This document shows, piece by piece, positions 1 to 32,450 of a stretch of DNA of 32,450 nucleotides. The stretch is taken from positions 1 to 32,450 of the forward strand of contig NZ_JAVBXS010000103.1 in assembly GCF_030824435.1 (NCBI RefSeq). The letters are read 5' to 3'. The notes under the pieces were generated by a model. That model ran no database searches, had not been told where the DNA came from, and was given only the letters and a program-made list of their open reading frames with translations. This stretch comes from Rheinheimera sp. (GTDB taxonomy: Bacteria > Pseudomonadota > Gammaproteobacteria > Enterobacterales > Alteromonadaceae). Both the position numbers and the translations under genes were made by a program. How positions within the stretch are numbered: the stretch's first letter is position 1; each line of letters starts with the position of its first letter.

Positions 1-1
1 T

Positions 2-763
2 AACTCTGTTCAGTGGTCCATTCTTGAACTATTGCACAAAGCTGGAAGCAAGATCTTCTGTGTTGGTGATCCTGCCCAATCGATGTATGGTTTTCGTGGT
101 GCCAACGATAAGAAGCTGAGTAAGTTTACAAGGTTGCTTAAAGACGCTGTGGTCTTTCAGTTAGTCAAAAACTACCGTTCTACTCCTGAGTTAGTCACAC
201 TAGCTAATCATTTGAGAAGCAAGATAAACAGAAACTACAGCCAGTCGAAGGCTCAGTGTGCCAGTGGTCCCTTGCCACGTTACCGACAAGAGAGGGACTT
301 AAAATCAGCCGTAGCGTGGATTATCGAGGATATCAAAGCGACTCAATTGGCTAACCCTGCTGCCAGTTGTTTGATACTTTGTCGCTATAACGTCCATAAA
401 AAGAGTGTCAAAAAGGCGCTGGCAACTGCGAGCTCGCAGTTGGAAAATGTAGGCGTTGAGGCAATGACTTACCATGGCAGTAAAGGGCTGGAGGCTGAAA
501 ACTGTTATGTAATTGATCCTTTGTTTTCAAGTTTCAGACTAGGCTCTATAAAAGAAGAGCTATGCAATACCTATGTGGCATTCACCCGTGCGAAAAAATG
601 GCTGACAATAGTGGCATCAGAAAGAGGCTCTGCACTGTATGGTACTTGTGATAAGAAAAAATCTGGAGACAGTATATTCGCTAAGCTATGTGAAGATTTC
701 GAAGACGTTGATGGCGTCCTTGAGTTAGTTTTTGATATTAACTCTGAATCTATTGAGAATTGA
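2..763 (+). CDS. UvrD/Rep-family superfamily 1 helicase, C-terminal part (5' end outside window)
   Basis: The open frame runs in from the window edge without a start, so this is the C-terminal ~253 residues of a larger ATP-dependent DNA helicase. Visible motifs are the GDPAQSMYGFRGA block, where the Gln and Arg contact DNA and ATP in this family, NYRST (motif IV), YHGSKGLE (motif V) and YVAFTRAKKWL (motif VI with the arginine finger). The order and spacing match UvrD-like helicases of the short type found beside nuclease or SOS genes in islands. Walker A lies outside. The TTG at 32 falls inside the conserved domain and is not a plausible start. The gene converges on the small orphan at 794-1033, with a hairpin between them. 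The exact family member (UvrD, Rep or an island helicase) cannot be told from this fragment. Confidence 0.88.
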   Translation, partial: NSVQWSILELLHKAGSKIFCVGDPAQSMYGFRGANDKKLSKFTRLLKDAVVFQLVKNYRSTPELVTLANHLRSKINRNYSQSKAQCASGPLPRYRQERDLKSAVAWIIEDIKATQLANPAASCLILCRYNVHKKSVKKALATASSQLENVGVEAMTYHGSKGLEAENCYVIDPLFSSFRLGSIKEELCNTYVAFTRAKKWLTIVASERGSALYGTCDKKKSGDSIFAKLCEDFEDVDGVLELVFDINSESIEN

Positions 764-766
764 TAT

Positions 767-793
767 GTGCTTCCACCTATGCATGGAAAGCAC
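767..793. terminator. Hairpin between convergent genes, possible bidirectional terminator
   Basis: GTGCTTCCA pairs with TGGAAAGCAC (one bulged base) around a short loop, exactly between the helicase stop and the stop of the reverse-strand orphan. There is no clear T-run on either side, so termination is inferred from position and stem strength. Confidence 0.45.
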
Positions 794-1033
794 TCAATCT
801 GATTCATCGGTTAATTGATCTAAAAGCTGTCCGTAATAGCCCATGACAGACCCATACGAATAGAATGTCTTATTGAGGGTTATTAGTTTGGTGTTATCGA
901 TACTGACTATAGCCAGTTTTAGTTCTAATTTGTTTTTTGCGATGGTAGGCAGGGTTACAAGACTTCGTCCTGTTTCCTGCCATTGCTTAAGATAGCCTAT
1001 AAATACTTCTTCCTCGGTTTCGATAGTTGTCAT
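794..1033 (-). CDS. Hypothetical 79-residue protein
   Basis: This is a small acidic soluble protein of 79 residues with no family I recognise. It begins MTTIETEEEVFIGYLKQWQE, is rich in Leu, Ile and Thr, and has no signal or membrane segment. The reading frame fills the gap between the helicase stop and the hairpin at 1042-1105. AAGGA directly abuts the ATG, which is too close for a normal ribosome-binding site, so translation may be weak or nearly leaderless. The bases just before the start (GTTAAGGA) resemble an integron cassette joint, where genes often start within a few bases, but the last position does not fit GTTRRRY. It may be an orphan accessory gene. That it is a real gene is likely but not certain. 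Confidence 0.5.
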   Translation of the reverse strand: MTTIETEEEVFIGYLKQWQETGRSLVTLPTIAKNKLELKLAIVSIDNTKLITLNKTFYSYGSVMGYYGQLLDQLTDESD

Positions 1034-1041
1034 TCCTTAAC

Positions 1042-1105
1042 GGCCTATACAATTCGTTTACATAGAATTAAAGCACAACAGCGCATAAACGAAAGGAATC
1101 AGGCC
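1042..1105. other. Imperfect inverted repeat, attC-like but not matching consensus
   Basis: GGCCT (1042-1046) pairs with AGGCC (1101-1105), and inside it TTCGTTTA (1053-1060) pairs perfectly with TAAACGAA (1086-1093), leaving a 25-base terminal loop. The two-block stem with unpaired bases between the blocks recalls a folded attC. The outer R'' and R' heptamers are not complementary, so I do not call it attC. It lies upstream of the 79-residue orphan and may instead be regulatory. Confidence 0.35.
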
Positions 1106-1165
1106 TTGTAAATGTCGTCCCTATCGCTAGAGTTGTAAGCAGATTAACCATCATGGTATTGGCAT

Positions 1166-1846
1166 ATGTGTGGACGGTTAAATGTTATCGACTGCCCTGA
1201 AGTAATCGATCTCTGTGGGCAGCTGGGGATTACCTTTGAAGGCAAAGCACTAAGAACAGGCCGTTTTGTCAGAGCAGCCAGCACTATCTCTATTGTCTTG
1301 GAAAAGCAGCATGGGCGGGTATTACAGGATGCGGTCTGGTGGTTGCTGTTAGATCAAACTGCTACAGGGTTTAAACCTTCTTCCTATACCAGCTTCAATA
1401 CGCGATATGACAAGCTTGATGTTCCCCGTTCTGCTGGTTATCAGAGTTTTCGGCACCAGCGCTGTATTATTCCGGCAAAGGGCTTTGGTGAAACTGAGCA
1501 GGTTAATGGCAAGCCTATATACCATGACTTTACTGCTGAAGCTGGTATGGCATTGGGTGGCTTATATCGGGAGTGGGTGCATCAGACTACAGGTGAGGTG
1601 GTATACAGCTCTTCAGTCATCACATTGCCACCCCACCCAAAGTTAATGGCCTACCATACAAAAGCATCCCCCTTAATATTGCCAGAAGACTATTACGATG
1701 CCTGGCTGTCACCAAGCACAGATATAGCTGAATTTAGACCTCTGCTAAAACCTCATTTGTGTGTTGGCCTGACGGGATATGAAGTAAAAAAACCAAGCCA
1801 GCCTGATCCTATAGGCAATGAATTTTATCTACAACCGGATGAATGA
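1166..1846 (+). CDS. SOS response-associated peptidase (SRAP/YedK/HMCES family), divergent
   Basis: SRAP proteins form a thiazolidine DNA-protein crosslink with abasic sites in single-stranded DNA through an N-terminal cysteine, shielding the lesion. At 226 residues it has the usual length. The protein begins Met-Cys-Gly-Arg, so C2 becomes the reactive N-terminal residue after Met removal. N78 (in FNTRYDKL), E109 (in IPAKGFGETE) and H164 (in AYHTKASPLIL) correspond to the conserved Asn, Glu and His of YedK. Two normally rigid motifs are altered: the usual G-W-Y-E-W reads GFGETE, and the usual H-x-R-M-P reads HTKAS. The ATG at 1166 is fixed by the need for Cys at position 2. No SOS box is visible upstream. 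It precedes umuDC, a pairing that fits lesion handling, but expression with umuDC is not shown. Confidence 0.87.
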   Translation: MCGRLNVIDCPEVIDLCGQLGITFEGKALRTGRFVRAASTISIVLEKQHGRVLQDAVWWLLLDQTATGFKPSSYTSFNTRYDKLDVPRSAGYQSFRHQRCIIPAKGFGETEQVNGKPIYHDFTAEAGMALGGLYREWVHQTTGEVVYSSSVITLPPHPKLMAYHTKASPLILPEDYYDAWLSPSTDIAEFRPLLKPHLCVGLTGYEVKKPSQPDPIGNEFYLQPDE

Positions 1847-1920
1847 TCGTTGAATTCGAGTTGTTGCTTAGTTTAGAAATATCTGAATAATATCAATGAG
1901 TGCGGGTCGTCAGCGTTAGC

Positions 1921-1948
1921 CTTTGTCTTCTGGCAGGAAGAGGCAAAG
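1921..1948. other. Hairpin downstream of the SRAP gene
   Basis: CTTTGTCTTC pairs with GAAGAGGCAAAG, with small internal mismatches, in the 206-base gap between SRAP and umuD. No T-run follows, so it may be a weak terminator or a remnant. Nothing else stands out in the gap except the SOS box. Confidence 0.3.
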
Positions 1949-2024
1949 TGAATGTTGGCGGCCTTCGCTTTCTCTAAAGCACAACAACCTCCATTGACAT
2001 TCCGTAAAAATCAGCGATCATTGA

Positions 2025-2040
2025 CTGTATTTATATACAG
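2025..2040 (+). promoter_or_regulatory. LexA (SOS) box upstream of umuD
   Basis: CTGTATTTATATACAG has the CTGT-N8-ACAG form with an AT-rich core, close to the ideal gammaproteobacterial LexA site. It ends 12 bases before the GTG start of umuD, so LexA bound here should block initiation of the umuDC message. Confidence 0.92.
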
Positions 2041-2052
2041 CATTTTGGTGCT

Positions 2053-2496
2053 GTGACAATTCAGTTTATCGGGTTCGCAGAACCTACCACCCACTACAGC
2101 ATTCCCTTATACCAGAGCAAAATCCCTGCTGGCTTCCCTTCGCCTGCACAGGACTATGTGGAACAAACACTGGACTTAAACGAGCTTTGCATTAAGCGAC
2201 CTGCCGCTACGTACTTTGTGCGGGTAGAAGGGGATTCGATGATTGAGGCGGGTATTCATCCTGACGATATTCTGGTGGTAGACCGTTCGGTCACACCGCA
2301 GCATGGCGATATTGTGATTGCTCAGGTCAATGGTGAGTTTACTGTGAAAGAGCTGGCTTTGACTCCTACAGTGCAGCTGATCCCGCGCAATAAAGCCTAC
2401 CCACCTATCACCTTTACTGATGATGCTGAGTTGGCGCTATTCGGTGTAGTTACCAACATCGTCAGGCAGATGACCCGTTCAAAACGAGCCCAGTAG
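2053..2496 (+). CDS. umuD: UmuD-like S24 autoprotease, DNA polymerase V subunit
   Basis: Cleaved UmuD' pairs with UmuC to form translesion polymerase V. The 147-residue protein carries the Ala26-Gly27 cleavage site (in [10 protein letters not shown]), the catalytic Ser62 in [10 protein letters not shown] and Lys99 in GEFTVKEL, the Ser-Lys dyad of LexA/UmuD proteins. No DNA-binding domain is present, as expected for UmuD and unlike LexA. The start is a GTG 12 bases after the SOS box. There is no strong ribosome-binding site, so the leader is very short or the start slightly uncertain. The stop is one base before umuC, so the two are one operon. Regulation by LexA is supported by the box at 2025-2040. 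Island-borne umuDC homologues (rumAB, impAB, mucAB) are common on plasmids and ICEs. Confidence 0.95.
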
Positions 2497-2497
2497 T

Positions 2498-3775
2498 ATG
2501 AGTCGTGTCTTTGCCTTGGTGGACTGCAACAACTTCTATGCATCATGCGAAAAGCTGTTCCGCCCTGATTTGGCTAATCGTGCTGTGGTGGTGCTGTCGA
2601 ACAACGATGGTTGTGTAGTGGCTCGCTCAAAAGAAGCCAAGGCTATGGGCATCAAAATGGGTGTACCAGTATTTCAAATCAGGGAGCTGCTAGAGAAAAA
2701 CAATGTGGTGGCTTTTTCGTCCAACTATGCACTTTATGCCGATATGTCCGCTCGGGTGATGCGCACTTTAGAAGAAATGGCTCCGGCTGTTGAGGTGTAT
2801 AGCATTGATGAGGCTTTTCTGGATTTATCAGGGGTGGCCAGTGCAGTCAACCTAACAGAATATGGCCATCAAATTCGCCAGCGTGTTCAGCGGTGGATAG
2901 GGATTAGTGTTTGTGTGGGCATAGCTCCAACAAAGACTTTAGCAAAGCTAGCTAACCATGGAGCTAAGTCGTGGCCTAAAACGGGTGGTGTGGTAGATTT
3001 AACCAGTAAGGAGCGGCAACGCAAGCTAATGGCCTTATTGCCTGTCAATGAGGTGTGGGGTATTGGTGGGCGACTGAGCAAGCGGCTAGAGGATATGGGC
3101 ATTTATACGGTGCTGGATTTAGCCGATGCACCCACAAAGATGATACGCCAGCAATTTTCAGTCGTGGTCGAGCGTACTGTGATGGAGCTAAACGGTGAAT
3201 CTTGTATTGAGCTTGAAGACATACCACCCACGAAGAAAGAGATTGTCAGTTCAAGAGCCTTTGGCGAACGAGTAACAGAACTGGCTACAATGCACGAAGC
3301 AATATCAGAGTACGTGCATAGGGCCTGTAAAAAGCTAAGACAAGAGCGATGCCAGGCGAAACGTATCAGTGTCTTTTTAAGAACCAGCCCCTTTAGCGAT
3401 CACCAGATAGATCCATACTACTCAAACAGCCGAAGTGCAGAACTAAACTACCCATCCGACGATACCCGCGATTTTTTGCATGTAGCCAGTAAGCTACTGG
3501 ATGGTATTTGGAAGGACGGTTTTCGGTATGCCAAGGCTGGAGTCATGCTTTCAGACTTCTATGCCCATGGCGTATGCCAGCAAGACTTATTCGCTACCAG
3601 CGACACTGTGCGGGGTAACTCCGTATTAATGGGGCTGATGGACCAAATCAATGAGCAAATGCCAAACTCTCTGTACTTCGCAAGCAAAGGCTCCAAGCAG
3701 TCCTGGGGAATGAAACGTGAGCTACTATCGCCTGCATTTACTACCCGTTGGAGTGCTTTACCAAAGGTAAGATAA
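2498..3775 (+). CDS. umuC: UmuC-like Y-family DNA polymerase V catalytic subunit
   Basis: This is the translesion polymerase subunit, 425 residues, the normal UmuC length. N-terminal ALVDCNNFYASCEKLF holds the first catalytic Asp and the steric-gate region, and YSIDEAFLDLSG holds the paired Asp-Glu of the Y-family active site. VGIAPTKTLAKLANHGAK and VWGIGGRLSKRL (helix-hairpin-helix) follow, then the little-finger domain. The C-terminal DUF4113-type tail, which includes SWGMKRELLSPAFTTRW, is present, so the gene is complete. The ATG follows the umuD stop by one base, showing tight coupling and shared LexA control. Damage induction should give error-prone bypass, and the neighbouring SRAP and helicase genes fit the same theme. 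No frameshift or missing catalytic residue is seen. Confidence 0.96.
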   Translation: MSRVFALVDCNNFYASCEKLFRPDLANRAVVVLSNNDGCVVARSKEAKAMGIKMGVPVFQIRELLEKNNVVAFSSNYALYADMSARVMRTLEEMAPAVEVYSIDEAFLDLSGVASAVNLTEYGHQIRQRVQRWIGISVCVGIAPTKTLAKLANHGAKSWPKTGGVVDLTSKERQRKLMALLPVNEVWGIGGRLSKRLEDMGIYTVLDLADAPTKMIRQQFSVVVERTVMELNGESCIELEDIPPTKKEIVSSRAFGERVTELATMHEAISEYVHRACKKLRQERCQAKRISVFLRTSPFSDHQIDPYYSNSRSAELNYPSDDTRDFLHVASKLLDGIWKDGFRYAKAGVMLSDFYAHGVCQQDLFATSDTVRGNSVLMGLMDQINEQMPNSLYFASKGSKQSWGMKRELLSPAFTTRWSALPKVR

Positions 3776-4068
3776 GTCTATGCTTGGGCAGAATTTGTGA
3801 CAAAAGCGGACACTTATATCTTCTAACGTGTTTATATCCAGTTCACATCTAGATGCCGCTGATAACTGTTAGACGAGTTAACCCTTATTTGTCGATTACA
3901 GAATTACCAGCTGTACCTATAAGTTATTGTAACTTTTAAAGAAGCGATGTAATGTTCAGAACATTACATTTACAAAGACAGGTTACCCCGTGTTTAAATA
4001 CGGGTGAACCGCCGAATGAGGGTTAAGCTTTGAACGCAGTGAAACCTTTTAACGCATAGGAGCACATC
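3776..4068. other. Non-coding gap between umuC and the cassette gene
   Basis: No credible gene lies here. It holds TCTAAC (3822-3827) and GTTAGA (3868-3873) as a 52-base inverted pair, and the larger folded region at 3876-4028. There is no clear terminator after umuC. The last 40 bases are the leader of the 116-residue gene, with ribosome-binding site AGGAG. Confidence 0.5.
3876..4028. repeat. Folded region bounded by TTAACCCT/AGGGTTAA, possible second attC
   Basis: TTAACCCT (3878-3885) pairs with AGGGTTAA (4019-4026). The right end reads GTTAAGC (4022-4028), the same R' heptamer that closes the attC at 4445-4526. Inside lie a perfect palindrome with 11-base arms, ATGTAATGTTC and GAACATTACAT, around one A (3949-3971), and a near-palindrome CCCGTGTTTAAATACGGG. 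At 153 bases it is long for attC, and the R'' side (AGTTAAC) has one base off RYYYAAC. The right joint is better supported than the whole element. Confidence 0.4.
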
Positions 4069-4419
4069 ATGTTTAAACCGACGACAATTGATGACGTACG
4101 CCAAGCATTAAAGGAAGTAGAGGGGATTGAGCGCCCTGATGCTGATAACGAAGGAGACCCGTTAAACTCACCTTCAGTCTACAAATACTTGTCTGATGAA
4201 AACCAAGAAAAGGTAGATCGTGCAGAGGAAGTTCTTAGGGAGTATGTCAGGAACCCAGCAGGTGAACCCAATAACAGAGCGATTACAGAGTTAAACAAAA
4301 ACGGATTTACCGCGCGCTTTAACCAAGATCAAGGTGATCCATATCGGTATGTCGGTAGCGTGAGCATCGGAGACTGGAAGATAGATGTTAGCGATCCGTC
4401 ATCTGAAGAAGATGATTAG
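4069..4419 (+). CDS. Hypothetical acidic 116-residue protein encoded by the cassette
   Basis: I do not recognise the family. The protein is soluble and strongly acidic, ends SSEEDD, and has no signal or membrane segment. The N-terminal half is predicted helical (MFKPTTIDDVRQALKEVEG, then DENQEKVDRAEEVLREYV). The C-terminal half looks like beta strands, with YRYVGSVSIGDWKIDVSD. AGGAG seven bases before ATG 4069 makes the start firm. It begins 41 bases after the left cassette joint and stops 25 bases before the attC, which is typical of cassette genes, most of which encode unknown small proteins. No promoter of its own is evident. It could be expressed from an upstream message or be silent. Confidence 0.8.
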   Translation: MFKPTTIDDVRQALKEVEGIERPDADNEGDPLNSPSVYKYLSDENQEKVDRAEEVLREYVRNPAGEPNNRAITELNKNGFTARFNQDQGDPYRYVGSVSIGDWKIDVSDPSSEEDD

Positions 4420-4444
4420 TCAGAATAGGGCGTCAGGAAATTCT

Positions 4445-4526
4445 GCTTAACGAACGGCTGCTGTCGGACTGCTAAAGTCTCTTGCTCCACCTCCGCTTTT
4501 ACCAACCGCAGAGCCGTTTGTTAAGC
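4445..4526 (+). repeat. attC: attC recombination site (82 bases)
   Basis: GCTTAAC (4445-4451) fits R'' RYYYAAC and GTTAAGC (4520-4526) fits R' GTTRRRY. The arms extend to GCTTAACGAACGGC and GCCGTTTGTTAAGC, 14 bases each, complementary but for one G/T position. Inner segments (GGCTGCTGTCGG and CCGCAGAGCC) pair with extra unpaired bases, as in folded attC sites. The size lies in the usual 57-141 base range. Confidence 0.75.
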
Positions 4527-4548
4527 ATAAATTTAGCCACAAGAATTT

Positions 4549-4638
4549 ATGGAAGATTGCCTATTTAAGTACCTACCGCCTGAGCGAGCTGATGCTATTC
4601 TTAAATGCATTCGAGAGTACTTAATTCGTCAGCAATGA
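4549..4638 (+). pseudogene. Truncated start of a DUF2971-like gene (29 codons)
   Basis: A 29-codon frame starts 23 bases after the attC cutting site, where a second cassette gene would begin. The peptide LFKYLPPERADAILKC resembles, from memory, the opening of DUF2971 proteins (a Tyr-Lys-Tyr-x-x-x-x-Arg block followed by an Ile-Arg-Phe segment). After YLIRQQ the frame ends in TGA, and the downstream bases carry only repeats, so the rest of the gene is gone. Alternatives are a genuine micropeptide or chance. The resemblance is short and needs a search. Confidence 0.4.
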
Positions 4639-4640
4639 CT

Positions 4641-4769
4641 AAATGCACTTTAATGCAGATTGCAGTGGATAAAACGCACGTTAATGACAGTTGTAGCCAG
4701 AACGCATGTTAATCAGCGATTTTGTGCTGAAATGGGCCACAAAACGCACGTTAATAACTATTAAAGTGC
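4641..4769 (+). repeat. Iteron-like array of AACGCACGTTAAT motifs
   Basis: Four related direct copies lie at 4641 (ATGCACTTTAATGCAG), 4671 (AAAACGCACGTTAATGAC), about 4700 (GAACGCATGTTAATCAG) and 4741 (AAAACGCACGTTAATAAC). The steps are 30, 30 and about 40 bases, i.e. whole helical turns. An inverted partial copy, ATTAAAGTGC, closes the set at 4759-4768. A perfect palindrome ATCTGCA-A-TGCAGAT follows at 4800-4814. The layout is that of a cooperative protein-binding array (operator or plasmid-type iterons). No protein for it is identified. Confidence 0.6.
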
Positions 4770-5151
4770 TTTTTTCACAATTACTTTGCTCACTCTAAAA
4801 TCTGCAATGCAGATGACTCGAAATTTTTTAGCTGTTCATAGTATGCAAAGCTGTTAGCAATCGGCTAGCCTACTTTGGGCTTCTACAGATGAATCCAATA
4901 TACAAAGCCTGTCAAAATAGCTCATGTTTAAACTTTTACTGGCCTTTAGCAGCCTAAACCGCTAGAATGCCGCCCGAATTTTAAACAATAGCAAAAAACA
5001 AGCCAAGAGGATTAGCCGGTGTAATTAGCGAACAACACAAAACAGATTTGCAAAATAAAGTTAGGTTTGAACCATGCGTGCAAACTTTTAATGCAATACC
5101 TGTGGTGTTTTGCTGGTTCATATCGGATTTCTAAAACTTAATGGATGTTTT
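4770..5151. other. Non-coding region upstream of the SulP gene
   Basis: No gene is seen. Besides the palindrome at 4800-4814, the stretch is AT-rich and includes a promoter-like piece near 4960-4990 (CGCTAGAATGCCGCCC) of a type often found before gammaproteobacterial genes. GGAT about 8 bases before ATG 5152 serves as ribosome-binding site for the transporter. Confidence 0.4.
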
Positions 5152-6636
5152 ATGCTTAAAACTATTAAGCAGCACTGGCTCTCCAATATAAAAGGAGATG
5201 TCTTAGCTGCCATCGTTGTCGCTTTAGCCCTTATCCCTGAGGCTATCGCTTTCTCTATCATTGCAGGCGTTGACCCTAAAGTGGGTTTATATGCCTCCTT
5301 CGCCATCTGTGTTCTTATCTCTTTTACTGGTGCTCGCCCCGGCATGATTTCAGCTGCGACTGGCGCTATGGCGCTGTTGATGGTTGTTCTGGTTAAAGAG
5401 CATGGCTTGCAATATCTGCTTGCCGCCACACTGCTTACGGGTGTCATTCAAATTGTATTTGGTTTCCTGAAGTTAGGTAATCTCATGCGGTTTGTATCCA
5501 GATCTGTAGTCACAGGTTTTGTGAATGCGTTGGCCATCCTGATTTTCCTTGCTCAGTTACCGGAGCTATCCGGTGAATACGGTTCCGTCACTGTTTATGG
5601 GTTAACCGCTTTAGGTTTAGGTATTATCTATTTATTCCCTTATGTGACAAAAGCTGTGCCATCGCCGTTGGTCTGTATTGTGGTTGTGACTCTGGTCGCG
5701 CTTTATTTCGGCTTAGATGTCCGTACCGTGTCGGATATGGGGGAATTGCCGGATAGCCTGCCGATTTTCTTATGGCCTGAAGTACCACTAAACTTTGAAA
5801 CCCTGATGATTATCTTTCCTACGTCTATGGCATTGGCCGTTGTAGGTATTCTTGAGTCGCTGATGACCGCAACGATTGTTGACGATCTGACAGACACCAA
5901 AAGTAACAAAAACAAAGAATGTGTGGGCCAGGGGATCGCCAATATTGGTTCAGGTTTAATTGGTGGTATGGCTGGCTGTGCCATGATTGGTCAGTCAATT
6001 ATCAACGTCAAATCAGGTGGCCGCACTCGTCTATCTGCATTGCTCGCTGGCTTCCTCTTGTTAGTGATGGTGGTCTTTCTGGATGCGTGGGTTGGCATGA
6101 TCCCGATGGCGGCTTTGGTTGCCGTAATGATCATGGTATCTATCGGCACGTTCAGTTGGAGTTCGGTGAAGGATTTGAAAAAGAATCCAGTCAGTTCAAG
6201 CATCGTCATGGCTGCAACAGTGATCGTTGTTGTCGCCACTCACAACCTCGCTTGGGGTGTGTTGGTTGGCGTGATTTTAAGTGCAATATTCTTTGCTAAC
6301 AAAGTCGGACAAATCCTTTATGTGGGTTCAGAACTGAGCAGCAATGAAAAACACAGAACCTACAAAGTTGTGGGTCAGGTATTTTTCAGTTCAGCTGAGC
6401 AATTTGTTGACTCCTTTGATTTCAAGGAAGCTATTGAATCTGTGCAAATTGATTTGAGTCGCGCTCATTTCTGGGACATTACCGCTATCAGTTCATTAGA
6501 CAAAGTAGTGATTAAATTCCGTCGTGAAGGTACAGATGTTGAGTTGCTTGGCCTCAATGAAGCTAGCGCCACTCTGGTAGACAAATTTGCAGTACACAAT
6601 CAGCCTGATGCTATAGAACGGCTGATGGGACACTAA
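5152..6636 (+). CDS. SulP family inorganic anion transporter with STAS domain
   Basis: This is an inner-membrane anion transporter of the SLC26/SulP family. Substrates in the family are sulfate, bicarbonate, chloride or C4-dicarboxylates, and the actual one cannot be told. From ATG 5152, preceded by GGAT, it has 494 residues. The start at TTG 5110 would add 14 residues without a ribosome-binding site. The N-terminal signature [20 protein letters not shown], with [13 protein letters not shown], marks the first helices. Hydrophobic helices follow to about residue 395. A C-terminal STAS domain covers about 403-480, with [11 protein letters not shown] as the conserved strand-helix turn. The universal stress gene follows after 14 bases, so they form an operon. 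SulP/Usp pairs recur in islands and are thought to help with pH, bicarbonate or salt stress. That role is inference. Confidence 0.9.
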
Positions 6637-6650
6637 CGGGAGTACAAAAA

Positions 6651-7505
6651 ATGACTAAAAAAGTAATAGCCTGTATTGACTCATCCCCTTACGCAGAAGC
6701 CGTATGTGATTATGCAACTTGGGCTGCCAAACGCCTTAATGTGACTATGTCGGTGCTGCATGTATTGAGCAAAGCACAACAACAGGATACAAGCGATTTA
6801 AGCGGTAGTATCGGGCTTGGCGCACAGGAAGCCTTGATGGAAAAGCTGGCTCAACTGGATGCGGAGCGCGGTAAACTGGCGTTAGAGCGAGGCCGAATAA
6901 TGCTCGACGCCGCTCGTGCTCGAGCAGCATCCGCAGGGTTTGAACAGGTTGAAGAGCGCTTACGTCATGGTGACTTTGTAGAAACTGCGGTAGAGCTTGA
7001 AGAAGAAACCCGTTTACTGGTGATGGGAAAACGCGGAGCAAGTAGCGCCGACGCGCATGGCCGACTGGGTTTACAGGTTGAACCTTTGATCCGGAACGTT
7101 CATAAACCAGTGCTATTGACCCAACAGAAGTACAAGGAACCTCAGCGAGTAATGCTGGCTTATGATGGTAGCGCGACAGCCTTAAAAGGCTTAGAAATGC
7201 TTGCCGGAAGTCCTTTAGTCAAAGGTTTGCCTGTGCATTTGGTGATGGCAGGCGCTGATGTAGATGCGACCAGAATACAGATGGAACAAGCGGCTAGTAT
7301 TCTGCGCAAGGCTGGCTTTAGCACAACAGTCGCTATTGTCGCGGGTGAACCTGAAACGGTGCTGCATCAGTATCAGCAACAACACGATATTGATTTGATG
7401 GTGATGGGCGCATACGGCCATTCCCGTATCCGGCAATTTATTGTCGGCAGCACCACAACGGCGATGTTAAGCCATGCCAAGTGTTCATTATTGATCCTGC
7501 GTTAA
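6651..7505 (+). CDS. Tandem-domain universal stress protein (UspA superfamily)
   Basis: A cytoplasmic nucleotide-binding stress protein of 284 residues with two Usp domains. The first (about 1-158) opens KKVIACIDSSPYAEAV and has a degenerate ATP loop (MGKRGASSADAHGRLG). The second (about 164-284) opens RVMLAYDGSATALKGLEML and carries the full G-x2-G-x9-G-S motif in GAYGHSRIRQFIVGSTTTAM, so this half should bind ATP. This one-dead, one-active arrangement is common in tandem Usp proteins. GGGAG precedes ATG 6651 and the SulP stop lies 14 bases upstream, so it is co-transcribed and may regulate or protect the transporter. A rho-independent terminator closes the operon at 7512-7535. Confidence 0.92.
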   Translation: MTKKVIACIDSSPYAEAVCDYATWAAKRLNVTMSVLHVLSKAQQQDTSDLSGSIGLGAQEALMEKLAQLDAERGKLALERGRIMLDAARARAASAGFEQVEERLRHGDFVETAVELEEETRLLVMGKRGASSADAHGRLGLQVEPLIRNVHKPVLLTQQKYKEPQRVMLAYDGSATALKGLEMLAGSPLVKGLPVHLVMAGADVDATRIQMEQAASILRKAGFSTTVAIVAGEPETVLHQYQQQHDIDLMVMGAYGHSRIRQFIVGSTTTAMLSHAKCSLLILR

Positions 7506-7511
7506 CACCTC

Positions 7512-7535
7512 AAGGGCCAGACAACTGGCCCTTTC
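7512..7535 (+). terminator. Rho-independent terminator after SulP-Usp operon
   Basis: AAGGGCCAG and CTGGCCCTT form a 9-base stem with loop ACAA, followed by a short TTTC tract. It lies just after the Usp stop and separates that operon from the Nudix gene. Confidence 0.8.
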
Positions 7536-7581
7536 AACATCACTATGAAGCGAAAATTTTGAATTTTCAGTGGAGACAACC

Positions 7582-8112
7582 ATGCGGTTACTGCATTCAT
7601 TGAAACACATTACGCCAACCCCTGAACATCGGCTAGGTGAGCGAGTGGCTACACGTGCCATTGTGCTAAGAGGCTCGGATATTTTAGTGTTATATACCAA
7701 AAGGTACGATGACTACAGTTTACCTGGCGGAGGCGTAGAGAAAGGTGAAGATCTGGAGTCTGCTCTGGTGCGGGAGCTTATCGAAGAAACTGGCGCAAAA
7801 AATGTAAAGATCGTGGCGCCTTTTGGACTTTTTGAAGAGTTTCGCCCTTGGTATAAAGACAATATAGATGTTCTCAGAATGCTGTCGTACTGCTACGTTT
7901 GTGAGATTGCGTCAGAGCTTGGGCAACCCAATTTCGAGCACTACGAAATACAAAATGGCATGCAGGTGTGCTGGCTTAATATTCATGGAGCCATACGCCA
8001 TAATGAACGCATACTGCAAACAAAGCCTGAACACATGGGGCTGTCTATCGTGCGGGAAACATATTTACTTCGGATGATCGCTGGCCAATTTAAAATTACA
8101 GATCTGTTTTAG
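7582..8112 (+). CDS. Nudix hydrolase
   Basis: Nudix enzymes cleave nucleoside diphosphates linked to another group X and release phosphate or a mononucleotide. The full box G-x5-E-x7-R-E-U-x-E-E-x-G-U is visible as GGVEKGEDLESALVRELIEE followed by TGA, so the magnesium-binding glutamates are intact. ATG 7582, with GGAG about six bases upstream, gives 176 residues. The GTG at 7570 is part of that ribosome-binding site and less likely to be the start. Before the box, VLYTKRYDDYSLPGG is the usual substrate strand. The substrate is unknown: oxidised nucleotides, NDP-sugars and ADP-ribose are all possible. It stands alone between a terminator and the convergent integrase genes, and by position may be late cargo of the island. 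Confidence 0.92.
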   Translation: MRLLHSLKHITPTPEHRLGERVATRAIVLRGSDILVLYTKRYDDYSLPGGGVEKGEDLESALVRELIEETGAKNVKIVAPFGLFEEFRPWYKDNIDVLRMLSYCYVCEIASELGQPNFEHYEIQNGMQVCWLNIHGAIRHNERILQTKPEHMGLSIVRETYLLRMIAGQFKITDLF

Positions 8113-8136
8113 CATTTTGGAACTGTACTAACTAAC

Positions 8137-9387
8137 CTAAACAAATTTCCGCTCATCAAAGTTTTTCGCAAGCCACCCATAATCCCTGATATTGCGCTCT
8201 TTAGCCTTTTTGCTAACTTCGCGTCGTTTCAATGAGTCTGGCTCTTTTTGCTCATAGGCAACACCGCTAAACTCTTGCCGGAACATTGACGGCAACAGGT
8301 GACTGTAGTTGCGGTCAATCATCTCAATGCTGGTGCCACATTGCTTGGCTAATGCCGCGATGTCGCCTTTGTTTTTAAGGTTCCACGTGATGTAGGAGTG
8401 GCGTAATGAGTACAGCGTTCGTTCGCCATACGAGTCATTTTTCAGTTTCAGTTCTTTGAGTATGTCTGAGAATTTTCGACTCAAGCTTTTTGGTTCAGAT
8501 CCGTCAGCTAGCCTGAAAACATAGTCTTCGGCTTGCCTGTTAGGGAAGCGAGCAACAAGGTCTGCTAAATTGGCAACAAAGTCACTTCGTACAACAACTT
8601 GTCTGGTTCCGGTATAAAGTGTTGTCTTTCCCTTAGTAACAGCAACAGTGATTTCTGGTACTCCATCCACCAACTTAAAACTGATATCCTTCCACCGCAC
8701 ATTTTCCACTTCTGTACCTGGGCGCATACCTGTGGCTACCACAAAGTCGATATAGTCATATAGGAGTTCAAGTAGCATTCGGCTGGTTTTGTTCTTGGTG
8801 TTCGCCATATCATCCAAGATGTAGTGGGAAATTTTTTTATATTCTTCAAAACTAAAAGATGAGCGGCGTTCTTGCCGTTTGCCTTGGGTATCAAACTCTG
8901 GAATATCGTACTTGGTGATTTGGCCTTGTCGCAAAGCTTTATCGTAAACTTTACTTAGTACTGCATTGTGATTTTGAATCGATGACTTAGATAGCTCTTT
9001 GCCAAACTTTGTTGTACGCCAAGCTGAAAAACTATCCATATCAGCTTGGGTGATTTTACTGATACGTTTATCAGCAAAATATGCGAGGTGATAGTTTTTC
9101 AGGATGCCAATGTATATTTGGTTGTTTTTAACCGATTTGCCAATTGCTATATCAGCTTCGAGGTCTTTGATCACTAAATTGGCGATTTCGGAAAACTTTT
9201 GCCCACCGTCTTTTCGGCTAAAGTACTCGGCCAATGCTTTCTTTTTTGCGGCTTCTAAGTCTGATTCGCCAGTGGAGAAGGTGATATGCTCTTTGCCAGC
9301 CTTAAATCGGGCATACCACCTCGAGGAGTTTTTCTGGGTGAAAATGTAGAGGCCGTCAATAATGACTATTTTCTGCAGATCGCCCAC
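8137..9387 (-). CDS. Tyrosine recombinase/integrase, second of a tandem pair
   Basis: Site-specific recombinase of the phage/island type, about 416 residues. It has an N-terminal arm-binding part (1-70), a SAM-like core-binding domain (about 75-160) and a catalytic domain. Counting from the upstream TTG, Arg223 is in ATGMRPGTE, Lys254 in TKGKTTLYTG, Arg330 in LYSLRHSYITW and nucleophile Tyr362 in RNYSH. As in its partner, the first catalytic His is Tyr and the second lies in a CGTS motif, a variation common in this subfamily. AAGGAG sits six bases before GTG 9387 and only three before TTG 9390, so GTG is preferred. It starts about 13 bases after the stop of the upstream integrase, so the two are one operon. 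The gene is complete. Confidence 0.92.
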   Translation of the reverse strand: MGDLQKIVIIDGLYIFTQKNSSRWYARFKAGKEHITFSTGESDLEAAKKKALAEYFSRKDGGQKFSEIANLVIKDLEADIAIGKSVKNNQIYIGILKNYHLAYFADKRISKITQADMDSFSAWRTTKFGKELSKSSIQNHNAVLSKVYDKALRQGQITKYDIPEFDTQGKRQERRSSFSFEEYKKISHYILDDMANTKNKTSRMLLELLYDYIDFVVATGMRPGTEVENVRWKDISFKLVDGVPEITVAVTKGKTTLYTGTRQVVVRSDFVANLADLVARFPNRQAEDYVFRLADGSEPKSLSRKFSDILKELKLKNDSYGERTLYSLRHSYITWNLKNKGDIAALAKQCGTSIEMIDRNYSHLLPSMFRQEFSGVAYEQKEPDSLKRREVSKKAKERNIRDYGWLAKNFDERKFV

Positions 9388-9400
9388 CAACTACTCCTTA

Positions 9401-10678
9401 TTAAATGAATCCTCGCAGCTTGTAGTTTTGTGCCCAGCGATCAACCTGATGGTGCAACAGCTCGTCATACTCCACCTCTGAAAACTGTTTATTCACCAGC
9501 TTCTTGGTTTCGAGCGCCACACCTGAGAGTTCACGGCCAAACATTCTGGGAATGACATGGCTGTAATGCTGCTCAATCATCTGGATACCCGTACCACATT
9601 GACGGGCTATCACATCTATACTGACATTCTGAGCCATTAGCTCCCAAGTAATATAGCTGTGACGTAATGAATATAAACTTCTTTCCCCCTGTTGGGAATT
9701 CTTTAGTTGAGTTAATTCAAGGGCTTTATCGAAATGGCGCGGCATTTCTTTTACTGAAGATCCGTCTGCTAGCCTGAATAAACGATCATCCTTATGCCTG
9801 TTAGGAAAGCGGTGGCTTAGGCGTTGTAGCACCTTTACTATGGCCTCTTTGCAGACGATCTCTCGCGTACCAGTGTACTTGGTGGTTTTACCCTTACGCA
9901 CTGTCACATAGAAACGGCAGCGCTCTGCATCCCGTTCTATGTGCATGTCTGCCCATGTAAGGTTATCCATTTCAGAACCTGGCCTCATGCCAGTGAGGAT
10001 AGCGAAGTCCATATAGTCCAGCAGAAGTTCCCGTATTTGCTGGGATTTTCCCTTGCGGCCTTCATGCATCATTTCTTCGACCTTTTCTCTGACCTTGATG
10101 TATTCATCAATGTTAAAGGCTGCTCTTCGCTGACCACCAGCGCCATTGTTCTCCAGTGTTGGCACTTGGCTAACCAGCATCCATTTCTTTTTCACGGCAT
10201 AGTCAAACACCATTTGCAGCGCTGAGTTATGGTTTTGAATTGTGGATTTAGCAGGGATACGGCCAAGCTGCGCAACACGCCACTGGTCAAACGCAGTAAG
10301 TTGGTCGTCATCAATTCTTGTGACATGGGTATTGGCAAAAAATGGGATATGGTATTTGCGAAGGGCACCAATATAATCGTCGTAGATCACTTTGCCAGTG
10401 CCAGCCAACAAAGCTTGCTGCATTTGCTGAATCACTCTGTCCGCAACGTATGAGAACCTTTTGGTTTCTACCACGAAGTTATTGGTCTCGTAGCGAATCT
10501 CGTACTCGATATAAATACGATGGGCCTTGGCTATAGCCTCCTTTAGGTCACGGGTTTTGGTGGTGCGGGAAAAGTGGTTTTTATTGATATTGAGGCGGGC
10601 GATCCAGTTGTAACAATTACTTTGTTTATATATCTGCAAAGTTGGTGTAAGCTGATGTTTCTCAAGGACTTTTGACAT
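9401..10678 (-). CDS. Tyrosine recombinase/integrase next to the tRNA-Leu att site
   Basis: 425 residues, paralogous to the next gene over its whole length. Catalytic residues are Arg232 (ILTGMRPGSE), Lys in RKGKTTKYTG, Arg339 (LYSLRHSYITW) and Tyr372 (EQHYSH). The first box-II His is Tyr336 and the later His position reads CGTG. GGAG seven bases before the ATG at 10678 supports the start. The gene reads away from the tRNA-Leu fragment that begins about 110 bases upstream, which is the standard layout for an island integrase and its own att site, so this is the likelier enzyme for insertion. It is not an integron integrase: I see no sign of the extra IntI helix, though alignment would decide. 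Its promoter must lie in 10679-10790. Confidence 0.93.
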   Translation of the reverse strand: MSKVLEKHQLTPTLQIYKQSNCYNWIARLNINKNHFSRTTKTRDLKEAIAKAHRIYIEYEIRYETNNFVVETKRFSYVADRVIQQMQQALLAGTGKVIYDDYIGALRKYHIPFFANTHVTRIDDDQLTAFDQWRVAQLGRIPAKSTIQNHNSALQMVFDYAVKKKWMLVSQVPTLENNGAGGQRRAAFNIDEYIKVREKVEEMMHEGRKGKSQQIRELLLDYMDFAILTGMRPGSEMDNLTWADMHIERDAERCRFYVTVRKGKTTKYTGTREIVCKEAIVKVLQRLSHRFPNRHKDDRLFRLADGSSVKEMPRHFDKALELTQLKNSQQGERSLYSLRHSYITWELMAQNVSIDVIARQCGTGIQMIEQHYSHVIPRMFGRELSGVALETKKLVNKQFSEVEYDELLHHQVDRWAQNYKLRGFI

Positions 10679-10787
10679 GGTTAAACTCCGAGTGTTACCC
10701 TCTCATTTTGTAAAGGAATGAGAAAGGCAACAAAAAAATGTTAGGTAAGCTATTGAATTGATAGCAAATCCAACATACTCGAAGTTC
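10679..10787. promoter_or_regulatory. Integrase promoter and recombinase-binding region
   Basis: This 109-base gap between the integrase start and the tRNA fragment holds a hairpin, TCTCATT (10701-10707) with AATGAGA (10717-10723), and an AT-rich partial dyad, TATTGAATTGATA, near 10751. The reverse-strand integrase promoter and integrase or excisionase sites are expected here. No individual box is certain. Confidence 0.4.
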
Positions 10788-10843
10788 ATTCAAAATCCGC
10801 CGCTGGAAACAGCGTGTCGGTTCGAGTCCGACCCCAGGCACCA
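10788..10843 (+). other. 3' fragment of tRNA-Leu(CAA): attachment site (attR) of the island
   Basis: In order there are an anticodon loop TTCAAAA with anticodon CAA (10791-10793), a variable arm CGCTG-GAAA-CAGCG (10801-10814), a T arm GTCGG-TTCGAGT-CCGAC (10816-10832), an acceptor strand CCCAGGC and ACCA ending at 10843. The long variable arm shows a leucine class II tRNA. The bases 5' of the loop do not form the D arm, acceptor or anticodon stem, so the gene is not functional. Identity starting in the anticodon loop is typical of integrase crossover in tRNA genes, and leuX-type genes are frequent targets. Confidence 0.88.
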
Positions 10844-10962
10844 AATTTTGTATTTAATATTCCCAACAATGAGACCAAGCCCCTGAAAATGCGGTTTTGT
10901 TACTTGGTCATATGTCCCTGCTTTATGTCATGCTGCCAAAATACAATAAACAAGAGCATGTC

Positions 10963-12468
10963 ATGACCAAAAAAACCATCAGGCACCGCTTGTTGCCGGC
11001 ATTATTCAGTTTGCAGCTTGTTGCCTGCAGCAATGTTGTTCACCCCCCTTTGGCAGACAAGCCCCAGGCTGGTCCCGCTTCAGCTTTGTCAGGCGTAACC
11101 TTAGTGATTCACAATGTTCGTCTGGTGGATGTCGAAAAAGCTGAGCTTATCGAGCATCAGCTGGTGCTGCTTGCGGGTGAGCAGATCCTTGCCATAGTGC
11201 CGGAACGTCAACTGTCTCTTTACAGCGAACTGCCACAACTGGATGGCCGTGGCCATTATCTGACCCCCGCTTTGTGGGATATGCATGTGCATTTTGAAGG
11301 CAGAACACTGGAGCAAGACAATGCGTTATTACTGCCACTCTATCTGGCATATGGCATTACCGCAGTGCGCGAGGCGGCCAGTAATCTGGCACCTGTGGTG
11401 TTGCGCTGGCGTGATGAAATTGCAGCGGGCCGGCTGCTCGGCCCACGTATTTTTACTGCAGGTCAGAAATTTGAAGGTATCAATTCATTATGGGACGGTG
11501 ATCTGGAAGTAGGCAGCCAGGCAGAAATGCTTGCAGGTATGGACCAACTGCAGGCGCAAAAAGTCGACTTTATAAAAATTACCGAAAACACCATGCAGCC
11601 TGAGCTCTATCTCAGCACAGTACGGGAAGCGCAAAAACGCGGCCTGCAGGTGTCAGCTCATGTGCCTTATGCTTTGAGCATTGACGAACTGGCCAGTGCC
11701 GGATTAAGCAGTATTGAACACGCTTCTTACCTGTTACGACTGGGTTTTGCCGACGAAGCAGCCGTTGCTGCAAAAGTCAGAGCAGGTCAACTCAGCCCAG
11801 CGGCTGCCGCTGTACATTATCAACAAGGTTTTAATCAGCAACAGGCACTCAAAGGTTACGCCAGACTTGCCAAAGCCGGTGTTGCGGTAACGCCGACGCT
11901 GATTGGCGGTCAACAACTGGCCATGTTGCACCACACCGATCACAGCCATGATGTGTTTTTAACCTATCTCACCAAAGACTTTATCAGCAATTATCAATGG
12001 CGGATTGATCGTATGGCCGGTGAAACACCGGCCCAACAGCTTACCAGACAACAAAAAGAACAATTGATAGCGTCCCAGCTACCGTTGTTGCAACAAGCAG
12101 GTGTAACTTTATTGGCCGGCAGTGATTCGGCGGCGCTGAATACCTATGTTTATCCTGCACAAGCTTTACACGATGAACTGCTGTTGTGGCAGCAGGCTGG
12201 GATGCAAAGTGCAGATATTCTGCGTGCTGCAACGATAAATGGCGCACGTTTTATGGGACAAGGGCAATATTATGGTTCGGTCGCTGCAGGTAAAAAGGCA
12301 GATTTACTGTTACTCAGTGCCAACCCTTTGCAGGATATAGCAGCAACCCGCCGCCTTGATTCGTTGATTTATAAAGGAAAAGTGTATGACAGGGCGGCGC
12401 TTGATCAGCTGTTGCAGCGGGCTGCTATGCAAAAACAGTCGCTTGACCTGCACAGGCAACAAAAATAA
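10963..12468 (+). CDS. Amidohydrolase-superfamily lipoprotein (imidazolonepropionase/prolidase-like)
   Basis: A metal-dependent hydrolase anchored in the envelope. ATG 10963, with AAGAG upstream, gives 501 residues with a lipoprotein signal ending LQLVAC (Cys22). TTG or ATG codons further upstream would spoil the signal peptide. All metal ligands of the superfamily are present: His108 and His110 (WDMHVHFEG), the carboxylated-lysine candidate Lys205 (FIKITE), His233 (SAHVPY), His253 (IEHASY) and Asp388 (AGSDSAA). The C-terminal GKKADLLLLSANPLQDI segment belongs to the composite beta domain. The substrate may be a peptide, dipeptide or cyclic amide. Related periplasmic enzymes are often annotated as imidazolonepropionase-like or Xaa-Pro dipeptidase-like, and I cannot choose. 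It is the first chromosomal gene after the island junction. Confidence 0.9.
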   Translation: MTKKTIRHRLLPALFSLQLVACSNVVHPPLADKPQAGPASALSGVTLVIHNVRLVDVEKAELIEHQLVLLAGEQILAIVPERQLSLYSELPQLDGRGHYLTPALWDMHVHFEGRTLEQDNALLLPLYLAYGITAVREAASNLAPVVLRWRDEIAAGRLLGPRIFTAGQKFEGINSLWDGDLEVGSQAEMLAGMDQLQAQKVDFIKITENTMQPELYLSTVREAQKRGLQVSAHVPYALSIDELASAGLSSIEHASYLLRLGFADEAAVAAKVRAGQLSPAAAAVHYQQGFNQQQALKGYARLAKAGVAVTPTLIGGQQLAMLHHTDHSHDVFLTYLTKDFISNYQWRIDRMAGETPAQQLTRQQKEQLIASQLPLLQQAGVTLLAGSDSAALNTYVYPAQALHDELLLWQQAGMQSADILRAATINGARFMGQGQYYGSVAAGKKADLLLLSANPLQDIAATRRLDSLIYKGKVYDRAALDQLLQRAAMQKQSLDLHRQQK

Positions 12469-12633
12469 CGCACCAAGGCTGACAGTACAAAAGAAGCGGT
12501 GTTGATATAGCCAGCACCCTCATCACCACTGTTTCGTTGTTGCCACCACAAGAGGCTGCAGGCATATTTAGCTGATGCCCTCCGTCAGGCCATACTGCAC
12601 CACAGCATGGCCATTTTGCTGTTGAGTTTTTTG

Positions 12634-13554
12634 ATGCGTATTTTTTATCTTATGTTCTTGTTATACAGCACTGCTGGCTACTGCTCCGAAAATATGAGCG
12701 ATCATGAAAGCTTCTGCGCGCAGAACAAAAGCATCAGCTGTGAACTGCATTTACAACAACAACTGGCAGCAGCAACACCTTATTCGGCCCCCTGGTACAA
12801 AATCACTGCTTACCAGCTGGATTATTTATTTGATCATCACAAATTTACTGAGCTGCAGCACCGCATAGAACCTTTATTAAACAAAGAGCGACTGCCGCAA
12901 AGCTTTGCGGTGCAGCTGTATTTTTATTACGCCAAGGTACTGAATCAACAGAAAAAACATGATGAGGCCTTATTGTATGCCAATAAAGCCATGGCAGGCC
13001 TGGAACAGATTTATCAGATGTTCGGCGAGCCTTTTCGCTTACTGGAACTTGCCAACCTGCAACATCAGCTGGGGGCAAACGACAAAGCCAGAGAGATTTT
13101 AACTTACACAGAACAACGTTTTGCCAAAAGCAAAGATCCGTTATTCAGATTTGAATTAAATTCCAATAAAGCTTTATTAAGCCACGCTGCCGGCGAATTG
13201 GCAAAAGCAGCGTCGGAGCGACAACTGGCGCTAAAGGCAGCACTTGAGCTTGGCCATAACGGCAAAATTATTGTCGCTTATGGTAATTTTGCCCGCACAG
13301 TGCAGCTGCTTGGCCAGCTTGAGCTGGCGCGTGACAACTATCTCGCATCTTTGCCTTACTTGCAGACAGAAAATAATCTTATCCTCACCGCGATACATAA
13401 ACTGCGGCTAGCCGAAATTTTTTCGCAGCTACAGGATTATCCACAAGCGCAGCATTATCTTATTCAGGTTAATCAACTGAAGCTGTCTGACGGCCATCTG
13501 CAGTTATACCAACAGCTGGCCAATCAGCCGCAATTGCAGGCACTGCCAGAATAA
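12634..13554 (+). CDS. Exported TPR-repeat protein
   Basis: A predicted periplasmic or secreted helical-repeat protein. From ATG 12634 the N-terminus, MRIFYLMFLLYSTAGYCSEN, makes a short signal peptide, and GAG eight bases upstream supports this start. ATG 12607 is in frame but would add nine hydrophobic residues before the charged one. The 306-residue product is a series of tetratricopeptide-like helix pairs (for example YYAKVLNQQKKHDEALLYANKAM, LELANLQHQLGANDKAREIL and IVAYGNFARTVQLLGQLELA), with the usual small residue and Ala/Gly pattern. Two Cys near the mature N-terminus (in ESFCAQNKSISCEL) might form a disulfide. Its partner is unknown. A link to the amidohydrolase upstream (165-base gap) is not supported by any operon signal. 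Confidence 0.78.
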   Translation: MRIFYLMFLLYSTAGYCSENMSDHESFCAQNKSISCELHLQQQLAAATPYSAPWYKITAYQLDYLFDHHKFTELQHRIEPLLNKERLPQSFAVQLYFYYAKVLNQQKKHDEALLYANKAMAGLEQIYQMFGEPFRLLELANLQHQLGANDKAREILTYTEQRFAKSKDPLFRFELNSNKALLSHAAGELAKAASERQLALKAALELGHNGKIIVAYGNFARTVQLLGQLELARDNYLASLPYLQTENNLILTAIHKLRLAEIFSQLQDYPQAQHYLIQVNQLKLSDGHLQLYQQLANQPQLQALPE

Positions 13555-13622
13555 CGGCCACAGGGCTTGTCCTGCGCGATGCAGCCAGCGACAATAACTG
13601 CTTTTTTATCAGGCGGATAAAT

Positions 13623-14078
13623 ATGGACTTTGATGATGCACAAGACTGGGCCTGGTGTGACAGTCAACTGACAGCAATAGAAACTTACGTCAAACAACAA
13701 CAATTGCCGCATGGCATTATTTGCGACAGTCCTGAATGGTTTGCTGCGCCTTATGTGGCACTTTGGGCGGTGGAAGATGCAGCTGACCCGGGTTATGTTG
13801 GTTTTTGGATTCTGGCCGGCGATAGCAGCGGTAGCCAGCCTCAGCCGGTGCCTTTTGACCATCTACCGGCCACAGATATCACCGAACCCAGAGACGCCAT
13901 GGCTGCTTTTGCAAAAAAATGGGCACAACTGGCTGCAGCTGCTGCCAAAGGACAAACCTGGCAAGGCCCCCCGCTGCTGAATGGTGAAGTGACACAACAA
14001 GCCAAACAACTGGCCCGGCAGGCACAGTTACTGCAACTCTGGGCCAGCGACGACGAGTTGTGGGAACAGGACGAATAA
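13623..14078 (+). CDS. DUF4826-like cytoplasmic protein
   Basis: A 151-residue acidic protein. The pattern WCDSQLTAIETYVKQQQLPHG, then PEWFAAPYVALWAVE, GYVGFWILAGD and EPRDAMAAFAKKWAQ matches what I recall of DUF4826 proteins (WC..., PYVAIWAIES, GWWVISGDLPTDYI, PR). Function is unknown in that family, which is widespread in Shewanella- and Alteromonas-type bacteria. The ATG follows AGGCGGA by five to six bases, giving a firm start. There is no signal or membrane segment. The gene stands alone, 68 bases after the TPR gene on the same strand, and a short dyad at 14100-14122 follows its stop. Confidence 0.75.
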   Translation: MDFDDAQDWAWCDSQLTAIETYVKQQQLPHGIICDSPEWFAAPYVALWAVEDAADPGYVGFWILAGDSSGSQPQPVPFDHLPATDITEPRDAMAAFAKKWAQLAAAAAKGQTWQGPPLLNGEVTQQAKQLARQAQLLQLWASDDELWEQDE

Positions 14079-14099
14079 CAGTTTGTTCAACGCAGCTGA

Positions 14100-14122
14100 T
14101 GACAATACCGGCGTTATTGTCA
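14100..14122 (+). terminator. Dyad after the DUF4826-like gene, possible terminator
   Basis: TGACAATA and TATTGTCA pair perfectly over 8 bases around a 7-base loop, 22 bases after the stop. There is no T-run, so it may be factor-dependent or an operator instead. The following ~190 bases to the next gene show no other signal apart from its ribosome-binding site. Confidence 0.45.
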
Positions 14123-14312
14123 GAGTAAATTTACAGCGTGATAAATTTGCAGCGCCAAACCCAGTTCCAGCTGCGGGAACACAAACAACAACAGAAAATC
14201 ACGACAAACTGACTTCAAAGCAGGCAAGGCGACGGTTCCCGGTCTAAAATTCTCCACAAGTGGCTGAATGCTGTCACTGAGGGACCAGGCCTCAAGACAA
14301 AGGAGTGTTGCA

Positions 14313-15296
14313 TTGATATCCGCCCGAACCTTCCATATTCTGGTTGTAGATGACGTTATCCTGATGTGCGATTTTTTATATAAAGTCATCAGCACCATTA
14401 AAAATTGTAAAGTGCATAAAGCAACGGATGGACGCACTGCGATAGACATTCTCGCCAGTGAAACCATTGATATGCTGATCACAGATATCGAAATGAAAGC
14501 GCCAAATGGTCTGGAACTGCTAAAAAGATTACGTTGTGGCGCGCTGAATAATCCACATGACATTCCGGTGTTGATGTTTTCAGGCAATACCTACAAAGAT
14601 ATGGTGCTGGAGAGTCTGAGTTACGACGTCAACGACTTCTTAGCCAAACCTTTATCTGCTGACGGTTTAAAGAAGAAGGTACTGTTTCATTTACAAAATG
14701 AAAAACAAATCCGCGATCCGGATTACTATAAAAATATTGTGTATGTGCCTGAAAAGAAAGAAGCCAAAACAGCAGAAGCCACCCCTTCGGCGGAAAACTA
14801 CAAAAGCCATGTCGCCATCATACGGACCGTACCTGCACCCGAAGCAAAAGCGCCTTTGCAGTTGCATGAAGACAACAGCGAAGCAGAACCGCAGGTGTTG
14901 GTGATGTGGCCGGAAAATTCAACAACGGGCTTTCATCAGTTGGACCGTCGTATGCTGATCCTGGCACAACGTATTAATTCTTTTTACAACCTGTCATTAA
15001 AACAAAGCAAACCTATTGCCCTGGCGGCAGAATTAAAACGCATTTGTGACGCCATTGATTATTTGTTATTTGTCGGCAAAAAAATCCAAAACACCAGTTA
15101 TAACCAAGGCGTGTTCTGGTCATTTTTTAATGACAGAGTGGGTAAGCTCAGCGATTTGGGGCAAGATCTTGCAAAAATAAACCCCAGATATCAGACGCAG
15201 GTACACCCCCATTTAAAACGATTGTCTAACTGGTGGGTACAAACCATCAACAGGCCTTTTGTGCGCTCAGTTGATGAGTCAGACCATAATGATTAA
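14313..15296 (+). CDS. Response regulator with REC domain and unrecognised C-terminal domain
   Basis: A two-component receiver protein of 327 residues from TTG 14313, which has AGGAG seven bases upstream. The ATG at 14268 lacks a ribosome-binding site. REC domain at about 8-125: acid pair Asp13/Asp14 (VVDD), phospho-acceptor Asp58 (LITDIEM), Ser90 (LMFSG) and Lys112 (FLAKPL), all intact. A Lys/Glu-rich linker (about 140-200) joins it to a helical C-terminal domain of about 120 residues containing FHQLDRRMLILAQRINSF and LKRICDAIDYLLFVGKKIQN. I do not recognise that domain. No DNA-binding helix-turn-helix or GGDEF is visible, so output is probably by protein contact. The stop overlaps the start of the Hpt gene, so it heads the phosphorelay operon. 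Confidence 0.85.
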   Translation: MISARTFHILVVDDVILMCDFLYKVISTIKNCKVHKATDGRTAIDILASETIDMLITDIEMKAPNGLELLKRLRCGALNNPHDIPVLMFSGNTYKDMVLESLSYDVNDFLAKPLSADGLKKKVLFHLQNEKQIRDPDYYKNIVYVPEKKEAKTAEATPSAENYKSHVAIIRTVPAPEAKAPLQLHEDNSEAEPQVLVMWPENSTTGFHQLDRRMLILAQRINSFYNLSLKQSKPIALAAELKRICDAIDYLLFVGKKIQNTSYNQGVFWSFFNDRVGKLSDLGQDLAKINPRYQTQVHPHLKRLSNWWVQTINRPFVRSVDESDHND

Positions 15297-15693
15297 ACCC
15301 AGAACTTTGTCCCCTGTATCCAAACTGCCACTGCTGACTATTGAAGCTGTCACCATGATTTATGGTGAATCAGACCCACAACTCATTCTGGAAACGCTAC
15401 AGCAGTTTAAAGCCGAAGCGCTGGGTTATGTATCGCAGGTGGAATCCTTATGGGGATCAGGTGCAACCGAAGATGTCACCCGTCACTTTCACAGCCTGAA
15501 AACCATGGCAGCTATGGTGGGAGCGGAAAAAATGTCGAGGGTTTGCAAAGTGCTTGAACACCAGCTCAGAGCCAAAGATATGCTCGAAGCAAGACGCACC
15601 TATACCCTGTTTGAAAAAATCTGGTTAGATACGCTAAAAGAACTGGACCAGCATCTTTTGGCGCCTGAAGGCAGTTCAGCTCATGCAAAATGA
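15289..15693 (+). CDS. Hpt-domain phosphotransfer protein
   Basis: A small histidine phosphotransfer protein of about 134 residues. The Hpt motif reads RHFHSLKTMAAMVGAEKM. His68 is the phosphorylated residue and Lys71 the conserved partner (H-x-x-K), followed by the small residues and Gly-Ala of Hpt helix packing. The rest is a four-helix bundle pattern. ATG 15289 overlaps the stop of the upstream regulator by 8 bases. ATG 15274 is an alternative that would add five residues. Its own stop overlaps the next receiver gene by 11 bases, so translation is coupled across three genes. By position it should pass phosphate between the histidine kinase at 16143 and one or both receivers. That direction is inferred, not shown. 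Confidence 0.88.
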   Translation: MIKPRTLSPVSKLPLLTIEAVTMIYGESDPQLILETLQQFKAEALGYVSQVESLWGSGATEDVTRHFHSLKTMAAMVGAEKMSRVCKVLEHQLRAKDMLEARRTYTLFEKIWLDTLKELDQHLLAPEGSSAHAK

Positions 15694-16081
15694 CGACAAA
15701 CCCCTGTTGTTGTTTATCGACGACGAAATATTTTTGTTGAATGCATACCGGCGTATGTTCCGGCAGTCACAATGGCGTTGTTTATTCTGCACCACCACAG
15801 TTGAAGCTGCCCAGTTATTGGATTTATATCCGGTACAGCTGATACTTTGCGACTATTATTTAACTGAAGGTACAGGTGAAGAGTTTTACCTTGGGCTTGC
15901 TGATAAGTTCAGACATGTAAAACGAATTTTATTAAGTGGCAGCAACGAGGTGCTGACTGAGCAGCTCATCAGCTCAGGCGTGGTAGATAAAGTGCTCCAT
16001 AAACCTTGCACCAAAGCTGAGCTGATAAGCCTCATCGACAGCTGTTTAGGCTCAGTCCATCGTTGCTCAGAATATGAATAG
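15683..16081 (+). CDS. Stand-alone receiver (REC) protein
   Basis: A 132-residue single-domain response regulator with no output domain. Acid pair Asp13/Asp14 (FIDDE), phospho-acceptor Asp57 (LILCDYYL), Ser85 (LLSGS) and Lys107 (LHKPC) are all present. It resembles the receiver class found in RpfG-type proteins (the LxKPW-like segment reads LHKPCTKAEL). The ATG lies within the end of the Hpt gene, with an 11-base overlap. Single receivers next to Hpt genes usually act as phosphate shuttles or sinks, and either is possible here. A 61-base gap separates it from the kinase gene. Confidence 0.9.
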   Translation: MQNDDKPLLLFIDDEIFLLNAYRRMFRQSQWRCLFCTTTVEAAQLLDLYPVQLILCDYYLTEGTGEEFYLGLADKFRHVKRILLSGSNEVLTEQLISSGVVDKVLHKPCTKAELISLIDSCLGSVHRCSEYE

Positions 16082-16142
16082 ATTGTCTATATAACAATAG
16101 CCCTCACAAATTCAGGCCTATAAAGGAATATCAGGTGTCTTT

Positions 16143-17243
16143 ATGAACATAATGGATTTTGCCCTGAGCACAGTGTTACAGCAAATCTATCCGGCTCTGC
16201 TGGTGGTGGACCAAAGCGGCATCATACGTTTTGTTTCACCGCAGTTTTCTGAATCTTATCAGGGACAGCGGGTAACTGAGCTACTGCCTCAGCTACAGCT
16301 GCCATTACAGAATAACAACGGCAGCCAGCGGCAGGGTCCGGTACAGCTGCAACAACAAGGTGCATTTTATTATCAGATCTTTTCGATATCGCAGCAGGAC
16401 TTCAGCGGCTTTTGTCTGGTATTTCAACGGGATAATGAACAACAAAGCCTGCAGAAAAAAAACGATCATATGCAACAATTGTTGTACCACTCGGAAAAAA
16501 TGGCTGTGATAGGCCAGTTAACGACCAGTATCACGCATGAAATCAACAACCCGGTTGGTTATGTTTATTCCAATATGCAGACTTTGTCTGACTACGCCAG
16601 CGACTTAATTAAAACCATTGAAGCCTTGTCCGAAGCTGGCGATAAAGAACAGGCAGCGGCCATTAAAGCTGAGTTTGATTTTGATTATATCAGTGCGGAT
16701 ATTCACTCTTTGCTCAAAGAGTCGGGCTTTGGTCTGGAGCAGGTATTGTCACAGATAGCCGCACTTAAAGATCTGTCACACAGCGATGAACTGCATTTTC
16801 AACTTGCCGATATTCAGACCGGCATTCGCTCCAGTATCAGGATTGTGCATAACGACCTGAAGTATAAAGTCACCATTCATCAAGAACTTGCCCCGCTGCC
16901 GCTGATTGAATGTATTCCGTCACAGTTATATCAAGTGGTGCTGAATTTGTTGGTGAATGCCGGTCAGGCCATCACCGAACAGGGCGACATTTATATCCGT
17001 ACCGGCACCGAAGCGGACAGGATCTGGATTGAAGTACAAGACACTGGTTCTGGTATAACAGCACAACATTTAGACAAAATATTTGAACCTTTTTTTACCA
17101 CCAAAGCTGTTGGCAAAGGCACAGGTCTTGGGCTGGCACTATGTAAAAACATCATCGACCGTCATCATGGTGTGATTGAAGTCCGCTCAGAACCGGGCGT
17201 CGGCAGCAGTTTTAAAATATGGTTGCCGATCAAACAGCCTTAA
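16143..17243 (+). CDS. Soluble PAS histidine kinase
   Basis: Sensor kinase of 366 residues without membrane segments, so it senses in the cytoplasm. A short PAS-like domain (about 8-95: PALLVVDQSGIIRFVSPQF) is followed by a coiled linker, then a dimerisation/phosphoacceptor segment MAVIGQLTTSITHEINNPVG with phospho-His132. An extended helical stretch (150-215) precedes the ATPase domain with N-box LNLLVNAGQAI (Asn273), G1-box VQDTGSG (Asp300), F-box FEPFFTT and G2-box GKGTGLGLALCKNI. The H-E-I-N-N-P form places it with the ZraS/NtrB-like HisKA-4 type kinases. AGGTG before ATG 16143 is the ribosome-binding site. It lacks its own receiver, consistent with separate REC and Hpt proteins upstream. 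The stop lies four bases from the stop of the convergent GGDEF-EAL gene. Confidence 0.93.
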   Translation: MNIMDFALSTVLQQIYPALLVVDQSGIIRFVSPQFSESYQGQRVTELLPQLQLPLQNNNGSQRQGPVQLQQQGAFYYQIFSISQQDFSGFCLVFQRDNEQQSLQKKNDHMQQLLYHSEKMAVIGQLTTSITHEINNPVGYVYSNMQTLSDYASDLIKTIEALSEAGDKEQAAAIKAEFDFDYISADIHSLLKESGFGLEQVLSQIAALKDLSHSDELHFQLADIQTGIRSSIRIVHNDLKYKVTIHQELAPLPLIECIPSQLYQVVLNLLVNAGQAITEQGDIYIRTGTEADRIWIEVQDTGSGITAQHLDKIFEPFFTTKAVGKGTGLGLALCKNIIDRHHGVIEVRSEPGVGSSFKIWLPIKQP

Positions 17244-17247
17244 CCGG

Positions 17248-20200
17248 CTAATGCTGCGTTTTGTCAGGCGAAAGCAGCTGCAATTTCATCCGTTGATTTT
17301 CTAATTGCAGCTCCCTTAATCTAAATGCTTCAGCTACCTGCACTTTTAACTCTGCCGGTTCCCAGGGTTTGGTAATAAAACGGTAAATAACACATTCGTT
17401 CACCGCTTTGAGAATACCGCTGATTTCGGTGGTCGCACTGAGCACCATACGGATAACATCCGGATACATAGCCCGAACCTTTTGCAAAAAATCTATGCCT
17501 GTCATGTCGTTTAACCTAAGGTCGGTCAGCACAACATCTACATTAAATTTGGCAAGATAATCAATAGCTTGCTCAGCAGATTCTGCCAACAACAGCTGAT
17601 AACTCTGCTGGCGCAGTTCGCGTTTTAACGCACTTAATACGTTCATTTCACTATCAACTAATAACAGGCAGCGGCTGCCATTGGCATAAAGTTCAGCCGG
17701 TAACTGCAGTTGTTGTTTATGTTTTAGCTGCTGTGCACAGTTGTCGGCCGGCAAAGGTACAGAATAAAAGTATCCTTGGATTTCGTCACAACCCGCTTTC
17801 AGTAGAAAGCCCAGCTGCTCAACTTTTTCCACCCCTTCGGCAATCACCCGGATGCCGAGATTGTGCGCCATTGAAATCATCGACCGGACCAGAGCGGCAC
17901 TTTCCGGATCTGTATGCACATCAGTGGTAAAACTACCGTCAATTTTCAGCTGACTAAAAGGAAAACGTTTTAAATAAGCCAAAGACGAATAACCGGTACC
18001 AAAATCATCAATGGAAAACTGAATACCCAAAGCTTTGAGTTCCTGCATTTTTACCAACGACTCATCGGCATCATGCATCAAGGTACTTTCTGTCATTTCA
18101 ATAATGATTGAACTTGGGCTTATCTGGAATTGTTGCAACGCAGCGCGCACCCTGGCCACAAACTGGGCATCCATAAAACTCAGCGCCGAAAAGTTTACGG
18201 CAACCACTACATCCTGCAGCTCCTGCCGCCACTGGGCTATTTGCCCACATACTGTTGAAAACACATAAAAGTCTAATTCGGTAATTAATCCTGATTGTTC
18301 GGCTATGTAAATAAAAGCGCCGGGGGCAATCATCTGGCGGTTATGTGACCAACGCACCAGAGCTTCCAGACCACAAAGCCGGCCAGTATTTAAATCAGCC
18401 TGTGGCTGGTAATAAACTAAAAACTCTTTATTTAATAAACCCTGACGTATGGCTTGTTCCATTTGCAATCGTTGTTGCACTATCTGGTTCATTTCCGGCT
18501 TAAACATACAAATACGATTACGCCCCAGCTGCTTTGCTTCATACATCGCAGTGTCGGCATTACGCAATAAAGTCACACAAGAATCACCATCCAGCGGATA
18601 ACGGCAAACACCAATACTAAAATTCACCACCACTTCCTGCTGCGCAATAGTGACAGGATGTAATAATTGACGTTTTAACTTCTCCAGCCGCCTGACATGG
18701 GTGGCCAAACCAATAGGATCCGTCAGCAAAATGACAAACTCGTCGCCCCCCAGACGGGCGACAGTGTCGGTGTCGCGCATCCTCGCCACCAGACGTTCGG
18801 CAATTTGTAGCAGCAGTTCATCACCGGCTTCATGGCCCAGACTGTCGTTAATCACTTTAAAGTGGTCAATATCCAGAAAAGCCAGGGTAAACTGCCGGTG
18901 ATTCCGTTTTGCATGGGCAATAGCTTGCTGCAACCTGTCATTCAGCAGATTGCGGTTTGGTAAACCGGTTAAACTGTCGTAGTTGGCCTGATACTCCAGC
19001 TCCTGCCGGTAATTTTTATTTTCAGTGATATCACGCAAAATGCCGACAAAATGCGTGGTTTCCCCGCGATCATCCAACACAGGAGCCAGAGTCAGTTCAT
19101 TCCAGAAGGACGAACCGTCTTTGCGGTAATTCAGCAGTTCTGCTTTGACTTTTTCCTGATGTTGAATTGCCCGGCGCAGCCCATCTAAGCCCGGTTGATT
19201 ACGGGCGGAACCTTGCAAAAAACGGCAATTTTTCCCAATAACTTCAGTAGCTTTATAACCCGTCATTTGTTCAAAAGCAGGGTTTACATAAATAATGGGC
19301 TGATCAGGAGCGTTATTGTCGGTAATGATCACAGCATTCACACTGGCTTCAATCGCCTGAGTGCGGATACGCATCTGAATATCCTGTTTTCGTTGTTCAG
19401 TCATGTCTTGCATAACTGCGATAACACCCTGAATTTTCTGTTTTTTATCCAAAAAAGGCACAGCTGAGCAGAGTAAAGTCCTTACACCGTACTGCTCTGT
19501 TTGCACATCAAGAAACAGGTTACGACATAAATTCTGCTGATTTAATGTCTGATATAACAACCAGTTACCGGGTGACAATAATTGACCATCCGGGCCATGT
19601 TGCTGTCGGAGCCTCCCCTGCTCCTGACATTCAAGCACAACACCACCGGACAGCCGGTTATATTCCTGATTGCTGATCACAAGGTTGCCATCCTGATCCG
19701 CCACCAAAACTGCAACAGGCAAATTATCCAATACGTGCCGCAACATAGCACTACTGTCAGGCACAACCTTGTTTTCATCCGGCAACGGTTCTGATAAGGG
19801 GGCAGATGACGTCAGTGACGGCTGGTTGCTGATTTGCTGAGAAAGCCATCCGGCCTGAACATAAGTTGACATCAGCAAATTCAGTAACTGCTGCTGGCTG
19901 GCGTTTATCATATCCAGCTCTGCATCCAGCCCAGGCGTAACACTGGTTTTAGTGCTCTGATGCAGAGGTGCAGGCTTATGATGCAAAAAGTGGCGGATGC
20001 GGGAGAATAGATAGGTTTGGTCAAAAGGCTTCACAATCAGGTCGTCAGCGCCACAAGCCAGCACTTGCACCACTTCGCCGGCATCGCCTAACCTTGTCAG
20101 CAGAAACACCGGCACCTGGCTCGTCAGTGCAGATTGTTTGATCTGCCGGCACAGCTGATAACCAGTCATCACCGGCAGCACAATGTCGCTGATAATCACC

Positions 20201-20349
20201 GTTGGGAGCCGCTGTTGCAGTATCTCCAGTGCGTCCCTGCCACTATATGCCAGCCAAACTTTAGCTCCGGCAGGCTCCAATAAAGACTGTAACTCTGCCG
20301 CCTCAGTGGCACTGCCTGCAACAATAAGGACATCGGCTTGGGTTAACAT
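17248..20349 (-). CDS. REC-PAS-LOV-GGDEF-EAL-REC bifunctional c-di-GMP protein
   Basis: 1033 residues, soluble. N-terminal REC (about 5-120) keeps Asp55 and Lys107 but lacks the usual acid pair (IVAGSATE), so it may not be phosphorylated normally. PAS at about 203-318. LOV-type PAS at about 325-445, with GKNCRFLQG (Cys375), LLNYRKDG (Asn407) and FWN (Asn417). The position of the usual signalling Gln is Leu438 (FVGILRDIT). The GGDEF domain (about 455-615) has an intact GGDEF motif (534-538) and inhibitory site RDTD (525-528). The EAL domain (about 625-870) has EALVRW (662), EMTES, DDFGTG (781-786) and IAEGVEK, so it looks active. C-terminal REC (about 893-1010) has Asp899, Asp943 and Lys994 (FITKPW), RpfG-like. 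Expected to make and/or cleave c-di-GMP in response to light, redox and phosphorylation. GGAGG precedes the ATG. Confidence 0.95.
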   Translation of the reverse strand: MLTQADVLIVAGSATEAAELQSLLEPAGAKVWLAYSGRDALEILQQRLPTVIISDIVLPVMTGYQLCRQIKQSALTSQVPVFLLTRLGDAGEVVQVLACGADDLIVKPFDQTYLFSRIRHFLHHKPAPLHQSTKTSVTPGLDAELDMINASQQQLLNLLMSTYVQAGWLSQQISNQPSLTSSAPLSEPLPDENKVVPDSSAMLRHVLDNLPVAVLVADQDGNLVISNQEYNRLSGGVVLECQEQGRLRQQHGPDGQLLSPGNWLLYQTLNQQNLCRNLFLDVQTEQYGVRTLLCSAVPFLDKKQKIQGVIAVMQDMTEQRKQDIQMRIRTQAIEASVNAVIITDNNAPDQPIIYVNPAFEQMTGYKATEVIGKNCRFLQGSARNQPGLDGLRRAIQHQEKVKAELLNYRKDGSSFWNELTLAPVLDDRGETTHFVGILRDITENKNYRQELEYQANYDSLTGLPNRNLLNDRLQQAIAHAKRNHRQFTLAFLDIDHFKVINDSLGHEAGDELLLQIAERLVARMRDTDTVARLGGDEFVILLTDPIGLATHVRRLEKLKRQLLHPVTIAQQEVVVNFSIGVCRYPLDGDSCVTLLRNADTAMYEAKQLGRNRICMFKPEMNQIVQQRLQMEQAIRQGLLNKEFLVYYQPQADLNTGRLCGLEALVRWSHNRQMIAPGAFIYIAEQSGLITELDFYVFSTVCGQIAQWRQELQDVVVAVNFSALSFMDAQFVARVRAALQQFQISPSSIIIEMTESTLMHDADESLVKMQELKALGIQFSIDDFGTGYSSLAYLKRFPFSQLKIDGSFTTDVHTDPESAALVRSMISMAHNLGIRVIAEGVEKVEQLGFLLKAGCDEIQGYFYSVPLPADNCAQQLKHKQQLQLPAELYANGSRCLLLVDSEMNVLSALKRELRQQSYQLLLAESAEQAIDYLAKFNVDVVLTDLRLNDMTGIDFLQKVRAMYPDVIRMVLSATTEISGILKAVNECVIYRFITKPWEPAELKVQVAEAFRLRELQLENQRMKLQLLSPDKTQH

Positions 20350-21003
20350 TATTGCGCCTCCTTTCGGCTGTTAAACTGCGGTGTATTGTTGGTCAGATAT
20401 TCGGGAAATCCAGCATTTCATCATAGATTTAGCAAAGGACTAAAGGCTCAGTACCATGAACTGAACTGGCATTTTGCAATAGTCTGAGTGGCGGATTTTT
20501 CCGGGACACGGCTGCGGCACTGGTTTTGTGAACAGCGTTACAACGAAAAATTTCTGCAGATTTTTGCCATGATGACTATCAGGTGCTGCCACCCTGGTCA
20601 GCAAAATAATGCCGCACCGGCGGAGGAGAGCCAGAGCACACAAAAGCTCCGTCATTTGTGGCCGGGCAACAGCCCGGCCAGGAGGTACAAAACAAAATAA
20701 CAATAAATACAACTGTTCCATTGTTATGGCTCTAGTCCCTTTGATTAATACACCATAGTTGGCATTCACTGCCCGTCAAGCTGAAAACCCAAGCTATCAG
20801 ACAGCTTGGTCATCACCCCATGGCGTTATCGGTATTGATGCTGAATCACCCGTCAGCCGCTGCATGTCTGCACCCCATGCCTTAAAACAAAGGCAGAAAT
20901 TCTTAAAAACGCCCGCAGAAACATCCATAAAATAATCAGTATTCGTAATAACTTAGCTATAGTTAGCCACTTGAAACAGCAATTTGATGATGCAAAAACT
21001 GCA
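20350..21003. other. Non-coding region between divergent genes, with hairpins
   Basis: No convincing gene. Frames of 70-109 codons on both strands have no domain pattern or ribosome-binding site. The stretch should hold the promoter of the GGDEF-EAL gene (reverse) and of the binding-like protein (forward). Structures seen are the hairpin at 20660-20679 and a 7-base dyad CCAAGCT/AGCTTGG at 20789-20809. No c-di-GMP riboswitch consensus was found by eye. Confidence 0.5.
20660..20679. other. Perfect 8-bp GC hairpin followed by AGGAGGT
   Basis: GGCCGGGC and GCCCGGCC enclose the loop AACA. AGGAGGT follows at once (20680-20686), but no start codon lies at a usable distance. It is not a rho-independent terminator on either strand because no T-run follows. 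It may be a REP-like element or a leader structure. Confidence 0.4.
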
Positions 21004-21819
21004 ATGCGTTATACAGCTTTATTGTTTTTCTGCTGCTCAGTCGCCGCAAAAGCGGCAGAACCAAGCTTAACAGTGGGTTATTTTGAACTTGCGCCCCACA
21101 CCAACAGCACAGCAAAACTGCGAGCCCCCGCCTTGTGTTATTTTGATTTGCTGGCAGCAAGGATGAAATACAAAGTGCAATATCAAGCTATGCCGCTGCC
21201 GCGTTTAATCAAACAACTGGCCAATAACCAACTGGATATTGGTTTAATCCTGGCAAAAACACCTGAACGCCAGCAGCAGTTGATGTACCCGGCAACACCA
21301 CTTTTTGTCACCAGTCCTGCGCTGGCGGTGCGTTCTGAATTATCTACCGACATTCAACGTTTTATGCAGCGACCTGACTACAGCATAGTGTTGTGGCAAC
21401 AGGGTTATCAGATACCACAACCTGGCAACTTTGCCGGTCGCACCATTATCTTAACCGGCGACAATATTCCGGCCCGCGCTGTTGAAATGCTGCAGAAAAA
21501 ACGTGCCGATGCTTTTTATGGACCTGATCTGTATTCATTGCAATATGAGCTGCAACGTTATGATTTAACTAAGCAACTGAAAATATTGCCTTTTGAAAAT
21601 CAATTGTTGCCGCTGTACAGCGTCTTTGCCAAAAAGGCAGCAGCCCGGCATCTGCAGGCTTATGAACAAGCATTAAAGGCACAACAAACCGACATCAGTT
21701 ATCTGCAATATCTGCAACGACATTTAGCTGTTGCCAGCACTCACAAAACGACAAAACACAATAAAACTTTCAGCATTGTCAAAGGTTGCCTGACAGGCCA
21801 ACACAAAAAAACCGGCTGA
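21004..21819 (+). CDS. Periplasmic solute-binding-like protein (SBP_bac_3 fold), orphan
   Basis: A predicted exported protein of 271 residues. MRYTALLFFCCSVAAKAAEPS is a signal peptide with likely cleavage after AKA. The mature part reads LTVGYFELAPHT...CYFDLLAARMKYKVQYQAMPLPRLIKQLANNQLDIGLILAKTPERQQ, the opening of the amino-acid-binding protein fold, including the LxxGxxDIG-type segment. No transporter genes are near, so it is probably a sensor or an enzyme-associated orphan, as is common in Alteromonadales. The start is uncertain: TTG 20971 would add 11 residues, and neither has a good ribosome-binding site. The last ~25 residues (from STHKTT on) are basic and outside the fold. Confidence 0.75.
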   Translation: MRYTALLFFCCSVAAKAAEPSLTVGYFELAPHTNSTAKLRAPALCYFDLLAARMKYKVQYQAMPLPRLIKQLANNQLDIGLILAKTPERQQQLMYPATPLFVTSPALAVRSELSTDIQRFMQRPDYSIVLWQQGYQIPQPGNFAGRTIILTGDNIPARAVEMLQKKRADAFYGPDLYSLQYELQRYDLTKQLKILPFENQLLPLYSVFAKKAAARHLQAYEQALKAQQTDISYLQYLQRHLAVASTHKTTKHNKTFSIVKGCLTGQHKKTG

Positions 21820-21912
21820 ACTGGCAAAAGCACCAGGTATCATTCATAGTAAAAATCCCGATTGCGGGGCCAACCTTTATTTTATATTCGTTTATCCAGC
21901 AGGAGCCTAAGG

Positions 21913-22329
21913 ATGACAAACAAGCAACAAAGGATGATTTTTATTAACTTACCAGTCAAAGATCTAAAAGCTTCGATGGCGTTTTATCAGGCGCTGGGTT
22001 TTGACAATAATCCACAATATACCGACAACACTGCAGCCTGTATGGTGTGGAGCGATAGCATTCATGTGATGTTATTAACACAAGACAAATGGCGCAGTTT
22101 TACCAGCAAACCCATTGCGGATAGCAACTGCAGCGAAGTGATGTTGGCATTGACCTGCAACAGTCAGATTGAGGTTGATACTATGCTCGGCCGTGTTGCC
22201 AACAAAGGCGGCACAACTGACGTGATGCCGCCAAGGGATCTGGGTTTTATGTATAGCCGCAGTCTGAGTGACGCTGACGGCCATATCTGGGAGCTGTTCT
22301 GGATGAACCCTGCAGCACAATGCGGTTAA
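21913..22329 (+). CDS. VOC family (glyoxalase/bleomycin-resistance-like) protein
   Basis: 138-residue protein of the vicinal oxygen chelate fold. Two beta-alpha-beta-beta-beta modules are visible: IFINLPVKDLKASMAFYQALGF through IHVMLLTQDKW, and VMLALTCNSQIEVDTMLGRV through DADGHIWELFWM. Metal-ligand candidates are the last-strand Glu in GHIWELF and His in IHVML, so a metal site may exist. GGAG about eight bases before ATG 21913 fixes the start. The in-frame ATG at 21862 has no ribosome-binding site. The family covers glyoxalases, dioxygenases and antibiotic-binding proteins, and this sequence resembles small stand-alone glyoxalase-like proteins of unknown substrate. A strong terminator follows. 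Confidence 0.88.
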   Translation: MTNKQQRMIFINLPVKDLKASMAFYQALGFDNNPQYTDNTAACMVWSDSIHVMLLTQDKWRSFTSKPIADSNCSEVMLALTCNSQIEVDTMLGRVANKGGTTDVMPPRDLGFMYSRSLSDADGHIWELFWMNPAAQCG

Positions 22330-22348
22330 TTGTGATTGATTCAAAATG

Positions 22349-22377
22349 GCAGGCCGCAACTTGCCGGCCTGCTTTTT
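22349..22377 (+). terminator. Rho-independent terminator after the VOC gene
   Basis: GCAGGCCG and CGGCCTGC form an 8-base GC stem around an 8-base loop, followed by TTTTT. It lies 19 bases after the VOC stop and just before the end of the convergent lysozyme gene. It has the T-run on the forward strand only. Confidence 0.88.
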
Positions 22378-22391
22378 GAGTGGAACGCATC

Positions 22392-23255
22392 TTAAGTCAA
22401 ACTATCACGCCATAAATTAGCTTCTTGTTGCCTTCTTTTTACCAAACCAGAAGTGACTGGCCAGTATTTTTTCATTTCCAGCAATTCGTCGGCCACCGCC
22501 AATAATAGCTGGTTCACTTCAACCGTATTTTTGCCTTGTTGCCTGGCTTGTTCTGCTTTATCCAGAATACGGCGGATATTGGCCATTTCTTCTCTGTTGT
22601 TGCCACTGAGCGCCGGCCCTCTGTTATATACCAGACTGACCAGCACTGATGGACAAAGCCCGGGCAAACTGGCCAGGGATGGATAAGCCACTAAGGTTTT
22701 TTTATAAAAACCAGGTAAGGTTTGACGCACAAAAACTTGCCAGGCGGCATAAAATGGCACCGTAATGCCCATTTCTTTCAGGCTGTCCGCCCTTTGTTTG
22801 TTGCCCTCTTTGCCAATATCTTTGGCAAGTTCCTGCAAAGTTGCCTCTGGCAAATAATCGCCCCAATCTTTGTGAAAATCATCGAGGCTATTAAAACGTA
22901 AGTCGTAACCCACTCCCAGGGTGATACCACTTTCCCCACCCGGATAATGTGGGAAACGGGTAATTTTCTGGTAATAAGCCAAACCACCGGTTTCTTCCAA
23001 GGCAATAAAAGCCACCCCATTGGTATCCAGCAAGGCAAAAGGTTTGGGCTGGGTTTCTAAAAAATCCCATAACCTCGCATCGGCAAGGCCTGTGACCGCT
23101 TGTTTGGCCACATCCTGGGCATAACGGATAGCAGCAGTGGTGCCTGGGCCATAATCACCGTCCACTTTCAGCATAGCGCCAACTTTGTTTAATAAAGATT
23201 GTAAGGCGCTGACTTCTTTACCTTTGTTACCTGGTATTAAGCTTGGATATGTCAT
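22392..23255 (-). CDS. Peptidoglycan-binding and GH24-like lysozyme protein
   Basis: 287 residues from the ATG at 23255, which has GGAGGAT about six bases upstream. Residues ~5-66 form a PG_binding_1 domain (GNKGKEVSALQSLLNKVG, VDGDYGPGTTAAIR). Residues ~78-287 look like a phage-type lysozyme. Glu87 or Glu88 in FIALEETGG is the catalytic acid candidate, GITLGVGYDL is the GH24-like strand-Thr segment, and SGLVKRRQQEANLW is the typical C-terminal R-R-x-x-E-x-x-L-W helix. It would cut the glycan chain of peptidoglycan. No signal peptide exists at this start. A hydrophobic in-frame extension lies upstream. There are no other phage genes nearby, so it is an orphan (domesticated endolysin or bacteriocin-like enzyme). 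Confidence 0.85.
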   Translation of the reverse strand: MTYPSLIPGNKGKEVSALQSLLNKVGAMLKVDGDYGPGTTAAIRYAQDVAKQAVTGLADARLWDFLETQPKPFALLDTNGVAFIALEETGGLAYYQKITRFPHYPGGESGITLGVGYDLRFNSLDDFHKDWGDYLPEATLQELAKDIGKEGNKQRADSLKEMGITVPFYAAWQVFVRQTLPGFYKKTLVAYPSLASLPGLCPSVLVSLVYNRGPALSGNNREEMANIRRILDKAEQARQQGKNTVEVNQLLLAVADELLEMKKYWPVTSGLVKRRQQEANLWRDSLT

Positions 23256-23619
23256 CTTGGATCCTCCATAAAAAATAAATGGAAACACCACTGGGACAAG
23301 GCCAACACAAAACATTTTGACAACAAAACTGACAGCCTGAACAGATGACAAAACAATGGCTTTTCTCGAGACGACAGGTGCATCCGGTGTGAACTGACAG
23401 CGGACAACCTCAACCTTAGTTGCTTTTAGTTTTTTGTCCAAAAGCGCCCATATACAAAGCGCTACAAGCAAAAGCTGTGTGGCCGGTTTTGTGTTCATTG
23501 TCCGTACCAAAGCAGCGCCACTGCTGCTTATTTTCCGGGAAACAACAAGCTTAAAAGCATGCGCCTGTTGGCGCTGGCTGCTGCTCCAATGGTTTTTTGT
23601 TATCCATGGAGAGCTTTTT
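23256..23619. other. Divergent intergenic region, lysozyme / GH97
   Basis: It must hold the promoters of both divergent genes. Open frames cross it on both strands but lack start signals and are upstream extensions of the two real genes. Ribosome-binding sites are clear at both edges (GGAGGAT for the reverse gene, GGAG at 23608 for GH97). I saw no strong operator or terminator. Confidence 0.5.
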
Positions 23620-25638
23620 ATGTTGAATACTTGCCTAGCCAACACAGCCCGCGCTGTTTTGCCTTACCACAAGCCAGGCGCAACAAGCGCCAAAGCTTTG
23701 TTCTTGTTGAGTTTTTTATTGCCATTTGCCCTGTCAGCACAAAGTTATGTTGTAAAATCGCCCGACGGCCGGCTGGAAGTCAAAATCGACAACCAACCAC
23801 AGCTGCAATATCAGCTGTCAGTTGACGGTGAGCTGCTGATCAAACCCTCTGTCATTGGTCTTGAGTTTGCTGATGGCCTGTTTTTTGGCAAAAACGCCGA
23901 AGTCACAGGCCAACAACAAACAACAGTGGATGAACAGTTAACCCCTGAAGTGAAGGTGCGTACAGCGCAGATCCGCAACCACTACAACGAACTTAAGCTT
24001 GATTTTAAACAGCATTTCAGCCTGAAATTCCGGGTATTTAATGAAGGGGTAGCTTATCGTTTTGAAGGCAAACAGGCGGATAAAACCGGCGTCAAAGCTG
24101 AGCTTAAAGCCGAGCAGGCCAACTTTAATTTTGTGGCCGGTACTTATAGTTATTTCCCTTTTGAAAAAAACTTCCGCACCGCCACCCAACCTACTTTTAC
24201 GCCACTGCCCGCCAAAAATATTGATGGTGATGAACTGGGTAGTTTGCCGGCACTGTTTGTCGCCAAAGGCGTGAATTTATTACTCACCGAAACCGATTTA
24301 CAGGATTACCCCGGTCTTTGGTTACAAGGCAAAGGGGATGGCCGCATTTATGGTGTGCATCCAAAAGACCTGGATCTAACCAAACAGAACCCGCAGAACC
24401 TGGAACAAACCGGTGCGTTCACCGCCAGTGTTGCCACAGTGTCGCGTAGCCGCAATTATCCCTGGCGCATTATTGGCGTGGCCCGCTCTGACGCTGAGCT
24501 TTTGAATATTCAGCTCAGTTATTTATTGGCTGAGCCTTCCCGTATTGGCGCACCCAGCTGGATAAAACCAGGCCAGATTGCCTGGGACTGGTATAACGAA
24601 AACAACTTTAAAGGCGTTGATTTTAAAGCCGGCATTAATACCGAGACCTATAAGTATTATGCTGATTTTGCTGCCAAATTTGGCATTGAAAATATTCTGA
24701 TTGATGATGGCTGGTCAACACACGCCGACGTACTGACTGTGCTGCCAACCATTGATGTACAAGCCATTATTGCCCACGCCAACAATAAAGGTGTTGATGT
24801 GCAGCTCTGGGTGCCATGGACAGGCCTTGATAAAAACATGGAAGCGGCCATGGCGCTGTATAAAAAATGGGGCGTCACCGGGCTTAAAATAGATTTTATG
24901 AACAGCGACAGCCAGAGTATGGTGAATTTTTATTGGCGCGCCGCCGCTATGGCCGCCAAATATCAGCTGATGGTGAATTTTCACGGCTCTTATAAACCGG
25001 CCGGTATTCACCGCACTTACCCCAATGTGCTGACCCGTGAAGGCGTAAAAGGGCTGGAAAACCATAAATGGTCAGACTCAATCACACCGGCGCATAACCT
25101 GCATTTACCTTTTATACGGATGATTGCAGGGCCAATGGATTACACTCCGGGTGCTATGCGTAATGCGCATCGCAAAGATTTTAATGCGGTATTTTCCCGC
25201 CCTATGAGCCTGGGTACCCGCGCCCATCAGCTGGCGATGTTTGTACTTTATGAAAGCCCGTTACAAATGTTGGCCGACACGCCCAACAGTTATCTGGCCG
25301 AGCCTGAAATTCCGGCTTTTATCAGCAAAATTCCAACCGTCTGGGACAACTTTAAAGTGCTGCACGCCAATATTGGTGAATATCTGCTGATGGCACGGCA
25401 AAACGGCAATAACTGGTATCTGGCCGGCATGACCAACGACCAGCCACGCACTTTGCCGGTGAAACTGGATTTCCTGCCCAAAGGCTCGTATCAGTTGGAG
25501 CTGATCAAAGACGGCATCAATGCCGACCGTCACGCTGAAGATTACAAACTGGAAAAACGAGTGGTTAAAGCCGGTGACCAGCTGGACATTGCTATGGTGG
25601 CTGGTGGCGGTTTTGCCGCAATTTTAACGCCGCTGTAA
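23620..25638 (+). CDS. GH97 family glycoside hydrolase (alpha-glucosidase/alpha-galactosidase)
   Basis: 672 residues from ATG 23620 (GGAG eight bases upstream). A long n-region precedes the signal segment ALFLLSFLLPFALSAQS. The N-terminal beta-sandwich (YVVKSPDGRLEVKI, YSYFPFEKNFRT) is followed by a TIM barrel with PGQIAWDWYNENNFKGVDF, ILIDDGWS, LWVPWTGLDK, TGLKIDFMNSDSQSMVNFY and PNVLTREGVKGLENHKWSD, and a C-terminal beta domain. Asp425 in KIDFMNSDSQ matches the nucleophile region of retaining GH97 members, and Glu474 and Glu480 are in the REGVKGLE motif. The family removes terminal alpha-linked glucose or galactose and uses calcium. The retaining type favours alpha-galactosidase, but this is unproven. 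A terminator follows at 25686. Confidence 0.93.
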   Translation: MLNTCLANTARAVLPYHKPGATSAKALFLLSFLLPFALSAQSYVVKSPDGRLEVKIDNQPQLQYQLSVDGELLIKPSVIGLEFADGLFFGKNAEVTGQQQTTVDEQLTPEVKVRTAQIRNHYNELKLDFKQHFSLKFRVFNEGVAYRFEGKQADKTGVKAELKAEQANFNFVAGTYSYFPFEKNFRTATQPTFTPLPAKNIDGDELGSLPALFVAKGVNLLLTETDLQDYPGLWLQGKGDGRIYGVHPKDLDLTKQNPQNLEQTGAFTASVATVSRSRNYPWRIIGVARSDAELLNIQLSYLLAEPSRIGAPSWIKPGQIAWDWYNENNFKGVDFKAGINTETYKYYADFAAKFGIENILIDDGWSTHADVLTVLPTIDVQAIIAHANNKGVDVQLWVPWTGLDKNMEAAMALYKKWGVTGLKIDFMNSDSQSMVNFYWRAAAMAAKYQLMVNFHGSYKPAGIHRTYPNVLTREGVKGLENHKWSDSITPAHNLHLPFIRMIAGPMDYTPGAMRNAHRKDFNAVFSRPMSLGTRAHQLAMFVLYESPLQMLADTPNSYLAEPEIPAFISKIPTVWDNFKVLHANIGEYLLMARQNGNNWYLAGMTNDQPRTLPVKLDFLPKGSYQLELIKDGINADRHAEDYKLEKRVVKAGDQLDIAMVAGGGFAAILTPL

Positions 25639-25685
25639 ATGGCAGCTTTGTCATTGGCACAGCACTGATCCGCAGTTATAAACTC

Positions 25686-25715
25686 AAAGCCCGGTATTGC
25701 TTACCGGGCTTTTTT
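25686..25715 (+). terminator. Rho-independent terminator after GH97
   Basis: AAGCCCGGTA and TACCGGGCTT form a 10-base stem around TTGCT, followed by TTTT, 48 bases after the GH97 stop. Confidence 0.93.
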
Positions 25716-25975
25716 CGCCCGCACTATCACAATTTTTGTGCCTATAACATAAGTTGCTAAAGTTAAGCTTCTGAAAAACAAAATAATGTTATTTGAGCCT
25801 GACATATCTGAATATTCTGATACAAATCCAGAGTCGCAAGCTGTGACAATTTTTTGAATAATCCACCCCCTTAGAAGCTTGTCAGTTATTTTTTACGGCA
25901 CTACTGACATGGTCAATTTTTCTGCTGACAATAATAAGCAACCATCACAGGCTGCAAACCAGGGAACTTCAACAG
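25716..25975. promoter_or_regulatory. AT-rich promoter region of the M61-like peptidase gene
   Basis: There is no gene in these 260 bases. A small dyad, CACAA-TTT-TTGTG, lies at 25728-25740, and GTCAGT/ACTGAC flank a 16-base spacer near 25880-25910. The composition is AT-rich, as expected for a promoter, but no single -35/-10 pair is decisive. GGGAAC about 10 bases before the ATG is a weak ribosome-binding site. Confidence 0.35.
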
Positions 25976-27505
25976 ATGTTTAATGTAAACAAAGCCACTT
26001 TATGTTACACCGCCAGCCTGCTACTGAGCTGTTATACCGGCACAGCCCTTGCCAGCACGCCAGTGCAAGCTGCAACACCAGTACAAACTGCGGCAGCACA
26101 AACTCAGCCAGCCCCACAAATTAGAGTAAAAGTACAACCGGATCTGCTGGAAGTGGACGCCCGTTATCAGCTACATGGCAACACGCTGGCACTATTTAAT
26201 GTGATGGGGGCGGTGAATTTACCGGCCGGTCAGGCGGCTTTTATCAAAGACTTACAGGTAGAAGACAGCCAGGGCAAAAGCATTGCCGTGACAACTACGC
26301 CGGATGGCGACTGGGTATTGCCGGTTGGCGATCAACAAGTAAGGGTACGTTATAAAGTACAAACCGGCCATGGCGCTTATCAGTGGCCAGCCGGCGTGGA
26401 AGAAATAGCTTATAAAACCGACGAAGGTTTGTTTTTTACCGGTTACGCTTTGTTTGTGGTGCCGGCCGACAAAATGGACACCAATATCCAGGTGCAGTTT
26501 GAGCTGCCCAAAGGCTGGCAGGCTTATACCCCCTGGCCAAAAGCCGCTGACAACAGTTTTCAAGCCAGCACCCGCCGTGAACTGTTATCTAACGCGATGT
26601 TTTTTGGCACTGCCAAACACCAGCAAATTAAACATCAGGATTACACCCTGGATTTAGTGCTTGGCGCGCCTTATGCCCAGGACAGCCAGCGTTTTACCTC
26701 GTTATTACAAAGCATGTTGCAACAATCCAGCAGCATGTTTGGCAGTACACCAAACCGTAAACAATATCTAATAGTGGTGAACGAAGGTTTTGCTGATGGC
26801 GGTGCTTTTGAAGGCAGTTTTAGCCAGCTGATCAAAGGCCCTGCTACTGACGCCAACAGAGTTGTCTGGGGCAATGTGATGGCGCACGAGCTGCTGCATT
26901 TCTGGAATGGCTTGTCGATGGTGCCGGCCACTGTGGACGACGAATGGTTTAAAGAAGGTTTTACTGATTATCTGACTGCAGTGTTGCTGCACCGTGGTGG
27001 TCAGTTTGATCAGGCCTGGATGCTGAAACGTTTTGAAACCATGTACAGCCGCCATGCCATTGGCCGTTATTATCAGCGCTCTCAGGCCAGTTTTCAGCAG
27101 GCCGGCCATGACAAACAACCGCTACGTACCCTGGTGTATGGCGGTGGTGCTTTAGTGGCCATGGCGATGGAAGCCGAAATGCGTGACGCCACCCAGGGCA
27201 AAAAAGGCGTGGCCGATTTAATGCGTTCGATGTTCAGCGAATTTGGCACTACAGCGCCAGGCCAGCTGCCTAAAGGTTATAGCAGCGCCGATATTATCCG
27301 CCATGTGAAGCTGGTCAGTGGGGTAGATATGACGGACTTTTTCCGCCGTTATGTCAGTGGCAACGAATATCTGGATATCACGCCCTATCTGGCCCGCATG
27401 GGTTTAACGGTAAGCCATTTTATTGAAGAAGCCGATATCAGGTTGGATGCCAATGCATCCAAAGCTGCCAAACGGAACTTTCAGCAGGCTTATGCTGCGC
27501 AATAA
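25976..27505 (+). CDS. M61-like (gluzincin) zinc aminopeptidase/endopeptidase, exported
   Basis: 509 residues with a signal peptide ending near TALAS (about 27). Low-complexity Thr-Pro-Val-Gln-Ala repeats follow to about residue 47. An N-terminal beta domain (about 50-220) precedes the catalytic part. The zinc site is HELLH (304-308) in VMAHELLHFWNG, with third ligand Glu327 in DDEWFKEGFTDYL. The HExxHxWN...W-x-x-EG pattern is that of M61 glycyl aminopeptidases and the wider M1/M61 clan. GYFT-like cap features are less clear, so its exact specificity is open. It acts in the periplasm or outside. The last 8 codons lie within a 25-base tandem duplication that includes the stop codon. Confidence 0.88.
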   Translation: MFNVNKATLCYTASLLLSCYTGTALASTPVQAATPVQTAAAQTQPAPQIRVKVQPDLLEVDARYQLHGNTLALFNVMGAVNLPAGQAAFIKDLQVEDSQGKSIAVTTTPDGDWVLPVGDQQVRVRYKVQTGHGAYQWPAGVEEIAYKTDEGLFFTGYALFVVPADKMDTNIQVQFELPKGWQAYTPWPKAADNSFQASTRRELLSNAMFFGTAKHQQIKHQDYTLDLVLGAPYAQDSQRFTSLLQSMLQQSSSMFGSTPNRKQYLIVVNEGFADGGAFEGSFSQLIKGPATDANRVVWGNVMAHELLHFWNGLSMVPATVDDEWFKEGFTDYLTAVLLHRGGQFDQAWMLKRFETMYSRHAIGRYYQRSQASFQQAGHDKQPLRTLVYGGGALVAMAMEAEMRDATQGKKGVADLMRSMFSEFGTTAPGQLPKGYSSADIIRHVKLVSGVDMTDFFRRYVSGNEYLDITPYLARMGLTVSHFIEEADIRLDANASKAAKRNFQQAYAAQ

Positions 27506-27530
27506 TCAGCAGGCTTATGCCGCGCAATAA
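27481..27530 (+). repeat. Tandem 25-base duplication spanning the stop codon
   Basis: Bases 27481-27505 (QAYAAQ codons and TAA) are repeated at 27506-27530 with a single T-to-C change. The first copy ends the peptidase gene and the second lies after the stop. The unit is not a multiple of three, so gain or loss of a copy would leave the protein the same. It looks like a recent slippage event. Confidence 0.95.
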
Positions 27531-27696
27531 CCACCGGGCTGAGCGGCTGCAAAAAAGCAGTCGCTTGTTTTTATTCAGCACTTATAGGGGGTAAAAAAAA
27601 TCGTCATTAAAATCAGTGTTATTTCTCAGATACACAGCATAATGCATAGGTAAAACATTGAGCTGACAGATGTCGCACTACAACTTCAGGACAAAA

Positions 27697-28452
27697 ATGA
27701 ATTTCTGGATCCCTGCCCGCCTCTGCCAATCTGTGCTGCAGTTTTTTGTCTGCTGTTGTTTATTGCTCTGTACAAGTCCGCAGGCCAAAGGCACCTTACC
27801 CAGAGTGCTGGTATTTAGTTACACCAATCACCCTACAACCCAACAATATTATCTGCCCATCATCCGTCAGGCTTATCAGAACCTGGGGATTGAAATACAG
27901 CTGGTTGAAGCTAGCCCCAACCGTTTTATCCAGCTTTATCAGGAAGGTAAAATAGATGGTGATATTGCCAGAATAGATAGCTTAAAACAGCTGCTGCCGC
28001 AGATGCAGCTGGTGTACCAAATTGACGAGATGAAGATCAGTTATCATTGCAGCGCAAGGGTCAAATGCAGCCCGGCCGACTTAACAGATCCGGCGTTATT
28101 AATTTTTACCCCTGTGGTGAAAAAAGTGCAGGATATGATCAAGTTAAAAATTTCTGCCAAAACCTATGAAGTGAACAACTGGCAACAACTGCTGGATATG
28201 TACCAACAGCAAAAAGTGGATCGTTTTATGATGGTAGATGGCAAAAGGTTTCACACTACTTTGCAGCTGTCTTCACAGCGTTTTGTTATCCCGCATATTT
28301 CGCTGCCTTTTTATCATATGTTGCACCATCAACACCAACAGCTGACCCCTTTGGTGGCGGCAGAAATCGCAAAAGTGCTGGCAACTTACCCGCACCTGCC
28401 AGCCTTAAACGAGCGCCAGAACACTGAAGCAACAACAGCTCACAACAACTAA
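27697..28452 (+). CDS. Periplasmic solute-binding-like protein, orphan
   Basis: 251 residues from ATG 27697, which has AGGA five bases upstream. ATG 27670 has none. The signal peptide includes VLQFFVCCCLLLCTSPQAKG. The mature protein (LPRVLVFSYTNHPTTQQYYLPIIRQAYQNLGIEIQLVEASPNRFIQLYQEGKIDGDIARID) has the first half of an extracellular solute-binding fold, with the segment GKIDGDIARID matching the typical GxxDGxxxR turn. There are no transporter genes near. It resembles, in type, the protein at 21004 but shows no obvious sequence identity beyond the fold. Two Cys (in YHCSARVKCSPAD) may form a disulfide. The second domain continues to about residue 235, followed by a Thr/Ala-rich tail. The ligand is unknown. 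Confidence 0.75.
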   Translation: MNFWIPARLCQSVLQFFVCCCLLLCTSPQAKGTLPRVLVFSYTNHPTTQQYYLPIIRQAYQNLGIEIQLVEASPNRFIQLYQEGKIDGDIARIDSLKQLLPQMQLVYQIDEMKISYHCSARVKCSPADLTDPALLIFTPVVKKVQDMIKLKISAKTYEVNNWQQLLDMYQQQKVDRFMMVDGKRFHTTLQLSSQRFVIPHISLPFYHMLHHQHQQLTPLVAAEIAKVLATYPHLPALNERQNTEATTAHNN

Positions 28453-28480
28453 ACCTCAGTAGCTTGCAGCAGCATCAAGC

Positions 28481-28517
28481 TGCAACCGCAACACAGTATG
28501 GGGCAGTTGCGGTTGCA
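28481..28517. terminator. Bidirectional terminator-type hairpin between convergent genes
   Basis: TGCAACCGCAAC (28481-28492) and GTTGCGGTTGCA (28506-28517) are perfectly complementary over 12 bases around a 13-base loop, between the binding-protein stop and the end of the six-hairpin gene. A weaker dyad, AGCTTG/CAAGCT, overlaps on the left. There is no long T-run on either strand. Confidence 0.7.
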
Positions 28518-28525
28518 CTATATTG

Positions 28526-30706
28526 TTACATAGCAATGGGCAGCGGCTTGATGCCATCCCAATTGTATTGTTTTGTGCCCTTGCCCTCTATGGTCAGTTC
28601 TATCAGATAAGGTTTTTCTGCCGACTGTTGCTTTTGTACACAAATATCAAAGTTGCTGGCAAAAGCACGGATCTGCCGTAAACACATACTGTTCCATGCA
28701 GAGGGCAAACGGGGTGCCAGGCTAAATTGGTTAAAACCCGTGGGTTCAATGCCAAATAAACCTTCGGTGATCACCCGCGCATATAAACCACTTTCGGCCG
28801 ACAAATGCCGCTGATCACCTTCAGGCCAGGCTTCCACAGCAAAAGGCACATGATCACCCAACAGGCGTTTGCGGCTGTAATATTTCAGGTATTTCATCGC
28901 AGTGTCGGTTTCGCCGGCGGCAAAAATGCCACGAAAGGCATATAAAGTGGCTCTGTCCCAAAAGGTTTTGGCACCCGACTCGGTTAAAATACCGTTTTCA
29001 GTCCACAGCTGCGGCGATAATAAAGCATCCAGTGTGCCTTGTTTTTGCTCATCAAAACCCATGACCAGCGGTAAGGCTATCCAGGCGCGCAGTTTGGTAT
29101 TGCCGTTGTAATAACGGTAAGTGGCAAAACCTTCGACTTCAGCAGCAAAATAACTATTGATGGCGCTGCGTAAGGTGGCAGCATTCTGTTGCAGTGTGTT
29201 GGCTTTGGCATTATCACCCAGCGCCTGGTACAAATGCGCCGAAGACACCAGCGCACCATAAGCCAGCATATTGGTGCTTAAATTCACCTCCCCTGCTTCA
29301 AAACGGTTTTCCAGCTCGTCAGTGTCGGAAGCTATCACACCTTCTTTGGTGGTTTTACGCTGGTTATATTCGAGGCACCAGTTAATTAACGGCAATAACT
29401 GCCGGGCTTGTTTTTTATCGCCGGAAGCCAGGGCATAACGGCTGGCGCCATAAGCCACCATAGCGCAGTCGCCTCTGTCACCTGCACCATTCCAGATATC
29501 CAGCCCTTCAGCCACAATAGATGATGGCAGCGGTTTAAATTGCGGATTAATAAAACGGGCAAAATGTAAAAAGCTGACCATGGCCGATTCATTGCCATTG
29601 GCATCGCCTAAAAACGGGAAAAACGGATTGACGTATTCCGCCTGATCATTGGCCCAGATTGCCGCGTAATAACGGCCGCCACCAGGGCCATGCATTAAAC
29701 CGCCTTTAGTGCGGTAAATACTTTCAGCTGCACGCAGTTTGGCAAAAGCAAACATTTGATTAATCACCGGATCCGGTGTTTCCAGCTGCAGTTTTTGCTG
29801 CAAAGACGCCACATAAAGCTGACGTTGCAATAAAGTATCGGCGGCTTGTTGTGGACTGATGTCGGCACTGATGTCGGCACTGGCAATATCTTTAACCCGC
29901 ACCGCACTAAAAACCAGCTGATAACTTTTGCTTTCACCAGGTTGTAGCACCAGCTCACCGGCAAAATTACTATGGGCTTTAATCAGATAACTGCCATCCA
30001 CGCCTTTACTGGCTAGGGTTTGATGTTCTGTATCAAGCGCGCCCACCTGCACAGTCAGAGCCTTAGCACCGCTGTTATGCAGTTCATGTTGCTCCACCAG
30101 ATAAGCAGCAGTCGGGCTTGGTGTTAAGGTGCGGCTTAAACTCAGATCGCTGGTTAGTTTGCTGTGAATGGTCAGCAAGCCGTTATATTGCACCCAGTCT
30201 GGCCGCTCAGAGCTTAACTTTTGCCCGTTCAGGCGGAGGGTTGGCGACACCTCTGTGTCAAATTCGTGGATTAAACTGGCGTGGGTGTCGTTCGGCACTG
30301 TGCGTAATAAAGGCCAGACAATTTTACGTTTAAGCAGCAATTCACCTTGTTTATCAGCACCATAATAAATAATGGCCGATAGCTGCTCACCACTCATTTC
30401 CAGATGATCCTGATGTGTATCTTTCACCTGCCAGCGAATAGCGCCCTGCTCCAGCTGCCAGCGATCCTGCAGGGTATTGGCCAGTTGATAAATATCTGCA
30501 GCTGCGTTTTGTTGTGGCGGGGTTGCGGCTAAAGCCGCTTCAGCCTGAGGTTTTGATTGCTCTTGTGGTGTTTCCTGACTGGTGCAGGCCCACAACAGGC
30601 TACAACAAAACAGCGTGATAGATGCTGTGATGCCGGATTTTATTGATGTTTTGATTGCTGGTTTGATCGATGCTTTGATGGATATTTTTGGGTCTGGCTT
30701 TTTCAT
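28526..30706 (-). CDS. Six-hairpin glycosidase-like lipoprotein
   Basis: 726 residues; GAGGA seven bases before the ATG at 30706 fixes the start. The signal is unusual. A 26-residue n-region made of repeated Ser-Ile-Lys-like units precedes the hydrophobic stretch and lipobox LLWAC (Cys41). A beta-rich domain (about 60-290) is followed by an (alpha/alpha)6 barrel (about 300-690), including LMHGPGGGRYYAAIWANDQAE, DIWNGAGDRGDCAMVAYGASR, SDTDELENRFEAGEVN, TFWDRATLYAFRG and AESGLYARVITEGLFGIEPTG. Acidic residues in the WANDQAE and DTDELENRFEAGE segments are catalytic candidates. The fold is shared by several GH families that cut alpha-linked sugars, and the precise family is uncertain. The MelR-like regulator is directly upstream on the same strand, with a 146-base gap. 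Confidence 0.85.
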   Translation of the reverse strand: MKKPDPKISIKASIKPAIKTSIKSGITASITLFCCSLLWACTSQETPQEQSKPQAEAALAATPPQQNAAADIYQLANTLQDRWQLEQGAIRWQVKDTHQDHLEMSGEQLSAIIYYGADKQGELLLKRKIVWPLLRTVPNDTHASLIHEFDTEVSPTLRLNGQKLSSERPDWVQYNGLLTIHSKLTSDLSLSRTLTPSPTAAYLVEQHELHNSGAKALTVQVGALDTEHQTLASKGVDGSYLIKAHSNFAGELVLQPGESKSYQLVFSAVRVKDIASADISADISPQQAADTLLQRQLYVASLQQKLQLETPDPVINQMFAFAKLRAAESIYRTKGGLMHGPGGGRYYAAIWANDQAEYVNPFFPFLGDANGNESAMVSFLHFARFINPQFKPLPSSIVAEGLDIWNGAGDRGDCAMVAYGASRYALASGDKKQARQLLPLINWCLEYNQRKTTKEGVIASDTDELENRFEAGEVNLSTNMLAYGALVSSAHLYQALGDNAKANTLQQNAATLRSAINSYFAAEVEGFATYRYYNGNTKLRAWIALPLVMGFDEQKQGTLDALLSPQLWTENGILTESGAKTFWDRATLYAFRGIFAAGETDTAMKYLKYYSRKRLLGDHVPFAVEAWPEGDQRHLSAESGLYARVITEGLFGIEPTGFNQFSLAPRLPSAWNSMCLRQIRAFASNFDICVQKQQSAEKPYLIELTIEGKGTKQYNWDGIKPLPIAM
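30638..30685 (-). repeat. Four tandem 12-base units in the signal-peptide region
   Basis: On the reverse strand, codons for residues 8-23 repeat as x-(S/A)-I-K: TCC-ATC-AAA, TCG-ATC-AAA, GCA-ATC-AAA and TCA-ATA-AAA with one spacer codon each. The period is 12 bases, so copy-number change keeps the reading frame. Confidence 0.8.
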
Positions 30707-30852
30707 TGTTATTCCTCAAATACAGCTGCCGGCGCCAAAAGCCGCAGTCCGGTTTTTATTGCAGCATGACCCTGCTGCACCTCGCTTATGCCGGTGGCAC
30801 TATTCATTCCCAAAAAATAAGCAAAAGTCTGATGCAGCGACCAACGCCACCA
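30707..30852 (-). promoter_or_regulatory. Region between AraC regulator and six-hairpin gene
   Basis: 146 bases holding the leader of the glycosidase gene. A GC-rich dyad with CAGCATG and CCTGCTG near 30762-30778 may be a weak terminator or operator. A 12-to-15-base direct repeat, as AraC activators use, was not evident by eye. Confidence 0.3.
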
Positions 30853-31749
30853 TCAAGCACTGATCTTCTGGGTTTTATTGCGATATTGCTGGGGTGTCAT
30901 GTGCAGCTCTTGCTGAAAAATATCGTAAAACCTGCTGATAGAACCAAAACCTGCTTCAATGGCAATATTTAAAACACCTTGTTCGGTGTCGACCAAAAGT
31001 GCCTGGGCATGTAATAACCGCAGTCGGTTAATGTATTGTTTTATCGAGATTTTCATTACGCGGTGAAATAACTTCATTGCATAATTGGGGTGCAGGCCAG
31101 TGACAGCAGCCACGTCCGGGATGGTAATTTTCTGATCATAATGGTCGGCGATATACCGCAGCATAGTGTCGATATGCGACAAACCAGCCACCGGGTTTTT
31201 CTGCTCTTTACGGGTGCTTTTATCGGCCGTTTTATCGGCACCAAAAGTCTGATAACTTTCCACCGACATACGGCGGATGCGGCCACGAATTTCACTAACC
31301 ACCTGCGCCGTTAAAGCATCGTTTTTCTGGTTTAAATCTTTGTCCCATAACTGCGTCAGCTCTACATCGGTCTGATGGGTTTGGTCTGCCACCAGCACTT
31401 CCCCCCGCAGCAAAGCGCCAATAAATTCACTGGGAAACTTCCACTGCTGAAAAGCCTGCAACGGAATATAAATATTCACCATATAACCGTCACCAAAACT
31501 GGCGGTGAGCTGATGCGGAATAGAAGCCCAAAACAAAATCATGCGCCCTTGTGGCACATAAATTTTGCGGCCATTCATTAAATATTCGGCTTCGCAGTTA
31601 AATAGAAAATTTACTTCAATATGGCCATGCCAGTGGCTATGCGGCATTACGTCGGGGTTATGAATACGAAAACCAAATTTGTGTTCGTTGCCCTGCCGCG
31701 TTAACGGGCTGCTGTAGTCAAAAATAATGCGGTTAAGCCACTCTTGCAT
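30853..31749 (-). CDS. MelR-like AraC-family transcriptional regulator
   Basis: 298 residues; GGAGG six bases before the ATG at 31749. The N-terminal cupin sugar-binding domain includes MPHSHWHGHIEVNFLFNCEA, YLMNGRKIYVPQGRMILFW and ASIPHQL. From memory this strongly resembles E. coli MelR, the melibiose regulator (WHGHIEVN..., QGHITLFWACTPHQL). A charged linker (about 165-185) leads to two helix-turn-helix motifs: KITIPDVAAVTGLHPNYAMKLF and GVLNIAIEAGFGSISRFYDIF, with the closing FxxxxHMTPQQYRN signature. It is likely to control the adjacent glycosidase gene and possibly GH97. With MelR as model, the inducer is an alpha-galactoside or similar sugar. This is inference. Confidence 0.92.
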   Translation of the reverse strand: MQEWLNRIIFDYSSPLTRQGNEHKFGFRIHNPDVMPHSHWHGHIEVNFLFNCEAEYLMNGRKIYVPQGRMILFWASIPHQLTASFGDGYMVNIYIPLQAFQQWKFPSEFIGALLRGEVLVADQTHQTDVELTQLWDKDLNQKNDALTAQVVSEIRGRIRRMSVESYQTFGADKTADKSTRKEQKNPVAGLSHIDTMLRYIADHYDQKITIPDVAAVTGLHPNYAMKLFHRVMKISIKQYINRLRLLHAQALLVDTEQGVLNIAIEAGFGSISRFYDIFQQELHMTPQQYRNKTQKISA

Positions 31750-31813
31750 ACCCTGCCTCCTGTATTGGCCATTGTTGTGTTGGTTGTTTTGCGCTTGTTG
31801 TTTTGTGTTTGTA

Positions 31814-31825
31814 GTTTCCGGAAAC
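31814..31825. promoter_or_regulatory. Perfect 12-base palindrome upstream of the AraC gene
   Basis: GTTTCCGGAAAC reads the same on both strands and lies 65 bases from the regulator start, within its likely leader. It is a candidate operator for a dimeric repressor. No protein is assigned. Confidence 0.35.
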
Positions 31826-31958
31826 GGCCGCAGCTAAAGCTCGACTTGCAGACCACAGCTGTTTACCCGTTGCCGCCCGCCACTTTTTCCAACTGTTTTT
31901 TGCAACAACCAGGGGCACAACCGTGATGGTGCTTTTGTTTTAGATAAAACTGATACTA

Positions 31959-31976
31959 CATATTGTATACAGTATG
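31959..31976. promoter_or_regulatory. 18-base near-palindrome upstream of the AraC gene
   Basis: CATATTGTATACAGTATG is symmetrical about GTATAC except for one base pair (T/G at the fifth positions), 210 bases upstream of the regulator start. The AT-rich core and symmetry suggest a dimeric regulator site. No -35/-10 boxes are assigned with confidence. Confidence 0.35.
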
Positions 31977-32079
31977 CGCAACTTGCAGGTTATAAAATGG
32001 GAATAAGTTGGTGGAAAACGGGAGATGGTTTTAGGTTTGCACCAGCAGCATCTTAAAAGTTGCAGCACTAAAAAACGCA

Positions 32080-32176
32080 GCTGGGTAACCGCAACGCAGA
32101 CGCGCCGTGAATATGTCCCTATAGGCTCGACTGCGGCATCCATGCCGCAGACGGTCTGCTTATGCAGCCACCCAGC
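32080..32176. repeat. 97-base folded interspersed-repeat-like element
   Basis: Outer arms GCTGGGT (32080-32086) and ACCCAGC (32170-32176) pair. Inside them GCAGAC (32096-32101) pairs with GTCTGC (32154-32159), with a short GCA/TGC pair between. A central hairpin CTGCGGCA-TCCA-TGCCGCAG occupies 32131-32150. The text around the hairpin (TGTCCCTATAGGCTCGAC, CATCCATGCCGC) resembles an intergenic element I recall from many Shewanella- and Rheinheimera-type genomes. The overlapping 95-codon frame is an artefact of the repeat. Confidence 0.65.
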
Positions 32177-32450
32177 CGCGCTGTATTTTCTGAACTACTG
32201 GTTTACTTTAACAGCGAGCTTTGTTTTTGCCCTCTGGATCGCTGAAGTTGAGCTTCTCCACCAAATTGGATGGGTTACGCGAAACACAAGAACTTACCCT
32301 ATTGATTATTAAAGCTCAGCTGCGTACATAAACTTTGTAAATATTTGAGGGTGATTTAACTATCCGGGTTCCCCCGCTTTTAAGCTCACCAAAAACTAAT
32401 GCCGCGATAACCACTTGTCGCAAATAATATTTCTGTGTAACTTCGGAGCA
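32177..32450. other. Right-end non-coding stretch
   Basis: No gene, terminator or repeat was recognised. Frames are short and without ribosome-binding sites or domain patterns. The next gene presumably begins beyond the window. Confidence 0.4.

Follow-up and report, generated by a model that had tools for sequence, protein, structure and literature searches.

The window analysed here, a 32,450-nucleotide stretch of Rheinheimera sp. DNA, encodes a receiver-flanked c-di-GMP enzyme whose LOV domain carries a Leu in place of the signalling Gln. We consider this protein to be probably a blue-light-regulated bifunctional enzyme of the Gln-less LOV class, which would once also have served as the phospho-output of a chemosensory kinase and would now be uncoupled from it. 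A Gln-less LOV domain by itself belongs to a known class; what is added here is the chemosensory origin and its loss.

The gene is a single reading frame of 1033 codons' worth of amino acids with no internal stop (Table 1). Pfam recognises two Response_reg stretches, which agrees with the initial annotation in placing receivers at both ends, and a PAS_9 match covers the LOV part (residues 339-443). The GGDEF and EAL catalytic motifs both appear intact. Specifically, the EAL residues E662, N719, E751, D781, D782, K802, E838 and Q858 are present and invariant across 18 alignment rows; the motif residues of both domains are the ones that serve catalysis in such enzymes. Because both catalytic domains look intact, the direction of a light effect cannot be predicted. 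In an NCBIfam scan of the protein, the GGDEF domain model alone reached the cut-off among the best 25 of 130 families, and the full-length AlphaFold model (pTM 0.47) gave no usable domain arrangement.

Table 1. Features of the LOV gene and of its convergent neighbours, in window positions.
Feature	Positions	Strand	Basis
REC-PAS-LOV(Leu)-GGDEF-EAL-REC protein, 1033 aa	17248..20349	-	ORF + Pfam
N-terminal receiver, residues 7-118	19996..20331	-	Pfam + family alignment
PAS domain, ~residues 204-323 (alignment-derived limits)	19381..19740	-	PAS + PAS_4, two stretches
LOV domain, residues 326-445	19015..19374	-	Pfam + structure-based alignment
Cys375 codon, predicted flavin-adduct cysteine	19225..19227	-	
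Leu438 codon, conserved-Gln site	19036..19038	-	
LOV-GGDEF linker, 21 residues, D440 to L460	18970..19032	-	
GGDEF domain, residues 455-612; GGDEF motif and RxxD site present	18514..18987	-	Pfam + alignment
EAL domain, residues 632-865	17755..18456	-	Pfam + alignment
C-terminal receiver, ~residues 893-1015	17305..17673	-	Second Response_reg stretch (Pfam) + alignment
Histidine kinase gene, convergent neighbour	16143..17243	+	Pfam; also beside the gene in L015 and L016
Single-domain receiver gene	15683..16081	+	Pfam
Hpt phosphotransfer gene	15259..15693	+	Pfam
Receiver + C-terminal part without Pfam match, 342 aa	14268..15296	+	Pfam

Alignment and structure comparison indicate that the LOV fold and pocket are intact. 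All nine consensus residues are present (G372, N374, C375, R376, F377, L378, Q379, N407 and N417), among them the fold motif GxNCRFLQ and the two Asn, and L438 occupies the alignment column in which known LOV domains have the flavin-flipping Gln. The initial annotation had described a LOV consensus match with NCRFLQ, had named C375, N407, N417 and L438, and had read Leu438 as replacing the signalling Gln; the translation and the alignment bear out each of these statements. It had also raised the possibility of a Gln at a shifted position, which is ruled out by five PDB alignments that are gap-free within ten residues of the site. The protein passes the filter used in PMC9098866 for Gln-deficient LOV domains (at least eight of nine consensus residues, no Gln), and, on these alignments, its missing active-site Gln in strand I-beta puts it in the Gln-deficient subclass (LOV deltaQ).

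To place this domain among its relatives, LOV-like sequences were gathered from named genomes (the best 80 of 269 relatives, so that close relatives dominate), 40 relatives, 147 family genomes and 394 order genomes; a few matches from the last two scans had no locus and stand outside the counts. At least 130 distinct sequences were obtained. The Cys is absent in 19 of the 130, which were dropped before Gln was tallied; the 111 Cys-bearing sequences divide into 76 with Gln and 35 without. Nine distinct Cys-less LOV-like domains from related genomes (L117, L120, L122, L124, L126, L127, L141, L143 and L144) have Glu at the Gln site, with Pro at the Cys position in eight and Ala in one.

Orthologues of the window protein occupy 21 loci: the window, Rheinheimera sp. 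4Y26, Rheinheimera sp. A13L, R. riviphila, 16 Pseudomonas-type loci (L021-L036) and a gammaproteobacterial MAG (L040). Every one keeps the adduct Cys, and none has Gln at the Gln site, which is Leu in 20 and Phe in one. The Phe belongs to L040 (2440-7059, plus strand), which has the same type of chemosensory operon as the other relatives described below; according to PMC9098866, large aromatic residues are largely absent at this site. A 77-row tree, built by a quick method after masking the Gln site, unites the 19 family rows in one group (SH-aLRT 99); 34 of the 111 Cys-bearing sequences, the truncated family member L021 among them, were omitted because of length or because no GGDEF was recognised. 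(The family alignment, A3, does not include L021, L025 and L026.) Since the family forms a single group and 20 of its 21 loci have Leu, the sequence evidence indicates that the Leu is an old trait of the orthologous family and not a local accident. The initial interpretation of a LOV c-di-GMP enzyme with Leu thus stands but was incomplete, as the Leu belongs to an orthologous family and is hence old. Elsewhere among the LOV-like sequences the tree indicates that Gln was exchanged several times, with eight changes needed on the best tree and at least six if starred branches alone are trusted.

Two other explanations of the Leu or its setting were rejected. A sequencing or assembly error is unlikely, because the same Leu recurs across the orthologous loci. 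Ala339 (codon 19333-19335, LOV column 14) was considered as a compensation for Leu438, but Ala occurs in only two of 15 other Gln-less rows and looks like a family trait; all 20 distinct family sequences have Ala, and the 76 Gln-bearing sequences have Gly in 62 cases and Ala in six.

The linker between LOV and GGDEF is 21 residues long in 19 of the 20 family rows inspected, a set that leaves out L021 and in which L040 is off-pattern. Short-linker LadC proteins have the same linker length and are activated by light on the order of 15-fold (PMC10396304). Against light regulation of the window protein, the same paper describes two earlier LOV-GGDEF constructs with 21-residue linkers, cut from LOV-GGDEF-EAL proteins, that showed no light-regulated synthesis. 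One of these is without the GGDEF-motif residues (PMC10396304); missing parts may explain the failure of the other.

The genomic context of the relatives suggests a second input. In 18 of the 21 loci (R. riviphila, the 16 Pseudomonas-type loci and the MAG), the LOV gene is preceded on its own strand by homologues of CheA and CheB. An MCP was found in 16 of the 18, and in the other two, L022 and L040, the contig begins just before CheA. Four CheA proteins scanned with Pfam have the layout Hpt-HATPase-CheW-REC, and two CheB proteins scanned are REC-methylesterase. For four loci the retrieved DNA reaches farther upstream, and all four have CheR with TPR and CheW there: Pfam identifies them in R. 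riviphila, P. tumuqii and Stutzerimonas (the TPR match of the Stutzerimonas CheR is weak), and they are present in Pseudomonas sp. PIC25 too, where the CheW match comes from NCBIfam. The relatives' frames were taken stop to stop, so start positions are unsettled; in L025, L026 and L040 the N-receiver motif lies 36-45 bases downstream of the CheB frame. The protein encoded next is REC-GAF-PAS-LOV-GGDEF-EAL and, except in R. riviphila and in the truncated L021, ends in a C-terminal receiver; Pfam detects the GAF domain in L020, the one relative's LOV protein scanned. In the Wsp system, of chemosensory type ACF, the kinase WspE activates WspR by phosphorylating its receiver (PMC8846402). The relatives' operon appears to resemble Wsp, with the LOV enzyme in the WspR position, the ACF likeness being one of gene layout. 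Operon linkage alone does not prove phosphotransfer from CheA.

The window, 4Y26 and A13L have no che operon beside the LOV gene and no matching CheA in their genomes, where the best matches to the CheA kinase core have 30-33% identity (30-32% for the window). Across 22 Rheinheimera genomes, a CheA gene at E <= 1e-100 is found in two, R. riviphila and G013; the LOV gene is patchy in the genus, occurring in four, the window's among them. A13L retains remnants of CheW and CheB immediately upstream of its LOV gene (L016:8623-9040), the scar left by deletion of its che operon; che remnants were sought beside the gene in the window and in 4Y26, and none were found. The G013 genome keeps the CheW-to-CheB genes, and its LOV gene is cut inside the N-receiver, with the ED kept and the break before the Lys; no LOV match in this genome goes below 2e-12. 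The cut gene faces a truncated copy of the window's 342-residue receiver gene (L152:9340-10194). From the A13L remnants and the G013 arrangement we infer an ancestral locus in the order che operon, LOV gene, convergent kinase/receiver/Hpt/receiver operon. Placing the three operon-less loci in one clade gives an AU p of 0.084, and in the best tree R. riviphila falls among them; the three cases perhaps represent one or two independent losses.

In the window, 4Y26 and A13L the LOV gene has the convergent kinase/receiver/Hpt operon for a neighbour. The 342-residue receiver gene of this operon is full-length in three of the 22 Rheinheimera genomes, the window's included, and a fourth has the truncated copy. 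A scan for promoters and terminators gave two promoter-like sites against 5.2 in shuffles and four terminator-like sites against 4.0. Elsewhere in the window, a phage-integrase-family gene (8137-9390, minus strand) adjoins a 425-residue ORF without Pfam match (9401-10678, minus strand), a possible mobile element, and a UmuC-like translesion polymerase gene (IMS family) lies at 2498-3775 on the plus strand.

Loss of the kinase operon is associated with damage to the N-terminal receiver. That this receiver lacks its acid pair was already recognised in the initial annotation and is confirmed, with A11-G12 in its place; the association with operon loss lay outside what that annotation could see. 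The pair is ED in all 18 operon loci and damaged in all three operon-less loci (VD in A13L, TD in 4Y26, AG in the window). The window receiver keeps D55, T85 and K107 and is without the acid pair expected of a phosphorylatable response regulator. End branches were fitted per domain on one tree that contains 15 operon rows. The ratio of the N-receiver end branch to that of LOV-EAL is 0.0-1.4 in these 15 rows, and 1.8 in A13L, 7.7 in the window and 16.8 in 4Y26. In the window protein the N-receiver has diverged faster than the rest, with an end branch of 0.40 compared with 0.03-0.10 for LOV, GGDEF, EAL and C-receiver. The simplest reading is that the N-receiver may have come under relaxed selection after kinase loss while LOV is still constrained. 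These data are support for relaxed selection and not proof, because there may have been only one or two losses, the A13L ratio is raised only slightly, and the 4Y26 N-receiver branch (2.6) is very long and poorly determined.

Other parts of the protein have changed as well. Within alignment stretch 125-205 the window protein has 81 residues and 4Y26 has 60, against 234 in L040 and 241-243 elsewhere in the family; the GAF-type stretch that precedes PAS in the relatives is absent from the window protein, and 4Y26 is without both GAF and PAS. The C-terminal receiver of the window protein has the acid pair D899-S900 (DS, not DD), together with D943, S971 and K994. DS is found in all three Rheinheimera proteins that have a C-receiver, and the phospho-Asp is missing in five of 19 family C-receivers (L025, L026, L031, L033 and L036).

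These observations suggest a mechanism. If the domain binds flavin as predicted, blue light would produce the C375-FMN adduct. Given the Leu at the Gln site, changes in water and in the backbone would relay the protonation of N5, as in the model of Dietler et al. The relayed change would alter the 21-residue coiled-coil linker, and this coupling would shift GGDEF and/or EAL output. In the ancestral state, the enzyme would have been the output of a Wsp-like chemosensory system, with CheA phosphorylating the N-terminal receiver, and chemosensory input and light would have converged on one enzyme. In the window lineage, with the che operon gone, the acid pair lost and the GAF stretch deleted, there would remain the LOV domain and a partly degenerate C-terminal receiver beside the histidine kinase/receiver/Hpt/receiver operon.

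The LOV domain could instead be a flavin redox or oxygen sensor without a light switch, Leu having been fixed as light signalling was unneeded. This would fit the lack of Gln in all 21 loci, and the Cys-less LOV-like PAS of P. aeruginosa RmcA has been proposed, in the account given in PMC8846402, to sense redox state in addition to light. However, the Cys is present in every orthologue and missing in 19 of 130 LOV-like sequences, so the family Cys is not retained by default, and Cys-bearing Gln-less LOVs do signal light (PMC9098866); we consider a pure redox or oxygen sensor unlikely. Alternatively, light could be irrelevant, and the main input could now come through the C-terminal receiver, with the convergent kinase/receiver/Hpt operon phosphorylating it. 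LOV gene and convergent operon occur together in the window, in 4Y26 and in A13L, R. riviphila is without both C-receiver and operon, and the C-receiver is well conserved in the first three (76-83% identity). Against this stand the DS acid pair, the Pseudomonas orthologues, which have a C-receiver and no recognisable convergent operon within the retrieved DNA, and the invariant LOV Cys, which would be left unexplained; a switch to this input therefore seems rather improbable.

General decay, in which the window lineage would be shedding receivers, GAF and Gln and eventually the enzyme itself, seems more improbable again. The lost N-receiver acid pair, the halved C-receiver pair, the deleted GAF stretch, the patchy occurrence in the genus and the loss of the LOV core in G013 could be read in this way, but the short end branches outside the N-receiver, the intact catalytic residues and a Leu common to lineages with an intact N-receiver all argue against decay.

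The preferred reading, a light-regulated enzyme released from its kinase, has wider implications. The Gln-less LOV is here a lasting condition of an entire family, not an occasional loss. Matched natural proteins could separate light from phosphorylation input: those with an intact N-receiver and CheA (Pseudomonas, R. riviphila), those with a damaged N-receiver and no CheA (the window, 4Y26), and A13L as an intermediate. We put at about even the chance that Pseudomonas and Rheinheimera have a chemosensory pathway with a Gln-less blue-light c-di-GMP output enzyme that integrates CheA phosphorylation and light in one molecule, the window lineage being a natural uncoupling (kinase input lost, light input kept) and G013 the reciprocal loss (che kept, LOV core lost). 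If the pathway works in this way, light is added to the inputs of Wsp-like c-di-GMP control. Our literature search brought up no evident publication on LOV with GGDEF in Rheinheimera; judged by titles and abstract starts, no combination of LOV, receiver, GGDEF and EAL was evident in Pseudomonas (in a search mostly outside subscription papers), nor of a Wsp or ACF system with LOV.

WspR has the layout REC-GGDEF. The relatives' operon is like Wsp in having CheW, CheR with TPR, MCP, CheA with CheW and REC, and CheB, followed by a receiver-bearing c-di-GMP enzyme. It differs in its output protein (REC-GAF-PAS-LOV-GGDEF-EAL-REC) and gene order, and the window genome is without the operon. The P. 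tumuqii MCP carries a 4HB_MCP_1 domain, as given for WspA (PMC8846402). SL2 of Synechococcus elongatus, a LOV-GGDEF-EAL blue-light phosphodiesterase, is like the window protein in its domain core; the passages on it in PMC8846402 describe a canonical LOV and mention no receivers, whereas the window protein is Gln-less and has them. LadC proteins (MsLadC, 8c05) were chosen for having just one LOV and one GGDEF, without EAL or receivers (PMC10396304). Dietler et al. (2022) list about 350 natural Gln-less LOVs, mostly with Leu or Ile at the site (PMC9098866). The initial annotation proposed the window protein as a natural case to compare; Gln-less LOVs are indeed known to signal, but a precedent has been published, a Mesorhizobium loti LOV-GGDEF fragment with Met140 for Gln that is a blue-light-repressed cyclase and behaves similarly as M140Q (PMC9098866, section 9). 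The M. loti LOV-GGDEF-EAL protein (WP_140774521.1), like the window protein, has the Cys and the other consensus residues and no Gln, ahead of GGDEF-EAL; it has Met at the Gln site where the window protein has Leu. Compared with the Gln-deficient LOV receptors of Dietler et al., the window protein adds receivers at both ends and a probable ancestry in a chemosensory operon.
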